Shown piece after piece: positions 1-64,000 of a DNA stretch of 64,000 bases. Below the pieces are notes generated by a model. That model was given only the letters and a program-made list of their open reading frames with translations. It ran no database searches and was not told where the DNA came from. The number at the start of each line of letters is the position of its first letter. The stretch's first letter is position 1. A program made the position numbers and the translations under genes. The stretch is from Deltaproteobacteria bacterium (GTDB taxonomy: Bacteria > Myxococcota_A > Polyangia > Polyangiales > JADJMO01), in contig JANYDK010000140.1 in the NCBI GenBank assembly GCA_025363655.1, positions 1 through 64,000 on the forward strand, in the 5' to 3' direction.

Positions 1-8
1 GTTCGAGC

Positions 9-632
9 GTGCCGGGACGTCGAGCGCCGGTACATTTCGCGCTTCTCTTTCACATGTTGGCACCAATTGGCGTCGGGATGGTCGCGCTGTGGGAGTACGG
101 CCCGCGGCTCGAGGAGCCCGCCCTCGTGATTGGCGGGCTCGTCGGAGCGGCGGCGATCCTGAGGTGGCGCGGGCGCGCGAAACGATGGCTCGCAGCGAGC
201 ACGGCGCTGGCTGCGGCGCTCGTGCCCATTCTCGTGCTGCAGTTGGGTCGGTTTTCCATTGCGGTGCAGCAGGACTATCGCGAGCACGTCACAGGGTGGT
301 TTCGTCTTCTCGAGGGCTCGCTGACTGCGCTCCTTGCCCTCCCCGTCCTGGCAGTCGGTGTTATGCGACGCGCACATCCTGATGCCGAGGCGTCTCGAAG
401 GAGACAGGTCTTCGCAACCGCGGAAATCGCCATAGGTGTCGTGGTCGCACTGGTATTGGCTCTGACTCTGTCTTCGAGTGCCGATGGCGCGAAAAACGCC
501 GAGCTGACGGCGTTTGGTGTACCGCACGCTCTGATTCTCGGCCTAGCTCTACTGTTAGTGGCGCAAGGACTTCTTCTCTGGCGTGCGGAACCGAGCGGAC
601 CGACGATTTCGAACGAAGGAGGTTCACCGTGA
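9..632 (+). CDS. Polytopic membrane protein, unknown function
   Basis: 207 residues from a GTG only 8 bases inside the window, so the true start could lie upstream. Six hydrophobic stretches are visible (about residues 8-28, 38-54, 60-80, 100-120, 134-154 and 172-192), separated by short charged loops, so this is an inner membrane protein. I recognise no motif. Its stop overlaps the GTG of the DUF3540 gene by four bases (GTGA), so the two are probably co-translated. By position it belongs to the secretion-accessory operon that follows; a role in that system is inferred only from this context. Confidence 0.7.
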   Translation: MPGRRAPVHFALLFHMLAPIGVGMVALWEYGPRLEEPALVIGGLVGAAAILRWRGRAKRWLAASTALAAALVPILVLQLGRFSIAVQQDYREHVTGWFRLLEGSLTALLALPVLAVGVMRRAHPDAEASRRRQVFATAEIAIGVVVALVLALTLSSSADGAKNAELTAFGVPHALILGLALLLVAQGLLLWRAEPSGPTISNEGGSP

Positions 633-1303
633 AGCGTGCAAGTACCGTCGCTGAATGTTCGACAGCGTCGCCCGGAGCCCTGCCGCTCGCGATTCGTCAG
701 GCAACCGCAGTGGGCGTCAGCGCGGAAGGGGTCTTGGTCGAAATGGCCGGGCGAAGCCGACTGGCCGCCATCGCGGTCCCATTCCTGAACATCGTGGTCG
801 GCGACACTGTGCTGGTCGTCCAGAACGAGAGTGGAGACCTCCTTGCGATAGGCTTGGGTGCGCGTAGTGCTGCCCCTCGATCTGGCCTGGAGGTGACGCC
901 GAACGGCGACGTCGTGCTGCGTTCCGAGGGCGGCCGTGTGCTTGTCGAGGCTGGCACGAACGTCGAGATCCGTGCGACCAAATCCCTCGATCTCACAGCG
1001 GCCGAGCTCGAGGTGACGGCCGACATCGGTTCTCTTCACGTCCGAGAGGCCAGCGTCATCGCCGACACCATCCGCACCACCGCCGATGAAATCGCCACCA
1101 CGGTCGGCCGCTGGGAGCTTCGTGCCCGCCGCATCGTCGAACGCGCCACAGACGCGGTTCGCAGCTACCAAGGCCTCCTCCACATCGGCGCCGGCCGGGC
1201 GCGCACGGTGGTGCGCGAAAACTTTGCCATCGCCGCCAAGCGCACGTCGATCACCTCGCAAGAAGACACCGTCGTCGACGGCAAGCGCGTTCTACTCGGA
1301 TAG
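629..1303 (+). CDS. DUF3540 domain protein (T6SS-associated)
   Basis: 224 residues, GTG start overlapping the upstream stop. The N-terminal half is a small beta domain (residues about 22-80, with a VGDTVLVV strand). It is followed by a repetitive beta-helical stretch (about 95-150) of the kind seen in VgrG-like spikes, and a C-terminal basic segment ending in VVDGKRVLLG. The layout matches DUF3540 proteins, which in proteobacteria sit beside DUF4150 PAAR-like and DUF2169 proteins in type VI secretion effector loci. The next gene starts 10 bases downstream behind a GGAG-type ribosome site. Molecular function is not established for the family; a part in spike or cargo assembly is inference. Confidence 0.75.
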   Translation: MKRASTVAECSTASPGALPLAIRQATAVGVSAEGVLVEMAGRSRLAAIAVPFLNIVVGDTVLVVQNESGDLLAIGLGARSAAPRSGLEVTPNGDVVLRSEGGRVLVEAGTNVEIRATKSLDLTAAELEVTADIGSLHVREASVIADTIRTTADEIATTVGRWELRARRIVERATDAVRSYQGLLHIGAGRARTVVRENFAIAAKRTSITSQEDTVVDGKRVLLG

Positions 1304-1313
1304 GAGCTCGACG

Positions 1314-1721
1314 ATGTTCGCTGCCTGCACGGTCGAAGGGGGAAACTGCATGGCGTTTCCCGACGTGTGCCTCGTGCCGGCACCTCCGGGACCGGCCGTG
1401 CCGACGCCGTTCATCAATACCGGTGCCTGCGCCCAAGCGACGGGCACCGTGGCGTCCGTGCTCGTCAAGGGAAGCGCGGTCATTGTCGAGTCGTCCCGAA
1501 TTCCGATCAGCTCAGGCGACGAGCCTGGGGTCGCCGGCGGCGTCGTCTCCGGGATCAACCTCGGCGAGATCTCGTTCAAGTCGGCGAGCGAGAAGGTCCG
1601 CGCGAAGGGCAAACGGGTGGTGATGCTCACCTCGCGCACCGCACACAACGGCTCGAATGCGAACGCGCCGATGGGCTTCGTGCAGACGCCGTCGCAGACC
1701 AAAGTATTGCTCGGAAGCTGA
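1314..1721 (+). CDS. DUF4150 PAAR-like protein
   Basis: 135 residues. The ATG at 1314 was chosen because GGAG lies 7 bases upstream and the family begins with this conserved segment; the open frame extends further 5' but only as antisense-free shadow. The sequence has the PAAR-like signature: a compact N-terminal beta region with PDVCLVPAPPGP and PTPFINTG, a central GEISFKSAS strand and a C-terminal turn near NGSNANAPMG. DUF4150 proteins are thought to cap the VgrG spike tip in type VI secretion, in place of classical PAAR proteins. The stop codon is directly followed by the ATG of the DUF2169 gene, indicating tight operon structure. No toxin domain is fused, so an effector would be encoded elsewhere. 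Confidence 0.8.
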   Translation: MFAACTVEGGNCMAFPDVCLVPAPPGPAVPTPFINTGACAQATGTVASVLVKGSAVIVESSRIPISSGDEPGVAGGVVSGINLGEISFKSASEKVRAKGKRVVMLTSRTAHNGSNANAPMGFVQTPSQTKVLLGS

Positions 1722-4676
1722 ATGTCGGAGGGGACCAAGCCGCCGAAGGACGAACAGGTGCCGCCGGGCATGGCTGACGGCAGCGCGCCGGTGAAGAAGC
1801 CGCGCGCGAAGTTCGAGGACGAGACGATGGTGGGCCTCACACCGATCACGCCCATCGACGAGCCAGCCGTTGCGGTTGAGGCAGCGGCGCCGAACGACGA
1901 TCGAACGATGATGCACGTGGCATCGGCGCCGAGCCCTGCGCGGGGCAAGTACGACGACGAGACGATGCGGGCGATGAAGCGGATCGCGGCGCCCGAAGAG
2001 GCGCCAAGCGAGCGTCGGCCGGTGCTCGACGAGACCATGATGGCGCTCGCCCCAGTGCTGGACCTCTCGGGTGGCGCGCCGCCTGTCTCCGAGGTCCGCG
2101 CCGACGAGGTGGTGGAGCCGGTCTCTCTCCTCGAAGTACCGATCGCGGAGCCGACCTACCCGCCCGCGGCGCCCGTGATGCGGCCGACGGCGCGATTCGA
2201 TCCGACGATGACCGCGGGGCTTCGACCGATCGAAGACCCAGATGCGGAGCCAGCTGTCCAGCTGAGGCGCGCAATCCCTGCGGATCCGACGCGAACGTCG
2301 TACCTCGCGCCCATCGAAGAGCACCCGCCGGTCGCTGCGCCGATCGCGGCCCCTCCAGAGCCCCGCGGCACGGTCGAAGCGATTGCTGCAGCTCTCGCCC
2401 GCAAACATCCGTTGGCCCCTGCGGAGCCCGCCGCCCAGCCGCCGCCCGAGGCTCCCAACCCGTGGGGCTCACGTGAGGCGTTCACCTCCGAACCGCTTCC
2501 TGCCGACCCCAGCCGCGCGCCACACGCCCCCGCGACGGCCTCGCTGGTGACCTCGCGGGCGCGCGGACGCCGGATTGGCGACACGCTCCCCGTCGTCCAC
2601 CAGACGCGCTTCGCACCCTTCGTGATGAACTGGCAGCTTCGGCCGCCGCGCAACGCGATCGTCGTCGTGGTGAAGGCCACCGCTCTCTACGATCCGAACG
2701 CGCCAGCACAACTCGTGGCGGCGGATCCTCCGAGCGGGGACGTCTTCACGAGCCACGATTCGAGCGCGAGCGTCCGCTATCCGTCCGACTTTGCGGTCTT
2801 CAAGCCGTTGGCCGATGTGATGCTCGTCGGCGACGCGCGCACGCCGCGTGGGGGCGGTGCAGTGGCGAGTGTGCGGCTCCGCGTCGGGACCCACGATTGG
2901 CACCTCGCGGTCGTCGGCAACCGTCTCTGGGCGGGTTCGACGCCCACGCGGCCGGAACCCTTCGAACGACTGCCGCTGGAATGGGAGTACGCCCTCGGCG
3001 GGCCCCTCTCCAGCGAGAACCCGGTTGGTCGCGGCTACCGGACGGGCACTCTTCTGCCGAACCTCGAGCGACCTGACGCGCTCATGAAGAGTCAACGGGA
3101 TGCACCGCGGCCGATCTGTTTCGCGCCGGTCTCTCCGCGTTGGCGCTCGCGGGCAGCGCGGGTCGGCCGGTACGATAAGAAGTGGCTGAAGTCGCGCTGG
3201 CCGTACCTCCCGGAAGACTTCGACTTCGGATACTTCAATGCCGCGCCGGTCGACCTGCAGGTTCCGTATCTCAAGGGCGATGAGCCGTACGAGATCGCCG
3301 GCGTGCACGCGAACAACGAGATTCTCAGCGGGCGTTTGCCGGGGATCCGACCGTACGTGTTCGCGCAGAAGTCCCTGACCGCGGGTGGTGAGCTGCTCGC
3401 CCTGCACATGAACCTCGACACGCTGCTCTTCGACACGAGAAACCTGACGCTGACGATGACGTGGCGCGGGCTCCTCGAGGTTGACCATCGAGACGCGCTC
3501 GATCTCGAGTCGCTGTACATCGAGGAAGGGCGTCTCGAGAACGCGCCGAGCCTGCCTTCGGCACTCGAACGCTTCCACGCCCTCGTCTCGTCGCGAAAGC
3601 CGGCGACGGACGAGGCGACTGGCTCCGTCGCGCCCGCGAATGTGCAAGAGGTCGGCGTTCCGCCTGACGTCCGCGCCACCATCGAGCGCTCCAAGAGTGC
3701 GCGGCGACCTCTGCCCCCTGCGCGCCCACGAATCGGTCGCGGCCGAGCTCCATCGACGAAGATCCGTGCGCGCTCGCGCGAGGAAGTCGTCGCGTGGCTT
3801 TCGGAGCGACGCCCGCTCTCAGGTGTCGACCTTTCGGGAGTCGACCTCCGTGGTCTCGACCTTCGAGGCGTCGATCTCTCCGGGGCCATCTTGATCGGCA
3901 CCTTGCTCGATGGCTCTGCCCTCGACGGCGCCTGCTGCGTAGGGATGGTCGCCCATCGCGCGTCGTCCGTCGGCGCATCGTGGGTGGGCGCCGACCTCAC
4001 GGAAGCCGACCTGAGCGTCGCGGTCTTCGACCACTCCGATTTCACCGACGCCAAGCTGACTCGCGTTAGCGCACCGCAGCTTCGGGCCACGCAGAGCCGC
4101 TTCTTTCGCGCCAACCTCGTCGGCGCGTCGCTCACCGACGCCTCGCTCGATGGCGCATCGTTCACGCAAGCGGTCGCGCAGAAGAGCGACTTCACCGGAA
4201 GCGCGCTCGGCGGCGCACGCTTCGACGGCGCCGACCTCACGGACGCGAAGCTCTACGACATCGTCGCCCCTCGTCTCCTCCTCGACGGCGCCAACCTCAC
4301 CGACAGCCGATTCGAGCTCGCGCTGCTCGTCGGAATCTCGGCGCGCGGAGTTGCTGCGACCGGATCGGTATGGGATAAAGCAGACGTGACGGACGGAACG
4401 TTCGAGGGCAGCGTGCTGTGCGAAGCGAGGCTCGTTTCGGTCACCGCCAGCCGCACGCTGTTCAACAAGGTCGATGCGCAGCGCGCGAGCTTCCGCGGAG
4501 CAGTGCTCGGCGCCGCCAACTTCCTCAAGGCCAACCTGACGGGCGCGAGCTTCGAGCAGGCTGACCTTCGCGGCGCAGACCTTCGCGGCGCGCAGCTCGA
4601 CCGGGTCGACACGTGGGAGGCCAAGCTCTCCGACGTTGACGTGCGCCTGGCATCCACGACCGGCTCGAAGTTCTGA
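1722..4676 (+). CDS. DUF2169 + pentapeptide-repeat protein with N-terminal DxT motifs
   Basis: 984 residues in three parts. Residues 1-290 are disordered, Pro/Ala/Glu-rich, and hold six related motifs around T35, T62, T81, T105, T162 and T190 (for example EDETMVGLTPI, LDETMMALAPV, DPTMTAGLRPI). Residues about 295-600 match DUF2169, a domain of type VI secretion adaptor-like proteins that occurs beside DUF4150 and DUF3540. Residues about 690-980 are pentapeptide repeats of A(D/N)LxG type, for example DLRGVDLSGA, expected to form a right-handed quadrilateral beta helix. The gene starts right after the previous stop and lies 8 bases before a Ser/Thr kinase. The Asp-flanked Thr array next to a kinase and an FHA protein suggests a phosphorylated docking tail; this is inference. 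Confidence 0.85.
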   Translation: MSEGTKPPKDEQVPPGMADGSAPVKKPRAKFEDETMVGLTPITPIDEPAVAVEAAAPNDDRTMMHVASAPSPARGKYDDETMRAMKRIAAPEEAPSERRPVLDETMMALAPVLDLSGGAPPVSEVRADEVVEPVSLLEVPIAEPTYPPAAPVMRPTARFDPTMTAGLRPIEDPDAEPAVQLRRAIPADPTRTSYLAPIEEHPPVAAPIAAPPEPRGTVEAIAAALARKHPLAPAEPAAQPPPEAPNPWGSREAFTSEPLPADPSRAPHAPATASLVTSRARGRRIGDTLPVVHQTRFAPFVMNWQLRPPRNAIVVVVKATALYDPNAPAQLVAADPPSGDVFTSHDSSASVRYPSDFAVFKPLADVMLVGDARTPRGGGAVASVRLRVGTHDWHLAVVGNRLWAGSTPTRPEPFERLPLEWEYALGGPLSSENPVGRGYRTGTLLPNLERPDALMKSQRDAPRPICFAPVSPRWRSRAARVGRYDKKWLKSRWPYLPEDFDFGYFNAAPVDLQVPYLKGDEPYEIAGVHANNEILSGRLPGIRPYVFAQKSLTAGGELLALHMNLDTLLFDTRNLTLTMTWRGLLEVDHRDALDLESLYIEEGRLENAPSLPSALERFHALVSSRKPATDEATGSVAPANVQEVGVPPDVRATIERSKSARRPLPPARPRIGRGRAPSTKIRARSREEVVAWLSERRPLSGVDLSGVDLRGLDLRGVDLSGAILIGTLLDGSALDGACCVGMVAHRASSVGASWVGADLTEADLSVAVFDHSDFTDAKLTRVSAPQLRATQSRFFRANLVGASLTDASLDGASFTQAVAQKSDFTGSALGGARFDGADLTDAKLYDIVAPRLLLDGANLTDSRFELALLVGISARGVAATGSVWDKADVTDGTFEGSVLCEARLVSVTASRTLFNKVDAQRASFRGAVLGAANFLKANLTGASFEQADLRGADLRGAQLDRVDTWEAKLSDVDVRLASTTGSKF

Positions 4677-4684
4677 GAAGCGGA

Positions 4685-6685
4685 ATGGCGACCGAGCTCC
4701 CTCCCAACGCACCCGATCTGAGCGCGACGCAGTACGTGCTCGAGAAGCTGATCGGCGAGGGCGGTTTCGGTCAGGCCTATCTCGCCTACAACCAAGGTCT
4801 GCGCCGTCGGTGCGTGCTCAAGGTGCTGACCGACACGACGAACACGGGTTTCGTTGCGCGCTTCTTTCGCGAGGCGCAGGTGATGGCGAACCTCGAGCAC
4901 CCGACGATTCCGCGCGTCTACGAGGTCGCGACGACGAAGGCGGGCCAGCCGTATTTCGCGATGGAGTACATCGACGGAAAGTCGCTCGGAGATCACCTCG
5001 CTGACGAGGGCGGCACGTTGCCGATCACGGAGTCGTGCCGTCTCGTCGCCGACGCCGCGGAGGGTCTTGCCGCTGCGCACGACATCGGAGTCGTGCATCG
5101 CGACGTGAAGCTCGCGAACCTCCTCATCAACAAGCGAGGCCAGATCAAGGTCATCGACTTCGGTATTTCCAAGAAGACGATCCAGGAGGGCGATCTCACT
5201 CCCGGGATCCTCACCGCAGTGGGCCAGCTCTTCGGTACGCCGCGGTACATGTCGCCCGAGCAGGCGATGGCGAAGCCGATCGGTCCACCGTCCGACTTCT
5301 ATTCGCTCGGCGTGGTGCTCTTCATCTTGCTTACCGGTCGATCTCCGTTCAACGGGACGCCGCACGAGATGATGACCGGGCATGTCCGGGAGTTGGCTCC
5401 GACGCTCGCCGCGGCCTCGAGTGAGGATTTTCCGCCGGCAGTCGAGGCGCTGATGGCGCGCCTGCTGGCGAAGAATCCGGCCGCGCGCTTCGACAAGGGT
5501 GCCGAGCTTGCGGCGATGCTCCGCTCGGTCGCCGGCCTAGCACGATCAGGCTACGTGGGGGTCGACTCGGGTCGTCCGAGCAGCGCTGGCGGGGATGCGG
5601 TGACCCGCGAATCGATGCTGAGCCCGCAGCCGCCACCGGAGCTCCAAGGCACGCCGATGAAGGCCGAACCGACTGCAGTCGGTTCGGCACGTTCGCCACA
5701 GATGCGGCGCACCGACTTGAAACTCGGCGAGACTGTACGGCAGATGCTCACGAGCGAGGCGAGCATCGCAGTGCAAGCAATCAACGTCGGGAGCTCTCCA
5801 GACGCGCACGGGCTGGCCGATGCCAACACCGCGTTCGGACCCGCGGTCGTCTCGCAGAGCCTCAGCACTGGACGAAGTGGCTACGCGCCGAGCACGATCC
5901 CGGATCCAAGATCCAGCGCGGAGAGTTTTCTTCCGACGCAACTCGACCTGCAGCCGGTGACGAGTCCACCCCGAGCCTCAGTGCACGGTGCCGAAGCCAG
6001 CGGGCGCGTGTCCGCAACGTGGGGCAGCGGTGCCGGACGATCGCAGGTCGCGTATGACGCCACTGCGGCGGCGATGGACACGCAGACGGCGGCCAATCCA
6101 CTCGCCGAGAATTCGGCGCGTCCCTCGATGCCGCACGCTGCTGCCACGGTACCGATGCCGCAAGTCCTTCTGCGGCGCGAGGATTCGGCGTCCGCGCCGC
6201 TCCAGGCAATGGCGGAGCTCACGGAACGCACGCCGCCCAAATCGTCATCGAGCCGCGTGCCGTTCTTCGTCTTCGGCGCGCTCGCGCTCGTCGCGGGCAG
6301 CATCGTCGGGACGAAGCTGTTGCTGTCGCGCGGGCCCCACCCGGACAATCCGGCGGGAAGCACGACGGTGGGCGCGTCGACCGAGAGCAAAGCGACGGCC
6401 GTGCCTCCGCCGACCGGACTGACAACGACAACCGCGCCTGTGATTGCCGCCGAACCAACATCAGCGCCAAGTGCCGAATCGGCGACGAGCGCGCCCATCA
6501 TGAAGCCGGGCGGCGCGCCATCGATCAAAGCGAAATCGGCGCCGACCTCACCGATCGCGACTGCCGCGACGGCGAAGCCGCTGACTTCGGCGACAGCGAC
6601 GGTCAAAGCAAGTGCAACGGCGACCGCGACGACGGCGCCTAGCAAGCCTCCGTCCGCCGCCGCAGCGATCGACGATCGCAACTGA
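4685..6685 (+). CDS. Membrane-anchored Ser/Thr protein kinase
   Basis: 666 residues. The kinase domain spans about 17-285, with the glycine loop GEGGFG (24-29), lysine K46 in CVLKVL, the HRD loop at 138-140 followed by KLANLL, DFG at 158-160 and SPEQ at 190-193, so all catalytic residues are present. A long Ser/Thr/Pro-rich juxtamembrane linker follows, then one transmembrane segment (about 526-546) and a low-complexity Thr/Ala extracytoplasmic tail with no recognisable sensor. It lies 8 bases after the DUF2169 gene and 45 bases before an FHA-sigma54 activator. In Pseudomonas aeruginosa the PpkA kinase and the Fha1 protein control type VI secretion by threonine phosphorylation; this arrangement invites the same idea, unproven. 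Confidence 0.93.
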   Translation: MATELPPNAPDLSATQYVLEKLIGEGGFGQAYLAYNQGLRRRCVLKVLTDTTNTGFVARFFREAQVMANLEHPTIPRVYEVATTKAGQPYFAMEYIDGKSLGDHLADEGGTLPITESCRLVADAAEGLAAAHDIGVVHRDVKLANLLINKRGQIKVIDFGISKKTIQEGDLTPGILTAVGQLFGTPRYMSPEQAMAKPIGPPSDFYSLGVVLFILLTGRSPFNGTPHEMMTGHVRELAPTLAAASSEDFPPAVEALMARLLAKNPAARFDKGAELAAMLRSVAGLARSGYVGVDSGRPSSAGGDAVTRESMLSPQPPPELQGTPMKAEPTAVGSARSPQMRRTDLKLGETVRQMLTSEASIAVQAINVGSSPDAHGLADANTAFGPAVVSQSLSTGRSGYAPSTIPDPRSSAESFLPTQLDLQPVTSPPRASVHGAEASGRVSATWGSGAGRSQVAYDATAAAMDTQTAANPLAENSARPSMPHAAATVPMPQVLLRREDSASAPLQAMAELTERTPPKSSSSRVPFFVFGALALVAGSIVGTKLLLSRGPHPDNPAGSTTVGASTESKATAVPPPTGLTTTTAPVIAAEPTSAPSAESATSAPIMKPGGAPSIKAKSAPTSPIATAATAKPLTSATATVKASATATATTAPSKPPSAAAAIDDRN

Positions 6686-6730
6686 CCGGTCTGCAGCCTG
6701 AGTGGTGCGTTCGCGAGGAGACAGGCTCAC

Positions 6731-8110
6731 ATGCAGAGCAACGAGACCACCACGAAGGATCAGGTTTCGAGCGGACGCGCAGAGACGCCTCCCGAACCGG
6801 GGATCTTGGCGACGTTCGTCGGCGGAGCGCCGCACTTTCGCGTGTGGCCCGTCGGCAAGGCGAAGCTCATCGTCGGACGCGGCGCGACGAGTGCGTTCAT
6901 TTTGGCAGACGAGCGCCTCTCACGACAGCACTTCAGCATCTCGCGTGAGCACGGCATCTGGCGGGTGGAGGAGCTCGGGAGCCGAAACGCGACGTACGTC
7001 AATCGGCAACGCATCGAAGGCGTCTGGTCGGGCTCGTCGGCGCGCACGGTGCGTGCAGGGCAAACCGTCATCGTTCTCGAGGCCGATATCGGTCGGCTCG
7101 CGCATCCTCACCGACTCACCGATCCAAAGATCGTCGTGGGGCCGGGCCTCCAGGCCTCACTCGCGCTGGTGTCGCAGGCCGCGCGCGATGGCCAGAATGT
7201 GGTCGTGATCGGCGAGACAGGCTCAGGCAAGGAGCTGGCGGCGCGGCGCTTTCACGACGCGGTGCGCCGCAGCGGGCCGTTCCATGCGCTGAACTGCGCC
7301 GCGATTACCGAGCACCTCCTTGAGAGCGAGCTGTTTGGTCACGTGCGCGGCGCGTTCTCGGGCGCGACGCAGGCGCGCGTCGGCCTTTTCGAGGCGGCCG
7401 ACGGCGGCACGCTCTTCCTCGACGAGCTGGGCGAGATGCCGCTCTTGATGCAGGCCAAGCTCCTTCGCGCGATTCAAGAGCGGCAAGTGCGGCGGGTTGG
7501 CGAGAACAACGCGCGAACAGTGGACGTGCGGATCGTCGCCGCGACCAACCGCGATCTCGGCGAGCGAATCCGTACCGGCCATTTTCGAGAAGACCTCTAC
7601 TACCGCGTCGCGGGGAGCGTCGTGCGTCTCGCCCCGCTGCGGGAACGACCCGAAGAGGTTCCGTATCTCATCGGCATGGCCCTGCGTGACAGCGGGCTCA
7701 CGGTGGAGGCTTCGCTCGTCGAAGATTGCGTCGTGCGCGCGTGGCCAGGCAACGTGCGCGAGCTTCTCGGCGCCGTGCGCTTTGCTGCAAGCTCTGCACG
7801 CCTTGGTGGTGTCACCATTGTCTCTGCATCGCACCTGCCCGAAGTGGTGCCCGCTCCGTCGCTCGAGTCACCCGCGATGCTGGCATCGAGCCCGCCGCCG
7901 TCGCTTCGGCCACCGGTTGCGCTGGTCGATCCCACGCTGCGAACTCCGGGTGGAAAGGCGATGAGTCGCTCGGAACGCGAGGCCGCGATCGTGGAGGCCT
8001 TCCGTCGCGACGCCGGCGCAGACATCACGACAATGGCCGTCGCGTTCGGGGTGAGTCCCGCCACGGTGTATCGAACGCTGCAGCGCGCCGGGCTGAAGAA
8101 GGGCGGATGA
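6731..8110 (+). CDS. FHA-domain sigma54-dependent activator
   Basis: 459 residues. An FHA domain covers about 40-115, with the phospho-Thr-binding core GR (49-50), SRQH (64-67) and [10 protein letters not shown] (82-91). A sigma54 AAA+ domain follows: Walker A GETGSGKE (161-168), GAFSGA (207-212), Walker B GGTLFLDE (225-232) and an arginine-containing sensor region. A Fis-type helix-turn-helix closes the protein (about 430-456). FHA input in place of a receiver is typical of myxobacterial enhancer-binding proteins and implies activation by a phosphorylated protein, most simply the kinase just upstream or its substrate. GAFSGA carries Ser where the sigma54-contact loop normally has Thr. I could not find a convincing -24/-12 promoter in the adjacent gaps. 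Confidence 0.92.
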
Positions 8111-8121
8111 GTCCTCTCTGA

Positions 8122-8150
8122 TGCGAAGCGTTTGAGAAGCAAGCTTCGCA
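8122..8150 (+). terminator. Hairpin after the FHA-sigma54 gene
   Basis: TGCGAAGC and GCTTCGCA form a perfect 8-bp stem with a 13-base loop, 11 bases after the stop. No T tract follows, so it is a weak or factor-assisted terminator at best. The rest of the gap to 8240 shows nothing else. Confidence 0.35.
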
Positions 8151-8239
8151 ATTCTCGGCCGCTTCGAGGGCGCAGCCCGGAGTCGCCGTCAGCGGCGCGG
8201 GAATTCGTCGGCATTCGTTGAAGACGAGATCGTCAAACA

Positions 8240-8875
8240 GTGCTGCTGCAGGCAGGCACAGGCGTTGCTGATGTGCTCGAAATGCTCGCGAGTGACGAGA
8301 AGACGCCGACCGCTCAGGAGGAGTCCTGCGCAAACGAGCCAACCAAGCGCGTGGTGGTCGTGGTCTCCAGGGAGAGCAACGGAGACGACCGCACCGAGAC
8401 GCGGGATGCGATTGCTTTCGTCGATGCCGAGCCTTCAAAGGCTGCGCGAGCCGAGCTGGAGCCTTCAGCTCGTCGCGTCCGATTGCGCCTGCTCCTCGTT
8501 GACGACAACTGCCACCACCGTCCGGTGATCGCAGACGCACTCCGCTCGCAACACAGCGTAGCGACCGCGCCCGGCATGAGCGGCGCGCTTCGGCTCCTCT
8601 CGACCGAGCCCTTCGATGTGATCCTCGTCGTCGAAGAACCGGGATGCGATGCGTTCGCGCTGCTCGAGACCGTCGCGGTCATGTGGCCCGACACTCATCG
8701 CTGCTGGGTCACCTCGGCCGCGACGCACCAGCTCGGCGAGGCGCTCGCGATGCGCCACGTCTCGCGCGTCTACGCCAAGCCCTTCGACATTGACGTCTTC
8801 TTCGACGACCTCCGCCGGCGGTCTTCGCCGACGATCCACGCGTGCCGATCCACACAACAAGGACACCTTCGATGA
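8240..8875 (+). CDS. Receiver-like protein lacking the phospho-acceptor Asp
   Basis: Up to 211 residues from a GTG; an ATG at 8282 is an alternative start. The first 75 residues are polar and featureless. From about residue 78 it follows a response-regulator receiver fold: LLLVDDN supplies the acidic pair, VTSAA the conserved Thr/Ser and VYAKPFD the conserved Lys with its Pro. At the phospho-acceptor position after beta-3 the text is DVILVVEEPGCDAF, where the usual Asp is replaced (Val or Glu, depending on alignment) and the loop is one residue short. It should therefore be a pseudo-receiver, not switched by His-kinase phosphotransfer. No output domain follows. It overlaps the next gene by ATGA and may be the last regulatory element of the cluster. 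Confidence 0.7.
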   Translation: MLLQAGTGVADVLEMLASDEKTPTAQEESCANEPTKRVVVVVSRESNGDDRTETRDAIAFVDAEPSKAARAELEPSARRVRLRLLLVDDNCHHRPVIADALRSQHSVATAPGMSGALRLLSTEPFDVILVVEEPGCDAFALLETVAVMWPDTHRCWVTSAATHQLGEALAMRHVSRVYAKPFDIDVFFDDLRRRSSPTIHACRSTQQGHLR

Positions 8876-9354
8876 TGATGCAACTGAACCCCTACCAGTC
8901 GCCGCGCACGGTCGTGGGCGCGACTGACGTCGGACCCATGTCCGGCACCGAGGTGCCCGGCGCCGTCCTCGGCCAGCTGAAACGGACGAAACCCTGGGCA
9001 ACGTTCCTCGGCGTGCTCGGTCTGATTAGCTCGGCGATCTGCTTCCTCGGCGGCGTCGCGGCGACGGTCTCCCCGACCTTCCTCGCAGCGGCTCAGCTGC
9101 CTGCCTTCATCGGTCCCCTCTACGTCGCGATTGCCCTCGTCGGGCTCGTCCCATCGATCCATCTCGTCCGGTACGGCTCGAGCATCGCCAAGCTCATGCG
9201 TGACGGGGCGATGGCGTCGCTCGAAGTCGCGCTTGGGCATCAGCGCGCGTACTGGCGCTTCGTCGGCTACCTGATGCTCGTGTTCACCGTCCTGTACGTG
9301 CTCTTCTTCGGTGGGCTCATCATCGCGGCCATCGCGCGCGTGGCTGGCTCGTGA
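8872..9354 (+). CDS. Small membrane protein, DUF5362-like
   Basis: 160 residues from the ATG at 8872, which overlaps the preceding TGA; three ATGs in a row leave the start uncertain by two codons. The N-terminus NPYQSP followed by a Gly/Pro-rich stretch, then four hydrophobic helices (about 41-63, 72-94, 120-140 and 140-158), resembles DUF5362-type integral membrane proteins. There are no catalytic motifs. It is part of the + strand run ending at 9650 and overlaps the next gene by GTGA. Confidence 0.6.
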   Translation: MMMQLNPYQSPRTVVGATDVGPMSGTEVPGAVLGQLKRTKPWATFLGVLGLISSAICFLGGVAATVSPTFLAAAQLPAFIGPLYVAIALVGLVPSIHLVRYGSSIAKLMRDGAMASLEVALGHQRAYWRFVGYLMLVFTVLYVLFFGGLIIAAIARVAGS

Positions 9355-9650
9355 CCCTCGCGTGGTTGCTCTTCCGCATCGTGCTCTTCGTGGGCGGCCT
9401 CTACTTCGGCGTCGTCGTTGCGAGGCGTCGACGTGCCGCGCAAGCGGAGCTTCGCCAGACGCGCGACCAGGACCAGATCGCGCTCTTCCAGAAACCGCTC
9501 CCGCCACGTCCGAGCGTCGTCGTGCGGCCGATGCTTCGCGTCGCATGCGGCGCGTGCGGCGAGCTCTATCCGGAGAGCGAGCTGCGCGACGTTGGCGAGC
9601 GGTTCAAGAGATGCGACGGGTGCCTCGCCGACGACGCCCGGGAGGCTTGA
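9351..9650 (+). CDS. Single-pass membrane protein with Cys4 zinc-ribbon-like tail
   Basis: 99 residues, GTG start in a GTGA overlap with the upstream gene. One N-terminal transmembrane helix (about 3-22) is followed by a basic stretch and a C-terminal domain with two CxxC pairs (CGAC about 18 residues before CDGC), which would fit a small zinc ribbon on the cytoplasmic face. Partner and role are unknown. It closes the operon-like run that begins at the window edge. Confidence 0.6.
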   Translation: MTLAWLLFRIVLFVGGLYFGVVVARRRRAAQAELRQTRDQDQIALFQKPLPPRPSVVVRPMLRVACGACGELYPESELRDVGERFKRCDGCLADDAREA

Positions 9651-10057
9651 GGGCGGCGGACTCTTGGCGCGCCTGCTCGGGAGCCCCAATCGCCTAGAAT
9701 CTGCAGGATATCGACCTCCACGGCACACCGCAGAAGGGCTGGTCAAATGATGGAGCCGCGAAGATGCCGTTCTCTGGAATCACGCGACTCGTGAGCTCGA
9801 ACGGCCAGCCGACGACATCACGTACCTGAGAGAGGAGGGCTGACGGACGCCCGCTACGGCGGCTCCAGATTCGCCGGTGTCTGGGACAGGTCGCAGGGGG
9901 GCCCGATCGCTCGGAGGACCTTTCACGATCGCGACTCTCCAACTGGCCAGGGGCCGCGCTCCGCGCCGAACCGCTCTGCGAGGGTCGGCGAAGCGATGCT
10001 GGGGGCCAGCCGAGGTACAACGGCTGGTGTGACGGATGCACTTTTTTGATTCTGTAC
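9651..10057. other. Gap without a recognisable gene
   Basis: About 400 bases between the zinc-ribbon gene and tRNA-His. The frames open here are Arg-rich shadows without family resemblance, and I see no terminator with a T tract, no repeat and no clear promoter. Confidence 0.5.
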
Positions 10058-10134
10058 TGGGGTGACCGACGGGACTCGAACCCGCGACAACCTGAACCAC
10101 AATCAGGTGATCTACCAACTGATCTACGGCCACC
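10058..10134 (-). tRNA. tRNA-His(GTG)
   Basis: Read on the minus strand, the sequence folds as a complete cloverleaf. It has an encoded extra G at position -1 (base 10134), acceptor GTGGCCG paired with CGGTCAC, a GATC/GATC D stem and the anticodon stem CCTGA/TCAGG. The anticodon loop is TTGTGGT, giving anticodon GTG. The T arm is GCGGG-TTCGAGT-CCCGT, the discriminator is C, and CCA is encoded (10058-10060). The G-1/C73 pair is the identity element of histidine tRNA. hisS lies in the same window but 29 kb away. Confidence 0.95.
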
Positions 10135-10201
10135 AGAACGAAGGGCTACGAACCCTAGTCGCCACGGTGCCGACCCGCAAGCCCAGAGCGAAGATCGCGC
10201 G

Positions 10202-10930
10202 CTACGGCGGAATCGTCGGACCTGGCGCGACGGGAGCGCCACCACCCGGCGGAGGAGCGCCCGGCACGCCCGGCGTCGCCGAGGGACCGAACGTCGTCAG
10301 GAGCTGGAAGAGGTAGCGCTGGTGCGCGTGGCCGATGCCATCCCAAACAGGGGAGGGCATTCCCTTCATCATGCAGGAGACAGCCTTGGTGCGCTCTTTC
10401 TGCCCCATGGTCGCGCCGTCTTTGCCGGCTTTGACGATGAGCTTCTTCTTGTTGAAGCGGACCTCGACGAGCGTGTTGACGACCACCGCCGTCGCGCTCG
10501 GCGGCATGCACGAAGAGGCCTTCTCGGCGAGCTGCTTGGTGATCTGCTCTTCGATCACGGCGAGGTGATCGCACTTCTCCGGCGGCGTCTTGCCGGGTCC
10601 CGGGTCTTGGCACTTCAAGTAGAGCGGTTGACCGAAGGTGACGCTGCGGCCACCGGCGTCGATGGCGACCGTGCCGGCGTCGCCGAAGATGACCGTCGGC
10701 GGTCCGGCGTCGTCGCTGGCGTTCGAGAGCGACGCCGAGGCGCCAGCGTTTGGCGAAGGCTTTTTTCCGCGTCCCCAGATGAAGAGCGGCACCGCGACGA
10801 GGGCGACGCCGACCACCAGCGCGAGCGCAGCTTGGAGGCGCACGTCACGTTGCACGCGCCCGCCGATCGTGGCGGTGCGGCTGGAGGGTATCGACCCCTC
10901 GCGCGACGAAGGAGGACCTTTGTATGCCAT
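10202..10930 (-). CDS. Membrane-anchored exported protein, unknown
   Basis: 242 residues starting at the ATG at 10930 (MAYKGPP); the frame stays open upstream but would run into the pcrA promoter region. A basic N-terminal segment is followed by one transmembrane helix (about 33-51), a Ser/Ala/Asp linker, an extracytoplasmic domain with two Cys pairs (near LKCQDPG, EKCDHL, ASSCMPP and AVSCMMKG) and a Pro/Gly-rich tail. Four cysteines suggest disulfides in the periplasm. It is weakly reminiscent of myxobacterial AgmX/PglI-type C-terminal domains, but I cannot confirm that. It lies just upstream of tRNA-His on the same strand and diverges from pcrA. Confidence 0.6.
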   Translation of the reverse strand: MAYKGPPSSREGSIPSSRTATIGGRVQRDVRLQAALALVVGVALVAVPLFIWGRGKKPSPNAGASASLSNASDDAGPPTVIFGDAGTVAIDAGGRSVTFGQPLYLKCQDPGPGKTPPEKCDHLAVIEEQITKQLAEKASSCMPPSATAVVVNTLVEVRFNKKKLIVKAGKDGATMGQKERTKAVSCMMKGMPSPVWDGIGHAHQRYLFQLLTTFGPSATPGVPGAPPPGGGAPVAPGPTIPP

Positions 10931-11092
10931 GAGCCGGAGCGGGGGCGGGTGAATAGCCCCTCGTCTCGCGTACAGCAACGCGCAGCGGAGGTGGCGAAGT
11001 CCGAAAGGTCGATTTCGCTCCTCGCGCTCCTCGCCCGAGGTTCGAGCGCTCTCGCCCCGCGCGGCGTCGGCTGCTACGCACCCTGAACGCCC

Positions 11093-13582
11093 GTGGCGCT
11101 CACCGCCGACGATCTCAACGAACCGCAGCTGGACGCGGTCGCCCACGTCGAGGGGCCTCTCCTCGTCTTCGCTGGCGCGGGGAGCGGCAAAACGCGCGTC
11201 ATCACCTATCGCATCGCCAACCTCTTGGTGACGCACCGGGTGCCGCCCTACCGAATCCTCGCCGTCACCTTCACCAACAAGGCGGCGCAGGAGATGCGCT
11301 CACGGCTCGACGCGCTCGTCGGCCCGACGTTGGCGCGCGACCTCTGGGTCGGCACCTTCCACGCGACCTGCGCCAAGCTCTTGCGCCGGTACGCCGAGGT
11401 CACCGACGTCAGCAAGAACTTCGTCATCTACGACGACGCCGATCAGCGCAGCGTGGTGAATCGCGTCGTCAAAGAGCTGGGGCTCGACGACAAGCGCTAC
11501 CCGCCGCGTCAGCTGCTCTCGGCGATTCACTCGCACAAGCAAGAAGGCCGTCGGCCGGAGGACGTCGATCAGGACGGCTATTTCGACGAGGCGGTGGTGA
11601 AGGTCTTCGAGGGCTACGAGAAGCAGCTTCGGGCCTGCAACGCCTGCGATTTCGACGATCTGCTCCTGCACGTGCTCCGCCTCGCCGAGCATCCGGGGCC
11701 GGGCGAGGTGGCTTTTCCTGGTGACGATCCGGCGCCCGACGACGCGCGCGCACGGGCCGGTGCCGCCCTTCGCGCGCAGTTTCGCTATGTGCTGGTCGAC
11801 GAGTTCCAGGACACCAACGCCGTGCAATATCGGCTCGTTCGTGCGCTCGTTCGCGATCAGCAGAACGGCGGCAACCTCGCGGTGGTCGGCGACGACGATC
11901 AGAGCATCTACCGGTGGCGCGGCGCCGACGTGCGCAACATCCGCCATTTCTCGCAAGACTTCCCGAGCGCGCACGTGGTTCGCCTGGAGCAGAACTATCG
12001 CTCGACCGCGCGCATCGTCCGCGCCGCGCTCGGCGTCATCTCTCCCAGTCGGCAGCGCGTCCCGAAGGAGCTGTGGACGGCGAACGAAGACGGCGAGCTC
12101 ATCGAAATCCGCTCTGCCGCCGACGAGCGCGACGAGGCCAGTCAGGTCGTCTCGCTCATCAAGGCGCGCGTCCGCGAGGGGTGGGCCAATCGCGAGCAGG
12201 CGGTGCTCTATCGCACCCACGCGCAGTCACGCGTCCTCGAAGAGACGTTCCGCCGCGAGCGCGTGCCTTACAAAATCATCGGCGGATTGCGCTTCTTCGA
12301 GCGCGCCGAGGTGAAGGATTTGCTCGCGTACCTGCGCATCGTCGCCAACCCCAAGAGCGACGTCGACTTGGTCCGCGTCATCAACACGCCGGCACGCGGC
12401 ATCGGCAACACCACCATCGATCGCATCGTCTCGGTCGCCGAGCGCGAACGCATCACCCTCCTCGAGTCGGTGCGCGCCATCACCCGCGGCAACGTCGAGA
12501 GCGACGTGCCGGCTGCGGGTCGCCGTCGCCTCGCGGTCTTCCTCGAGATCGTCGACGACCTCGTCGATCACTCGGTGCAGAACATGCCGCCGAGCGAGCT
12601 CGCCTCGCGCGCCGTCGAGCGCAGCGGCTATCACAAGGCGCTCGAAGACGAGGGCACCGACGAGGCGGCGACGCGGCTGCAAAACCTCGCCGAGCTCGTC
12701 GGATCGATCCGCGACTACGAAGAGACCGCGCGCGCCGCAGGAAGCGCACCCTCGATCACCGGCTTCCTCGAACAGGCCGCGCTCGTCTCCGCCGGCGACG
12801 AAAAATCGACCGGCGCCGCGCCCGACGACGTCGTCACGATGATGACCGTGCACGCGGCGAAAGGCCTGGAATTCAGGGCCGTTCTCATCACCGGCCTCGA
12901 GGACGAGCTCTTCCCCTTCAAAGGCGCGCGCGCTACCGCGAACACACTCGACGACGATCGGCCCTCGCTCCAACCTGGCGGCGCGCTCACGGAGGATGAA
13001 GAAGATCTCGAGGAAGAGCGGCGCCTCGCCTACGTCGCCATCACCCGCGCGCGCGAGCTCTTGACGCTCTTCCACGCCTCGCAGCGGACGGTCTTCGGCC
13101 AGACGCGCTGGGGTCGTCCGAGCACCTTCCTCCGCGATCTCCCGAAGGACGACGTGCAGCAGGTGGCCTCGTCACGCCGCGATTTCGTGCCTCGATCGGG
13201 TTGGGGCGCGGCGTCGCCTCCGAGCAGTCGTCAGCGCACGCCGTTCACGCATCCGCAAGCGCGCACCTCGTCGATTCCACCGCCGAGTCCCTCCGCGAGA
13301 TCGGGTGAGCAGAGCGCGTTTTCGTTCGGTCCCAAGGCGAGCGCACCGCCGGGTGCTTCGCGTGCACCAGGAGAGCGCTTCGTCGAGCTCGACGACGACG
13401 TCTCTCGTCATGACGATGACAGCCCGAGCAGCTCGAGCGCACGCTTCGTCCGCCACAAACGCTTCGGTCGCGGCCGAGTGCTCGAGGTCGTCGACGACGG
13501 CGCCGATCCCAAAATCGTCGCCGAATTCCCCGGCTGGGGCCGCATGACGGTGCTCCAACGCTTCCTCGAAATCGAGCGCTGA
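11093..13582 (+). CDS. pcrA: UvrD/PcrA-family DNA helicase
   Basis: 829 residues, GTG start. A superfamily 1A helicase: Q motif LNEPQLDAV, Walker A AGAGSGKT (27-34), motif II DEFQDTN (about 236-242), motif III GDDDQSIYRWRGAD, motif IV QNYRST and motif VI VAITRARE near residue 650. After the motor there is a low-complexity Ser/Pro linker, then a C-terminal Tudor-like domain (RHKRFGRGRVLEV... ending GRMTVLQRFLEIE) that in PcrA/UvrD contacts RNA polymerase. It unwinds DNA in nucleotide-excision repair and removes stalled polymerase or RecA filaments. The length is slightly above the usual 720-780 because of the linker. Single gene, convergent with the cNMP-binding gene. Confidence 0.93.
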   Translation: MALTADDLNEPQLDAVAHVEGPLLVFAGAGSGKTRVITYRIANLLVTHRVPPYRILAVTFTNKAAQEMRSRLDALVGPTLARDLWVGTFHATCAKLLRRYAEVTDVSKNFVIYDDADQRSVVNRVVKELGLDDKRYPPRQLLSAIHSHKQEGRRPEDVDQDGYFDEAVVKVFEGYEKQLRACNACDFDDLLLHVLRLAEHPGPGEVAFPGDDPAPDDARARAGAALRAQFRYVLVDEFQDTNAVQYRLVRALVRDQQNGGNLAVVGDDDQSIYRWRGADVRNIRHFSQDFPSAHVVRLEQNYRSTARIVRAALGVISPSRQRVPKELWTANEDGELIEIRSAADERDEASQVVSLIKARVREGWANREQAVLYRTHAQSRVLEETFRRERVPYKIIGGLRFFERAEVKDLLAYLRIVANPKSDVDLVRVINTPARGIGNTTIDRIVSVAERERITLLESVRAITRGNVESDVPAAGRRRLAVFLEIVDDLVDHSVQNMPPSELASRAVERSGYHKALEDEGTDEAATRLQNLAELVGSIRDYEETARAAGSAPSITGFLEQAALVSAGDEKSTGAAPDDVVTMMTVHAAKGLEFRAVLITGLEDELFPFKGARATANTLDDDRPSLQPGGALTEDEEDLEEERRLAYVAITRARELLTLFHASQRTVFGQTRWGRPSTFLRDLPKDDVQQVASSRRDFVPRSGWGAASPPSSRQRTPFTHPQARTSSIPPPSPSARSGEQSAFSFGPKASAPPGASRAPGERFVELDDDVSRHDDDSPSSSSARFVRHKRFGRGRVLEVVDDGADPKIVAEFPGWGRMTVLQRFLEIER

Positions 13583-13585
13583 GCA

Positions 13586-13610
13586 GGGCCCCCGGCGACG
13601 GCCGGGGATG
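13586..13610 (+). repeat. Palindromic intergenic repeat, copy 1
   Basis: A 25-base GC palindrome (core CCCCGGCGACGGCCGGGG) three bases after the pcrA stop, in the convergent gap before the cNMP-binding gene. A copy differing at one base, in opposite orientation, sits at 26237-26261, also between convergent genes. It can form a stable hairpin on either strand but has no T tract. Confidence 0.6.
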
Positions 13611-13651
13611 TGACCATCTAGTTCGAAATCGGAGCGGCCCCGTGCGACAGC

Positions 13652-14518
13652 TCACACCACGAAATCGAGCATCTGCACGCGCGTGAGGTGCTCGCCGAGG
13701 TTGCCGGCGTACTCCTCGATGAGCATGTCGAGCTTGAGCGTGAGGCCGTCGTCGCCGTTCTTCTCGAGCTTGCCGCTGACCGGAATCTCCTTGCCCGGAA
13801 GCACGAGGACGCAGGTGAGCGCCTCTCCGACCGCGAGCTTGGCGTCGCCCTTCGCGAGGTGGAGATGGCCGTCGGACATTTCGTGGACCGTGACCAGCTT
13901 GCCGTCGTCGAGGCGCACCATCGTCGAGAGCGCGTGCTTCGGTGCGACGCGGTAGTGACCACGGCGGTTGTGTTCGATGAGCTCGTCGAGCTGCTCGACC
14001 ATCGCCGTCGAGATCGTCGTCTCCGGCGCCTCGAGCACGGTCTCGCGCAGCTTCTTCATCGCCTTCTGCGTACGCACGAGGTTCTTCCTCATGTCGTCGA
14101 GGCGCAGCTCGTCGCGACGGACCTTGTCGGCGACGATGCCGAGGAGGTTGTGATAAAACGGGAAGGCGACGTCGCCGTGATCTTCGAAGAATTGCAGTAG
14201 TTTCGGCACCGCGACGCGCCACACTTCGGAGGGCGCGCTCACCGTCGCCGTCGTTCGACGCGGCAGGCCGGTGATGGCCCCGAGCTCACCGATCGGCGCG
14301 ATCGGCGCGAGACGGAAGCGCGGCTCACCTTCGTGGGTGAGCGTCACCTCGCCGGCCACGAGCAGCAGCAAGTGCGAGGGCACGTCGCCGGCGCGGAAGA
14401 GCACTTCGCCTTCTTTCGGGCTGGTGCGCTCGAAGACCTCGATCAGCTGCGCGAGGTGCGCGTCGTTGATGCCGTGGAAGAGAGGGATGCTGCGGAGGTT
14501 CGCGGGCGTCGTCGACAT
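13652..14518 (-). CDS. Cyclic-nucleotide-binding protein with PilZ-like C-terminal domain
   Basis: 288 residues from the ATG at 14518. Residues about 8-125 form a CRP-type cNMP-binding barrel (IPLFHGIND, LLLVAGEVTL, PIGELGAITGLPRRTTATV), including the GELGAIT phosphate-cassette region. A helical linker of about 55 residues follows. The last 110 residues look like a PilZ-type beta barrel: an RxxxR pair at NRRGHYR, then VTVHEMSDGHLHLAKG where PilZ would have (D/N)xSxxG. The second motif is one residue short, so c-di-GMP binding is doubtful. No helix-turn-helix is present, so it is not a CRP transcription factor. A two-nucleotide sensor or effector role is inference. Confidence 0.75.
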   Translation of the reverse strand: MSTTPANLRSIPLFHGINDAHLAQLIEVFERTSPKEGEVLFRAGDVPSHLLLLVAGEVTLTHEGEPRFRLAPIAPIGELGAITGLPRRTTATVSAPSEVWRVAVPKLLQFFEDHGDVAFPFYHNLLGIVADKVRRDELRLDDMRKNLVRTQKAMKKLRETVLEAPETTISTAMVEQLDELIEHNRRGHYRVAPKHALSTMVRLDDGKLVTVHEMSDGHLHLAKGDAKLAVGEALTCVLVLPGKEIPVSGKLEKNGDDGLTLKLDMLIEEYAGNLGEHLTRVQMLDFVV

Positions 14519-14576
14519 GGGGGCGGAAGGATGTCACGAAGCCCTCGCCCACCACAACGCCGCGAAGTGCCGTCGC

Positions 14577-16334
14577 TCATTTCACGGTGATCGTCTTCGG
14601 CGCGCCGTCGCAACCGCCGCCTTCTTTCGCGAGGAGCTCACGCCAAGCGTCGCGCACGCGGGTCGACGAGGTCGCGCTCTTCGTGCAGGTGATGCCGTTC
14701 ATCATCCCGTCGCCACCCCAGAGGAGGAAATCGGGGATCGCGAGCCAAATCGGCGCGTCGTCGGAGAGCTTCTCTTTGGCGCCGTCGATCTCGACGCTGT
14801 CGATGGCCAAGCGACCGCCCTCGATGCGCAGGAGCGTGACGTGCGCGCCGGCGATGCCGAAGGGAAAGCGCTCGGTGACCGACGCCTTGTTGATCGAATT
14901 GGCGAGCACTTTCTTCAACCCACCGAGCGTGGTGCCGCACGCGGCGACGGCGTTCTCGAAGGGAAACGCGGCGAAGAGCTCGGAGTACCGCAGCGGCCCC
15001 GGGAGCAGCGGCGCACGCAGCCCGCCCGAGTTCACCACCGCCACCACCGGCACGTCCTTGGGCGGCGGCGCGGCGTCGCCGACGTGGAGCATGACCGCGC
15101 GTGCGACCTGCTCGCCGAAGGCGGTGCCGTTGAGGCCTTGCGGGAGACACGTCTTCGTCAGCGTGGTGACCTCCGCGTCGGCCTGCGATTTCACCTTCGA
15201 GAGCCACGGATCGATCGCCTTCTGCACGTCGCGGCCGAGCTGACTGATCGGCGGCGTCGTCGACATCGCGACGTGTCGCTCGATCGTGGTGAGCGTGGCG
15301 AGCTTGGCGAGCTTGGCGAGCGCCGCGAACGAGGCCTTCGCGCCCTTCGGTGCGCAGTAGCGGATGCGCGTGAGCCCGACGCCGTGTTGACTGCTGGAGA
15401 CGATGGGCACGCCGCGCACTCGACCGAGGAGCCACGCGTGGCGATGCCCGGCGACGACGAGATCAGGCTTGTCCGCGCCGAGCGAGTCGAGCAGCGACGC
15501 GATCTCGCCGACTCGAGAATTTCCCTGCGGATCTTTCGGATCGTCGAGCACCTGCGGGAGCTCGCCCTCGAGGCTGGCGTGGGCGAGGAGGACGACGGGA
15601 AAGGCGCCGGCCGCGCGCAGCTTTCGAATCTCGTCGCCGACGCGCGCCGTCGCTCCGAGCGCGAACTCGAGATCGTCGACGTTCGGCTTGAGCGTCGTCG
15701 TCGGCGTCTCTTTGGTGGTGTAGCCGACCACGCCGACCGAGAAACCGTTGCGCTCGATACGCACACTGGGCTTGAATTTAGGCCAATTCAGCGCGTGCTT
15801 GTCCTTCGCCTCGATGTTGGCGGCGACGAAGGGGAAGGGGGCGCTCTCCATCCGCGCTTGCAGCGCGCCCCGCGGACCGTTGGCATCGTCGGCGGCGCCG
15901 GGCTGGGCGACCACCTTCTCGTAACCGACGGGACCGAAGTCGAACTCGTGGTTGCCGATGGCCGCGGCGTCGACTCCGATCACGCGATAGGCGTCGATGA
16001 TTGGCGCCCCTTCGGCGAGCGTCGACTCGAGCGGACCGGTGAAGAGATCGCCGGCGTCGAGCACCACCACCGTGTCGCCGGTGCGCCTGATGGCGTCGAC
16101 CTGATCGGCGAGCGCGACCACGCCGCCGACCGGCACGCGTCCGGTGTCGACCACCGATTCGTCGGGCACGAGCGTGCCGTGCATGTCGTTCCAGGCGACG
16201 ATGGAGAGACACTGGCCGTCGCTGCTCATCGCTGGCGCCGGCGCTGTCCTTGGAGCCGCGCGGCGCTTGCACGCGGGCGTGACGAACGAGAGGGAAATTG
16301 CCAGCGCGGCGAGCGCGAATCGACCCCGGTGCAT
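14577..16334 (-). CDS. 5'-nucleotidase / UDP-sugar hydrolase-type metallophosphoesterase
   Basis: 585 residues from the ATG at 16334 (MHRGRFAL), chosen because a lipoprotein-like signal (LSFVTPAC) follows directly. The calcineurin-like metal motifs are complete: WNDMHG, DAGDLFTG, IGNHEFDFG, LLAHASLEG and GHRHAW. The C-terminal 5'-nucleotidase substrate domain is marked by NSGGLR and a PFEN segment. Such enzymes hydrolyse nucleotides or UDP-sugars outside the cytoplasm and recover nucleosides and phosphate. The lipobox is imperfect (Thr at -3), so lipidation is uncertain, but export is likely. Transcribed singly, divergent from the SRPBCC gene. Confidence 0.88.
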   Translation of the reverse strand: MHRGRFALAALAISLSFVTPACKRRAAPRTAPAPAMSSDGQCLSIVAWNDMHGTLVPDESVVDTGRVPVGGVVALADQVDAIRRTGDTVVVLDAGDLFTGPLESTLAEGAPIIDAYRVIGVDAAAIGNHEFDFGPVGYEKVVAQPGAADDANGPRGALQARMESAPFPFVAANIEAKDKHALNWPKFKPSVRIERNGFSVGVVGYTTKETPTTTLKPNVDDLEFALGATARVGDEIRKLRAAGAFPVVLLAHASLEGELPQVLDDPKDPQGNSRVGEIASLLDSLGADKPDLVVAGHRHAWLLGRVRGVPIVSSSQHGVGLTRIRYCAPKGAKASFAALAKLAKLATLTTIERHVAMSTTPPISQLGRDVQKAIDPWLSKVKSQADAEVTTLTKTCLPQGLNGTAFGEQVARAVMLHVGDAAPPPKDVPVVAVVNSGGLRAPLLPGPLRYSELFAAFPFENAVAACGTTLGGLKKVLANSINKASVTERFPFGIAGAHVTLLRIEGGRLAIDSVEIDGAKEKLSDDAPIWLAIPDFLLWGGDGMMNGITCTKSATSSTRVRDAWRELLAKEGGGCDGAPKTITVK

Positions 16335-16483
16335 GTCGCGGCGCAACCTAGCATGAGTGTCGCGATGCGAGCGGACACCGAGACAAGAGGCGTCTTCATC
16401 CACGAATTCGCACGAATTCGCGACGTGAGGGCCATGCGAGAAGGCGAGTCGACATCGCACCTCCGAGTGCTTTCCTTCAGGCC

Positions 16484-17020
16484 ATGACCGTCATGACCGC
16501 AACCTCGCAGTCCGAGGCCGCACCGCGCGGTCCAACCCGTGCGGCGCGACGTACGTACACCTTCGCCCGCTCGACCGATCTGGCCGCCTCCGCCGAGCGC
16601 GTTTGGCGCTTCGTGACGACGATGCAGGGCGTGAACCACGAGCTGCATCCGCTCGTGCACATGACGGCGCCACGCGAGGCGACCGGCCTCGACATCAGCG
16701 CCGCGCCCACCGGGGTGAAGCTCTTCCGAAGCTTCGTCCTCGCCTTCTTCGTCTTCCCCATCGACTACGACGACATCCACCTCGCCCAGGTCGATCGCGC
16801 GCCGCCCTACGGCTTCGTCGAGACCTCGACGATGTTCACGCAGCGCACCTGGCGTCACGAGCGCGTCGTCGAACCACTCGGCGAGGTCACCTCCCGCGTC
16901 ACCGATCGCATCACCTTCGAGCCCCGCATCGCCCTCCTCGGCGGCCTCTTCGCGATGATGTTCGAAATGGCCTTCGCCCATCGTCATCGCCGTCTGGCGA
17001 AGACCTTCGGCCGCGTCTGA
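16484..17020 (+). CDS. SRPBCC-like ligand-binding protein
   Basis: 178 residues. After about 30 polar residues, the pattern YTFARSTDLAASAERVWRFV followed by a curved beta sheet and a long C-terminal helix (LGGLFAMMFEMAFAHRHRRLAKTF) is that of the START/SRPBCC fold, similar to polyketide-cyclase or ligand-binding SRPBCC proteins. The C-terminal HRHRR segment is as in that family. No catalytic residues can be named and the ligand is unknown. Its stop abuts the 3' end of the oppositely transcribed gene at 17021 with no gap. A second ATG at 16493 is an alternative start. Confidence 0.6.
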   Translation: MTVMTATSQSEAAPRGPTRAARRTYTFARSTDLAASAERVWRFVTTMQGVNHELHPLVHMTAPREATGLDISAAPTGVKLFRSFVLAFFVFPIDYDDIHLAQVDRAPPYGFVETSTMFTQRTWRHERVVEPLGEVTSRVTDRITFEPRIALLGGLFAMMFEMAFAHRHRRLAKTFGRV

Positions 17021-18019
17021 CTAGAGCTTCGCGCCGCGCAAGAGGAGCGCGATGGTGACGTACTCTTCGGCCGTTTTTTTCGGCCCCGGAGAGTCGGTGA
17101 GGTGTCGATACGTGGCCTTCACCTTGCGTCTCTTGTAGCTGGTGTAGAGCGATTGCGGACCACTCGAAGGCAGCCACGAGTCGCCAGTGCGACCGAGGAC
17201 GGTCTTCGCTTCTTCGACGCTGACGACGCCGCGACCGTCTTCGTCGAGGTGCTCGCGCAGCTTCTCGATCTCTTCGTGGGCGATGCCGAAGAGGAACTCC
17301 TCGAAGGCCTGCCGCTCTTCGTCGCCGACGCCGTCGCCGGCGAAGTAGTCGACGAAGCGCGGATCGCAGCGCGCCTGTACGAGACGGAAGAACTCCTGCG
17401 TACCGCGCATCGTCCCCAGCACCGGACGCACTTGGTTGCGCGCCTGCCAAATCGACTCGAGCACCGGCGCGAAGTCGTCGATCTCCGCGGTGAGCCTGTT
17501 TTCCCAGATGTCGTAGAGCGCGCGCGCCGCTCGATGACGCACGTCGGGGGTGCCGTGGACGTCGGTGGCGATGGCGAGGAAGAGCTCCTCGGCGAGCTTG
17601 CTGTAGATGGACTGGCCGATCTCGTCTTGCACGCGATCGTAGAGAGCTCCCGCGGAGAGGGTCTCGAGCGCATAGCCGATGGCCTTGAAGAAATTGATCT
17701 TGGCGATCAGGTAGGCCTGCCCGAAGACGACCTTGGTCGGGACGTGCAGCTCGACGTCGTACTCGGGCACGCGGCAGAGCGCGTCGACCAACGTCTCTTC
17801 GGAAAATGCGCCGCGCTGGCGCGATTTCAAGGAGCTCGCCAGCGAAGGCGAGACGCGCACGAGGTCGGCCGAGCGGGCGAGACGCACGAGGAACTCGCGC
17901 AGACCCGCGGCATGCTCCGGATCGACCGCCGCCACCTCGTCGATGGCTGCGACGATCAGCGAGCCCTCGGCATCGTCCAGAAAGAACAAATCGGGCGCCG
18001 TCTCTGGGTCCACGGACAC
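17021..18019 (-). CDS. Conserved hypothetical with an EF-hand-like loop
   Basis: About 332 residues from a GTG at 18019; an ATG at 18058 would add 13 residues and is preceded by a purine-rich stretch, so the start is unsettled. The protein is acidic and predicted largely helical, without signal or membrane segment. Near residues 265-280 the string DEDGRGVVSVEE fits the 12-residue EF-hand calcium loop (acidic at 1 and 3, Gly at 6, Val at 8, Ser at 9, Glu at 12), with Arg at position 5. The following PSSGPQSLYTSYKRRKVKA region is basic. I recognise no enzyme family. It diverges from lpdA, sharing a gap of about 90 bases. Confidence 0.6.
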   Translation of the reverse strand: MSVDPETAPDLFFLDDAEGSLIVAAIDEVAAVDPEHAAGLREFLVRLARSADLVRVSPSLASSLKSRQRGAFSEETLVDALCRVPEYDVELHVPTKVVFGQAYLIAKINFFKAIGYALETLSAGALYDRVQDEIGQSIYSKLAEELFLAIATDVHGTPDVRHRAARALYDIWENRLTAEIDDFAPVLESIWQARNQVRPVLGTMRGTQEFFRLVQARCDPRFVDYFAGDGVGDEERQAFEEFLFGIAHEEIEKLREHLDEDGRGVVSVEEAKTVLGRTGDSWLPSSGPQSLYTSYKRRKVKATYRHLTDSPGPKKTAEEYVTIALLLRGAKL

Positions 18020-18107
18020 GCATGTTAGCGCGATGCGGCGCTCCTGGCAGGCACCCATCCCCGACCCTACATCCCCAACCCGACGCGTGCTAACGGAGGG
18101 CACCCTC

Positions 18108-19520
18108 ATGGCCAACAAGAGCTACGACGCGATCGTCATCGGTGGTGGACCCGGCGGATACCCCTGCGCCATTCGCTTGGGCCAGCTCAAGCAGAAGGTG
18201 GTCTGCATCGAGAAGGCCGAGCTCGGCGGCGTCTGCCTCAACTGGGGCTGCATCCCGAGCAAGGCGCTCATCGCCGCGGCGCACCTCTACGACAAGATGG
18301 GGCACGCCTCCGAGATCGGCATCATGGGCGCCGGCAAGCCGTCGATCGACGCGCCGAAGATGCAAGAGTGGAAGGGCGGCATCGTCAAGAAGCTGGTCGG
18401 CGGCGTGCGCGGCCTCCTCAAGGCCAACGGCGCCGAGCTCATCGCCGGCACCGCCACCGTCACCGGCCCCAACACGGTCGAGGTCGTCACCGCCGAGGGC
18501 ACGAAAGAGACGCTCGAAGCGAAGTCGATCGTCATCGCCACCGGTTCGAGCACCATCGAGATTCCGACGTTCAAGTTCGACGGCAAGACGATCATCGGCG
18601 CGAAAGAGGCGGTCTCGCTCACGACCATCCCCAAGCGCCTCCTCGTCATCGGCGGCGGCGTCATCGGCCTCGAGCTCGGCTGCGTCTACCAACACTTCGG
18701 CGCCGAGCTCACCGTCGTCGAAGCGATGCCGACGCTCCTTCCCGGCACCGACGCCGACTGCACCGCGGTCGTCGAGCGCGCCATCACCAAGCGCGGCGCC
18801 AAGATCTACAAGAACGCCAAGGCCCTCGGCTACGAGCGCGCGGCGAACGGCGCGCTCAACGTCAAAATCGACGTCGCTGGCAAAACCGAGACGATCGAGA
18901 CCGACGTCGTCCTCGTCGCCGTCGGCATGCGACCGAACAGCAAGGGCGTCGGCCTCGAGGCAGCGGGCGTGAAAATCGACGCGCGCGGCTTCGTCCCCAC
19001 CGACACCTACGGGCGCACCAACGTGCCGAGCATCTACGCCATCGGTGACGTCAGCGGCCCGCCGCTCCTCGCCCACAAGGCCACGAAAGAAGGCGAAATC
19101 ATCGCCGAGGTGATCGCCGGTCACAAAGCAGCCAAGGACTGGGTCACCATCCCCGGCGCCATCTTCACCGATCCGGAAATCGCCGCCGCCGGCATGACGG
19201 TCGAGCAGGCGAAGGAGAAGGGCATCGAGGTCAAGGTCGGCAAAATGCCGTTCTCCGCCAGCGGCCGCGCGATGGCCGTTCGCGAGACCGACGGCTTCGT
19301 CAAGACGGTGATCGACGCCAAGACGCATCAGCTGCTCGGCGTCCACATCGTCGGCCCCAACGCCAGCGACCTCATCAGCGAAGCCGCGCTCGGCCTCGAG
19401 ATGGCCGCCTTCGCCGAAGACGTCAGCATGACGATTCACCCGCACCCGACCTTGGGTGAAGCGATGGGCGTGTCTGCCGCGCACGCGCTCGGCCACGCGA
19501 TCGACATCCTCAACAAGTAG
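18108..19520 (+). CDS. lpdA: Dihydrolipoyl dehydrogenase
   Basis: 470 residues from the ATG at 18108, which has GGAGGG 8 bases upstream. FAD-binding GGGPGG (12-17), redox-active disulfide C43-C48 in GVCLNWGCIPSK, NAD-binding GGGVIGLELG, the second FAD motif YAIGDV and the C-terminal HPHPTLGEA with the catalytic His/Glu pair are all present. It re-oxidises lipoamide in the pyruvate, 2-oxoglutarate and branched-chain dehydrogenase complexes or the glycine cleavage system. No E1 or E2 genes are nearby, so it may serve several complexes. Full length, no anomalies. Confidence 0.95.
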   Translation: MANKSYDAIVIGGGPGGYPCAIRLGQLKQKVVCIEKAELGGVCLNWGCIPSKALIAAAHLYDKMGHASEIGIMGAGKPSIDAPKMQEWKGGIVKKLVGGVRGLLKANGAELIAGTATVTGPNTVEVVTAEGTKETLEAKSIVIATGSSTIEIPTFKFDGKTIIGAKEAVSLTTIPKRLLVIGGGVIGLELGCVYQHFGAELTVVEAMPTLLPGTDADCTAVVERAITKRGAKIYKNAKALGYERAANGALNVKIDVAGKTETIETDVVLVAVGMRPNSKGVGLEAAGVKIDARGFVPTDTYGRTNVPSIYAIGDVSGPPLLAHKATKEGEIIAEVIAGHKAAKDWVTIPGAIFTDPEIAAAGMTVEQAKEKGIEVKVGKMPFSASGRAMAVRETDGFVKTVIDAKTHQLLGVHIVGPNASDLISEAALGLEMAAFAEDVSMTIHPHPTLGEAMGVSAAHALGHAIDILNK

Positions 19521-19670
19521 CGAGAGTTTCGAGCGAGAGCAGGAGGTCCCGCTTCACGTGGCGCGTTGCTGTGGCGCGATGGTCGTGGGGCGGGGGAACG
19601 TCGCGCATTGCATCGGCGGCCTGCCAACTTGGAACGGTCGAGGCTGGGAACTGCGGCCAAGCTCGAAGAC

Positions 19671-19868
19671 GCGGGCTAAAGCGCTAAAGCCTACGGCATC
19701 GAGTTGGTTCAAGCCCGGCTTCGCCGGGCTTCGCTCCCGACTTCCGACTCTGCGCCGACATTGCGCGAAGCGATCACGAGATGTGGTTCGGCACCATCCG
19801 TGGAAGCCGCTCGAAGCCCGGCGAAGCCGCGTTTTGAGTTCCTCGATGCCGTGGGCTTCAGCCCGCGG
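19671..19868. repeat. Inverted pair of REP-like elements
   Basis: Two copies of an element of about 60 bases face each other in the gap between lpdA and the convergent lipoprotein gene: left arm 19671-19735, right arm 19811-19868. They share, in inverted order, CGCGGGCT, a GCCTACGGCATCGAG-type block (19 of 21 positions) and CGGCTTCGCCGGGCTTCG. Each arm has its own small palindrome; the left one is a perfect 9-bp stem with a 3-base loop (19711-19731) and could terminate lpdA. The rest of the 361-base gap (19521-19670) shows nothing. Confidence 0.6.
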
Positions 19869-19881
19869 TGTCCATCAAAAC

Positions 19882-21249
19882 TCACAACCCCGCCGTGCTC
19901 GTCGGCCCAGTGTCGACCACCTCGAAGTCGCTCCCGTGGATCTTCCCGAAGGCGGAGATGATCAAGTCCATGACGGTGTCTCCGCCCCCCTTGTCCGCAG
20001 CCCAACCGTCGTGCTCTTCGCCGCTGATGTACCAATTCGATCCGTTGTCCGCGAGGATGATTCCGTACTTCTTCATCGCGGTGAGAATCACCTGCGCCTC
20101 GGTGCTGTAGCTGCTGATCGCGATGCCCGCCTTCAAGCGCAGGCGCAGTCCCATCGGCGGCTGGGTCGACGACGAGAGGCCGGCGGCGTGGGTCGCCGGG
20201 TGCACATAGCCTTGGTATGTATTGTCCATCGTGAAGCGAATGGCGTGGCGAATCGCGCCTGCTTTCACCTCGTCGTAGCGCACGAGGCCAGGGAGAATCG
20301 GCAAGCCGGCGGCGTCCGCTGACGTCCAGCCGTCGGGGCGCAGGGCGTTGGTGCCGAGGTGGAAGATGGCGCCGTTGGCCGCGCTCCATCCCGAGCCGCT
20401 GAAGGCGACGGTCTGCCACAGCTCGTAGAGCGTGCAGTTGTTGGGAGCGCCGGCGGTGTCGAGGAAGAGCAAGTGCGAGTCGCTCGGTCCTTCGATCTTG
20501 CAGCTGCTCGGGATGGGATAGCACCACGACGATCCGTCGGCGCACGCGAGCTTGTCGCTCTCGCCCGGGCCCCAGCTCGTCGTCCACGTCATCTTCTGCG
20601 GCGGCGCGCCGGTGCCGGTGTTGTAGGGGATGCCGTAGTTCTCGGTGAACGTGCCCCAGTCCGGATGCAAAGCCGTCGTGAGGTGCATCGTGGTGGCGAA
20701 CGTCGCGGCCGACGGATGCAGGGGATAGCTGGAAATATCGGTGTTCCAGGGGTTGTCGGGCGGATAGATACGACAGGGTCCGATCATCGGCGCGGCGCCG
20801 GGAGGACCACTGTCGACGGGCGCGGTGTCGGCGGCAGAGCCGCTGTCGGTCACCGCCGCATCGGTCTTGGTCCCCGAGTCGGTCGCCGCATCGGTCTTGG
20901 TTCCCGAATCGGTCGCGGTCGAAGAATCGGCCTTGGTCCCCGAGTCCGTGGCGGTCGACGAGTCGGTACCGCCGTCCGTACCCGTGGACGTGTCGGTGCC
21001 GCCGTCCGTACCCATGGAGGTGTCACTCGTCGATCCACTGTCGCCCTTGGTCGCGGTGTCGGTGGGATCGACGCGCGTGTCGCGTCCGCCGGTGTCGATC
21101 GACGGATCCCCCGAGTCGGCTCCGTCGTCGCTGCCGCCATCGCTCCCGCTACACGCAGAGAGGGAGACCAGCGAACCGACCGAGAGGAAGCCGACGAGCG
21201 AGCCGAGGACCGAGCTGACGAGTAGGCGGCGATGCATGCTCCTGTTCAT
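19882..21249 (-). CDS. Lipoprotein with Thr/Asp/Gly-rich linker, paralogue of 25259
   Basis: 455 residues from the ATG at 21249, with GAAGGG upstream; an internal ATG at 21237 is possible. A signal peptide ends at the lipobox LSAC. About 110 residues of low-complexity TDSGT/TDGGTD repeats follow, then a globular domain from about residue 155. It carries PDNPWNTDIS, LHPDWG, NYGIPY, ADAAGLPILPGL, HPATH, PPMGLRLRLKA, DNGSNWY and KIHGSDFEVV. The same landmarks recur in order in the gene at 25259, so the two are paralogues. The family appears among secreted proteins of myxobacteria and streptomycetes; I cannot name a function. It diverges from the FHA-sigma54 gene at 21372 across about 120 bases. 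Confidence 0.75.
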   Translation of the reverse strand: MNRSMHRRLLVSSVLGSLVGFLSVGSLVSLSACSGSDGGSDDGADSGDPSIDTGGRDTRVDPTDTATKGDSGSTSDTSMGTDGGTDTSTGTDGGTDSSTATDSGTKADSSTATDSGTKTDAATDSGTKTDAAVTDSGSAADTAPVDSGPPGAAPMIGPCRIYPPDNPWNTDISSYPLHPSAATFATTMHLTTALHPDWGTFTENYGIPYNTGTGAPPQKMTWTTSWGPGESDKLACADGSSWCYPIPSSCKIEGPSDSHLLFLDTAGAPNNCTLYELWQTVAFSGSGWSAANGAIFHLGTNALRPDGWTSADAAGLPILPGLVRYDEVKAGAIRHAIRFTMDNTYQGYVHPATHAAGLSSSTQPPMGLRLRLKAGIAISSYSTEAQVILTAMKKYGIILADNGSNWYISGEEHDGWAADKGGGDTVMDLIISAFGKIHGSDFEVVDTGPTSTAGL

Positions 21250-21371
21250 TGCAAACCCTTCGCCGCTCTCGTGGCGACGTGATTGCACGGTATTTCTCGA
21301 CGATTTGTGCTCCCCGTGCTTCGCTATCGCCGGACCGTTCCGCTGGGTGTTCCGTAACACCGTTCCGAATC

Positions 21372-22778
21372 ATGCCTACCGACACGCTGACGACCAACGA
21401 AGCGGGTGAAGGGCTCCCCGACGGGCCCGTCGAGCTCTCGCCGTTTCTCTTCTTGGTGATCAGCGGAACGAAGCCGCGCGCCGGTGGGCTGGCGCTGCCG
21501 CTGCTCGGCGTCGACGAGGTGCGCATCGGTCGAGGCGCGGCCCGTCGCGTGCGTCGGAGCTTCGAAGGAAGTCGCGAAGTGCTGCGGCTCGACCTCGAGA
21601 GCGCCGTCGTCTCCACCGAGCACGCGCGCGTGCTTCCGAGCGAACGTGGGGGCGCGCTCGTCGAAGACCTCGGCAGCCGCAACGGCACCTTCGTCGACGA
21701 AGAGCGAATCACTGGGAAAATAGCGCTCAATGACGGTGCGGTGATTCGCCTCGGTGACGTCGCCTTCATCTATCGCGCGTCGCTTCCGCTCGAGCGTGGG
21801 CCCTCGCGAGAAGGCAAGAGCACGGCGTTGCCGGTCGGTCTCCGCACCTTGCGACCCGATCTCGCCGAGCGCGCGTCGGCGCTCCTTCGCGTGGCCCGCT
21901 CGCCCCTCTCGCTCCTCCTCGTCGGTGAGACGGGGAGTGGCAAAGAGCTTCACGCGCGCGCGGTGCACGACGCTTCGCAACGCGGCGGTCCCTTCGTGCC
22001 CATCAACTGCGCGGCCATCGCGCCGAGCTTGGTCGAGAGCACGCTCTTCGGTCATCGTCGCGGCGCCTTCTCGGGAGCACTGCGCGACGAGCCTGGCCTC
22101 GTCCGCGCGGCCGACGGAGGCACGCTTTTTCTCGATGAAATCGCCGATTTACCGCTCGCCGCCCAGGCCGCGCTCCTCCGCGTGCTGCAAGAGAAGGAAG
22201 TCCTCCCCGTCGGCGCGACTCGTGCAGTAGCCGTCGACGTGCGCGTCGTCGCTGCCACCCACAAGCCGCTCGAGTCGCTGGTGAGCTCCGGTCACTTTCG
22301 CGTCGACCTCTTGGCGCGCTTGCGTGGGTATCACTACGAGCTCCTCCCACTTCGTGATCGACGCGAAGATCTCGGGCTCATCGTCGCCGACTTGGCAGCG
22401 CGCTTCGATCCTGGTCAAACGCTGCGCCTCGAGCCGAACGCGGTCGCAACGGTGCTCCGCTACGACTATCCGCTGAACGTGCGCGAGCTCGAACACGCGC
22501 TCGTCGCCGCCCTCGCCGTCGCCGAGGGAGGACGCGTCTCTGCCGCGCAGTTGCCGCGCGTGATGGGCGAGCGCGCGCCGGTCTCGTCCGCGAGGGCTGG
22601 AACTACGGCAAAATTCGTCGGTGAGCCCGATCGTGACGAGCTCGTCGCGCTCCTTGCCGCCCATCAAGGGAACGTCGCCGCCGTCGCCCGCGCCGTCGAT
22701 CGCGCGCCGATGCAGGTGCGTCGGTGGATGAAGCGTCACGGAATCACCCCCGACGGATTCCGGCCCGGCGACGAGTGA
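21372..22778 (+). CDS. FHA-domain sigma54-dependent activator (second)
   Basis: 468 residues from the ATG at 21372. An FHA domain (about 50-140) carries IGRG, STEHARV and LGSRNGTFVDEERI. The AAA+ core has [14 protein letters not shown] and GGTLFLDE plus the DPGQTLRLEPNAV/NVRELEHAL region, and a Fis-like helix-turn-helix (about 425-455, VARAVDRAPMQVRRWM) ends the protein. As in the activator at 6731, the sigma54-contact loop reads GAFSGA, with Ser for Thr. The Ser/Thr kinase 14 bases downstream is the obvious candidate for supplying the phospho-Thr ligand. Targets are unknown; the divergent lipoprotein gene is a plausible one. Confidence 0.92.
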   Translation: MPTDTLTTNEAGEGLPDGPVELSPFLFLVISGTKPRAGGLALPLLGVDEVRIGRGAARRVRRSFEGSREVLRLDLESAVVSTEHARVLPSERGGALVEDLGSRNGTFVDEERITGKIALNDGAVIRLGDVAFIYRASLPLERGPSREGKSTALPVGLRTLRPDLAERASALLRVARSPLSLLLVGETGSGKELHARAVHDASQRGGPFVPINCAAIAPSLVESTLFGHRRGAFSGALRDEPGLVRAADGGTLFLDEIADLPLAAQAALLRVLQEKEVLPVGATRAVAVDVRVVAATHKPLESLVSSGHFRVDLLARLRGYHYELLPLRDRREDLGLIVADLAARFDPGQTLRLEPNAVATVLRYDYPLNVRELEHALVAALAVAEGGRVSAAQLPRVMGERAPVSSARAGTTAKFVGEPDRDELVALLAAHQGNVAAVARAVDRAPMQVRRWMKRHGITPDGFRPGDE

Positions 22779-22792
22779 ATCGTCGCGCTACA

Positions 22793-24310
22793 ATGGCCGC
22801 GATGCTCGAGCGCAGTCCCGAATCGTCGAACGCCGCCGTGCCCTCGGCCGGCACGGTGATCGACGGCAAATGGGAGCTCGAGGCGGTGCTCGGTCGCGGC
22901 GCGATGGGCGTGGTCATCGGGGCGCGTCATCGCGTGCTCGGGCAGAAGGTCGCCATCAAGTTCCTCTCCAAGGCCGGTGACGAGGTCGCGCGCGAACGCT
23001 TCTTCCGCGAGGCGAAAATCATCGCCTCGCTCCGCTCCGAGCACGTCGTGCGTGTCATCGACGTCGGCACCACGCGCATCGATCGCGACGACGTCCAGTT
23101 CATCGTCATGGAGCGGCTCGAGGGTGAGACGGTCTCCTCGCACCTCGCGCGCAGCGGTCCACTGCCGCCCGACGAAGCCGCCGAGATCGTCTACCAGGCG
23201 TGTCTGGCGATGAGCGAGGCGCACGCGCTCGACGTCGTGCATCGCGATCTCAAGCCGGGGAATCTGTTCCTCTCGCGTCGCGACGACGGCAGCCTGCTCA
23301 TCCGCGTGCTCGACTTCGGCGTCTCCAAGTTGGGTGGCAAGGAAGACACCGAGCTGACGACGACGACGACGCTCATCGGTTCCCCCGCGTACATGGCGCC
23401 CGAGCAAGTGAAGAGCGCGAAGTACGTCGACGCCCGCACCGACCTCTGGGCGCTCGGCGTCATCCTCCATCGTCTCCTCAGCGGAAGTCTGCCTTTTTCA
23501 GGCGAATCGGCGATGGAGATGTGTGCGTCGATCCTCTCGGAAGAGCCGGCGTCGCTCGACGTCGCGGTGGTGCCGGCGGGGCTCGTCGGCGTCGTCCGTC
23601 GCGCGCTGAAGAAGTCGCCCGCCGCACGCTTCCACACCGCGCGCGAGATGGCCGAGGCGCTCGCGCCCTTCGCCGGAAGACCGACGAGGCACAGCGGGCC
23701 GATTGAAGTGGCGTCGTTCGAAGAAGATCCGACCTCGACGCCCGACCATGCGTCGATGACGGCCGAGGTCGGTCGGTCTCTTCCGCGCGCGGGCACCCTC
23801 GACGTCCGCGAACCGGGCAGCACGACGAACATCGATCGTGGCCCGCCGAGCATGACGCACGCGGTGGCGATCAGCGAAGGGAGCCTCGCCGAGAGCGTGT
23901 CGCCGGTGCAGATGCCGCGGCGTCGTGGCGCGTGGGCCGTCATCGGTGTGCTCGCGCTCCTCACCTTTGGGGGCCTCGGTCTCTATGCGCGCATGCGCTC
24001 CGAGGCGGTTCCCGAGGTGGTGACGAGCGCGCGTGAGACGCCGAGCACGCAGCCTCGCCCGACGACGATCGCGACGTCTTCCACGACGTCTTCCGTCATG
24101 CCTTCGAGCGACGTGATCTCGGACGGCGCCGAAGCAGCGGCCGACTCGACGGTCGCGCCGGTGACCTCGAAGGTGGCGCAGCCCATGCCCTCGACGAAGA
24201 CGAAACCGCTGAAAAAACCGTACATTCCTGGGCCATCGCCGAAGCCGACGACCGCCAAGAGCGGAGCGCCGCCGCTCTCGTCGTTGGGGAAGCTCCTCGA
24301 TGATCACTAG
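22793..24310 (+). CDS. Membrane-anchored Ser/Thr protein kinase (second)
   Basis: 505 residues from the ATG at 22793; an ATG at 22802 is equally possible. Kinase domain about 20-295: GRGAMG loop, KVAIKFL lysine, HRDLKPGNLF catalytic loop, VLDFGVSK, GSPAYMAPEQ and TDLWALGVI, all intact. A Ser/Thr/Asp linker leads to one transmembrane helix (about 380-400, AWAVIGVLALLTFGGLGLYA) and a Thr/Pro/Lys tail with no sensor domain. The gene sits between the FHA activator and a TPR protein and overlaps the latter by 11 bases, so the three are probably translated together. This kinase-plus-TPR pairing is common in myxobacteria. Confidence 0.93.
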   Translation: MAAMLERSPESSNAAVPSAGTVIDGKWELEAVLGRGAMGVVIGARHRVLGQKVAIKFLSKAGDEVARERFFREAKIIASLRSEHVVRVIDVGTTRIDRDDVQFIVMERLEGETVSSHLARSGPLPPDEAAEIVYQACLAMSEAHALDVVHRDLKPGNLFLSRRDDGSLLIRVLDFGVSKLGGKEDTELTTTTTLIGSPAYMAPEQVKSAKYVDARTDLWALGVILHRLLSGSLPFSGESAMEMCASILSEEPASLDVAVVPAGLVGVVRRALKKSPAARFHTAREMAEALAPFAGRPTRHSGPIEVASFEEDPTSTPDHASMTAEVGRSLPRAGTLDVREPGSTTNIDRGPPSMTHAVAISEGSLAESVSPVQMPRRRGAWAVIGVLALLTFGGLGLYARMRSEAVPEVVTSARETPSTQPRPTTIATSSTTSSVMPSSDVISDGAEAAADSTVAPVTSKVAQPMPSTKTKPLKKPYIPGPSPKPTTAKSGAPPLSSLGKLLDDH

Positions 24311-25262
24311 GAGGGTGATCGCGCTTTCGGTCCTCTTGTCGCTCGTAGCGCTCCCAGCGCGTGCCGACGATTCCGAAGCGGCCGGCGACGCGCTCTTCAA
24401 CGAAGGCAAAGCGCTCCTCGAGGCGAAGGACTACGCCGCGGCGTGTCCCAAGCTCGCCGAGAGTCATCGCCTCGAGCCGCGTGGACGCACCGCGCTCGCG
24501 CTGGCGATTTGTCGCGAAGGCGAGGGCAAGACGGCATCGGCCTTCGCCGCCTACCAAGAGGCCCTTTTTTACGCCAAACGCGACAAGCGCAAAGACCGCG
24601 AAGACGTCGCCTCCGCCAAGTTGATCGAGCTCGAGCCGCTGCTCCCCAAGCTGCGCGTCGTCGTCTCTGCAGATGCGAAAGCGCAGAGCGTCCGCGTGGC
24701 CATCGATCAAGACGCGCTCAAGGCCACGCTCGAGGGCGTGCCGATGCCGATCGATCCGGGAACACACGAAATCTCGGTCTCTGCGGCCGGGCACGCCACG
24801 CACGTCGAGACCCTCGTCGCCACGCCCGGCAAGCTCGTCGAGATCACCATCGCTCCGCTCGCGGTCGAGAAGAAGGACGCGCCACCACCACCTCCTCCTC
24901 CCATCTCGACGTCGTCGGGTGGTAGCGGCACGCGCACGCTCGGCTACGTCATCGGCGCGGTCGGCCTCGCCGGCACGCTCGTGGGCGGCTATTTCGGCCT
25001 CCGCGCGCTCTCGATCGGCAAAGACGTCGACGCGCGATGCCCGAACGATCCGTGCAGCGATCGTGGCGCGCTCGACGACAACGATCGCGCCCATCGCTAC
25101 GCACGCATCGCCGACGTCGGTCTCCTCGGCGGTGGCGCGTTGATCGTCGTCGGCGCCTCGCTCGTCCTCTTCGGTGGCTCCTCCTCGGCGACGGTGGAGA
25201 AGGCGCCGACCGTCGCGTTCGGCAAAGATTCGGCGTTCGTTCACTGGGGGATGTCGTGGTGA
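24300..25262 (+). CDS. Exported TPR/PEGA-like protein with two C-terminal membrane helices
   Basis: 320 residues; the ATG overlaps the kinase's 3' end. A signal peptide (to about residue 22, LPARADD) is followed by TPR-like helices (about 25-120, GKALLEAKDYAAACPKLAESH) and a PEGA-type beta domain (about 125-185, LEGVPMPIDPGTHEISVSAAGH). A Pro-rich spacer and two hydrophobic segments (about 216-238 and 276-296) finish the protein. Such proteins accompany myxobacterial Ser/Thr kinases and are thought to act in the periplasm or envelope. It overlaps the next gene by GTGA. Confidence 0.75.
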   Translation: MITRRVIALSVLLSLVALPARADDSEAAGDALFNEGKALLEAKDYAAACPKLAESHRLEPRGRTALALAICREGEGKTASAFAAYQEALFYAKRDKRKDREDVASAKLIELEPLLPKLRVVVSADAKAQSVRVAIDQDALKATLEGVPMPIDPGTHEISVSAAGHATHVETLVATPGKLVEITIAPLAVEKKDAPPPPPPPISTSSGGSGTRTLGYVIGAVGLAGTLVGGYFGLRALSIGKDVDARCPNDPCSDRGALDDNDRAHRYARIADVGLLGGGALIVVGASLVLFGGSSSATVEKAPTVAFGKDSAFVHWGMSW

Positions 25263-26230
25263 GGCGTCGCATCTTGGCCATCTCGCTCTTCGCGCTGACG
25301 GCGTGCGCGCAGGTCGCTGGCCTCAAAGACATCGCCTACGATCCCGACGCAACGAGCGACACGACGTCACCGGGCGGCGGTCCGACTCTGGCCGGCTGCC
25401 CCATGTTCCCCGCCGACAACGAGTGGAACCGCGATATTTCCAGCGATCCCGTCGATCCCGCGTCGGCGACGTACATCGCCTCGATGAGCCCCGACAAGTC
25501 CCTTCACCCCGATTGGGGCTCGGTCAGCGACAACTACGGCATTCCGTATGCGGTCGTCCCCAAGCAGCAGACGCCCGTCGACATCAACTTCCTCAACAGC
25601 GCCGAGAGCGACCCCGGCCCCTATCCGATTCCCGCCGACGTGCCGGTCGAGGGCGGCGATGCGCACGTGCTCGTCCTTCAACAAGACACCTGTGTGCTCT
25701 TCGAGATGTACAAGGCCGTCAAAGATCCAGCCAGCTCCGGCTGGCACGCGACCTCGGGCGCGCGCTTCGTCCTCAGCAAGAACACCCTTCGCAGCGACGG
25801 CTTCACCTCCGCCGACTCCGCCGGTCTCCCCATCCTCCCCGGCCTCGCACGCGTCGACGAAGTGCTCGATCGTCGAGAAATCAAGCATGCTTTGCGCTTC
25901 ACCGCCTCGATGACCCAGGCCGCCTTCGTCCATCCGGCGACCCACTTCACCGGCGCGTCGCCCAACCCCGCGCTGCCGCCGATGGGTCTGCGCGTCCGCC
26001 TCAAGGCGTCGTTCGACACGTCGAGCTTCAGCCCCGACACGCGCGTCGTTCTCGTCGCCCTCAAACGCTACGGGATGTTCCTCGCCGACAACGGCACCGA
26101 TTGGTACGTCACCGGCACCCGCGACGAACGTTGGGCCGCCGACATCATGGACGCGATGGTGACCGAGATGCGCAAGGTGCACGGGAGCGACTTCGAAGTC
26201 GTGAAGGTGGGGACGATTCAGACGAGGTAG
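25259..26230 (+). CDS. Lipoprotein, paralogue of 19882
   Basis: 323 residues from the GTG at 25259, overlapping the upstream TGA. The start is fixed by the signal RRRILAISLFALTAC with lipobox LTAC immediately after. A short spacer, without the repeats of its paralogue, leads to the shared domain: PADNEWNRDIS, LHPDWG, NYGIPY, ADSAGLPILPGL, HPATHF, PPMGLRVRLKA, DNGTDWY and KVHGSDFEVV. It is the fourth gene of the run starting at 21372, which suggests that the FHA/kinase pair governs it or its context. Function unknown; ligand or carbohydrate binding is possible but not shown. Confidence 0.75.
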   Translation: MRRRILAISLFALTACAQVAGLKDIAYDPDATSDTTSPGGGPTLAGCPMFPADNEWNRDISSDPVDPASATYIASMSPDKSLHPDWGSVSDNYGIPYAVVPKQQTPVDINFLNSAESDPGPYPIPADVPVEGGDAHVLVLQQDTCVLFEMYKAVKDPASSGWHATSGARFVLSKNTLRSDGFTSADSAGLPILPGLARVDEVLDRREIKHALRFTASMTQAAFVHPATHFTGASPNPALPPMGLRVRLKASFDTSSFSPDTRVVLVALKRYGMFLADNGTDWYVTGTRDERWAADIMDAMVTEMRKVHGSDFEVVKVGTIQTR

Positions 26231-26236
26231 CTGTCT

Positions 26237-26261
26237 CATCCCCGGCCGTCGCCGGGGCCCC
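26237..26261 (-). repeat. Palindromic intergenic repeat, copy 2
   Basis: The reverse complement matches the element at 13586-13610 at 24 of 25 bases. It lies between the stop of the lipoprotein gene and the stop of the Rieske gene, so again in a convergent junction. Confidence 0.6.
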
Positions 26262-26761
26262 TACGGCACGGCGCGCTGATGGGCGGGCACGATCGCGCTG
26301 CGGTCGACGAACACCTTTCGCCCACAAATCGTCAGCAAATAGTGCGGTAAATTCTTCGTCGCCGGGCCCTTGGTGACCTGACCGTTGCCGTCGAACTCGG
26401 CGCCGTGACACGGGCAGCTCGCGCGGCCGAACGCGTCGGCGACAATGAGCGCGCAGCTTTCGTGTGTGCAGATGGCCGAGTAGGCATAGAGGCCGTTGTC
26501 GTCGCGGACGATGAACATCCGCGCATCGCCGACGCCGACGAGGGACCAGCTCCCGGAAAAGTCGTCGACCGAGCCTTGGTAGACGCCGGGGCAGCTCGGG
26601 GCGTCGGCGGAGACGTCGTTCGCGTCGGCACCTGCGTCACCTGCGGCGTCGCGCGATGCATCGAGACCTGATGCATCTGGAGCGGGAGTTTCGTGCTTGC
26701 TCGCGCAGCCGATGACCGCGGCGCCTCCGAGGACGAGGAGTCGCCGCCGATCGATCCCCAT
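26261..26761 (-). CDS. Rieske [2Fe-2S] lipoprotein
   Basis: 166 residues from the ATG at 26761. The N-terminus DRRRLLVLGGAAVIGC combines a twin-arginine-like motif with a lipobox (VIGC), suggesting a Tat-exported lipoprotein, as expected for a pre-folded iron-sulfur protein. An Asp/Ala-rich spacer follows. The Rieske domain (about 75-160) has both cluster motifs: CTH at about residue 99 and CPCH about 20 residues later, with HGAEFDGNG. It would carry electrons in the periplasm, like arsenite-oxidase small subunits or stand-alone Rieske proteins. Its partner enzyme is not visible here; the acyl-CoA dehydrogenase is divergent. Confidence 0.85.
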   Translation of the reverse strand: MGIDRRRLLVLGGAAVIGCASKHETPAPDASGLDASRDAAGDAGADANDVSADAPSCPGVYQGSVDDFSGSWSLVGVGDARMFIVRDDNGLYAYSAICTHESCALIVADAFGRASCPCHGAEFDGNGQVTKGPATKNLPHYLLTICGRKVFVDRSAIVPAHQRAVP

Positions 26762-26789
26762 CCATTTAGAGTAGTACGATCGCCTCGCG

Positions 26790-28475
26790 ATGGCCTTCTT
26801 CCAAACCCCGCCCACGCTCGGTCATGCCTTTCACACCGATCGCGTCTTGCGTAGCTACTTGCGCCGCGTGCTTCCTGCCGACGTGCTCGCCGACGTCACG
26901 CCGTCGTTCGAAGCCCTCGGCGAGATCACCGGCGGCGCGCTCTACGAGCTGCAGCTGCGCGACCGGCTCAACGAGCCGACGCTGACGCAGTGGGATCCGT
27001 GGGGGAATCGCATCGATCGCATCGACGTCTCGCCGCTCTGGGTCGAGGCGAAGAGGCTCGCCTGCGAGCACGGCGTCGTCGCCACCGCGTATGAGCGCAA
27101 GCACGGCAACCTCTCGCGCATCCATCAGTTCGGGCTCGTGTACCTCTTCGAACCCTCGAGCGACGTCTATACGTGCCCCTTGGCGATGACCGACGGTGCC
27201 GCGCGCACGCTCCTCTCGCATGGCAACGCGCGGCTCGTCGAGCGAGCGATCCCGAGGCTCACGAGCCGCGATCCGAATTTCGCTTGGACCTCGGGACAGT
27301 GGATGACCGAGCGCACCGGCGGCTCCGACGTCGGCATCTCCGAGACGGTCGCCAAAGCGGCGCCGAACGGCGATGGATATCTTCTCTATGGAACCAAGTG
27401 GTTCACCTCGGCGACCACCAGCGAGATGGCGCTGACGTTGGCGCGTCCCGAAGGTGCGCCCTCGGGTGGACGTGGCCTCGCGCTCTTCTATCTCGAGCGT
27501 CAACACGAAGGGCGCTCCAACGGCATCCTCGTCAATCGGCTGAAAGACAAGCTCGGAACGCGCAAAGTGCCGACCGCGGAGCTGACCCTCGACGGCACCT
27601 ACGCGACGCCGGTCGCCGGGCTCGATGGTGGCGTGCGCAACATCACCCCGATGCTCAACATCACCCGTACTTGGAACGCGATCGGCGCGGTCGGCGGGAT
27701 GCGCCGCATGCTCGCGCTCGTCCGCAACTACGCCGAGAAGCGCGTCGCGTTCGGCGCGCAGCTGTCTCAGAAGCCGCTCCACCTCGACACCGTCGCGGGC
27801 CTGCAGGCCGAGTACGAAGCGGCCTTCCATCTCGCCTTCCGCGTCGTCGAGCTGCTCGGTCGCGACGAGACGAACGAGCTGACGCCGCGTGAAGCCGATC
27901 TCTTGCGCGTGCTCACGCCGGTGATGAAGCTGACGACGGCGCGTCAGGCGGTGTCGGTGGCGAGCGAGACGCTCGAGTCCTTCGGTGGCGCCGGCTACGT
28001 CGAGGACACCGGCATTCCGCATCTTCTCCGCGACGCGCAGGTGCTCTCGATTTGGGAGGGCACGACCAACGTCCTCGCGCTCGACACGCTGCGCGCGCTC
28101 GGCCCCACCGGCGAACGTTTCCCCGTCTTCGAGGAAGAGGTGCGCACGCTCGCCCACGCCGGCGACGCCGACGCGCGCCTCGCCGAGGCCGGTCGCGCCG
28201 CCATCGCCGGCATCGAGCACGCCAAGCAATGGCTCCTCGAGACGGCGAGCGATCGCGTCGCGCTCGAAGCGGGAGCCCGTCGCTTCGCGCTCACCCTCGG
28301 TCGCTCCCTCGAGCTCGCGCTCCTCGTCCGCCACGCCGCCTGGTCGAAGGCCACCGAACGCGACGGCCGTGCCCGCGCCGCTGCCCTGCGTTTCATGCGT
28401 CACGGCGTCGATTCCATAACTTTGATATCGAACGACGACGCCGCCCTCGCCCGCGACGAAGAGCTGGCGGTCTGA
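26790..28475 (+). CDS. AidB-like acyl-CoA dehydrogenase family protein
   Basis: 561 residues from the ATG at 26790. It is longer than ordinary acyl-CoA dehydrogenases (about 380) and shows the AidB layout: an extra N-terminal region (FFQTPPTLGHAF), a central flavin domain with CPLAMTDGAARTLL, WMTERTGGSDVG and WFTSATTSEMALTLARPEG, and a C-terminal helical domain with FGGAGYVEDTGIPHLLRDAQVLSIWEGTTNVLALD. E. coli AidB binds DNA and protects against alkylation, and other members oxidise acyl-CoAs, so the physiological reaction is left open. FAD binding is clear. The next gene begins 2 bases downstream, pointing to an operon. Confidence 0.88.
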   Translation: MAFFQTPPTLGHAFHTDRVLRSYLRRVLPADVLADVTPSFEALGEITGGALYELQLRDRLNEPTLTQWDPWGNRIDRIDVSPLWVEAKRLACEHGVVATAYERKHGNLSRIHQFGLVYLFEPSSDVYTCPLAMTDGAARTLLSHGNARLVERAIPRLTSRDPNFAWTSGQWMTERTGGSDVGISETVAKAAPNGDGYLLYGTKWFTSATTSEMALTLARPEGAPSGGRGLALFYLERQHEGRSNGILVNRLKDKLGTRKVPTAELTLDGTYATPVAGLDGGVRNITPMLNITRTWNAIGAVGGMRRMLALVRNYAEKRVAFGAQLSQKPLHLDTVAGLQAEYEAAFHLAFRVVELLGRDETNELTPREADLLRVLTPVMKLTTARQAVSVASETLESFGGAGYVEDTGIPHLLRDAQVLSIWEGTTNVLALDTLRALGPTGERFPVFEEEVRTLAHAGDADARLAEAGRAAIAGIEHAKQWLLETASDRVALEAGARRFALTLGRSLELALLVRHAAWSKATERDGRARAAALRFMRHGVDSITLISNDDAALARDEELAV

Positions 28476-28477
28476 CC

Positions 28478-29476
28478 ATGTCCGGCGCCGCGACGCGCGC
28501 CTTCGCGACCGTTTCGACGCTTCTCGCGTTCGTCGCGCTTGCCGATCGCGCCAGCGCTGCGCCTCCCGAGACCGCTCACCTCTGGTGGAAAGCGGGCGCC
28601 GGCACCGAGTCGTGCATCCAGCAACACGACCTCGAAAAAGACGTCACCACCCGCCTCGGCCGCGACCCGTTCACTGGCACTCCCACACGCCTGATCGAGG
28701 TCGAGCTGCTGCACGAGCAGAATGTCTGGAAGGCCAACCTCACCTTCCGCACGTTCACCGACGGAGAGAAGCTCGGCAGCCGCGAGCTCAAGTCGACCTC
28801 CGAGTGCCAAGGCTTGAGCAACGCGCTCGCGCTCGCAGTTGCGCTCGCGATCGATCCGACCGCATCGCTTTCGCCCGCGCCCGCGCCCGCGCCCACGCCC
28901 GCGCCCGCGCCCGCGCCCACGCCCGCGCCCACGCCCACGCCCGCGCCCACGCCCACGCCCACGCCCACGCCCACGCCCGCCCCTGCGCAACTCGACGCCC
29001 GCTTCCTCCTCGCCGCCGGCCTCGTCCCCCGCGCCGCGCCGGGCCTCCTCCTCAGCTACGACGGCTCCACGCGGCTCCACCCCCGCATCGGCGCCTTCCT
29101 CATCCCCAGCACCAAAACCTCCAGCGGCAACGAAGCCTTCGGCATCACCGCCTTCACCGGCGCCGCCTGCTTCTCCTTCTTCGACGAGCACGCAGCCAGC
29201 GTCGAATCATGCGGAGGCCTCGCGCTCGGTGTCATCCACGCCGTCGTCTACGCCAACGATCCGATCACCCCCGGAGATCGCCTCTGGCTCGGCGTCGACA
29301 CCAGCTTGCACGCTCGTGTCCTGGTCGTGTCGCCGGTGTCGGTGGTCGCCGGACTGACCGGTCTCTGGCCCCTCACGCGGCAGCGCTACCTCGCCGAAGG
29401 GCGTGATTCTCCGCTGTTTCAGCAGCCTTTCGTGACCCTGTTGGCGTCCGTCGGGCTCTCGGTTCCTTTTCTTTGA
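28478..29476 (+). CDS. Exported protein with (AP/TP) linker
   Basis: 332 residues. A signal peptide (to about residue 27, ADRASA-AP) precedes a mixed domain (about 28-125, with one Cys pair near TESCIQQH and TSECQGLSN). A 40-residue linker of alternating Pro with Ala/Thr follows, encoded by GCCCGC/GCCCAC hexamers. The C-terminal beta-rich half has ACFSFFDEH and a Phe-Leu C-terminal end that fits an outer membrane barrel. I do not recognise the family by name, but the gene precedes an ECF sigma gene, as similar proteins do in myxobacteria. A possible target or partner of the sigma system. Confidence 0.65.
   Translation: MSGAATRAFATVSTLLAFVALADRASAAPPETAHLWWKAGAGTESCIQQHDLEKDVTTRLGRDPFTGTPTRLIEVELLHEQNVWKANLTFRTFTDGEKLGSRELKSTSECQGLSNALALAVALAIDPTASLSPAPAPAPTPAPAPAPTPAPTPTPAPTPTPTPTPTPAPAQLDARFLLAAGLVPRAAPGLLLSYDGSTRLHPRIGAFLIPSTKTSSGNEAFGITAFTGAACFSFFDEHAASVESCGGLALGVIHAVVYANDPITPGDRLWLGVDTSLHARVLVVSPVSVVAGLTGLWPLTRQRYLAEGRDSPLFQQPFVTLLASVGLSVPFL
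28872..28984 (+). repeat. GCCCGC/GCCCAC hexamer tract
   Basis: About 19 imperfect hexamer units encoding the Ala-Pro/Thr-Pro linker of the exported protein at 28478. Confidence 0.8.
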
Positions 29477-29501
29477 AGGTTCCGTGAAGGACGAGGTTGC
29501 C

Positions 29502-30137
29502 ATGGAGCATGTACCGGGCGTGGGTCTCCCGGTGCCGACGTCGACGCTTCCTGTCGCGACGGCAGGACTGCCCGGTTCGGGAGGTCCGCTCGACGTGCGC
29601 GCCATTCACGACGCCCACGCCGACTTCGTCTTCGCCACCCTCCAACGCTTCGGCGTGCGCGACGCCGATCTCGACGACCTCATGCAGGAAGTCTTCGTCG
29701 TCGTCCATCGTCGTCTCGATAGCTTCGACGGCACTTCGCGGATGACGACCTGGCTCTTCGGCATCGCCATGCGCGTCGCCGCAGGGTGGCGTCGCCGAGC
29801 CCACGTTCGTCGTGAACGCGCGACCGACGAGCTCCCCGAGGACGCCGAAGCTCATCAACGCGAAGGCGCGCTCCCTGCCGACGAAGCGCTCGCGCTCATG
29901 CAAGCGCGCTCGCAGCTCGAGGTCATCCTCGACGGCATGGACCTCGAACGTCGCGCCGCCTTCGTCATGTTCGAGATCGAAGAAATGTCCTGTGAAGAGA
30001 TTGCGCAGATCGTCGGTGTCCCCGTCGGAACGGTCTATTCGCGGCTGCACAAAGCCCGCAAAGAGTTCGAATCGGCTCTCGCCCGCCTGCACGCCCGCGA
30101 CGCCGGAGAAGCTGCAAAAAGAGGAGTTGGGCGATGA
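29502..30137 (+). CDS. ECF RNA polymerase sigma factor
   Basis: 211 residues from the ATG at 29502, preferred over the GTG at 29484 because GAGG lies 7 bases upstream. Region 2 is seen in [22 protein letters not shown] followed by [13 protein letters not shown], and region 4 in [28 protein letters not shown] helical segment links them. It directs polymerase to a small envelope-stress-type regulon. The stop overlaps the ATG of the membrane protein at 30134 by ATGA, which places a probable anti-sigma partner in the same transcript. The target promoter is unknown. Confidence 0.88.
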
Positions 30138-30859
30138 GCGAGCCGCTGCGCTACCGCGATCGAAGTGAAGGTTCTCCGCCCGGCGCGGCCGACCTCCTTC
30201 GCGCCGCGCGCAAACCGCGAACGATGACCGAAGGCGAACGCGCCCGCAGCGCAGTCAAGGTCGCCGCTCTCGTCGCCCCCCCTATCGCCGCCGCCGTCGC
30301 TTCCAAAACTTTCACCGCCAAGTCCCTCGCCATCCTCACGCTCTGCGGCCTCTTCGGCCTCGTCCTCGGCATCACCGTCTTCACCCTCCGCGGCTCCCGC
30401 GTCACCGAGCTCCCCACCGAGACCACCCGCCCCACGCCCACGCCCACGCCCACCCCCACGCCCACGCCCACGCCCACGCCCACGCCCACGCCCACGCCCA
30501 CGCCCACGCCCACGCCCGCACCCGCGCCCACGCCCGCACCCGCGCCCACGCCCACGCCCACGCCCACGCCCACGCCCACGCCCTCCGCCTCCGACGACCT
30601 CGATCAAGAAGCCAAACTCCTCGAGCTCGCCCGCAAATCCCTCGACACCAACCCCTCCGCCTCCCTCGCCGCCTGCGAAAAACACCGCGCCCTCTTCCCC
30701 AAAGGCCAACTCGCCGCCGAACGTGAGCTGATCAAAATCGACGCCCTCAAGCGCCTCGGTCGCATCGCCGAAGCGAAAAAATGCGGCGATACCTTCATCG
30801 CGCAAAACCCCGGCAGCCTCTACGTCGTACGCGCGCGTGCGCTGCTCGATGGGTTGTAG
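30134..30859 (+). CDS. Single-pass membrane protein with (TP)n linker, putative anti-sigma
   Basis: 241 residues, ATGA overlap with the ECF sigma gene. A cytoplasmic segment of about 65 residues is followed by one helix (about 67-88, [21 protein letters not shown]). A periplasmic linker of about 50 residues of alternating Thr/Pro, with a few Ala, is encoded by GCCCAC hexamers (30430-30583). A C-terminal alpha-helical TPR-like domain (about 155-241, [25 protein letters not shown]) ends the protein. Context and topology suggest it controls the sigma factor, but it lacks the ZAS zinc motif, so this is inferred. Replication slippage could vary linker length. Confidence 0.65.
30430..30583 (+). repeat. 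GCCCAC hexamer tract
   Basis: About 25 nearly exact hexamer units encoding the (Thr-Pro)n linker of the membrane protein at 30134; the longest such tract in the window. Confidence 0.85.
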
Positions 30860-30882
30860 CGAGCGGAGTACTCTCCCCCGCG

Positions 30883-31791
30883 ATGCGCTCTCTCGCGTTC
30901 CTGCGCTCGCTGCGCTTCACGCACGTCGTGCCCTTCGTGCTCGTGGGCTGCATGCCCGATGTGCTCCTCGAAGGCAGCGCACATGACGCCACGCCCGACG
31001 CGGTCACGGACGTCGCCTCCGAAGTCCGCGCGCCGTGCAGCACGCGCGGCGGTCCGATGGTCGACCTCGGCACGCACTGCATCGACCTCACCGAGGTGAC
31101 CAAGGCCGAGTACCAACGCTTCCTCGACACCGCACCTTCGCCGCTCACGCAGCCCACGGAATGTCGCTGGAACACCGACTTTTCCCCGCTAGCGAAGCCG
31201 AGCACCGTCGACTCGTCGTGCGACGTGACGTTCCACGCCGACGTCAACGACGTCGTCAAATTCCCCAATCGTCCGGTGGTCTGCGTCGATTGGTGCGATG
31301 CGCAGGCGTACTGTGCGTCGGTCGGCAAGCACCTATGCGGTCGCATCGGCGGAGGTACCGAGGGGACGCCCACGGACGACGGCAACGTCATCGACGACGC
31401 AGCTCGCAGCGAGTGGTACCGCGCGTGCGTCGGCCCCGATGCGACGCCTTACCCGTACGGTGCATCTTTCGACCCAGCCGTGTGCCGCTTCGACACCACG
31501 CCCAGTGCGCTCAAGCCCGTCGACGTCGCGTCGATGCCGTCGTGTCACGGCAAGGCGGGCACTCCGTGGGGCGCGCTCTACGATCTCAGCGGCAACGTCG
31601 CGGAGTGGACCGACAGCTGCAATCCGCCGCAAAAAGGCGTCGATCCGGCGACGCAGGGTTGCACCGCGCGCGGCGGTTGGTGGCGTGACGATCGCAGCGA
31701 CGCGCTCGCGTGCAAGGCCACGGCCGATCGCGCGTTGGTCTGGCCACGCGCCCGCGCCGACGATCACATCGGGTTTCGTTGCTGCAGTTGA
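30883..31791 (+). CDS. Formylglycine-generating-enzyme-like lipoprotein
   Basis: 302 residues from the ATG at 30883. A lipobox (VLVGC) follows a short signal. The rest is an FGE/SUMF1-type domain: the start [23 protein letters not shown], the middle [44 protein letters not shown] and the end IGFRCC. Unlike sulfatase-activating FGEs it is exported and has eight or more Cys residues, probably as disulfides, so it may be a structural or peptidoglycan-associated relative rather than a formylglycine generator. Its gene follows the ECF module by 23 bases on the same strand and may belong to it. Confidence 0.8.
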
Positions 31792-31823
31792 CGTCGTCCA
31801 CGGTCTGCGAAGGAGCACTCATC

Positions 31824-32807
31824 ATGCGCACGCGTAAGCTCGGTTCTCTCGAGGTGTCGGCGGTCGGTCTCGGTTGCATGGGGATGAGCGAGTTCTACGG
31901 TCCCGGCGACGAGGCCGAGTCGATCGCCACCGTCCACCGCGCCCTCGAGCTCGGTCTGACGTTGCTCGACACCGCCGACATGTACGGGCCCCACACCAAC
32001 GAAGTGCTCGTCGGTCGCGCCATCGCCGGCAAGCGCGACAAGGTCGTCGTCGCCACCAAATTCGGCATCGTCCGCGGCCCGCGCCCGGAAGATCGTCGCA
32101 TCGACGGGAGCCCGGCGTACGTGAAAAGCGCAGTCGAAGGCAGCCTCCAGCGGCTCGGCATCGAGACCATCGATCTCTACCAACAACACCGCGTCGATCC
32201 GGCGACGCCGATCGAAGAGACCGTCGGTGCGATGGCTGCGCTGGTGAAGGAAGGAAAAGTTCGTCACCTCGGCCTCTCCGAAGTGAGCGCGGAGACGCTT
32301 CGGCGGGCGCATGCAGTGCATCCGATCGCGTCGGTGCAGTCCGAGCTCTCGCTCTGGTCACGCGATCCCGAGACCGACGGCGTGCTCGCCGCATGCAAAG
32401 AGCTCGGCGTCGGCTTCCTCGCCTACAGCCCGCTCGGTCGCGGCTTTCTCACCGGCCAGCTCAAGCGCTTCGAAGACTTCGACGCGTCCGATTTCCGCCG
32501 CCACTCGCCGCGCTTCCAAGGCGAGAACTTCGACAAGAACCTCGAGCTGGTGAAGCAAATCGAGGCCATCGCGGCGGAGAAGAAGTGCGCCCCCTCGCAG
32601 CTCGCCCTCGCCTGGACGCTGACCCGCGGCGACTCGGTGGTGCCGATCCCGGGAACGAAGCGACGCAAGTACCTCGAGGAGAACCTCGGCGCTCTCGACG
32701 TCGAGCTGAGCGCCGCCGACCTCGCGCGTATCGAGGCCATTTTTCCCGTCGGCGCAGCGATCGGCCTGCGCTATCCGGCAGCAGCAATGTCGTCGCTCGG
32801 TCGTTGA
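31824..32807 (+). CDS. Aldo/keto reductase
   Basis: 327 residues from the ATG at 31824, with AAGGAG 8 bases upstream. It is an (alpha/beta)8 oxidoreductase using NADPH. The catalytic tetrad is visible as DTADMYG (Asp, Tyr), VATKFG (Lys) and QQHRVD (His), and the cofactor end as [18 protein letters not shown]. Motifs such as [11 protein letters not shown] and the [12 protein letters not shown] segment match the AKR13/YakC-type group, which reduces reactive aldehydes and ketones. The native substrate cannot be told. Single gene by spacing. Confidence 0.9.
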
Positions 32808-32813
32808 CTCGTT

Positions 32814-33068
32814 TCAGAACGGCGCGCTCTTCACTGCGCCTTCGATCTTCGGCAGCGTCGCCTTCTTCTCGGCGCTGGCGTCGATCGTCGCCCCAGGCTT
32901 CGCGAGCTCGGTGACGAGCGGCCGCTGCGGTCGCACCGAGACGACGATGGTGGAAATCTCGCTCGGCGGACCGGCGACGGCGCGCCGAGGTGCGATTGCG
33001 GTGAGCGCGGCGAAGGCAGGAACGGCGAGGACGAGCGAGACCAGGGCGACGAGAAAAGAGCGGCGCAT
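32814..33068 (-). CDS. Small exported protein, unknown
   Basis: 84 residues. A textbook signal peptide (RRSFLVALVSLVLAVPAFA-AL) is followed by about 60 residues of mature protein with Lys/Glu/Pro and no Cys. No family recognised. It ends six bases from the aldo/keto reductase stop, convergent. The signal peptide makes it more likely real than random. Confidence 0.55.
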   Translation of the reverse strand: MRRSFLVALVSLVLAVPAFAALTAIAPRRAVAGPPSEISTIVVSVRPQRPLVTELAKPGATIDASAEKKATLPKIEGAVKSAPF

Positions 33069-33129
33069 CTCGATGAGAACCGCCCTGCTCGCGGATCTTG
33101 GCGTCAGCGTTGGCGACCTTCGGGAGCGC

Positions 33130-33768
33130 TCAGTACGGCACGTAGGCCGGACGCGGGTGCTCGACGAACTCCTTCACGCACGGACGCTGCCACTGCTCTT
33201 CGGCGTAGCTGCGCAGGTGTGAGGGCACGTCGTCGCCATTCTTGACGAGGCGCATGAGCATGAGCGAGAGGTCGACGTCGACGGCGGTGAAGTGATGAAA
33301 GACGTGCTGCCGTCCGACCGGGAGGAGCTCGCTCGCGATCGCGATCACCTTGTCGGCAGCTGCGCGGCCGGCGGGCGAGAGCGGCTTGTCGGTCTTCTCG
33401 TAGAAGACGGTCGTCGTCGGTCGCTCTTCACGGAGCGCGAGCGAGTCGCTGCGAATCCAGGCCATGATTTGCCGTGCGCGGCCGCGATCGTGGAGACCCG
33501 GGGGGAGCATGCGCGCGTGGTGAGGACCGGCGAACGCGTCTTCGAGATACTCGACGATGGCGCTCGACTCGGCGAGCCAAAAGCCGTCGTGCTCGAGCGC
33601 AGGGACCTTGCGCGTGACCGTGGCGGCGAAGCTCGCGTGCTTCTGCTCACCGTCGCCGAGCGAGACGGCCTTCATCTCGAAGGGAATCGCCATCTCGCGG
33701 AGCGTCGCGTAGCACGTGAGGACGTAAGGGCTGATCCAGAACTTCTCGCCGTAGAGCGTGATTCCCAT
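33130..33768 (-). CDS. yfcF: Glutathione S-transferase, YfcF type
   Basis: 212 residues from the ATG at 33768 (MGITLYG). The N-terminal thioredoxin-like domain shows KFWISPYVLTCYATL, RKVPALEHDGFWLAESSAIVEYLEDAF and RARQIMAWIRSDSLALREERPTTTVF. That order and wording is the same as E. coli YfcF (214 residues), and the C-terminal helical domain has DVDLSLMLMRLVKNGDDVP as in YfcF. YfcF has glutathione peroxidase/transferase activity against oxidative stress. Single gene; it follows the GNAT gene on the same strand at 32 bases and may share its transcript. Confidence 0.87.
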   Translation of the reverse strand: MGITLYGEKFWISPYVLTCYATLREMAIPFEMKAVSLGDGEQKHASFAATVTRKVPALEHDGFWLAESSAIVEYLEDAFAGPHHARMLPPGLHDRGRARQIMAWIRSDSLALREERPTTTVFYEKTDKPLSPAGRAAADKVIAIASELLPVGRQHVFHHFTAVDVDLSLMLMRLVKNGDDVPSHLRSYAEEQWQRPCVKEFVEHPRPAYVPY

Positions 33769-33799
33769 GCGCGCATCTCCGGCGATTCGGCCCCGGGGG

Positions 33800-34264
33800 T
33801 CAACGCGCGCGGACCATTTCAGTCGAGGGGTGCGGCTTCGGCGGCAGCTCGCTTCGTTCGATGAAACCAAGCTTGCGATAGAGCGGTTGCGCGTCGCGGG
33901 TCGCGAGCCAGACGAAGCGCACCCGTTGGAGGGACGGCTGCGCGAGGAGCAGCTCCATCAGCGCAGTGCCGAGGCCTCGTCCGCGCAAGTGCTCGGCGAC
34001 GACCACGTCGTAGACCCACGCATACTTGGCACCGTCGGAGATGGCGCGTGCGCTCGCCACGAGCCTTCCCGCTTCGTCACGCGCGCACACCCAGGCCGTC
34101 GAGCCGCGGTGCGCTCCGAGGATGTCGGCGCGGGTGAAGCGCCCTTCGTTCCAATAGAGGTGTTCGAGGAGCTCGAGGATTGCGAGGTAGTCGGCCTCGC
34201 TGCCGGGATGAGCGTCGAGCGTGATGCTGGCGGTGGCGCGGGCGCAGGTTGCAGACGAGTCCAT
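33800..34264 (-). CDS. GNAT N-acetyltransferase
   Basis: 154 residues. The GNAT acetyl-CoA motif A is clear (VYDVVVAEHLRGRGLGTALMELLL), followed by motif B LATRDAQPLYRKLGF with the alpha-4/beta-5 end. The substrate is unknown; small single-domain members acetylate amines or N-termini. It starts about 70 bases from the divergent MocR-type gene, and regulation by that protein is a reasonable guess. Confidence 0.88.
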   Translation of the reverse strand: MDSSATCARATASITLDAHPGSEADYLAILELLEHLYWNEGRFTRADILGAHRGSTAWVCARDEAGRLVASARAISDGAKYAWVYDVVVAEHLRGRGLGTALMELLLAQPSLQRVRFVWLATRDAQPLYRKLGFIERSELPPKPHPSTEMVRAR

Positions 34265-34334
34265 GACGCTCAGCCTGACGCTCGGGTGGTACCCACGAAA
34301 GGTCCAGTTCCTGAATTTCTGCTAGACCACCGAG

Positions 34335-35852
34335 ATGCGAACCTGGGAGCTGCGCGTGCCGATCGATCCGCAGGCCGACTCGCCAATTTTCCTGCAAATC
34401 GCCCGCGCCATCGCCGACGACGTGCGGCGCGGTCGGCTTCGCCCGGGCGAGGCTCTCCCCGGAACCCGCACCCTCGCCGAGACCATCGGCGTCCATCGGA
34501 ACACCGTCCTCGCCGCCTATCGTGAGCTCGCTGCCGAGGGATGGATCGCCGAGAGCGAGCCGGGAAAGCGTGGCACCTTCGTCTCTCGCGCGCTCCCCGA
34601 GCCGACGCCACGTCGCTTCGCCCTCGCCGCCGCTCCTCGCGACGAAGTGCCGACGCGCACCGGCTTCGATCTCCCGCCGCTCATCCCCGGTGTCGATCGT
34701 TGGGATCGCCCGCTGCCGCCGAAGGGGACGTTGGTCCTCAAGTCGGGCCTTCCTGATCTTCGACTCCTCCCCACCGCGCCGCTCGCCCGTGCCTATCGAC
34801 GCGCCTTGCGTGCACGTGGGCGCTCGCTCCTCGACTATGGCGATCCGCGCGGAGAGATTCACCTGCGCCGCGCGCTCGCGCAGATGCTCTCCTCGCTCCG
34901 TGGCCTCGCCGCGACCGAAGACTCGATCCTCGTCTCGCGCGGAAGTCAGATGGCCATCGATTTGGTGGCGCGCACGCTGCTCTCGCCGGGTGACGCCATC
35001 GCCGTCGAGTCTCTCGGCTATCGCCCGGCATGGGCCGCCTTCCGCCAAGCAGGCGCGCGTCTCGTACCCTTTCCCGTCGACGACGACGGGCTCCGCGTCG
35101 ACGTCCTCGCCGAAGCGATTTCACGCGAGAAAATCAGAGCGATTTACTGCACGCCTCACCATCAATATCCGACCACCCGGGTGATGCCGCCGGCACGACG
35201 GATGGCGCTCCTCGATCTCGCACGCGATCACCGCGTGGCGATCATCGAAGACGACTACGACTTCGAGTTCCACTACGACGGGCGGCCGGTCCTCCCGCTC
35301 GCGAGCGCCGATCGCGCCGGCGTCGTCGTCTATCTCGGCACGCTCTCCAAGGTCCTCGCGCCGGGCCTCAGGCTCGGCTTCGTCGTCGCGCCGCCGCCGC
35401 TCCTCGAACGTCTCGCGACGGTGCGTGCCTATGTCGATCGCCAAGGCGATCAAGCGACCGAGCGCGCGGTCGCCGAGCTCATCGAGGACGGCGAGGTGCC
35501 GCGTCACGTACGCAAGATGCGCCGCGCCTATCACGCTCGTCGCGACGCGCTCGTCTCCGCCCTGCGCACGCACCTCGGGGACGCCCTCGAGTTCGCGGTG
35601 CCGCAGGGAGGGATGGCGATCTGGGCTCGCGTGCGCGACGTCGACGTCGACGCTTGGGCCACGTGCTGCGAGACGCACGGCGCATCTTTCTACACCGGTC
35701 GTCGCTTCTCCTTCGACGGAAGGCCACGCCCCTTCGCCCGCCTCGGCTACGCCGCGCTCGACGAACGCGAGATCGCCGAGGTCGTGCGACGGATGGCGAT
35801 CGCCCACGCCGAGGTCGTCGCGAGCGCACGCCGCTCGGGAAAAACAGCCTGA
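34335..35852 (+). CDS. MocR/PdxR-type GntR regulator with aminotransferase domain
   Basis: 505 residues. The N-terminal winged helix (about 12-80, IFLQIARAIADDVRRGRLRPGEALPGTR) is of the GntR type. The rest is a fold-type I aminotransferase domain with the PLP lysine near residue 339 in YLGTLSKVLAPGLRLGF, the Asp of IIEDDYDFEFHYDG and an Arg near the C-terminus (RLGYAAL). MocR proteins use PLP as a ligand-sensing domain rather than an enzyme and control, for instance, PLP or GABA genes. The target here is most likely the divergent GNAT/GST run. A start a little upstream cannot be excluded. Confidence 0.9.
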   Translation: MRTWELRVPIDPQADSPIFLQIARAIADDVRRGRLRPGEALPGTRTLAETIGVHRNTVLAAYRELAAEGWIAESEPGKRGTFVSRALPEPTPRRFALAAAPRDEVPTRTGFDLPPLIPGVDRWDRPLPPKGTLVLKSGLPDLRLLPTAPLARAYRRALRARGRSLLDYGDPRGEIHLRRALAQMLSSLRGLAATEDSILVSRGSQMAIDLVARTLLSPGDAIAVESLGYRPAWAAFRQAGARLVPFPVDDDGLRVDVLAEAISREKIRAIYCTPHHQYPTTRVMPPARRMALLDLARDHRVAIIEDDYDFEFHYDGRPVLPLASADRAGVVVYLGTLSKVLAPGLRLGFVVAPPPLLERLATVRAYVDRQGDQATERAVAELIEDGEVPRHVRKMRRAYHARRDALVSALRTHLGDALEFAVPQGGMAIWARVRDVDVDAWATCCETHGASFYTGRRFSFDGRPRPFARLGYAALDEREIAEVVRRMAIAHAEVVASARRSGKTA

Positions 35853-35896
35853 TTCGTACGCTCGTTCTCGGCGCGGCGTCGTGAGACGATTGCGAC

Positions 35897-36862
35897 ATGG
35901 ACTGCCCCCGTTGCCGAAGGCCGCTCGATTCGCACCAAGCGCCGAAGCTCGTGCTCCACGGTTGCGCGACCTGTGGAGGCGTCTGGCTCGACAGCGAGTC
36001 GAGCCGGAAGGTCACCGAGGCGATCGATCCCAGCGTCATCGCCGAGGCCGATCGCGAATCGATGTCGGCGTCGGTCCGCGTCGACGTCAACGCTGCGGCG
36101 CCCTGTCCCGTCTGCGCCCGCGCGCTCGAACGGATGCCGATCCAAGCGGCCGCGGTCTACGTCGACCTCTGTCGTGAGCACGGCGTCTGGTTCGATCGCG
36201 ACGAGCTCCAGCGAGTGATCCGCGCCGTCGCCCCTGCTCGCACGACGCCCGTGCCGATGGCCCCGCAAGCGCCGGTGCAGCAGCAAGCGCCGGTGCAGCA
36301 ACAAGCGCCGGTGCAGATGCAGCCACCGATGGCACCTCAACCTCCCGCCGCGCCGGCTCCTCAACCCTATGACGCCAACCCTGCCGCGCGTTTCTTCTCA
36401 CCGACCAACCAGACGCCGGCGCCGGTGACGGCTCCGGGTGCGATGGGCGTTCCTGCAGCAGCCGGTGCAGCAGCACCTCAAGCCGGCTACGTCGCCAACC
36501 CAGCCGCCGCGTTCTTCACCAACGATGATGGAACCCCGTCAAATCCAGGCGCGGGAGCACCTCAGGCCCCCGGTGCGCCCGGAGCACCCGGTGGCGGATG
36601 GAGCGGTGGCAAGGTCGCCCTCGCGGTCGGTGGCGCAGCCGTCGCAGGTGCCGGCGTCGCCTACGTCGCGACCCACCCAGGTGTCGGCGGCAGCTTGATG
36701 CACGGACTCGAGAGCGTGGTGAACGCCAGCGGCGTCGGTGGTCCGCCGCAACAACAGCAAGGCAGCCCGTTCGGCGGCGGACAGCAGTCGAGCCCCTTCG
36801 GCGGTCCGCAGACGCCGGGGGGTCTCGGCGCGATCGGGAGCCTATTTTCCAAGCTCCTGTGA
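35897..36862 (+). CDS. zf-TFIIB double zinc-ribbon protein with QAPVQ repeats
   Basis: 321 residues. Two treble-clef-like zinc ribbons of the zf-TFIIB type occur: CPRCRRPL-x-CATCGGVWLD (3-36) and CPVCARAL-x-LCREHGVWFD (74-106), the second with His in place of one Cys. A Gln/Pro/Ala-rich region with exact QAPVQQ repeats (about 120-150) follows, then NPAARFF and NPAAAFF copies, one hydrophobic segment (about 235-260) and a Gly/Gln-rich C-terminus. zf-TFIIB proteins of bacteria are poorly understood. The membrane segment suggests an envelope-bound zinc protein. Convergent with the gene at 36897. Confidence 0.7.
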   Translation: MDCPRCRRPLDSHQAPKLVLHGCATCGGVWLDSESSRKVTEAIDPSVIAEADRESMSASVRVDVNAAAPCPVCARALERMPIQAAAVYVDLCREHGVWFDRDELQRVIRAVAPARTTPVPMAPQAPVQQQAPVQQQAPVQMQPPMAPQPPAAPAPQPYDANPAARFFSPTNQTPAPVTAPGAMGVPAAAGAAAPQAGYVANPAAAFFTNDDGTPSNPGAGAPQAPGAPGAPGGGWSGGKVALAVGGAAVAGAGVAYVATHPGVGGSLMHGLESVVNASGVGGPPQQQQGSPFGGGQQSSPFGGPQTPGGLGAIGSLFSKLL

Positions 36863-36896
36863 GATCGCGCGATCTCGCTCGGCTCGAGTGCCGAAG

Positions 36897-38726
36897 CTAC
36901 TTCGACTTCTTCTTGTTGTTCAGCTGCAAGCCGCCCTCGTCCGGATTCGCCGTCAGGTCGATGGGAATCCAGAAGAGCTTGAGCTGCTTGTAGGTGCCGA
37001 CGCGCTTGTAGCCGACGAGGCCGAAGAGCACGTCCCACGCGTTGCCGTTCGGCTCTTCACCGACGTGCACGAGGGGCAAGAAGTAGAAGTCGTAGTTGGC
37101 GCCCTTCGACGAGGTGCGCTCGAGGTAGACCGTGTTGAGGGCGACCTGGGTGATGCCCTCTTCGTCGCGGAAGCGCCAGAAGAGCGGGAACGCCACGGTG
37201 CTGCGCTTCTTCGGCGTGACGAAGTCCCACCAGATGGGCGCGAGGACGTCGTGATAGCTGTCGCCGTTCTTCCCGAGATAGAGCAGCGGGTGGATGTTGA
37301 AGCTCCATCCGTCGATGCGCGACTCGTGCTCGAAAGTGGGGAAGACCCAGGTGGTGTTGCTGACGCCGTACTCGCGCCACTGTCCGAAGAGCGGCGTGAA
37401 GAGCGAGTAACCCGTCGGATCGGACGAGTAGTACGTGGGCCCGATCAGCCACGACTCTTTGTGGATGTCCGGATCGACGTAGTGGGCGAAGAGCGGAATG
37501 ATCGGCCCGATGATGTCGAGCGAGGTGCGGCCGCGGTAGCGAGAGTAGACCGGCGTGACCAGCGTCTTTCCGTCGTTGTCGGAGGCGCTGACGAAGAGCG
37601 GCGTGATGAGGAGGTTCTTGTCCTTGTTCCGCGACCGATGGAAGAAGGGCAGGAGCGTCGTCGCCGAGTAGTCGTCGCCGTGGTTCGTGTAGAGCAGCGG
37701 GAAGATGTCGAAGACCGACGCGGTGCCGTTTTTTCGCGTGTAGACCGGTCCGACGAGCCACGTGCTCTTCTCGAGCTCGCGATCTTCCGAGTGGTACGTG
37801 AGGAGCGGCGGCATCAAGAGGTAGCTCTTCTGCCGGCTGCGATCGTTGCCGCCGAAGACGAAAGGAAAGACGCCCCAATCGATGTCGGTGCCGCTGCGAT
37901 CGTAGAAGCCGAGGCCGCCGATGAGCGAGAACGCGCTCTTCGGGTTGTGATGGCTGAACGTCAGCAGCGCCGGAATGTGGAGGTAGCCGCCGTCGGGCTG
38001 TGACGAGGCGAAGAAGAGCGGCGCCAGCCAGCGGTGCCACTCGCCATTGGCCGCGTCACGCCAGAGCACCGGCGGAACCACGGTGGTCGTCGTCTCTTCG
38101 TCACGCCAACGATAGAAGATCGGGAACGCCGTATCGACGTCGTGCTTCTCGGAACGCTTGCGGTAGTAGAGCCCGTAGAACGACTGCTGCTCGAGCTTCT
38201 TGCCCGCGTCGTCGACGAGCTTGCGATCGTAATAGAAGGGAAATACCGCGGTGGTGATCTCGCCGCCGATGCGCTCTTTGTAGGCGACCGGCCAGAGCCC
38301 ACTGCGCACGCGGTTGCCCGTCGGACGATCTTCGGTCGTGTAGCTCGAGCCGATGGTGTCCTTGATGCCTTCGGGAATGAGGAGCGGGTTCTCTTCCTTC
38401 GGCGGCGCCTTCTGCGTGAGCGCCGGCACCGCCGAAGCACTCCCCTTGGTCAAAGGCGCACTCGCGCTCGCACTCCCCACGAGCCCCGCGCTCGCGCCCC
38501 CACTCGCACTTCCACTCGCGCCCGCACTCACGCTCGCGCTCGCACCTGCGCTCACGCTGGCACTCGCGCCCGCGCCCGCGCCCGCGCTCACGCTCGCACT
38601 TGCCGCGTCGTACGCCCCTTTGAACTCCCCCGCCGCCCGCGACAACGCCGGCGCGAGCGCCCCAGCGAGCGCGACCGCGAGAGGAATGGACGCGCGCGCC
38701 CACGTCGGAAGGCGAGAGGCGCTCAA
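36897..38726 (-). CDS. Exported repeat protein coupled to hisS
   Basis: 609 residues from a TTG at 38726 that overlaps the hisS stop by TTGA; GAGGGA lies 5 bases upstream and a signal peptide follows at once (LPTWARASIPLAVALAGALAPALSRA). Residues about 40-80 are Ser/Ala/Gly/Val low complexity built from hexamers. The remaining 500 residues consist of some 20 short beta repeats of 20-30 residues ending in PLF/PxFY patterns, for example LLPFFHRSRNKDKNLLITPLF, probably an outer membrane or periplasmic beta structure. No named family. A frame open further upstream overlaps hisS and lacks a signal, so the TTG start is preferred. Confidence 0.7.
   Translation of the reverse strand: MSASRLPTWARASIPLAVALAGALAPALSRAAGEFKGAYDAASASVSAGAGAGASASVSAGASASVSAGASGSASGGASAGLVGSASASAPLTKGSASAVPALTQKAPPKEENPLLIPEGIKDTIGSSYTTEDRPTGNRVRSGLWPVAYKERIGGEITTAVFPFYYDRKLVDDAGKKLEQQSFYGLYYRKRSEKHDVDTAFPIFYRWRDEETTTTVVPPVLWRDAANGEWHRWLAPLFFASSQPDGGYLHIPALLTFSHHNPKSAFSLIGGLGFYDRSGTDIDWGVFPFVFGGNDRSRQKSYLLMPPLLTYHSEDRELEKSTWLVGPVYTRKNGTASVFDIFPLLYTNHGDDYSATTLLPFFHRSRNKDKNLLITPLFVSASDNDGKTLVTPVYSRYRGRTSLDIIGPIIPLFAHYVDPDIHKESWLIGPTYYSSDPTGYSLFTPLFGQWREYGVSNTTWVFPTFEHESRIDGWSFNIHPLLYLGKNGDSYHDVLAPIWWDFVTPKKRSTVAFPLFWRFRDEEGITQVALNTVYLERTSSKGANYDFYFLPLVHVGEEPNGNAWDVLFGLVGYKRVGTYKQLKLFWIPIDLTANPDEGGLQLNNKKKSK
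38456..38605 (-). repeat. Hexamer tract (Ser/Ala/Gly codons)
   Basis: CGCACT/CGCGCT/CGCGCC-type units, degenerate, encoding the Ser-Ala-Gly-Val linker of the hisS-coupled exported protein. Confidence 0.7.
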
Positions 38727-40030
38727 GGTCCCTCGCCCGTCTTCGGCGCCGCCACCGGGCTCGCGAGCACGCCGCGCACGGCGCTCACCAACTCGCTCTC
38801 GGGAAGCTCTTGCTGCGCGTGCGACGCGAGGTCTTTCACCTGCACGACGCCGCGATCGATCTCGGAGTCGCCGAGGACCACCGCCACGCGCGAACCGAAG
38901 GCGTTCGCCCGACGGAGCATCGCCTTCATCGTTCCGCCTCGCGACTCGCAAATCGTCGTCAAACCAGCGTCGCGGAGCGTGCGGGCGACGACCAGCGCGC
39001 GGGCGATGGCGCGATCACCGAGCGGGGCGATGAGCACCGGCGCGTCGGCATTCGTGCGCGTGTCGGGCATCGCCAAGAGCGCGCGCTCGAGCCCCATCGC
39101 GAAGCCAATCGCCGGCACCGGCGGGCCTCCCAGCTCTTCCGGCAGACCATCGTAACGACCGCCGCCACAGAGCGCGTTCTGTGCGCCGAGCTCGCCGCCG
39201 TGTCCACGGACCTCGAAGAGCGTTCGCGCGTAGTAGTCGAGCCCACGCACCAGCCGCGGCTCGACTTTGTACGGCGTTCCCAGCTGATCGAGGAGCGCGC
39301 GGAGACCGTCGAAGTGCTTCTTGTCCTCGTCGTCGAGGACGTCGAGGATCGACGGCGCGGAGGCGATCGCCTCTTGATCCTTCGGGTGCTTGCTGTCGAG
39401 GACGCGCAACGGATTCATCCCGATGCGGCGCTGCGAATCGTCGGAGAGCGTGCTGCGGAGCGGCTCGAGGTGGGCGACCAACACGTCGCGGTAGCGCGCC
39501 TTGGTTCCCTTGCCGCCGAGCGAGTTGACCAGCACCTCGACGTCTTTCACGCCGAGCCGCCGGTAGAGGCCGACGATCATGTCGATCATCTCGGCGTCGA
39601 TGCCGGGCCCGGGATCGCCGAGGACCTCGCAGCCCGCTTGGTGAAACTGACGCGTGCGTCCGCGCGCCGGCCGCTCGCCGCGGAACATCGGCCCCTCGTA
39701 AAAGAGGCGGCTGACGGGCTCTTTGGTGTGGAGCGCGTGCTCGATGTACGCGCGCACCACGCTCGCCGTTCCTTCGGGGCGCACGGTGAGCGGCTCGTCG
39801 TGGAAGACGAACGAGTACATTTCCTTGTCGACGACGTCGGTCCCTTCGCCGATGGAGCGCACGAAAAGCGGCGTCGGCTCGATGAGCGGCGTGCGGATTT
39901 CGCGATACCCGTGCGTGCGGACGACGTCGCGCACGACCGCCTCGAGCGCGTGCCAGCGCTCGACCTCCCCCGGGAGGATGTCATTCATGCCTTTGACGGC
40001 ATGGAGCTGCTGCGGACGCGGGGCGGCCAT
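38723..40030 (-). CDS. hisS: Histidyl-tRNA synthetase
   Basis: 435 residues. Class II synthetase: motif 1 region MNDILPGEVERWHAL and EIRTPLIEPTPLF, motif 2 FYEGPMFRGERPARGRTRQFHQAGCEVLG, the histidine A/B loops VRGLDYYARTLFEV and CGGGRYDGL, and motif 3 AIGFAMGLERALLAM; then the anticodon-binding domain with RSANAF-like spacing (APVLIAPLGDRAI). It charges tRNA-His. It is followed without gap (TTGA overlap) by the exported repeat protein, an unusual partner. Length and motifs are normal. Confidence 0.96.
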   Translation of the reverse strand: MAAPRPQQLHAVKGMNDILPGEVERWHALEAVVRDVVRTHGYREIRTPLIEPTPLFVRSIGEGTDVVDKEMYSFVFHDEPLTVRPEGTASVVRAYIEHALHTKEPVSRLFYEGPMFRGERPARGRTRQFHQAGCEVLGDPGPGIDAEMIDMIVGLYRRLGVKDVEVLVNSLGGKGTKARYRDVLVAHLEPLRSTLSDDSQRRIGMNPLRVLDSKHPKDQEAIASAPSILDVLDDEDKKHFDGLRALLDQLGTPYKVEPRLVRGLDYYARTLFEVRGHGGELGAQNALCGGGRYDGLPEELGGPPVPAIGFAMGLERALLAMPDTRTNADAPVLIAPLGDRAIARALVVARTLRDAGLTTICESRGGTMKAMLRRANAFGSRVAVVLGDSEIDRGVVQVKDLASHAQQELPESELVSAVRGVLASPVAAPKTGEGP

Positions 40031-40100
40031 CGAGGGCTGGCGCTTCTACCGTCGCCCTGCCCGGCGAGGCAAGCGGAAGCTGGTCACGAGCCTCTACTCG

Positions 40101-40502
40101 CTACCCGGCGTCTGGATCGCACTTGTCTTCACAAGATCCCAGCGCCTCACCCGATTGCGCGCTCATCACGCAGTCTCGAAAACAAGCGAACCCCGTCGGA
40201 TCGTCCTTTTGTTGCGCCTCGAGCGCGCTGAGACAGGCTGCTAGCGTCTCCCGCGTCGCCGACGCCGCTGCGTCCTTGCCTTGGGACAGCTCGACGGTAT
40301 GGCGGCAGACGTCTTCGGGAGTCGCAGGAACCTTCGAGGCATCCGCGCCTGCGCCTGCGCCCACGCCCACGCCCACGCCCACGCTCGCGCTCGCACCCGC
40401 GCTCGCGCCCACACTTGCGCCCGCACCCGCGCCCGCCCCGCTGCCGTCTCGCTTGCAGCCGACGGTCATCACCAGCGCCATCACCAACCCCCGAGCGAAC
40501 AC
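40101..40502 (-). CDS. Lipoprotein with hexamer-encoded low-complexity linker
   Basis: About 133 residues from a GTG at 40502; the start is uncertain, with GTG/ATG alternatives at 40487 and 40481. The signal VFARGLVMALVMTVGC ends in a lipobox-like VGC. A 35-residue Gly/Ala/Ser/Val linker, encoded by GCCCGC/GCGCTC-type hexamers (40341-40436), leads to an alpha-helical Cys-containing domain with VCRHTVELSQ, LAACLSALE, GFACFRDCVM and SCEDKCDPD (six Cys). The family is unknown. It diverges from skp across about 60 bases. Confidence 0.6.
   Translation of the reverse strand: MFARGLVMALVMTVGCKRDGSGAGAGAGASVGASAGASASVGVGVGVGAGAGADASKVPATPEDVCRHTVELSQGKDAAASATRETLAACLSALEAQQKDDPTGFACFRDCVMSAQSGEALGSCEDKCDPDAG
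40341..40436 (-). repeat. Hexamer tract (Gly/Ala/Val codons)
   Basis: GCGCCT, GCCCAC and GCGCTC units encoding the Gly/Ala/Ser/Val linker of the lipoprotein at 40101. Confidence 0.7.
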
Positions 40503-40562
40503 CTCCGCCAGCCTAAGTGCTGCCCTTTGCTCCGTCCACGGTCTCGGGCTAAGGGGGTCGCC

Positions 40563-41198
40563 ATGCGCTTTCTCCGCACCCTCCGCGCGGCATGCTTCGT
40601 CGCCGTCGCCGGCATCGCCGTGCCGCTCCTCACCATCGCCGCGCCGAGCGCCGCGGAAGGTGTCTCGCTCGTCTACGTCGATTTCGACAAGATCGTCAGC
40701 GACGTCGACGAAGGGCAGAACGCCCAAGACGCGATGAAGAAGGAGCAGGTCAAGCGCCAGACCGACATCCAGGCGATGGAGGCGAAGATCAAGAAGCTCC
40801 AGGACGAGCTGGAAAAACAAGCGAAAACGCTCTCGGGCGCCGCGCTCGAGAAGAAAGCCGCCGAGTACCAGCAGGCGCTCGGCGACTACCAGCAAATCGT
40901 CCTCAAGTTCAACAACGAGCTCCAGGCGAAGGAGCGTGAGCTCTTCGACCCGATCGAGCGTCGTCTCCGCGATCTCCTCCGCAGCGTCGCCATCCGCGAC
41001 GGCTACGACATGATCCTGACGAAGCGCAGCATCGCCTACGGCCGCAAAGATCTCGACCTCACCGACAAGGTCATCCAGGAGTACAACAAGGCGTACCCGG
41101 CCAAGAAGGTCGCCCCCGCCGCCAGCGCCACGACCTCGGCGAAGAAGCCCGACGTCAAGCCCGCGCCGACGGTCAGCACCGCGCCGAAGATGAAGTGA
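40563..41198 (+). CDS. skp: Periplasmic chaperone Skp/OmpH (first copy)
   Basis: 211 residues from the ATG at 40563 with AAGGGGG upstream. A signal peptide (to about residue 31, APSAAEG) precedes the Skp/OmpH pattern: VYVDFDKIVSDVDEGQNAQDAMKKEQ, a long coiled coil (QALGDYQQIVLKFNNELQAKEREL) and YDMILTKRSIAYGRKDLDLTDKVIQEYNKAYP. A Lys/Ala/Pro tail follows. It holds unfolded outer membrane proteins on their way to the BAM complex. It begins the skp-skp-lpxD-fabZ-SDR-lpxA run. Confidence 0.9.
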   Translation: MRFLRTLRAACFVAVAGIAVPLLTIAAPSAAEGVSLVYVDFDKIVSDVDEGQNAQDAMKKEQVKRQTDIQAMEAKIKKLQDELEKQAKTLSGAALEKKAAEYQQALGDYQQIVLKFNNELQAKERELFDPIERRLRDLLRSVAIRDGYDMILTKRSIAYGRKDLDLTDKVIQEYNKAYPAKKVAPAASATTSAKKPDVKPAPTVSTAPKMK

Positions 41199-41917
41199 GC
41201 GCGGTCATGCGAAAGCTCACGCGTCTCCTTCCGGTGATGGTCGCGCTCCTCGGCGCGGCCGCCCTCTCGCCCTCGCTCCTCCAAGCGCAGGTCGCTGCGC
41301 CTGCCGCCAGCACCAGCGCCAGCGCGCCGCCGGCCAAGCCGAAGATGAAGGCGAAGGTCGCCTACGTCGACGTCGAGCGTTGCGTCGGCGAGAACGAAGA
41401 CGGTCTCCGCGCCAAGGCCGCGCTGAAGAAAATCAGCGACCGCCAGCAGATGTACGTCAGCCAAATCGAAGAACAGCTGAAGCGCGAGCAGGAAGAGCTC
41501 GGCGAGCTGCAGAAGAAGGGCGACACGACGCTCGCCGGGCGCGCCATCGCCTATCAAGACAAGCTGCAGAAGTACAACGACACGATCAAGCGCATCAACA
41601 ACGACCTCGCCCGCCGCGAGGACGAACTCTACGCGCCGATCGAGACCAAGGTGAAGAGCATCTTCACCCGCATCGCCGAAGAGCGGGGCCTCGATCTGAT
41701 CGTCGATCGCAAGGCCCTCTCCATCCTCCCGCGCGCCGAGCTCGATCTCACCGAGCAGGTGATCAACGAGTACAACTGGGGCACGCCCGGAGCGCCCAAG
41801 GCCGCCGGGAGCACCGGGGTCACCGTCGCTCCGGCGACTTCGGGTGGCGGCGGCGCACCGACCGTCGCGCCCAAGCCTTCGTCGTCGGCGCCCAAGCCGT
41901 TCGTCGCCCCGCTCTGA
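41195..41917 (+). CDS. Periplasmic chaperone Skp/OmpH (second copy)
   Basis: 240 residues from a GTG in a GTGA overlap with the first skp; an ATG at 41207 gives a slightly shorter signal peptide and is equally credible. Same architecture as its neighbour: signal (LLPVMVALLGAAALSPSLLQAQ), VAYVDVERCVGENEDGLRAKAALKKI, a coiled coil and LDLIVDRKALSILPRAELDLTEQVINEYN, then an Ala/Pro/Thr tail. The two share order and key phrases and are clearly tandem paralogues, but their coils differ enough for different clients or a mixed trimer. Confidence 0.88.
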   Translation: MSAVMRKLTRLLPVMVALLGAAALSPSLLQAQVAAPAASTSASAPPAKPKMKAKVAYVDVERCVGENEDGLRAKAALKKISDRQQMYVSQIEEQLKREQEELGELQKKGDTTLAGRAIAYQDKLQKYNDTIKRINNDLARREDELYAPIETKVKSIFTRIAEERGLDLIVDRKALSILPRAELDLTEQVINEYNWGTPGAPKAAGSTGVTVAPATSGGGGAPTVAPKPSSSAPKPFVAPL

Positions 41918-41919
41918 GC

Positions 41920-42849
41920 ATGCGCGTCCCCGGCGTGACGATCGCGACGGCGACGATCGGCGCGCTCGTCGACGCGTACGGCGGCACGCTCGATGCGGGA
42001 ATTCCTAGGGAATTCCTGATCCATCGCCTCGGTCCGAGCGATCGATATGGTGACTATGCATTGGCCCCGGTCCTCCACGAGCGGGGGGCGATCGGGCTCG
42101 TCCATCCCGACGCGTGGCTGCTCGTTGCCCAAGCCGTGGCCGGTCGCGCGCCTGCCGGTCGTCGATGGATTCACCCGCGCGCGGAGCTCGTGCTCGCGCA
42201 GCTGCTGACGCTCGAGACGAACGAGCCGGAGCCGTTCGTCGAGGCGCCGGTCCATCCGAGTGCACACGTCACCTCGGCCATCGTCGAACCGGGCGCGCGC
42301 ATCGGTCGCGACGTCGTCATCGGCCCCGGCAGTCGCGTCGAGACCGGCGCCATCGTCCATCCTGGCGTCGTCCTCGGCGCGCGCGTGATCATCGGCGCCG
42401 GCTCCATCGTCGGTCGCCGCGGCTTCGGCTACGTCGATCGACCAGGTACGTCGCCGATTCGTCTCCCGCATCGCGCCGGCGTGGTCCTCGGAGACGACGT
42501 CGAGATCGGCGCCCTCTGTACGATCGACGCAGGAATTCTCGCTCCGACGTCGATCGACGCTCGCACCAAGCTCGACGCGCAGGTCCACGTCGGACACGGC
42601 GTGCGACTCGGCCAAGACGTCCGCGTCGCCGCGCAGGTCGGGTTCGCCGGCTCGGTGGTGGTCGAGGACGACGTCCGCATCGGAGGGCAAGCGGGCATCG
42701 CCGATCACGTCTGCATCGGCAAAGGTGCGCGCATCGCCGCCAAGGCCGGCGTCATCGGCGACGTGCCTGCAGGCGCCGTTTTCGCGGGCTATCCAGCGGT
42801 CGCGCGCGGTCGCTGGCTCCGCGGATACGCTCGACTCTACCGCGCTTGA
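41920..42849 (+). CDS. lpxD: UDP-3-O-acylglucosamine N-acyltransferase LpxD
   Basis: 309 residues from the ATG at 41920, two bases after the second skp. A left-handed beta helix of hexapeptide repeats follows the uridine-binding N-terminus: HPSAHVTSAIVEPGARIGRDVVIGPGS, then GTSPIRLPHRAGVVLGDDVEIGALCTIDAG, and the catalytic segment VHVGHGVRLG where the active His of LpxD sits. The C-terminus is FAGYPAVARGRWLRGYARL. It transfers the second N-linked acyl chain in lipid A synthesis. Confidence 0.9.
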   Translation: MRVPGVTIATATIGALVDAYGGTLDAGIPREFLIHRLGPSDRYGDYALAPVLHERGAIGLVHPDAWLLVAQAVAGRAPAGRRWIHPRAELVLAQLLTLETNEPEPFVEAPVHPSAHVTSAIVEPGARIGRDVVIGPGSRVETGAIVHPGVVLGARVIIGAGSIVGRRGFGYVDRPGTSPIRLPHRAGVVLGDDVEIGALCTIDAGILAPTSIDARTKLDAQVHVGHGVRLGQDVRVAAQVGFAGSVVVEDDVRIGGQAGIADHVCIGKGARIAAKAGVIGDVPAGAVFAGYPAVARGRWLRGYARLYRA

Positions 42850-42903
42850 CGCACATCACGGCGGCGACGGCAGGTGGGCCGCAGCCCTGCTAAGCTCCAC
42901 GAC

Positions 42904-43347
42904 GTGCAGCTCAACATCCGGAAGATCCTCTCGATCCTCCCGCACCGTTATCCCTTCGTGATGGTCGACCGGGTGAACGAGATCGTCCCCAACGAGGTCA
43001 TCCGCGGGTACAAGAACGTCTCCATCAACGAGCCGTTTTTCTCCGGCCATTTCCCTGGCGATCCGATCATGCCGGGCGTGCTCATCGTCGAGGCCCTCGC
43101 GCAGATCGGCGGCATCCTCGCCTACGCCAGCGACCCCTTCGATGCGTCCGGCTCGCTCATGTACTTCCTCGGCATCGACAAGACGAAGTTCCGTCACCCG
43201 GTTCGCCCCGGTGATCGCCTCGATCTCGAAGTGAAGGCGCTCGGCCATCACTCGAACGTCTGGAAGCTCCGCGGCGAGGCGACGGTCAACGGCACGCTCT
43301 GCGCCGAAGGCCAGCTCCTCGCCAGCATCGTCGAACGCGAACGCTAG
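42904..43347 (+). CDS. fabZ: 3-hydroxyacyl-ACP dehydratase FabZ
   Basis: 147 residues from the GTG at 42904; upstream codons are not conserved in the family. Catalytic His49 in [14 protein letters not shown] and Glu63 in VLIVEALAQ are present, as are [12 protein letters not shown] and [17 protein letters not shown]. It dehydrates 3-hydroxyacyl-ACP in fatty acid synthesis, drawing on the same 3-hydroxyacyl pool as LpxA/LpxD, which explains its place in the lpx operon. Confidence 0.95.
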
Positions 43348-43401
43348 CCTTCCACGCGAGGGGTTTGTGGTCGCCGCGCGTTGCTCCTAGGCTGCGCCGC
43401 C

Positions 43402-44199
43402 ATGGCTTCCGTCACCCTCGTCACTGGCGCTTCGGCAGGCATCGGCGCCGCACTCGCGCGGGAGTTCGCGCGTCGTGGTCATCGCCTCGTCCTCGTCGCT
43501 CGTCGGGAAGATCGCCTCGTCGAGCTCGCCGCCGAAATCACCAAGCTCGGCAGCGAAGCCCTCGCCCTGCGCGGGGACGTCAGCGTCGACGGTGATCTCG
43601 AGCGCGTGGTGAAGCTGACGCTCGAACGCTTCGGCCGGCTCGACGTCGTCGTCGCCAACGCCGGCATCGGCACCGGCGACGGTCCCATCGAGAAGACCTC
43701 GATCGACGACTACCGCAACGTGATGGAGACCAATTTCTTCGGGGTTTTGCGCACCGCTTACGCGACGCTCCCCGCATTGAAGGCATCGCGCGGTCGCTTC
43801 GCCGCCATCGGCAGCGTCAGCGGTTACCTCTCGATGCCGCGCCTCTCGGTCTACGCCGCCAGCAAATACGCGGTGCGCGCGCTCTGCGAGGCGTGGGTCC
43901 ACGAGCTGCGTCCCTCGGGCGTCTCCGTCACCCACGTCGCCCCCGGCTTCGTCGAGAGCGAGATTCGCCGCACCGATCGCAGCGGCAAGCCCGTCGACGA
44001 TCCGGTCCCGGCGTGGCTGGTGATGCGCACCGAGGTCGCTGCCAAGCAGATCGTCGACGCCATCGACGCGCGCTCACCCGAGATCGTCATCACCGGACAC
44101 GGCAAGGCCGCGGTCCTCATCGCGCGTCACACGCCGTGGATCTTCGACGCCGCGCTGCGCCTCGGTAGCCTCGCCAGCCTCGGGAAAAAGCGCGCATGA
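43402..44199 (+). CDS. Short-chain dehydrogenase/reductase in the lpx operon
   Basis: 265 residues from the ATG at 43402. A classical SDR: TGASAGIG cofactor loop (8-15), NAG (86-88), Ser138/140 and Y151-xxx-K155. The C-terminal region after VAPGFVESEI is variable. It lies between fabZ and lpxA and overlaps lpxA by ATGA, so it is co-transcribed and co-translated with lipid A genes, though no canonical lpx operon has an SDR here. A 3-ketoacyl or lipid substrate is the natural guess. Not FabG by wording. Confidence 0.85.
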   Translation: MASVTLVTGASAGIGAALAREFARRGHRLVLVARREDRLVELAAEITKLGSEALALRGDVSVDGDLERVVKLTLERFGRLDVVVANAGIGTGDGPIEKTSIDDYRNVMETNFFGVLRTAYATLPALKASRGRFAAIGSVSGYLSMPRLSVYAASKYAVRALCEAWVHELRPSGVSVTHVAPGFVESEIRRTDRSGKPVDDPVPAWLVMRTEVAAKQIVDAIDARSPEIVITGHGKAAVLIARHTPWIFDAALRLGSLASLGKKRA

Positions 44200-44966
44200 T
44201 TCACGTCTCGGCGCTCGTCGATGCCGGCGCGCGGCTCGGACGTGGCGTGGTCGTCGGGCCGTTCAGCGTCGTCGGTGCTCACGTCACGCTCGGCGACGAG
44301 GTCAGCCTCGCGTCGCACGTCGTCGCCCTCGGCCCGTCGACCCTCGGCGCCCGCGTCAAAGTCCATTCGTTCGCCGTCCTCGGAGGCGCACCGCAAGATC
44401 GCACCTACGACGGCGAGCCCACCGAGCTCGTCGTCGGCGACGACACCATCATCCGCGAGCACGTCACGCTTCACCGCGGCACCCGCAAAGACCGCGGAAA
44501 AACCGAGGTCGGCAAGCGTTGCCTCTTGATGGTCGGCGTCCATGTCGCCCACGACGTCGTCGTCGGAGACGACTGCACCATCGCCAACGCTTGCCAGCTC
44601 GCGGGGCACGTCGTCCTCGAAGCCGGCGTCAACCTCGGGGGAGCCGTCGCCCTCGCGCCCTTCGTCCGGGTCGGTGCGCTCGCCTTCGTCGCCGCCGGCG
44701 CGCGCGTCGAGCACGACGTTCCCCCCTTTCACATCGCGCAGGGCGATCGCGCACGCGTCCGCGCCCTCAACGTCGTCGGCCTCCGGCGTCGCGGCGTCCC
44801 CGACGACTCCATCGCCGCTCTCGAGCGCGCGCACCGACGCATTTATCGCGCCGGCTCGATCATGTCGCGGGCCCTCGACGAGGTGGCGCGCGAAGAGAAC
44901 GACACCTACGTGCGCACGCTCGTCGCCTTCCTCCGCGAGCGAACCACGCTCCCCGGACCGCGCTGA
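44196..44966 (+). CDS. lpxA: UDP-N-acetylglucosamine acyltransferase LpxA
   Basis: 256 residues. Hexapeptide-repeat beta helix from IHVSALVDAGARLGRGVVVGPFS onward, the conserved LHRGTRKDRGKTEVG loop, catalytic His of VGVHVAHDVVVGDDC, and a C-terminal helical domain (PDDSIAALERAHRRIYR). It catalyses the first step of lipid A synthesis. LpxB, which usually follows, is absent: the next gene, thrB, is on the other strand and starts two bases after the stop. Confidence 0.93.
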   Translation: MIHVSALVDAGARLGRGVVVGPFSVVGAHVTLGDEVSLASHVVALGPSTLGARVKVHSFAVLGGAPQDRTYDGEPTELVVGDDTIIREHVTLHRGTRKDRGKTEVGKRCLLMVGVHVAHDVVVGDDCTIANACQLAGHVVLEAGVNLGGAVALAPFVRVGALAFVAAGARVEHDVPPFHIAQGDRARVRALNVVGLRRRGVPDDSIAALERAHRRIYRAGSIMSRALDEVAREENDTYVRTLVAFLRERTTLPGPR

Positions 44967-44967
44967 C

Positions 44968-45966
44968 CTAGAGCTCGAACGTCAGGCGCTCGACCGCGCG
45001 AAGGCGATTCCAAAATCGCCTCCAATCCTTGATCACCCGCGTCGTTTCTCCCTCGCCCCCGTCGCTGCCTGCGCGCGGCATCGCGTAGTCGGTGATGCGC
45101 GTCGTCGTGAAACGGAGCGCGGCGATCGCCAGCTCGGCCTGCAGGCCCGCTCGTTCTTCGACGTCGAGTGCTCTCAGCGTCTCGTACCCGGCGACGAGCG
45201 CGCGCACGAGGCCGAGATCGAGCTCGTCGCCGTAGCACCAAGCGAGAATCGTCACCGCCAGGTCGTAGGCGAAGCGTCCGTCACTGGCGCTCTCGAAGTC
45301 GAGGAGCGCGATCACCTCGTCGTGCCCTTCGCCCGTCTCGGAGCGGAAAAAGACGTTGTCGCGGAAGAGATCGCCGTGAATCACCCCTTCGGGAAGCGAC
45401 GGCGCGCGGCGAGCGATCCATGCGTCGAGCTCGGCCTCGAGCTGCACGGCCATCGACGAGAGCGAAGGATCGTGCGCCCTTGCGATGCGTGGGAAGCGCG
45501 CGCGCACGTCGTCGAGGGTGAAGCGGCCGAGCCGTCGCACGGGGAAGTTCTTTCCCGCGAGGTGCAGCTTCGCCAGCGCGCAACCGAGGGCGGTCACTCG
45601 CGATGGAGAGACCGCGCGCTGACACGAGTGGACGCCGTCGACGTAGGGAAAGAGTGCGACCGGTTTGCCTGAGCCGGAGGCAAAAGAGACCTCGGCGCCG
45701 TCGAGCCGAGGGTGCGGCCGCGGGGAGGGGACGCCGGCCGCCGCGAGGTGAGCAAGAAGCGCTGCATCGTAGCGCGCGCCCTCTTCCCCCTGCTCCTCGA
45801 AGAGCCGCACGAAACACCGCGCGCCCCCTTCGAGCTCGAGCACGAAGTTCGAATTCACGCTGCCGGCAGCGATCGGAATCACGCGAACGAGGCCGCCGAG
45901 CCCGTGCTCCGCGACCAGTTCGAGAGCCTCTTCTTCGGCGAGCGGGGTGAAGGCAGCCACACCCAT
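44968..45966 (-). CDS. thrB: Homoserine kinase (APH family)
   Basis: 332 residues from the ATG at 45966 (MGVAAFTPL). The wording follows the choline-kinase-like ThrB of Pseudomonas: AAGSVNSNFVLEL, ALAKLHLAGK, EGVIHGDLFRDNVFF with the catalytic Asp, LLDFESASDGRFAYDLAVTI with the metal Asp, and LRFTTTRITDYAM. It phosphorylates homoserine for threonine synthesis. A close-packed convergent neighbour of lpxA. Another APH-type kinase substrate is possible but less likely. Confidence 0.83.
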   Translation of the reverse strand: MGVAAFTPLAEEEALELVAEHGLGGLVRVIPIAAGSVNSNFVLELEGGARCFVRLFEEQGEEGARYDAALLAHLAAAGVPSPRPHPRLDGAEVSFASGSGKPVALFPYVDGVHSCQRAVSPSRVTALGCALAKLHLAGKNFPVRRLGRFTLDDVRARFPRIARAHDPSLSSMAVQLEAELDAWIARRAPSLPEGVIHGDLFRDNVFFRSETGEGHDEVIALLDFESASDGRFAYDLAVTILAWCYGDELDLGLVRALVAGYETLRALDVEERAGLQAELAIAALRFTTTRITDYAMPRAGSDGGEGETTRVIKDWRRFWNRLRAVERLTFEL

Positions 45967-46140
45967 CAGGTAGCGCTCGAAGATCCCCACGTAAAGTCGC
46001 GGATTTAGGGGACGCTTGACATGCGACCAACTTTTGGGCAAGAGGACTCAACCGGGGTGGCCGTATTTGCCGCCATCGGAGGAAACGCGCGCTGGCTGAG
46101 AGGCGCGTTCACCCGGATCGTTTCGAGAGGGCGTGCGCCG

Positions 46141-46833
46141 ATGGCTTTGGACAAGAAGGGGAAGGGGCATGAATCGGCGAAGACGCCAGCGGCGAAAGCT
46201 GGGGTGCCGGTTCCTGAACTCAAGGGGGGAAAGATGAAGGCTGCTGCGCCCGTCAACCCGCCGGCCGCTGCGCAGAAGCCTGGTGCTGCGCCGCCACCGA
46301 AGCGGAAGCTGGGAATCAAAGGAGCGGCTCCTTGGGCTGCCCGTCACGCTGCCAAGCACGCCGCCGAGGCACGTGCTCGTGCGGCCGAGCCCGCCCCGCC
46401 GGGGAGCGCTCGCGCCACCATTCGCACGCCGAGCGGCGCCGACGAAATCAAAGAGAAGCTCAACGAGCTCCTCAAGTCGACGAACCAGCTGAAAGCGCTG
46501 CGTAAGAACCTGGTGAAGAACTTCTTCGAAATCAGCCAGATTCTCCGCGACGTCCAGGCCCGCAAGCTCTACGAGCCGCGTGGCTACACCACCTTCGACG
46601 CGTTCATCGAGCGCGAGACCGAGCTCGGCAAAGAGCTCGGCCTGAAGATCGCCCGCATCGCGGGTCTCTTCACCAAAGAAGGCGCGATGGAGCAAGGGCT
46701 CGACCGCCTGCTGCAGGCGCTCTCCGCGCTCGACCAGCCGAAGGACTACGCCAGCGAGTCGAAGATGCAGTCGGCGCCCCGTCCGCCGAGCGGTGTCCAC
46801 CGCCCGGTCGAACCGAGCGGCCGCGCTTTCTAA
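46141..46833 (+). CDS. Conserved hypothetical with Lys/Ala/Pro-rich N-terminus
   Basis: 230 residues from the ATG at 46141 with GAGAGG upstream; a frame open from 46021 exists but the ribosome site favours this start. The first 100 residues are basic low complexity (Lys, Ala, Pro). Residues about 110-205 form a helical domain with DEIKEKLNELLKSTNQLKAL, NFFEISQILRDVQARKLYEPRG and FDAFIERETELGK, similar in feel to small DNA-binding helical proteins, and a Pro/Ser tail ends it. No family recognised; nucleic-acid or chromatin association is possible from the charge pattern only. Confidence 0.65.
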   Translation: MALDKKGKGHESAKTPAAKAGVPVPELKGGKMKAAAPVNPPAAAQKPGAAPPPKRKLGIKGAAPWAARHAAKHAAEARARAAEPAPPGSARATIRTPSGADEIKEKLNELLKSTNQLKALRKNLVKNFFEISQILRDVQARKLYEPRGYTTFDAFIERETELGKELGLKIARIAGLFTKEGAMEQGLDRLLQALSALDQPKDYASESKMQSAPRPPSGVHRPVEPSGRAF

Positions 46834-46855
46834 GACGCGCTCGTCACGAACGAAG

Positions 46856-46890
46856 AAGGCTGGGAGCAAACGCTTCCGGCCTTTTTCTTT
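46856..46890 (+). terminator. Rho-independent terminator
   Basis: AAGGCTGGGAGC pairs with GCTTCCGGCCTT (10 of 12 positions, with G-U) around a 4-base loop and is followed by TTTTTCTTT. It lies 23 bases after the stop of the gene at 46141 and touches the stop of the convergent MBL gene. Confidence 0.75.
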
Positions 46891-47629
46891 AGACCTCGAC
46901 GAGCTGCCCCTCGCGCAACGGCTCGATGACGCTGGCCTCGAGGTCGAAGTCGTCGGGGTAGTGCACGAGTCGCATTTTCTCGCGCAACGTCGCTGGAAGC
47001 GCCGCCAGCTTTTCGTACGGAGTGTGGATGCCGTAGTTGGTCTCGTGGACCACGAGGTCGGACGCGCCCAACCACTCGAGGAGTCCCTCGTCGTACGCGG
47101 TGTCGGCGCTGTGTCCGAGCGTTCGCCCGCCGGCGACGATGCGGAGCGCGGTGGTCGGAACGTGGTGGATCGTCTTCCGACACGAGATGGCGAAGGGACC
47201 GGCGCGGACGGTCTCGTCCTCGCGCAACGAGTGGAGCTCGAAGTAGTCTTCGAGCTTCATCTCCCGTGATTTGCCGTCGATCGTGAGGTCTTTCATGCCC
47301 GCCGAGAGGTGCCCGTCCCAGAGGTGCGCGCGCACGTCGTCGTGGAGATAGAGGGGCAAGCGACGCTTCAAGTAGAAGAACGTGTAGAACGCGAGGCCTT
47401 CGAGGCCGCAGCAATGATCGGCGTGGAGGTGGGTGAGAATCACCGCCGAGACGTCGGCCGGCGTCAGCGTCACCTCGGCGGCCATCGCCGCTTCTCGCAT
47501 CATCTTCTGAATCGGATGCGGGCAGTCGACGAGCACGGTGCTCCCCTCGGCCTGCAGCGCCAGACAGGTCGAGTAATGAAGTGCGGTGAACGCGTCGCCG
47601 ACGCCGAGCGGGAGGATGCGAAACGTCAT
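46889..47629 (-). CDS. MBL-fold metallohydrolase
   Basis: 246 residues from the ATG at 47629. The metal motif THLHADH (66-72) plus later HETN and a His near the C-terminus (LVHYPDDFD) mark a metallo-beta-lactamase-fold hydrolase of the RNase Z/phnP-like sort, with an N-terminal ILPLGVGDAF strand. The substrate is unknown; candidates are phosphodiesters or tRNA 3' ends. It is transcribed after the methyltransferase with an ATGA overlap. Confidence 0.83.
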   Translation of the reverse strand: MTFRILPLGVGDAFTALHYSTCLALQAEGSTVLVDCPHPIQKMMREAAMAAEVTLTPADVSAVILTHLHADHCCGLEGLAFYTFFYLKRRLPLYLHDDVRAHLWDGHLSAGMKDLTIDGKSREMKLEDYFELHSLREDETVRAGPFAISCRKTIHHVPTTALRIVAGGRTLGHSADTAYDEGLLEWLGASDLVVHETNYGIHTPYEKLAALPATLREKMRLVHYPDDFDLEASVIEPLREGQLVEV

Positions 47630-48468
47630 CGAGCGCCTCTCGTGCGCGCCGCCCGACACGTGAGGATCATCACGTCGCTGTGTCGGTCGAGCGGCTCGCC
47701 GCCGTAGCCGCCTTCGCGCTTCTCGACGATGAAGTCGTTGTAGTGGAGCAGCGCCATCAATTCCTCCGGGTAGAATTGCCGGTGCGCGAGCGGGGTCATC
47801 ATCGCCGCGCCTTCGGGGCCGCCGATCGGCTCGAACTCCATCGCGACGAAGAGCACCTGGCGCACCGGGTCGTAATCGAAGCGCTCGCCGTAGCGGACGC
47901 GCGTCTTCAGCGTCGGGTGACGGAAGGGCGGCATGCGATGAAGACGCGAGGGATCGCGCGCGAGATCGGCGACCACCGGCACGCTGACGTCGACGACGAA
48001 GCGACCTCTCGGTGTCAGGTGCGCGCGCACCGAGGCGAGAAAACGCTCGACGTCGTCGCGCGTGTAGAGGTGGAGGAAGGTGTTGAACGTGCAGAGAACG
48101 AGGGGAAATCGTCGACGAAGGCGCAGCGAGCGCATGTCACCGGAACGCGTCTTCACGCGTGCGCGCACCGCCTTGGTCTCGTCACCGAGGCGCGTGGCGA
48201 GGGCGGCGAGCATCGGCTCGGAGAGATCGACCCCCGTCACCTCGAGGCCCGCACGCGCCATCGGCAGGAGAATTCGGCCTTCGCCGCAGCCGTACTCGAG
48301 CACCGGACCGCGGTGGCGACGCGCGACGTCGACGTAGTAGGCGACGTCCTCGGCGCGGTCGGCATACGCGCTCGCGTAGTACGCAGGATCTGCGTAATGC
48401 GCCGCGGCACCCACCCGCAGCTCGTGGTCGACGGCCGGCGCCGCAGGCCGCTCTTTTCGGTGCGCCAT
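47626..48468 (-). CDS. Class I SAM-dependent methyltransferase
   Basis: 280 residues. Motif I VLEYGCGEGRILLPMARAG binds SAM, followed by GVDLSEPMLAAL, FPLVLCTFNTFLHL and the region GRFVVDVSVP. The C-terminal beta section (MEFEPIGGPEGA, HRQFYPEELMALLHYNDF) suits small-molecule methyltransferases. It overlaps the MBL hydrolase (ATGA), so the pair may act together on one metabolite. Divergent from an ECF sigma gene. Confidence 0.87.
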   Translation of the reverse strand: MAHRKERPAAPAVDHELRVGAAAHYADPAYYASAYADRAEDVAYYVDVARRHRGPVLEYGCGEGRILLPMARAGLEVTGVDLSEPMLAALATRLGDETKAVRARVKTRSGDMRSLRLRRRFPLVLCTFNTFLHLYTRDDVERFLASVRAHLTPRGRFVVDVSVPVVADLARDPSRLHRMPPFRHPTLKTRVRYGERFDYDPVRQVLFVAMEFEPIGGPEGAAMMTPLAHRQFYPEELMALLHYNDFIVEKREGGYGGEPLDRHSDVMILTCRAARTRGAR

Positions 48469-48573
48469 TGCGATCCAGGGGATAGCGCATCCGACTTGGC
48501 CCCTGCCGCGAATACCGCAGTCAGGTAGAAACCCTTGATCGCCGCAGCGTCCCCTGCCTTACATTGGCTCGCC

Positions 48574-49188
48574 ATGAGTGACCGAACTGCTGCCGGCGCT
48601 GGAGGCGCTGCCCGCACGTCGATCCTTCATGGCGCGGCGGCCGGCGACCCGAACTCGGTCCGAGCGTGCGTCGATCGCTTCGGCGCCCTCGTCTGGTCGC
48701 TCGCGAGGCGCAGCTCGCCCACCCGCGAAGACGCCGAGGACGCCGTCCAAGAGGTCTTCCTCGATCTCTACCGCAATGGCGCCCGCTACGACGCGACCGT
48801 CGCCAGCGAGGCCACGTTCGTCGCGATGATCACCCGTCGTCGTCTCATCGATCGCGCTCGTCGTCGCAGTCGTCGCCTCGACACCGAAGAGCTCGACACC
48901 GAAATTGGCGGTCCCTCGGCGAACGGTCCAGGCGCCGATGTGTGTGCAGAGGCCTCGATGGCCGCGCGCGCGATCGCTGATTTGCGGCCCGAGCAGCGCG
49001 AAGTGCTCCTCCTCTCCACCGTCCACGGCCTCACGCACGAAGAAATCGCCGAGGCGCGCAACCTCCCGCTCGGAACGGTGAAGACGCACGCCCGCCGCGG
49101 TCTCATCCGTCTGCGTGAGCTGCTCGGTGAGACGGCGAGCGAGGGCGGGACGAAACCCGTCGCCGCGAAGGGAGGAGCGCCGTCATGA
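48574..49188 (+). CDS. ECF RNA polymerase sigma factor (second)
   Basis: 204 residues from the ATG at 48574. Region 2 is DAEDAVQEVFLDLYRNGARYD with the following [20 protein letters not shown], and region 4 is GLTHEEIAEARNLPLGTVKTHARRGLIRLRELL. It resembles the RpoE/SigK-type ECF set. Its stop overlaps the ATG of the anti-sigma gene by ATGA, the standard arrangement for a sigma/anti-sigma pair. The first sigma region is preceded by an Ala/Gly-rich segment. Confidence 0.9.
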   Translation: MSDRTAAGAGGAARTSILHGAAAGDPNSVRACVDRFGALVWSLARRSSPTREDAEDAVQEVFLDLYRNGARYDATVASEATFVAMITRRRLIDRARRRSRRLDTEELDTEIGGPSANGPGADVCAEASMAARAIADLRPEQREVLLLSTVHGLTHEEIAEARNLPLGTVKTHARRGLIRLRELLGETASEGGTKPVAAKGGAPS

Positions 49189-50042
49189 GCCTCCGCGATC
49201 CGCGCCTCGACGAGCTCCTCGCCGGTCGTGCCCTCGGCGATCTCGACGCCGAAGAAGCGCGCGAGCTCGAGAAGCTCCTCGTCGCGCTTCCGGGTGGCGA
49301 CGATCTCTCCTTCGATCTCACCGCCGCTGCACTCGACATCGCGACCCTCGAGAAGATCGAGCCGATGCCGGCGCACCTTGCCGCGAAGCTCGTCGCGCGC
49401 GACGAGCCGCGCATCGCCGAGGTCACGCAGCTCCCGAAGCCGCGTCCGCGTCCGCCGCTCCTGCCTTGGCTCGCCGCTGCGGCCGCGATCCTCCTCGCGC
49501 TCTTCGGTTGGTGGCCGCGTCTGAGCGGGCAAGGTCCGACGCCGTCGCAGAGCGGGACGAGCACCACGACCAACGGTACGCTGGCGGCCACGACATCGCT
49601 GCCGCCGTGTCCCTCGACGTCCTCGTCGGCGCCGATCCCCAAGCCTCTCGCGGCCCAGCGCGAAGAGCTGCTCGCCAAGGCCAAGGACGTCGTCAAAATC
49701 GACTGGAAAGCAGCGGCAAAAGAGCCTTCCGCGGCCACCGCGTCGGGCGACGTGGTCTGGAGCTCGACCGAGCAGCGCGGCTTCATGCGCTTCCACGGGC
49801 TCGCGCCCAACGATTCGAAGCTGACCCAGTACCAGCTGTGGATCTTCGACCAAGATCAGGACGACAAGTATCCGGTCGACGGTGGCGTCTTCGACATCGA
49901 CCCGAGCACCGGTGACGTCATCGTTCCCATCGTCGCCAAGATCGCGGCCAAGCACCCCAAGCTCTTCGCGATCACGATCGAGAAGCCGGGTGGCGTCGTC
50001 GTCTCCGGTCGCGGGCACATCGTGCTCACCGCCGGCATCTGA
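49185..50042 (+). CDS. Anti-sigma factor, RskA-like
   Basis: 285 residues. N-terminal helical anti-sigma domain (DPRLDELLAGRALGDLDAEEARELEKLL), one transmembrane helix (about 92-110, LPWLAAAAAILLALFGWW), a Ser/Thr linker, and a periplasmic domain with the RskA C-terminal wording YQLWIFDQDQDD, VDGGVFD, FAITIEKPGGV and GRGHIVLT. It holds the ECF sigma at the membrane; the signal that releases it is unknown. ATGA overlap with the sigma gene. Confidence 0.88.
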   Translation: MSLRDPRLDELLAGRALGDLDAEEARELEKLLVALPGGDDLSFDLTAAALDIATLEKIEPMPAHLAAKLVARDEPRIAEVTQLPKPRPRPPLLPWLAAAAAILLALFGWWPRLSGQGPTPSQSGTSTTTNGTLAATTSLPPCPSTSSSAPIPKPLAAQREELLAKAKDVVKIDWKAAAKEPSAATASGDVVWSSTEQRGFMRFHGLAPNDSKLTQYQLWIFDQDQDDKYPVDGGVFDIDPSTGDVIVPIVAKIAAKHPKLFAITIEKPGGVVVSGRGHIVLTAGI

Positions 50043-50063
50043 GCCGCCGACTTCCGATTTCCC

Positions 50064-50099
50064 GTCAGAGCGTCAGAGCGTCAGAGCGTCAGAGCGTCA
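50064..50099 (+). repeat. Tandem 8-mer repeat GTCAGAGC
   Basis: Four and a half exact copies of GTCAGAGC lie between the anti-sigma stop and the HMG-CoA lyase stop, the last bases overlapping that stop codon. Too short and spacer-less for a CRISPR array. Confidence 0.7.
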
Positions 50100-51011
50100 C
50101 GATCGTAGCGAGCGCACGCCGGCTTGGTGCACCTTGCCCGGGAGCGAACGTCCGACGACCGATTCGGCGACTTTTCCGGCCTCCCAGAGGCGATCGAGGT
50201 CGATGCCGGTGCGCACGCCCATGCCGTGGAGCGTGTAGACGAGGTCTTCGGTGGCTAGGTTGCCGGCCGCGCCCGGTGCGTAGGGACAACCGCCGAGACC
50301 GCCGACCGAGGCGTCGAAATCGCGCACGCCGCACTCGAGACCGACGAGCACGTTCGCGAGCGCGGTGCCGCGCGTGTCGTGGAGGTGGAGCGCGATTTGC
50401 TCGGGCCGCAGCTCGGCGAGGAAGAGCTTCACGATCTCTTGCGTCTGCCTGGGCGTACCGACGCCGATGGTGTCGCCGAGCGACACTTGATAGCAGCCCA
50501 TCCCGATGAGCTTGCGCGCGATGTCGAGCCCGCGGTGCGGATCGATTTTCCCTTCGAAGGGACAACCCCACAGCGTCGAGACGTAGCCACGCACCTTGAT
50601 GTCGGCCTTGCGAGCGCCGGCGATGACGTTGACGAAGGTGGCGAGCGTCTCGTCGATGGTCTTGTTGACGTTGCGCTTGTTGTGCGTCTCGCTGGCCGAG
50701 ATGAAGACGCCGATCTCCTCGATTTTCGAGGCGATCGCGCGCTCGAGCCCCTTCTCGTTGGGGCAGAGCGCGCTGAAGGTGACGCCGGGGCGACGCTCGA
50801 CCAGCGGCGTGAGCTCGTCGGCGTCGGCGAGCTGCGGCACCCACTTCGGCGAGACGAACGAGGTCATCTCGATGCGTGAGAGGCCGGCGGCGACGAGCGC
50901 CTCGAGCAGCCGCAGCTTCTTCGTCGTCGGAACGATGACGGGCTCGTTCTGCAGGCCGTCCCGCAGCGAGACTTCGTAGATCGAGACGCGATCGGGGAGC
51001 GTGTCGAACAT
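50097..51011 (-). CDS. mvaB: Hydroxymethylglutaryl-CoA lyase
   Basis: 304 residues. TIM-barrel lyase of the HMGL-like family: EVSLRDGLQNE with the catalytic Arg17/Asp18, the HLHDTRG metal-binding His pair, and GGLGGCPYAPGAAGNLATED containing the HMG-CoA lyase Cys signature. It cleaves HMG-CoA to acetyl-CoA and acetoacetate at the end of leucine degradation. No other leucine genes are seen here, and a geranylgeranyl-reductase-like enzyme follows upstream on the same strand. Confidence 0.93.
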   Translation of the reverse strand: MFDTLPDRVSIYEVSLRDGLQNEPVIVPTTKKLRLLEALVAAGLSRIEMTSFVSPKWVPQLADADELTPLVERRPGVTFSALCPNEKGLERAIASKIEEIGVFISASETHNKRNVNKTIDETLATFVNVIAGARKADIKVRGYVSTLWGCPFEGKIDPHRGLDIARKLIGMGCYQVSLGDTIGVGTPRQTQEIVKLFLAELRPEQIALHLHDTRGTALANVLVGLECGVRDFDASVGGLGGCPYAPGAAGNLATEDLVYTLHGMGVRTGIDLDRLWEAGKVAESVVGRSLPGKVHQAGVRSLRS

Positions 51012-51065
51012 GACGAAGTAGACCCTAGCACCAGAAATGCGGGTCGGCGCGGCTCGGCAAGAACG

Positions 51066-52358
51066 TCACTCCGCTCGGCGTGTCGAACGCGTCCGGCTGC
51101 GCAGAGCACGAAAGGCGAGGGCGGCGCCGACGGCGGTCTTGCGCAAGAGGCCGAGCCGCTCACCGACGTACCAATCGACCCCCGCATCGATGGCGCTCGG
51201 CGTCGCAGCGAAGGCCGCGCACCAGGTCTGCGCGCGCTTGCCATAGACATGCGGCGCGAGCATCAGTGCTTGCCTCAGGTGTCCGACACAGTGGAGCGAG
51301 CGAATTCCCGCGGTGTGGGCTGGCGCATCGATGGCGCCGCGATCGAGGCCCTGCCTCAACGTTCGCGCGCCGACCTCCCCGGAGACGAGCGCCTGGGCGA
51401 TGCCCTCACCGGTCACCGGATCGACCAACCCGGCCGCTTCGCCGACGAGGAGCACACCTTCGGGGAGCGCGAGTCGTCCATCGACGCCGGCGAAGACATG
51501 CTCGGAGTACGGCTTCAGCTTCACCGTACCTGGATCGACCCCGCGCGCCGCGAGCATGGTCTCGAGCAGTCGGCGGAGCGAGGTCGCGTCACCCTTTCGT
51601 CGCCCGCGCCAATCGTAAATTCCACGAGAGACCTTGTTTTTCCCATCGATTCGCGTCGCGAAGTGCCAGACGTAGCCGTCGACGCCGTGGTCGACGCTCG
51701 TCAGATCGAACTCGATGATTCCGCCGTCCTCGCGCTCGACGTCGTCGGAAGGCACGGCGTCGGTTTCGAGGACGAGGAGCCTCGCGCGCGGGGTGCCGTC
51801 GTCGAAGGCGGCGAGCCGACGAATCGTCCCGGCGGTGCCATCGGCCCCGACGACGAAGCGCGCGTGCACGCTTCGCCGAGGTGCATCGACCGCGTCGGCC
51901 CGCGTCGTCGCCTTTCGTTCGAGCACCAGCTCGAACCCGCGATCCTCTCGACGCAACTCGACGACGCGCGCACCCGTCCAAAGCGTGGCGCCCCGTCGTT
52001 CGGCCTCTCGCGCGAGCGCTGCGTCGAACCGGTCGCGCCGAACGACCGCGCCGAGCGGAGCCCCGTCATGATCGACGACGCGCTCACCGATGTCGTCGCG
52101 ATAGCGCACGCGGATGCCGCGAATCGGCACGTGATCGACCCCCAACCGATCGAGCCCGGCATCGACCGCCGCGAGCGCATCGAGCCCCCATCGGCTGATC
52201 GCGCCGCCGCACGGCTTCTCCCTCGGTAGCTCCTGCCGCTCGACGATGAGCACGCGCGCCTTTGGATTCATCCCCAAAAGGTGCAGCGCCGTCGACGAGC
52301 CCGACGGACCCGCACCGACGACGACGACATCGAAACGCTCTCCCGTCTCCACGCCCAC
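51066..52358 (-). CDS. Geranylgeranyl-reductase-family flavoprotein
   Basis: 430 residues. N-terminal FAD motif VVVGAGPSGSSTALHL, then REKPCGGAISRWG, VVRRDRFDAALAREAERRGA, VVGADGTAGTIRR and the C-terminal GVLLVGEAAGLVDPVTGEGIAQALVSGE. These are hallmarks of the geranylgeranyl reductase/FixC-like group that saturates isoprenoid or lipid double bonds. The C-terminal 60 residues are basic and end in Arg-rich text. It likely reduces quinone or membrane lipids. It is separated by 54 bases from mvaB downstream. Confidence 0.83.
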   Translation of the reverse strand: MGVETGERFDVVVVGAGPSGSSTALHLLGMNPKARVLIVERQELPREKPCGGAISRWGLDALAAVDAGLDRLGVDHVPIRGIRVRYRDDIGERVVDHDGAPLGAVVRRDRFDAALAREAERRGATLWTGARVVELRREDRGFELVLERKATTRADAVDAPRRSVHARFVVGADGTAGTIRRLAAFDDGTPRARLLVLETDAVPSDDVEREDGGIIEFDLTSVDHGVDGYVWHFATRIDGKNKVSRGIYDWRGRRKGDATSLRRLLETMLAARGVDPGTVKLKPYSEHVFAGVDGRLALPEGVLLVGEAAGLVDPVTGEGIAQALVSGEVGARTLRQGLDRGAIDAPAHTAGIRSLHCVGHLRQALMLAPHVYGKRAQTWCAAFAATPSAIDAGVDWYVGERLGLLRKTAVGAALAFRALRSRTRSTRRAE

Positions 52359-52376
52359 TCTCTACTTCGCTTTCGT

Positions 52377-53588
52377 CTATTTCACGACCGGCTTGAGGAT
52401 CGTCTTCCCGTCTTTGACGACGACGTCGAAATCGATGTTCCGACCGCCGCTCTTCTCCTTGAGCTTCGCCCGCGTCGCATCGAGGTTGCGCTGGAGCTGC
52501 TCGTAGGTGAGCCCGGCGGTGGATTCGCCGTTCTTGCGCTTCATTTCGACGTAGCGGGAGTAGACGGAGCGATCGCCGGTGTCGGGAGGCGCGGCGGCGG
52601 CGCGGGTGGGGAGGGGAGCGCGGGGCGCGGGCGCGCGGGCGGGCGCAGGCGCAGGTGCAGGTGCAGGCGCGGGTGCGGGTGCAGGTGCGGGTGCAGGCGC
52701 AGGCGCGCGGGCCGGGGCGGGTGCAGGCGTGCGCGTCGGTGCGATTGTCTTCTGTTTGCTGTTCAGCGCCTCGTCGAGCATGGCGTCGAGGTCGTCGTCG
52801 TTGCGAACGGGGCGGGTGCTGACTGCGAGACGGCCGACGGACGATCGAGCTGCGGGGATGGCCGATTGTGCTGTCGTCGGCGCTGTCGTCGGGGCTGTGT
52901 TTGGACGTGCTGCGCTGGGTGCGGCCGCAGGTGGCGGGGCGGGCTTGGGTTCGATCTTCCCTACCGGCGTGCCGACGGTGGCTGCGGCGAGGGGGGGGGA
53001 AGGAGCGACGGCGTTGGCGCGTGGAGGGGCGGCGCGTGGCGGCTCGGGGCGCGCGGGTCTCGGAGGGGCCGCGGCTGGGGCAGGCGGCGGGGCGCGGGGC
53101 TTCGCGGCTTCGGGAAAAAGCGGAGGAAAACCTTCGTCGAGGGCGCCGAACTCGTCAGGCGTCTCTTCGGAGACGGGCGACTCGTCGAGCTCGATGTCGA
53201 GCTCCTCGACGACCTCTTCGACGACTTCGGGGCGAGTCGGCGTCGTCGTCGCAACCGCGGCGCGGGCCTTGTTCGGGTCGGGGCCGAAGCGCTTCTTCGC
53301 GCGCATGACGTCGCGCTTGTAAGTGCCGTTCTCGATCTCACGACAGATGCGTTGCCAGTACGACTGGAAGGTGTTCAGTCGTTGCACGATTTGCTGGAAT
53401 TTATAGCGCGTACCGGTGTTGCGGATCTTCTCGCGGCGGAGGATCCAGACGCGGCGCTCGACGTCCTTCTTGACGACCTCGGGTGGAATCTTCTTGATGC
53501 CGACGAAGTATTGGTCGTAGAGCACGCGAAGGCGCTCCAGACGGAGCTCCAGCTCCTCGACGGCGGCAGAGAGCTCCTCGGCTTCCAC
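52377..53588 (-). CDS. MXAN_5187-like protein with Ala/Pro linker
   Basis: 403 residues. A helical N-terminal domain (about 1-110: VLYDQYFVGIKKIPPEV, RNTGTRYKFQQIVQRLNTF and ICREIENGTYKRDV), then acidic and Pro-rich low complexity with an Ala/Pro tract (about 285-325) built from hexamers. The C-terminal domain (about 345-403: YSRYVEMKRKNGESTAGLTYEQL, DFDVVVKDGKTILKPV) reads like the conserved end of the myxobacterial MXAN_5187 family. That name rests on my recollection of the C-terminal wording. Cytoplasmic, no signal. Function unknown. Confidence 0.7.
   Translation of the reverse strand: MEAEELSAAVEELELRLERLRVLYDQYFVGIKKIPPEVVKKDVERRVWILRREKIRNTGTRYKFQQIVQRLNTFQSYWQRICREIENGTYKRDVMRAKKRFGPDPNKARAAVATTTPTRPEVVEEVVEELDIELDESPVSEETPDEFGALDEGFPPLFPEAAKPRAPPPAPAAAPPRPARPEPPRAAPPRANAVAPSPPLAAATVGTPVGKIEPKPAPPPAAAPSAARPNTAPTTAPTTAQSAIPAARSSVGRLAVSTRPVRNDDDLDAMLDEALNSKQKTIAPTRTPAPAPARAPAPAPAPAPAPAPAPAPAPAPARAPAPRAPLPTRAAAAPPDTGDRSVYSRYVEMKRKNGESTAGLTYEQLQRNLDATRAKLKEKSGGRNIDFDVVVKDGKTILKPVVK
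52612..52735 (-). repeat. Hexamer tract (Ala-Pro codons)
   Basis: GGTGCA/GGCGCA/GGTGCG units giving the (Ala-Pro)n tract of the MXAN_5187-like protein. Confidence 0.75.
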
Positions 53589-53612
53589 GTCAGGACGAGA
53601 TTACACCAGGGC

Positions 53613-54374
53613 TCAGAGCGGCGTGACCTTCAGGTTGTCGAAGCAGACGGCTGCTTCCCAGCCGTTGAAGGCGAAGTGGTCGTGCCCCGCGCCTTGTAGC
53701 GGTTGACCATCTTCGAAGGTGTGGACGAGCTGCGCGTTGACCACCAGCGTCAACGTGCGGCCGTCGGTGCGCGACATCTCGACGTGGTAGCTCGTGTTGG
53801 CGGCGAGGCGTGCCTTGTCGATGGTCGGCGACGCGGGATCGAGGACCGTCTTCTTCAAATCGCTGCCGTGCTCGTAGAGGCGCGCGAGCCAGTGCTCGGT
53901 GTTGTTGTGCGCGCCGAGGACGCCGACGTAGCCGGTCGACAGATAATCTTTGCCCTCGACGTCGAACATGCAGCCGTCGCCGAAGAGCTCGGCCTTGACG
54001 TCGGCGTTGTTGGTGAGGGGCGTGGCGTCGAATTCGACGCGGACGTTGGTCGGGAGCTTTCGACGTAGCCAAAGCGGATGATTCTTCGGCTTGCTCGTGC
54101 ACACCCGCCCGGACTTGACGACGTAGGCGCCGTACGAGGTCGAGTTCCAGACCTCGGCCGGGAGGTCAGGGCTCTCGAAGTTGTTCTCGTAGACGGCCGT
54201 GAGCGCCGGGTCGTCCTTGGCATTGCAGGGAGGCGCCGCGGCCATCTTTTTCGGGGCCGGCGCGGCCTTTCCCGGCGGGGGGAGGTCGTCGGGCTCGGCG
54301 TGGCAGGCGGCGCCCGCGGCGACGGCGAAGACGACAGAGGACGAGAGGGCGAGGAGGCGAAAAGCTCGGGGCAT
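53613..54374 (-). CDS. Lipoprotein with LamG/glucanase-like fold
   Basis: 253 residues from the ATG at 54374. A signal (LLALSSSVVFAVAAGAAC) with lipobox GAAC is followed by a Pro/Lys spacer and a beta-sandwich-like domain: YENNFESPDLPAEVWNST, VRVEFDATPL, GYVGVLGAHNNTEHWLARLY, YHVEMSRTDGRTLTLVVN and FAFNGWEAAVCFDNLKVTPL. The pattern resembles concanavalin-like or 3-keto-disaccharide-hydrolase domains. No catalytic acid can be identified, so carbohydrate binding is the modest guess. Confidence 0.7.
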   Translation of the reverse strand: MPRAFRLLALSSSVVFAVAAGAACHAEPDDLPPPGKAAPAPKKMAAAPPCNAKDDPALTAVYENNFESPDLPAEVWNSTSYGAYVVKSGRVCTSKPKNHPLWLRRKLPTNVRVEFDATPLTNNADVKAELFGDGCMFDVEGKDYLSTGYVGVLGAHNNTEHWLARLYEHGSDLKKTVLDPASPTIDKARLAANTSYHVEMSRTDGRTLTLVVNAQLVHTFEDGQPLQGAGHDHFAFNGWEAAVCFDNLKVTPL

Positions 54375-54586
54375 CGGGGGAATACCAAACGGGATGCAGG
54401 AAGGGATTCGGGAGGCTAGGAGCCTGCGTACGTAACACAGGCTCACAGCCTCGCTTCGACTCGGCTAGTACCGCGCCCAGGGGCGTGGGACTAGCAGGCC
54501 CGGGATTCGCCCACTATGGGCTTTCCCAGCACCCGTCCGTCGCCAACGACCGGCGGGGCCGCCCGCGTCCCGAGGAGCTTCGATTC

Positions 54587-56158
54587 ATGCACCCGATTCT
54601 TTTCAAAATCCCGCTGCCGCACTGGAAGCTGCCGCTCATCGGCCAGCTGCCCATCGCGTTCCCGATCTACGCCTACGGCGTGATGCTCGGGCTCTCGCTC
54701 GTCGTCGGTTGGTACATCTCGCTGAGCATCGCCAAAGACGACGGTTTGCCGCGCGAGACGATGGCGAACAACTACGTCTTCACGGCCATCTGCGCGATCG
54801 TCGGTTCGCGCGTCCTCTACATCCTCACGAACCTCGAGGAGTTCCACAAACCGGCCGACTACTTCGCCATCCGCAGCGGCGGTCTCGTCGCCTACGGCGG
54901 GTTCCTCGGCGGGTTCCTCGGCAGCTGGTTCTTCTGCGCGCGCCGAAAAATCAGGCTCCTCGCCTGGGCCGACGCCGCGGTGCCGGCGCTCGCCAGCGGG
55001 CTCCTCTTCACGCGCATCGGTTGCTACCTCTTCGGTTGCGACTTCGGCAAGCCGCTCTCCGAGAAGGCGCCGAAATGGCTCATCAAGCTCGGGACCTTCC
55101 CGGAGTGGCACTACGATCACAAGGCCGGTCACTTCCTCGACAGCGAGGGGCTGAAGGCCGCCTTCCAAGATCCGGCGCACCAGATCCTCAGCGGCTCGCC
55201 CGCGTGGGTCCAGCACACCGAGCAGTTTCCCCAGGTGCGCGATCTGCACCACTCGATGCCGGTGCACCCGACGCAGCTCTACGAGTCGCTCTCCGGGCTC
55301 CTCCTCCTCGTCATCCTCTGGGTGGCGCGCAAGAACGTGAAGGCGCGTGAGAAGGACGGGAAGCCCTTCTTCCGCGGCGAGATCTTCGTCGTCTTCACCT
55401 TCGCCTACGGCATCTTCCGCTTCCTCATCGAGATCTTCCGCGACGACCTCGAGCGCAAGGTCTACGGCCCGTTCGTCGAGCCGCACATTCTCTATCCGCT
55501 GGCGATGATGGGCATGGCGCTCGCGTTCGTGTTCGGGCTCTCGAACATGTTCTCCGAGCAAGGCAACCGCCGCACCATCGCGCGCTCGGTGGCGCTCCTC
55601 GTCCCGCTCGCGCTCTTCCTCGTGCTCCGTCCGAGCAATCGGTTCGAGCTCGTCGAGAAGGTCCAGCTCTCCACCTCGCAGTGGATCGCCATCCTCACCG
55701 GCATCGCCGCCGCTGCTTGGTATCGCGTCGGATTCGACAACGCGGCGGCGCACCCCGAGCTGGCGACCGATCTCGGCGAAGGCGTTCCCGCGCTCCTCGA
55801 GGCCGAAGCGCTCGCCGAGCGTGGCGAGTCCGAAGAGCGTGAAGACAAGTCCAAGGCCGACGACGAGGATGAGAAGCGCGAGACGCCTGCTGCCAAGAAG
55901 AAGCCGATCGTCAGCGACGACGACGACGCGCCCCCGGTGAAGTCGGCGAAGAAGCCGAAGCAGAAGCGCGACGTGGAAGAAGACGAGAAGGCCGAGACGG
56001 ACGACGAGGTCGCGCAGACCAAGGCCGACAAAGCCGACGACGACGCCGCGGCGTCGGAAAAGGCAGCGAAGGCCGAGAAGGCCGAGTCTGAAAAAGCCGA
56101 GAAATCCGAGAAGAAAGACGACGGTAAGGCGGACGACGAGTCCGAGGTACCGGCGTAG
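54587..56158 (+). CDS. lgt: Prolipoprotein diacylglyceryl transferase with charged C-terminal tail
   Basis: 523 residues from the ATG at 54587 with GAGGAG upstream. Seven or more membrane helices. The family's motifs are present: YGVMLGLSLVVGWY, VGSRVLYILTN, GGLVAYGGFLGGFLG, FTRIGCYLFGCDFGKP, VHPTQLYESL and FRFLIEIFRDD. It transfers diacylglycerol to the Cys of lipobox proteins, of which this window encodes many. Unusually, about 120 extra residues (about 405-523) follow the last helices, rich in Lys, Glu, Asp and Ala with no hydrophobic part. Most Lgts are 260-300 residues. TatA follows with a one-base overlap. Confidence 0.9.
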   Translation: MHPILFKIPLPHWKLPLIGQLPIAFPIYAYGVMLGLSLVVGWYISLSIAKDDGLPRETMANNYVFTAICAIVGSRVLYILTNLEEFHKPADYFAIRSGGLVAYGGFLGGFLGSWFFCARRKIRLLAWADAAVPALASGLLFTRIGCYLFGCDFGKPLSEKAPKWLIKLGTFPEWHYDHKAGHFLDSEGLKAAFQDPAHQILSGSPAWVQHTEQFPQVRDLHHSMPVHPTQLYESLSGLLLLVILWVARKNVKAREKDGKPFFRGEIFVVFTFAYGIFRFLIEIFRDDLERKVYGPFVEPHILYPLAMMGMALAFVFGLSNMFSEQGNRRTIARSVALLVPLALFLVLRPSNRFELVEKVQLSTSQWIAILTGIAAAAWYRVGFDNAAAHPELATDLGEGVPALLEAEALAERGESEEREDKSKADDEDEKRETPAAKKKPIVSDDDDAPPVKSAKKPKQKRDVEEDEKAETDDEVAQTKADKADDDAAASEKAAKAEKAESEKAEKSEKKDDGKADDESEVPA

Positions 56159-56394
56159 TGTTCGGCCTCTCCGCTGGCGAGCTCGCGGTCGTCGTGATCA
56201 TCTGCGGGCTCGTCTTCGGATGGAGCTGGATTCCTCGCATCGGAGAGCGTGTCGGCGATTTGTTCCACGGAGTGAAGAGGGGCCTGCGGGAGGACGACGA
56301 ACGCATCGTCGTCCGCCCGAGCGAGCGAAGCCCCGAGACGCCCCCGCCGCCGCCACGTCCAGGCGACGGCGACGACGACGACCACGCGTCGTAG
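56158..56394 (+). CDS. tatA: TatA/Hcf106-family protein
   Basis: 78 residues, GTG start overlapping the lgt TAG by one base. The N-terminal helix with MFGLSAGELAVVVIICGLVFG, the hinge after the FG pair, the amphipathic helix IPRIGERVGDLFHGVKRGL and an acidic Pro-rich tail match TatA/TatE. TatA forms the pore of the twin-arginine translocase. No tatB or tatC is in the window. The hinge has WSWI where Pro-rich text is usual, so it could be a divergent paralogue. Confidence 0.75.
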   Translation: MFGLSAGELAVVVIICGLVFGWSWIPRIGERVGDLFHGVKRGLREDDERIVVRPSERSPETPPPPPRPGDGDDDDHAS

Positions 56395-56404
56395 CATCGG
56401 GCGC

Positions 56405-57496
56405 ATGCTCTCCGCCCGCGCGCTCGATCCGCTCCTGCCGCTGGCGAACGCGCTCGATCCGTGGCTCGATCCGCTGGCGGTGCGGCTCGGTCGCGCGCTC
56501 TTCTCGCGTCTGCAAGAGCCGCCTCTGCGCGCGGCCTCGACCCCGGCTCGCAATCGCGCGCTCGAAGAGGTCAGCGCCACCTACGTGCCGCGCATCGCCT
56601 CGCTGTTGCCAGGTCTTCGTGCACGCGACGTCGCGACGATGGCCCACTACGACGCGATGGTCGCCGAGGCGATCGTCGAGCTGCGCGGCGTGGCCGGAGC
56701 GCGAGCCGCAAAACGTCGCGTCGAACGCGTCGCGCACGCGCTCGATCGAGTCCTCCAACGTGATCGCCCAGAGTGGCTCGACGACCCGAGCTTCGACATG
56801 GCGCTCCGGGTACGCACGCTCGATCGGCTCGATCTCCTCAACACGGTGATCGGCAGCTACGACTCCTTCGCCACGGTGCTCGAGCCGGCGGTCGAACGTG
56901 CGCGCGCGGCCGGTGTGAAGAGGCCGGTGGTGGTCGATCTCGCGAGCGGGCACGCCGGCTTCGCGCTCTTGATGGCGGAGCGGCTCGGCGCCCGTGAAGG
57001 TCGCGTCCGCGTCGTCGCCACCGACTTGGTGACCGAGTACCTCGACCTCGGTCGCGAGAAGGCGCGCGCGCTCGGCCTCGGCGAAGACGCCGTCTCCTTC
57101 GTCGCCCAAGACGCGCTCGATCTCGACGACTTGCCCGAAAAAATAGGCGCTCCCGTCGACGTCATCTGCTGCACGCAGTCGGTGCACCACTTCTCGCCAG
57201 GCATGGTCGCGCGCCTCCTCGGAGAGGCCTCCGCGCATGCCCGTCATGGGGTCGTCTTCGTCGATGGAGAGCGCGACCCACTCGCCTTCGCGATGGTCGT
57301 CCTCTTCGGCGCGGCCCTCAGCCGTTTCGGTGCGCCCTTCGTGCACGACTCGCTGGTCTCGATTCGGCGCATGTTCACCGAACAAGAGCTGCACCTGATC
57401 GCGCGGCTGGCTCCATCACGTGATTCCCGCGATGGCGCCGGCGTCCCCGTGCGCGCCGGATGGCTACGCCCGGGGCATGTGTTCGTCGCGACTTGA
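56405..57496 (+). CDS. Class I SAM-dependent methyltransferase
   Basis: 363 residues. The first 165 residues are helical and unfamiliar (VLQRDRPEWLDDPSFDMALR). The methyltransferase core begins at about 177 with VVVDLASGHAGFALLMAERLG, then VVATDLVTEYLDLGREKA, VSFVAQDALDLDD and VICCTQSVHHFSPGMVARLL. The last residues resemble a membrane-proximal helix. The substrate is unknown. It lies 10 bases after tatA and so may be co-transcribed with lgt-tatA. Convergent with the ion channel gene, 3 bases apart. Confidence 0.83.
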   Translation: MLSARALDPLLPLANALDPWLDPLAVRLGRALFSRLQEPPLRAASTPARNRALEEVSATYVPRIASLLPGLRARDVATMAHYDAMVAEAIVELRGVAGARAAKRRVERVAHALDRVLQRDRPEWLDDPSFDMALRVRTLDRLDLLNTVIGSYDSFATVLEPAVERARAAGVKRPVVVDLASGHAGFALLMAERLGAREGRVRVVATDLVTEYLDLGREKARALGLGEDAVSFVAQDALDLDDLPEKIGAPVDVICCTQSVHHFSPGMVARLLGEASAHARHGVVFVDGERDPLAFAMVVLFGAALSRFGAPFVHDSLVSIRRMFTEQELHLIARLAPSRDSRDGAGVPVRAGWLRPGHVFVAT

Positions 57497-57499
57497 TTC

Positions 57500-58612
57500 T
57501 TACTTGATGAGAACGGCGAGCCCGGAGATCAAGAAGTAGAGCGGCGGGAGGATGCGCCAGGCGAGCCGATCGAAGCTTTTGCTCCGCTCTTCCTGGCCGT
57601 TCTCGAACATCGCCAGCGACCACGTCGACTGCACGAGCGAGATGAAGATGAAGCCGAAGGCGACGATGTGGAGCTTGTCGGCGAGGGCGATGACGTTGGT
57701 GTCGGGGAGTGCGCCCGAGACGATGTACTCGCTCGCGACGGCGGCGAAGATCGCTCCGACGCCGAGTCCGAAGCGAGGATCGACATCGGTCGGCTTGATG
57801 AAGAAGGCGAGGAAGCCAATCAACGCGGCGACGACGAGCCCGAAGAAGAGCTTGAGGAAATACGAGGCGCCGTGGCGCTCGAGGTTGATCGTGAAGCGGA
57901 AGCTCGAGTAGCGCGACTCGTTGTCGCTCGGCAGCGAGATGTCGCCGTAGTTGCTGTGCTTCTTCGAGACTTCGACGATCGCCGTGCTCTTGCCCATCGT
58001 CCAACCCGGCACGCGCACGTCGTCGTCGAGCCCGCAGCTCGGCCCGTCAGCGACGTATTTGAGCTTGAAATCTTCGCTCTCCGAGTCCTCGATGACGATC
58101 GGCACCGGGTGATCGTCGAGCGGATACCGCGACACGTCCCAGAAGTTGGTGATGTCGGCGACCACGCGAAGAACCGCGTAGTTCTGCCCTTTCACCACCG
58201 AAATCTCAGGCTCTCCCTTGTTCGCGATCTGCCCATTGGCGATCTCGAACGACGCATAGGGCTTCACGTCCGGATGCGTCCAGCGAAACCAAATCCAGAA
58301 GTCGACGCTGAACTTGTTGTCCTTGAGGCTGAAGGCGGTGATTTGGTTGATGTAGATGCCGACGGCGACCTCAGCGGGAGGCCCTTTCCAGATTTTTTCG
58401 GCGGGAGGATTCGTCGCGTTGGGATCGGCGTTCGCGTTCGCGTTCGCGTTCGCACTCGCACTCGCACTCGCGCCCGCGTTCGCACTCGCGTTTCCATTTG
58501 GATCGACCTGCGCGCCGCTCTTTCGCGGAATCGCCCACGACAAGACCATCGCCAGGCAACCCAGCACGAGCCACATCCAACGCCTGTTCCTGCCCGATCG
58601 TCCCATCGTCAT
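57500..58612 (-). CDS. Pentameric ligand-gated ion channel homologue
   Basis: 370 residues from the ATG at 58612 with GGAGG 6 bases upstream. A signal (LVLGCLAMVLSWAIPRKSGA) and an Ala/Asn/Ser low-complexity stretch (41-67) lead to an extracellular beta domain: VAVGIYINQITAFSLKD (83-99), FSVDFWIWFRW (101-111) and FWDVSRYPLDDHPVPIVI (157-174). The last matches the Cys-loop position, without the two Cys, as in prokaryotic GLIC/ELIC. Four membrane helices follow (251-272, 281-301, 309-330, 350-369); YSSFRFTINLERHGAS precedes M1 and SGALPDTNVIALADK links M2 and M3. M2 (FGLGVGAIFAAVASEYIVSG) is mostly apolar with Phe near 9'. Ligand unknown. Confidence 0.82.
   Translation of the reverse strand: MTMGRSGRNRRWMWLVLGCLAMVLSWAIPRKSGAQVDPNGNASANAGASASASANANANANADPNATNPPAEKIWKGPPAEVAVGIYINQITAFSLKDNKFSVDFWIWFRWTHPDVKPYASFEIANGQIANKGEPEISVVKGQNYAVLRVVADITNFWDVSRYPLDDHPVPIVIEDSESEDFKLKYVADGPSCGLDDDVRVPGWTMGKSTAIVEVSKKHSNYGDISLPSDNESRYSSFRFTINLERHGASYFLKLFFGLVVAALIGFLAFFIKPTDVDPRFGLGVGAIFAAVASEYIVSGALPDTNVIALADKLHIVAFGFIFISLVQSTWSLAMFENGQEERSKSFDRLAWRILPPLYFLISGLAVLIK
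58432..58492 (-). repeat. Hexamer tract (Ala-Asn/Ala-Ser codons)
   Basis: TTCGCG and CTCGCA units encoding the (Ala-Asn)n/(Ala-Ser)n stretch before the ligand-binding domain of the ion channel homologue. Confidence 0.75.
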
Positions 58613-58786
58613 CGATCCTCCAAGCGGCAGACTAACTCCATACGGGCGCATTCCGGGGCGGCTTTGCCTTCATTCGGGTGCGTGGTAGACACCGCCCCCC
58701 CCTGCGGACGGGCTTCGCCGCCGCAGCTGTCACGAATGCGTGGGTGAACCCACGCAAACCCGAACTCGCGCAACTTGGAGGTCCGG

Positions 58787-59281
58787 ATGTCCAGCCCCGC
58801 TCAGCTCGTGAAGACCCGCTTCGGTGACAAGTCGAAGCTCCTCGACGCCCTCAAGCCCTTCCTCGGCGAAGACCTCTGGGTCGGTCGCACCAACGACGAC
58901 AAGGGGATCGCCCGCATCTCCAACGCGAAGCTCGTCCGCCTCTTCGACACCTTCACCACCGTGAAGTCGAAGTGGGGCACGCGCGCCAAGCTCATCGACG
59001 CCGTCGTCGAAGCCTCGGGTAAGCAGAAGGACCCGGGCTTCCGCACCCGCATCGAGGGCTGGCCCGTCCCGCGCCTCTACGACTCGTACAAGGCTGCCGC
59101 CAAGCGCGCGGCGCCGAAGGCCGAAAAGAAGGCCGAGAAGAGGGCCGAGAAGCCGGCTGCCAAGGCTGCCGAAGCGAAGGCCGACAAGGGCGCGGCGAAG
59201 AAGCCGGCCGCGAAGAAGTCCGAGGCGCCCAAGGCTGCCGCGAAGAAGCCCGCCCCGAAGAAGTCGGCCGGGAAGAAGTAG
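58787..59281 (+). CDS. Histone-H1-like basic protein
   Basis: 164 residues from the ATG at 58787 with GGAGG 6 bases upstream. A folded N-terminal domain of about 105 residues (QLVKTRFGDKSKLLDALKPFL, LVRLFDTFTTVKSKWGTRAKLIDAVV) is followed by about 60 residues of Lys/Ala/Pro repeats (KKAEKRAEKPAAKAAEAKA) typical of eukaryotic-type H1 tails and of bacterial Hc1/AlgP-like proteins. It would bind and compact DNA. The N-terminal domain is not one I can name. Monocistronic by spacing, and a long gap upstream (58613-58786) presumably holds its promoter. Confidence 0.75.
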   Translation: MSSPAQLVKTRFGDKSKLLDALKPFLGEDLWVGRTNDDKGIARISNAKLVRLFDTFTTVKSKWGTRAKLIDAVVEASGKQKDPGFRTRIEGWPVPRLYDSYKAAAKRAAPKAEKKAEKRAEKPAAKAAEAKADKGAAKKPAAKKSEAPKAAAKKPAPKKSAGKK

Positions 59282-59356
59282 TCGACCAGAGCTTCTCGTT
59301 TCGCTCATTTTTGCACGTAATTTGCCGAAAGGCGCGCACGTCGCTAGACCGACGGA

Positions 59357-59866
59357 ATGCGCGCCTTTCGTCTTTTTGTCGCCGCGCCGCTCGTCGTCGT
59401 CGCGCTCGGTTGCTCGTCGGAGGCTGCTCCGCCGCCGCGTCGTCCGCTTTCGGCCGACGTGGTGATGCCCGAGCCGGAGCCGCAGCCGAAGCAGGCCATC
59501 GCTCGCGCGGTCGTCGACAAGGCGATCAAGGCGGGGCTCGGTCACTTCCTCGCGTACGTCGACGTCGAGGCGCAGGTCGACAACGGCAAGTTCGTCGGCT
59601 GGAAGGTGATCGAGCTTCGCGGGCCCAAGGGCACGTGGGATGGCGTCGATCTGCGCGTCGGTGACGTCGTCGTTCGCGTCAACGGGTTCAAGGTCGAGCG
59701 CGACTACGAGGCCGACAAGGCCTTCAAGTCGCTCGCCGTCGCCAGCGAGATTCGCGTCACCCTCCTCCGTGAGGGGCAGCCGGCCGAGCTCCGTCTCGCC
59801 ATCGTCGCCGAGGGCGAGATGCCGCCCGACACCGCCGGCGTGATCAAAGAAGTGCCTGAAAAATAG
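59357..59866 (+). CDS. Lipoprotein with PDZ-like domain
   Basis: 169 residues. Lipobox VALGC after a short signal. The mature part from about 40 is one PDZ-like fold: AIARAVVDKAIKAGLGHFLAYVD, VGWKVIELRGPKG, VDLRVGDVVVRVNGFKVE and SEIRVTLLREGQPAELRLAIV. Similar to the PDZ or homology region of GspC-like proteins without its membrane part. It probably binds a peptide C-terminus in the periplasm or at the outer membrane. Partners are unknown. Confidence 0.78.
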   Translation: MRAFRLFVAAPLVVVALGCSSEAAPPPRRPLSADVVMPEPEPQPKQAIARAVVDKAIKAGLGHFLAYVDVEAQVDNGKFVGWKVIELRGPKGTWDGVDLRVGDVVVRVNGFKVERDYEADKAFKSLAVASEIRVTLLREGQPAELRLAIVAEGEMPPDTAGVIKEVPEK

Positions 59867-59942
59867 GCGTCGTTCACGTCACATAAGCTGATTACGCAAT
59901 CGCCGCGGGCGTGAAGCCGAGGGTCCTCCATCGGAGGCTCTC

Positions 59943-60563
59943 GTGCACGTTCGTTCCTTCACGCTCCCGGCAGTCGCGCTCGGCGTCGCTGTCTCTCTCT
60001 TTCACCTCAAGCACGCGCGCGCCGACACCTACGTCGACGAGCCCGCGTTCGGTCACACCCAGATGGGCTTCGACGTCTTCGCGGCGACGCCGATCGCGCG
60101 CACGGGCGAAGAAGGTGGTGGACTCGTCGCCGGCGGTGGCAGCGAGATCCTCGCGGGCTACGCCTGGGAGGGAGGCTTCTCGCTCTTCGGCGTCTTCGGC
60201 TACGCGCGCTGGTCGGGCAACGGAACTCTCGGTGACGCGATCGGCGATCGGCACGCGAGCTTCACGCAAGGCTACGCCGGGCTCACCGGCCGCTACGCGC
60301 TCTTTCCCTCGGCTGCCCTCTCGCCCTTCGTGCAGGCGACGCTCGTCGGCGGTCTCCTTCGCGTGCGCGGCGCGGTGAGCGGCGACGCCGACGGTGGCGG
60401 ATTCGGCGCCGGCATCGGCGTGCGCTACCACGACGCACCTTGGGACGGCTTCGTCGCGCTCGAGTTGCGCGAGGACCGCTTCGGTTCGCCGGTCGACGGT
60501 GGCGACGCGGTCGTCATTTCCCGTGCATCGCTCATGTTCGGCGCCCTCGTCGATTTGCGCTGA
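59943..60563 (+). CDS. Outer membrane beta-barrel-like protein
   Basis: 206 residues from the GTG at 59943. A signal peptide ends near residue 28 (LKHARADT). The remaining text is alternating aromatic/polar beta strands with Gly-rich turns (GFDVFAATP, GGFSLFGVFGYARWSGNGT, GYAGLTGRYALFPSAALSPFVQATLVGGLLRV) ending in LMFGALVDLR, which suits a small 8-strand barrel. No named family. Part of a run of exported proteins on the + strand. Confidence 0.65.
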   Translation: MHVRSFTLPAVALGVAVSLFHLKHARADTYVDEPAFGHTQMGFDVFAATPIARTGEEGGGLVAGGGSEILAGYAWEGGFSLFGVFGYARWSGNGTLGDAIGDRHASFTQGYAGLTGRYALFPSAALSPFVQATLVGGLLRVRGAVSGDADGGGFGAGIGVRYHDAPWDGFVALELREDRFGSPVDGGDAVVISRASLMFGALVDLR

Positions 60564-60613
60564 CGAGACTTTCGCCGCCATTTCCTCGTACACTCGGGGA
60601 GGGAGGCTCGAAC

Positions 60614-61597
60614 ATGCGCATCACTTCAATCTTGGCTTTGGCATCGCTCGCCGTCTTGGTCGGCTGCTCGTCGTCGTCGTCGAGCGGTGGCGCGACCGAT
60701 GGTGGCACCGACGGCGGCGGCTCCGGACCGACGGCGGATCAAGCGTGTACCGACTACGCGAAGGCGGTCTGCGATCGCGCCGCCAAATGCTCGGCGGCCC
60801 TCATCCAATCGTCCTTTGGTGACGCGGCGGCTTGCAACGCTTCGGTGAAGAGCGACTGCCTGGCGACGCTCGGCGCGCCGAGCACGTCGACCACTCCGAC
60901 GATCGCGGCGACCTGCGTGCCGGCGATCACGGCGATGACGTGTGGCGATCTCTTCACCGGCAACACGCCTGCCGTCTGTCGCGTGCCGGGAAAGCTGGCC
61001 GACGGCGCAGCGTGCGGCGCCGACGCTCAATGCGTCACCGACTACTGCAGCACCACCTCGACCTCCATCTGCGGCACCTGCGGCAAAGCTCCCGCCGCTG
61101 GCGAAGCGTGCGACACCAAGAAGTGCGGCCCTGGTCTCACCTGCACGAGCAACAAGTGCGCGGCGCCGATCAAATCGGGCGCGGCCTGTGACGGCACGCT
61201 TCCGTGCGAGTTCGGCACCGGCTGCACCGACGGCAAGTGCGCTGCGCTCGCGGCGACTGCGGGTGCAGCGTGCGCCGCCGACGGCAAAGGCGCGCCCCCC
61301 TGCGATCTCTTCGCCGGTCTCTTCTGCGAACCGACGAGCAAGAAGTGCAAGGCCTTCAAGTTCGCAGGCGGCGGCGAAACCTGCGGCTATGACGCCACCG
61401 CGAGCGACTTCGTCCTCTGCGCCAAGGACGGCGTCTGCAAGGTCGCGAAGGCCGGAGACGCGCAAGGCAAGTGCGTCGCTTCGGCCGGCGCGGGGACGGC
61501 CTGCAGCACCGACGCGGCCGTCGGACCGAAGTGCAACGAAGGCCTCTCGTGCGTCAGCGGCACCTGCAAGGCGCTCGATCCTGGCTCCTGCAAATAG
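60614..61597 (+). CDS. Cys-rich lipoprotein
   Basis: 327 residues from the ATG at 60614. Lipobox VLVGC and a Ser/Gly spacer, then more than 30 Cys in short repeated units such as CTDYAKAVCDRAAKC, CVTDYCSTTSTSICGTC, CGPGLTCTSNKC and CNEGLSCVSGTC. The CGPGLTC/SGTC rhythm recalls Dickkopf- or EB-type disulfide repeats of myxobacterial surface proteins. The DxxxKAVCDRAAKC start is a frequent N-terminal feature in this family. Likely at the cell surface. A strong terminator follows. Confidence 0.75.
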   Translation: MRITSILALASLAVLVGCSSSSSSGGATDGGTDGGGSGPTADQACTDYAKAVCDRAAKCSAALIQSSFGDAAACNASVKSDCLATLGAPSTSTTPTIAATCVPAITAMTCGDLFTGNTPAVCRVPGKLADGAACGADAQCVTDYCSTTSTSICGTCGKAPAAGEACDTKKCGPGLTCTSNKCAAPIKSGAACDGTLPCEFGTGCTDGKCAALAATAGAACAADGKGAPPCDLFAGLFCEPTSKKCKAFKFAGGGETCGYDATASDFVLCAKDGVCKVAKAGDAQGKCVASAGAGTACSTDAAVGPKCNEGLSCVSGTCKALDPGSCK

Positions 61598-61621
61598 CAC
61601 CTGAATTCAGGCCTGAAATGA

Positions 61622-61656
61622 AAAACGCGCACGGGGTGATTCCTCGTGCGCGTTTT
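61622..61656. terminator. Bidirectional terminator
   Basis: AAAACGCGCACG and CGTGCGCGTTTT form a perfect 12-bp stem around an 11-base loop, with A and T runs on both sides. It lies between convergent genes ending at 61597 and 61691 and so can serve both. Confidence 0.85.
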
Positions 61657-61690
61657 CGTTTTGGCGACTCGAGAGATTTTTTCGTGTCGC

Positions 61691-63727
61691 CTATTCGAAG
61701 TAGCTCTTCACCTGACGACGCAGCGCCTCGGGGATGTCGGCCTTGTCGACGCCGTTCACCTCGTCGGCCGGCGTGCCTTCGTCGCCCGAGCCTTTGACGG
61801 TGGTCTTCGAGCCATCGGTGCCGGTCGACTTTTCGATCGAGCCGCCGGGGTTCGGAGTGCCGGTGCCGCCGACGCCCTTGGCCTTGGCCTTCAACGTCGC
61901 CGCGTCGAGCTTCTTCGAGTGACCTTTGTGGTCGCCTTTGCCGCCGCCGGGGCCGGGACCGCCCATGCCGTCGCCGTCGCCCGTTCCACTGCCGTTGCCG
62001 TTGCCGTTCCCATTGCCGTTCCCGTTCCCGTTGCCATTCCCATTCCCGTTTCCGTTGCCATTCCCGTCGCCGTCTCCATCGCCATCTCCGTCACCGTCGC
62101 CGTCGCCCTTGCCATCACCTTTGCCGTCGCCGTCGCCTTTGCCGTCGCCCTTACCGTCTTTGCCCTTGCCGTCTTTGCCTTTGCCGTCTTTCCCGCCCTT
62201 GCCGTCCTTCCCGTCTTTGCCGTCGCCGTCTTTGCCGTCTTTGCCATCGCTCAGACCCTTGCCGGCGTCGTCGGCGCCGTCTTCGCCGTCGTCGAGGCCT
62301 TCCTGCTGCTTCTCTTCGTCGGACTGCCCGCCCGACGGGTCGCCGTTCGCGAGATCGCGCAGCTCGTCTTCGAGCTCTTTCTGACCTTCCGGCGTGCCCA
62401 GCTTCTTCGCCAGGTCTTCGAGCTTCTTCTTCGCCTGCGGCGACATCTTTCCCGTCGCGCCGCCCTTGCTCGCCTGCTCTTTCAAATTCTCGGCGAGCTT
62501 CTTCCGCTGCTCGGGCGTCAGCTTCTCGAGACCTTTGCGGAGCGCGTCGGCGAGCTCTTTGGCGGCGCCGTCGGTGCCCTTCGAGTCGAAGTTCTTCGAC
62601 TGCGTCCCCGGGTCGCCTGGCGTGCCCTTGAGCGCGTCGGCGAGCTCCTTGAGGACGTCGCTCTTGTCCTTGCGCGCCTCGAGTCGCTCCTTCTCCTTCT
62701 GGAGAATCTTCGCGATGTCGTCGGCGCCCTTCTTCTTCGCTTCTTCGATCGCCTTCTCCAGCGCGTCCTTCGCCTTCTGGCGATCTTCGTCTTCGCGCGC
62801 GTTGGCGATGCGCTCCATCATCTCGTCGAAAGCCTGCAAATCGCGGTCTTCCAGCGCGTCGGCGAGGCCGGGGAAGCCCTTCTCTTTGAGCGCGTCGGCG
62901 GCCGCGTCGAGGCCCGCTTTCTTCTCGCCGCCACCGAGCTCTTGCTTCTCGGCCTCGAGGCGCTGCTTCAGGCTCTTCAGCTTGTCGAGCGCTTCACGGC
63001 GCGGCATCCCCTCTTGCAGCTTCTTCTTCAGCTCGCGCGCGTCCTCGGCGATCTTCGCGAGACGATCTTTCTGCGCCTGATCTTTGGCGGGGAGCTTCTC
63101 GACCTGCGCGATCTTGTCGAGGCCAGGCACGGTGTCGAGCTTGACGACGTCGGTGCCGGTCGGCGGCGAGGCGTTGGCGCTCTTCGGCGGGCGCAGCGCG
63201 AACGCAGCGATGCAGGCGACGGTGCCGACGAGGGCGAGGGCATGCGTGCGACGCATGCGGCCAGGCGCGCGACGTGGTGTCCGGAGCGCGGTGATGGCGT
63301 CGTGCAACACTTCGCCGGGCGCGTCGCGGCCGCAGGTGATGGCGGTGGTGATCGACTCCTGCGTGCCGAGCACGCCGTCGACGTAGAGCGCGATGCGTTC
63401 GTCACTCCAGGCGCGACGCATGCCGCGGTAGGCACCGACGACCGCACCGACGCCGGCGATGGCCACGCCGCCCATGCGCCACGAGTGATGGTGCGTGAAG
63501 TACGAAGCGACGACGAACCCGACGCCGAGGGTGGCGCCGACCGTGAGGCCATCGAGCGCGGCGCGAAACACCATGTGCCCGTTGATCGACGAACGCCAAG
63601 GCGCGAACGCCTCCTCGAGCTCGCGCCGCTCCCCAGCTCCGGCGAGCGCAGAGGCGCCCTTCGTCTTGGGTTCGCTCGCCGTCTCACTCGTCTCGTTCGC
63701 GTCGTTGTCGCTGCTCTTGTCGGCCAT
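61691..63727 (-). CDS. DUF4175-like membrane protein with Gly/Asp/Asn/Lys tract
   Basis: 678 residues from the ATG at 63727 (MADKSSDND). Two to three N-terminal helices (about 50-105 and 155-172), then a long coiled coil rich in Lys/Glu (about 200-400), a Gly-rich tract of Gly with Lys, Asp or Asn (about 495-595) and a C-terminal IPEALRRQVKSYFE. That ending and the layout match DUF4175-type proteins encoded with MoxR/BatA-type genes. The Gly/Asn and Gly/Asp tracts are hexamer-encoded (61982-62260) and could change length. Role unknown. The 63728-63898 gap upstream shows no gene. Confidence 0.65.
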   Translation of the reverse strand: MADKSSDNDANETSETASEPKTKGASALAGAGERRELEEAFAPWRSSINGHMVFRAALDGLTVGATLGVGFVVASYFTHHHSWRMGGVAIAGVGAVVGAYRGMRRAWSDERIALYVDGVLGTQESITTAITCGRDAPGEVLHDAITALRTPRRAPGRMRRTHALALVGTVACIAAFALRPPKSANASPPTGTDVVKLDTVPGLDKIAQVEKLPAKDQAQKDRLAKIAEDARELKKKLQEGMPRREALDKLKSLKQRLEAEKQELGGGEKKAGLDAAADALKEKGFPGLADALEDRDLQAFDEMMERIANAREDEDRQKAKDALEKAIEEAKKKGADDIAKILQKEKERLEARKDKSDVLKELADALKGTPGDPGTQSKNFDSKGTDGAAKELADALRKGLEKLTPEQRKKLAENLKEQASKGGATGKMSPQAKKKLEDLAKKLGTPEGQKELEDELRDLANGDPSGGQSDEEKQQEGLDDGEDGADDAGKGLSDGKDGKDGDGKDGKDGKGGKDGKGKDGKGKDGKGDGKGDGDGKGDGKGDGDGDGDGDGDGDGNGNGNGNGNGNGNGNGNGNGNGNGSGTGDGDGMGGPGPGGGKGDHKGHSKKLDAATLKAKAKGVGGTGTPNPGGSIEKSTGTDGSKTTVKGSGDEGTPADEVNGVDKADIPEALRRQVKSYFE
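61982..62260 (-). repeat. Hexamer tract (Gly-Asn, Gly-Asp, Gly-Lys codons)
   Basis: Degenerate six-base units encoding the Gly-Asn, Gly-Asp and Gly-Lys dipeptide runs of the DUF4175-like protein; the largest low-complexity block in the window. Confidence 0.75.
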
Positions 63728-63898
63728 CGGGTCCTCGCGGTGGTGCACGCCGCCTTGGAGAAACGTAGCGTGCACCCTGGATACGGACGAGGCGGAGGGG
63801 GGATCTGTTCCAGGTTGGCGTCGGTCAATCGTCGTTCCAACGCCAAAAACGCATGAACCGTCGCATCAAATGCATAGTCATTCGATGTAAAAACGGCG

Positions 63899-64000
63899 TC
63901 AGATCTTCGGCGCCAGCGGTGCGTAGGTAGGTGCACGGCGCGTCGATTGGGGTCCCAAGCTCCGGACGGCGAACACGTCAGATGGCTGCGAGGTCGCCCA
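63899..64000 (-). CDS. Possible 3' end of an upstream gene
   Basis: On the minus strand from the window edge, 33 codons stay open to a TGA at 63899-63901 and end in RRAPTYAPLAPKI. The ending reads like a real C-terminus and the orientation matches the DUF4175-like gene, but the stretch is too short to call a family. Confidence 0.3.
   Translation of the reverse strand, partial: WATSQPSDVFAVRSLGPQSTRRAPTYAPLAPKI

Follow-up and report, generated by a model that had tools for sequence, protein, structure and literature searches.

A bacterial Pro-loop receptor subunit without the M1 proline, and a clade of relatives sharing its M2 pattern

A minus-strand open reading frame in a 64,000-nucleotide stretch of deltaproteobacterial DNA (the window) raises the question of whether it encodes a subunit of a pentameric ligand-gated ion channel (pLGIC), and what a pore helix with an apolar face would do in such a protein. 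An earlier note on this DNA had proposed a GLIC/ELIC-type subunit with four helices. The features of the gene and of its product, P0001, are listed below.

57500..58612, minus strand: pLGIC (Pro-loop receptor) subunit P0001, 370 aa (sequence search, profile, model)
58617..58621, minus strand: Shine-Dalgarno-like GGAGG, 4 nt before the ATG (sequence)
58514..58612, minus strand: predicted signal peptide, about residues 1-33, hydrophobic at 11-31 (hydropathy; model helix 9-27; cleavage site inferred by eye)
58428..58492, minus strand: Ala/Asn/Ser linker, a diverged GCGTTC hexamer tandem repeat, disordered (repeat scan; pLDDT below 50 at residues 29-71)
57878..58393, minus strand: periplasmic ligand-binding beta-sandwich, residues 74-245 (alignment, model)
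57800..57868, minus strand: M1 helix, residues 249-271, with Gly258 at 14', where most pLGICs have Pro (model, alignment)
57713..57778, minus strand: M2 pore helix, residues 279-300 (alignment, model)
57602..57685, minus strand: M3 helix, residues 310-337 (model)
57506..57592, minus strand: M4 helix, residues 341-369 (model)

The gene, its surroundings and the fold of its product

The reading frame is real, as its coding composition (GC 0.85 at the third codon position against 0.55 and 0.43 at the first two), the Shine-Dalgarno-like sequence and the homologues agree. A longer frame extends to 58651, but the ATG at 58612 is preferred because of the GGAGG placed just before it. On one side a methyltransferase gene on the plus strand, convergent with the P0001 gene, ends at 57496, and on the other the upstream neighbour begins at 58775 in the opposite orientation. 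The gene therefore lies alone between opposed neighbours and is not part of an operon. A scan for sigma-70 promoters and terminators around it gave none above chance. The divergent neighbour (58775-59281, plus strand) has no Pfam match and ends in a long Lys/Ala/Pro-rich tail that resembles histone H1-like proteins. Also in the window are a gene for a small protein (59357-59866, plus strand), whose C-terminal PDZ-like domain is similar to the end of type II secretion GspC, and a 694-aa frame (61691-63775, minus strand) with long Lys/Asp/Gly and Asn/Gly hexamer-repeat stretches (repeats at 61966-62245).

Against Pfam, P0001 gave only a weak match to Neur_chan_LBD (E 0.0018), under the gathering score. 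NCBIfam returned LIC (E 9e-12) and LGIC_1 (E 3e-9), both under the curated cut-offs (44 bits vs 280 and 37 bits vs 500, respectively). Such genes are therefore easily missed by automatic annotation. In the PDB, the single sequence matched a GLIC-GlyR chimera at E 8e-10, and a family profile built from 19 relatives matched a GLIC-GlyR chimera at E 5e-22 over positions 71-361. Homologues reach 50% identity and are spread over several phyla, which together with the PDB matches places the frame far beyond chance.

Among the checks proposed in the earlier note was structure prediction, and it recovered the topology of a pentameric-channel subunit rather than a fold without it. With the alignment of the 19 relatives as input, AlphaFold2 produced a model of pLDDT 81, in which a beta-sandwich is followed by four long helices at the residues listed above, bearing out the helix count; only residues 1-7 and the linker fall below a pLDDT of 50. 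The M3-M4 loop of the model is a few residues long, and there is no cytoplasmic domain. Comparison by VIA-align gave Z of at least 8 for all 1000 chains aligned, and among the matches listed were GABAA (including beta3), GluCl, GLIC, GlyR and nAChR chains at Z 23.8-24.7. Superposition on these chains gave an rmsd of 2.2-2.8 Å over about 280 residues, and of 2.3-2.8 Å for GABAA beta3, GluCl and GLIC.

Motifs of the ectodomain include loop D (FWIWFRW, 105-111), the Pro loop (YPLDDH, 163-168), Trp204 of beta9 and loop C (SNYGD, 220-224), and the pre-M1 Arg246 follows directly after the beta-sandwich. PMC4795631 lists seven residues as the most conserved of the superfamily, and P0001 has six of them: Y163, P164, D166, W204 (the beta9 aromatic), R246 and P303 (the M2-M3 proline). 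The F/YPxD Pro loop, which holds the only absolutely conserved proline of the superfamily (PMC4795631), reads Y163-P164-L165-D166, and this proline is kept in 50 of 50 members of the clade described below that have the column filled. The mature protein contains a single cysteine (in PSCGL, outside the Pro loop) and so has no animal Cys-loop pair. By homology, fold and topology, P0001 is a member of the pLGIC, or Pro-loop receptor, superfamily; the PDB matches, the Pro loop and the fold all uphold the family first proposed. The Ala/Asn repeat that had been noted ahead of the ligand-binding domain corresponds to the diverged hexamer repeat.

M1 and M2 in P0001 and its relatives

Over 0' to 23', M2 of P0001 aligned to GLIC and GlyR with no gap, giving R0' (280), G2' (282), G6' (286), F9' (289), A13' (293) and P23' (303), with P-1', S14' and Y16' as further residues and Asp278 at -2', just before the helix. 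The lumen-facing set is thus D-2', G2', G6', F9', A13' and Y16'; in GLIC it is E-2', T2', S6', I9', A13' and I16', and in GlyR alpha1 G2', T6', L9' and T13'. The alignment confirms the earlier assignment of G2', G6', F9' and A13', and the pore face is apolar as described. The further claim that these residues are unlike known pores was found to hold in part. It fails for G2', which is found in GlyR alpha1, for A13', found in GLIC, and for F9', a minority residue present in 13% of a 561-sequence superfamily survey (PMC4795631); it stands for G6' and for the combination as a whole. On sequence comparison, therefore, G6' and the residue combination stand out in this pore, while G2' and A13' are ordinary. 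The earlier note did not include three features: the glycine in place of the M1 14' proline, the pattern at M1, 6' and 9' across a whole clade, and the acidic Asp278 at -2' (Glu in GLIC).

The M1 14' proline is conserved in 77% of the same survey (PMC4795631), has been described as present in all pLGICs (PMC4813548), and belongs to a bend at which P, G or S was reported (Tasneem 2004; PMC549065). Being common but not universal, it was not taken as defining for pLGIC membership. In GLIC, replacement of this residue (Pro203 in the paper's numbering) with Ala, Leu or Gly abolished the response, and P203L was silent though the protein was at the cell surface (PMC4813548). By analogy with these mutants, a pLGIC that has lost the proline could be a channel unable to open. 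DSSP assigned a single unbroken M1 helix to the AlphaFold2 models of both P0001 and one folded proline-containing relative used as a control, so that an M1 kink does not tell the two models apart.

Relatives were drawn from named genomes, from genomes in the order and phylum to which the window belongs, from sampled genomes of Planctomycetota, Acidobacteriota, Pseudomonadota and Bacteroidota, and from Azospirillum plasmids. The alignment holds 108 sequences, 52 without the M1 proline and 56 with it (56/56 by group definition); the search profile was seeded with proline-less proteins, and the residue frequencies are not census figures. Within the proline-less group the 14' residue of M1 is G in 29, S in 11, A in 6, I in 3 and T in 3 (n=52), 6' is Gly or Ala in 51/52 and 9' is Phe in 50/52. 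The corresponding counts for the proline-containing group are 6/56 and 2/56; there 6' is Thr in 40/56, 9' is Leu (35/56) or Ile, and 14' of M2 is Leu or Phe. At this last position GLIC has Phe and P0001 Ser, and the proline-less proteins mostly have Asn (32/52) or Ser (14/52). Moreover, 0' is Arg or Lys in all 52 proline-less sequences, and -2' is acidic in 33 and not acidic in 19.

In a maximum-likelihood tree, 49 of 50 proline-less rows fell in one group (support 99/95), which spans six phyla: Myxococcota, Planctomycetota, Acidobacteriota, Verrucomicrobiota, Bacteroidota and Pseudomonadota. The exceptions were the proline-bearing L018 inside this group and the long-branch, proline-less L043 outside it. 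Judged by its sequence, P0001 belongs to this clade, as it lacks the M1 proline, has 6' Gly and 9' Phe, and groups with the clade in the tree. With GLIC as outgroup the proline-less group holds together (SH-aLRT 93), and GLIC falls on the proline side, which suggests that the proline was lost rather than gained; the GLIC branch is long and the root insecure. In a tree of the extracellular domain only, which has weak support and long branches, the proline label takes 4 changes vs 2, a result that neither overturns the grouping nor firmly supports it independently of the transmembrane domain. Since the changes in M1 and M2 may go back to a single event, Fisher p-values for the residue differences between the groups do not count as independent evidence, and co-occurrence by itself does not demonstrate functional coupling.

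Several individual relatives deserve mention. L043 (G020:C445), in which 9' is Phe and 6' is Ala, sits among the proline group at the end of a very long branch and is either a misplaced row or an independent case of the proline-less pattern. At L112 (G943:C53:1282-3276), two proline-less pLGIC genes lie tail to tail with about 18 bp between the matches. At L013:3923-5075, a pLGIC frame passes after M3 in frame into biotin-protein ligase (BirA-like) sequence, without M4; a frameshift or an assembly error in this metagenome genome is the probable cause, a fusion being less likely. A sub-branch (L011, L014, L018, L020, L021 and L022) has no clear signal peptide and carries instead a hydrophobic N-terminal helix, possibly a fifth, retained transmembrane helix, followed by a conserved linker (roughly RHxxRM/F...EPG.T). 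The laboratory strain Azospirillum brasilense Sp7 has a clade member (L104, NZ_CP012915.1:1108506-1109369) beside a SIMPL (DUF541) gene, on a replicon recorded as plasmid ABSP7_p1.

The flanks of 17 relatives were compared all against all and no shared neighbour gene was found, so that no conserved operon partner offers a functional clue. Genes found near relatives encode an MMPL transporter, rRNA dimethylase, polyphosphate kinase, phosphoesterase, radical SAM protein, ECF sigma factor and SIMPL protein. A profile search of viral contigs and a tblastn search of phage records gave no homologue and therefore no sign of phage mobility.

How the membrane domain may work

We favour the reading that P0001 forms a homopentameric channel in which Phe9' is the gate and the M1 hinge is altered, at a probability of about 0.6; pentamer formation, ligand gating, conduction and selectivity are what we infer here. 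The signal peptide would export the ectodomain, and five subunits in the inner membrane would ring a central axis lined by M2. A putative periplasmic ligand would bind between ectodomains, in a pocket formed by the family-conserved loop C (Y-x-T/S-N-Y-G-D) and loop D (F-W-I-W-F-R-W). Both groups conserve the W.W of loop D, the Glu that follows the Pro loop (IVIED) and, in loop C, a Tyr and a Gly, so that the domain still appears to serve in binding; a nearly invariant loop C Tyr is His218 in P0001. Binding may be relayed to the M2-M3 loop through the contact of the Pro loop (YPLD) and Arg246. In the closed pore a ring of Phe9' (and Tyr16') would form the seal, and beneath it the small G2' and G6' rings would leave a wide, weakly polar lower pore down to Asp-2'. 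Because 14' of M1 is Gly, gating would not proceed through a GLIC-like Pro-induced M1 bulge, and the small, flexible residue, together with loosened Gly/Ala-rich packing of M2, presumably replaces it.

Asp-2', by analogy with Glu-2' of GLIC, suggests a weak cation preference. G2' and R0' are as in GlyR alpha1, and a Pro lies beside R0', as might be expected of a ligand-gated channel selective for anions, like the glycine receptor. In animal anion channels the order is Pro-Ala-Arg, with Pro at -2'. P0001, in contrast, has Asp-Pro-Arg with the acid at -2', where GLIC has Glu and the 33 clade members counted above have Asp or Glu, and anion selectivity is very unlikely.

The membrane domain might also have ceased to conduct. 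P0001 would then be a receptor that kept its ligand-binding domain and serves as a membrane sensor through a putative partner, with M2 packed through a Gly/Ala-rich face (G2', G4', G6', A7', A10', A11' and A13'). Such a loss would agree with a mid-pore face without polar residues, with the absence of a proline required in GLIC (PMC4813548), and with ectodomain motifs conserved while the transmembrane domain diverged. The mid-pore also lacks a hydroxylated ring (6' Thr/Ser to Gly), which counts against a channel. However, the lumen-facing 6' and 9' positions are strongly constrained within the clade, as fits a gate, and R0' and a frequent acidic -2' are retained. Moreover, there is neither a cytoplasmic domain nor a recurring neighbour that could serve as output partner, which argues against partner signalling and mildly for a channel. 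The homopentameric channel is therefore favoured, and a non-conducting receptor is judged unlikely.

The missing hinge could also be supplied by another subunit, in a heteromer of proline-less and proline-containing paralogues. The window's genome does encode a proline-containing paralogue, L002 (G000:C58:40839-41693), with a Glu/Lys-rich N-terminal linker, and in a family-level relative, L025 (G002:C910:3817-5864), genes of the two kinds stand in tandem on the same strand with 173 bp between the matches. Nevertheless, the P0001 and L002 genes are on different contigs, the proteins share just 26% identity, and six of eight genomes of other groups searched singly gave one match only, so that such a heteromer is a highly improbable explanation.

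With respect to the clade as a whole, we would put forward only tentatively that it is a bacteria-wide pLGIC branch in which a conserved binding domain is joined to a membrane domain that has a different hinge or is that of a non-conducting receptor. As a natural clade without the proline and with accompanying pore changes, it offers a direct way of asking whether gating needs the M1 kink or can be achieved by other means as well. Some of its members, in culturable or easily handled bacteria (Azospirillum brasilense Sp7, Niastella and Defluviimonas), give access to the long-standing question of the role of bacterial pLGICs.

Comparison with known systems

The superfamily is known, and the individual features of P0001 have already been seen at its level. 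The open-licence literature searched held no description of the proline-less clade, of the M1 and M2 co-occurrence or of a characterised member. A profile search of the PDB found no closely matching solved chain and none from the clade, the best being GLIC and GLIC chimeras.

GLIC resembles P0001 in fold (Z about 24 over 281 residues, at 20-21% identity), in the absence of a Cys loop, the short M3-M4 loop, the acidic -2', A13' and the LP at 22'-23'. From GLIC to P0001, Pro is replaced by Gly at M1 14', Thr by Gly at 2', Ser by Gly at 6', Ile by Phe at 9', Phe by Ser at 14' and Asn by Arg at 0'. P0001 further differs in its signal peptide followed by an Ala/Asn/Ser linker. GlyR alpha1 and GABAA share the fold, F/YPxD and the pre-M1 Arg, and GlyR alpha1 also G2' and R0'; unlike them, P0001 is without the Cys-loop pair, cytoplasmic domain, PAR motif, T6' and M1 proline. 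ELIC, DeCLIC and sTeLIC have superfamily and topology in common with P0001, which lacks the N-terminal Cache/PBP-like domain of DeCLIC. The proline-containing relatives (L023, L030, L059 and others) share with it W..W, F/YPxD, the Glu after the Pro loop and the loop C Y.T/S..G, but they keep the M1 proline and mostly have 6' Thr and 9' Leu.
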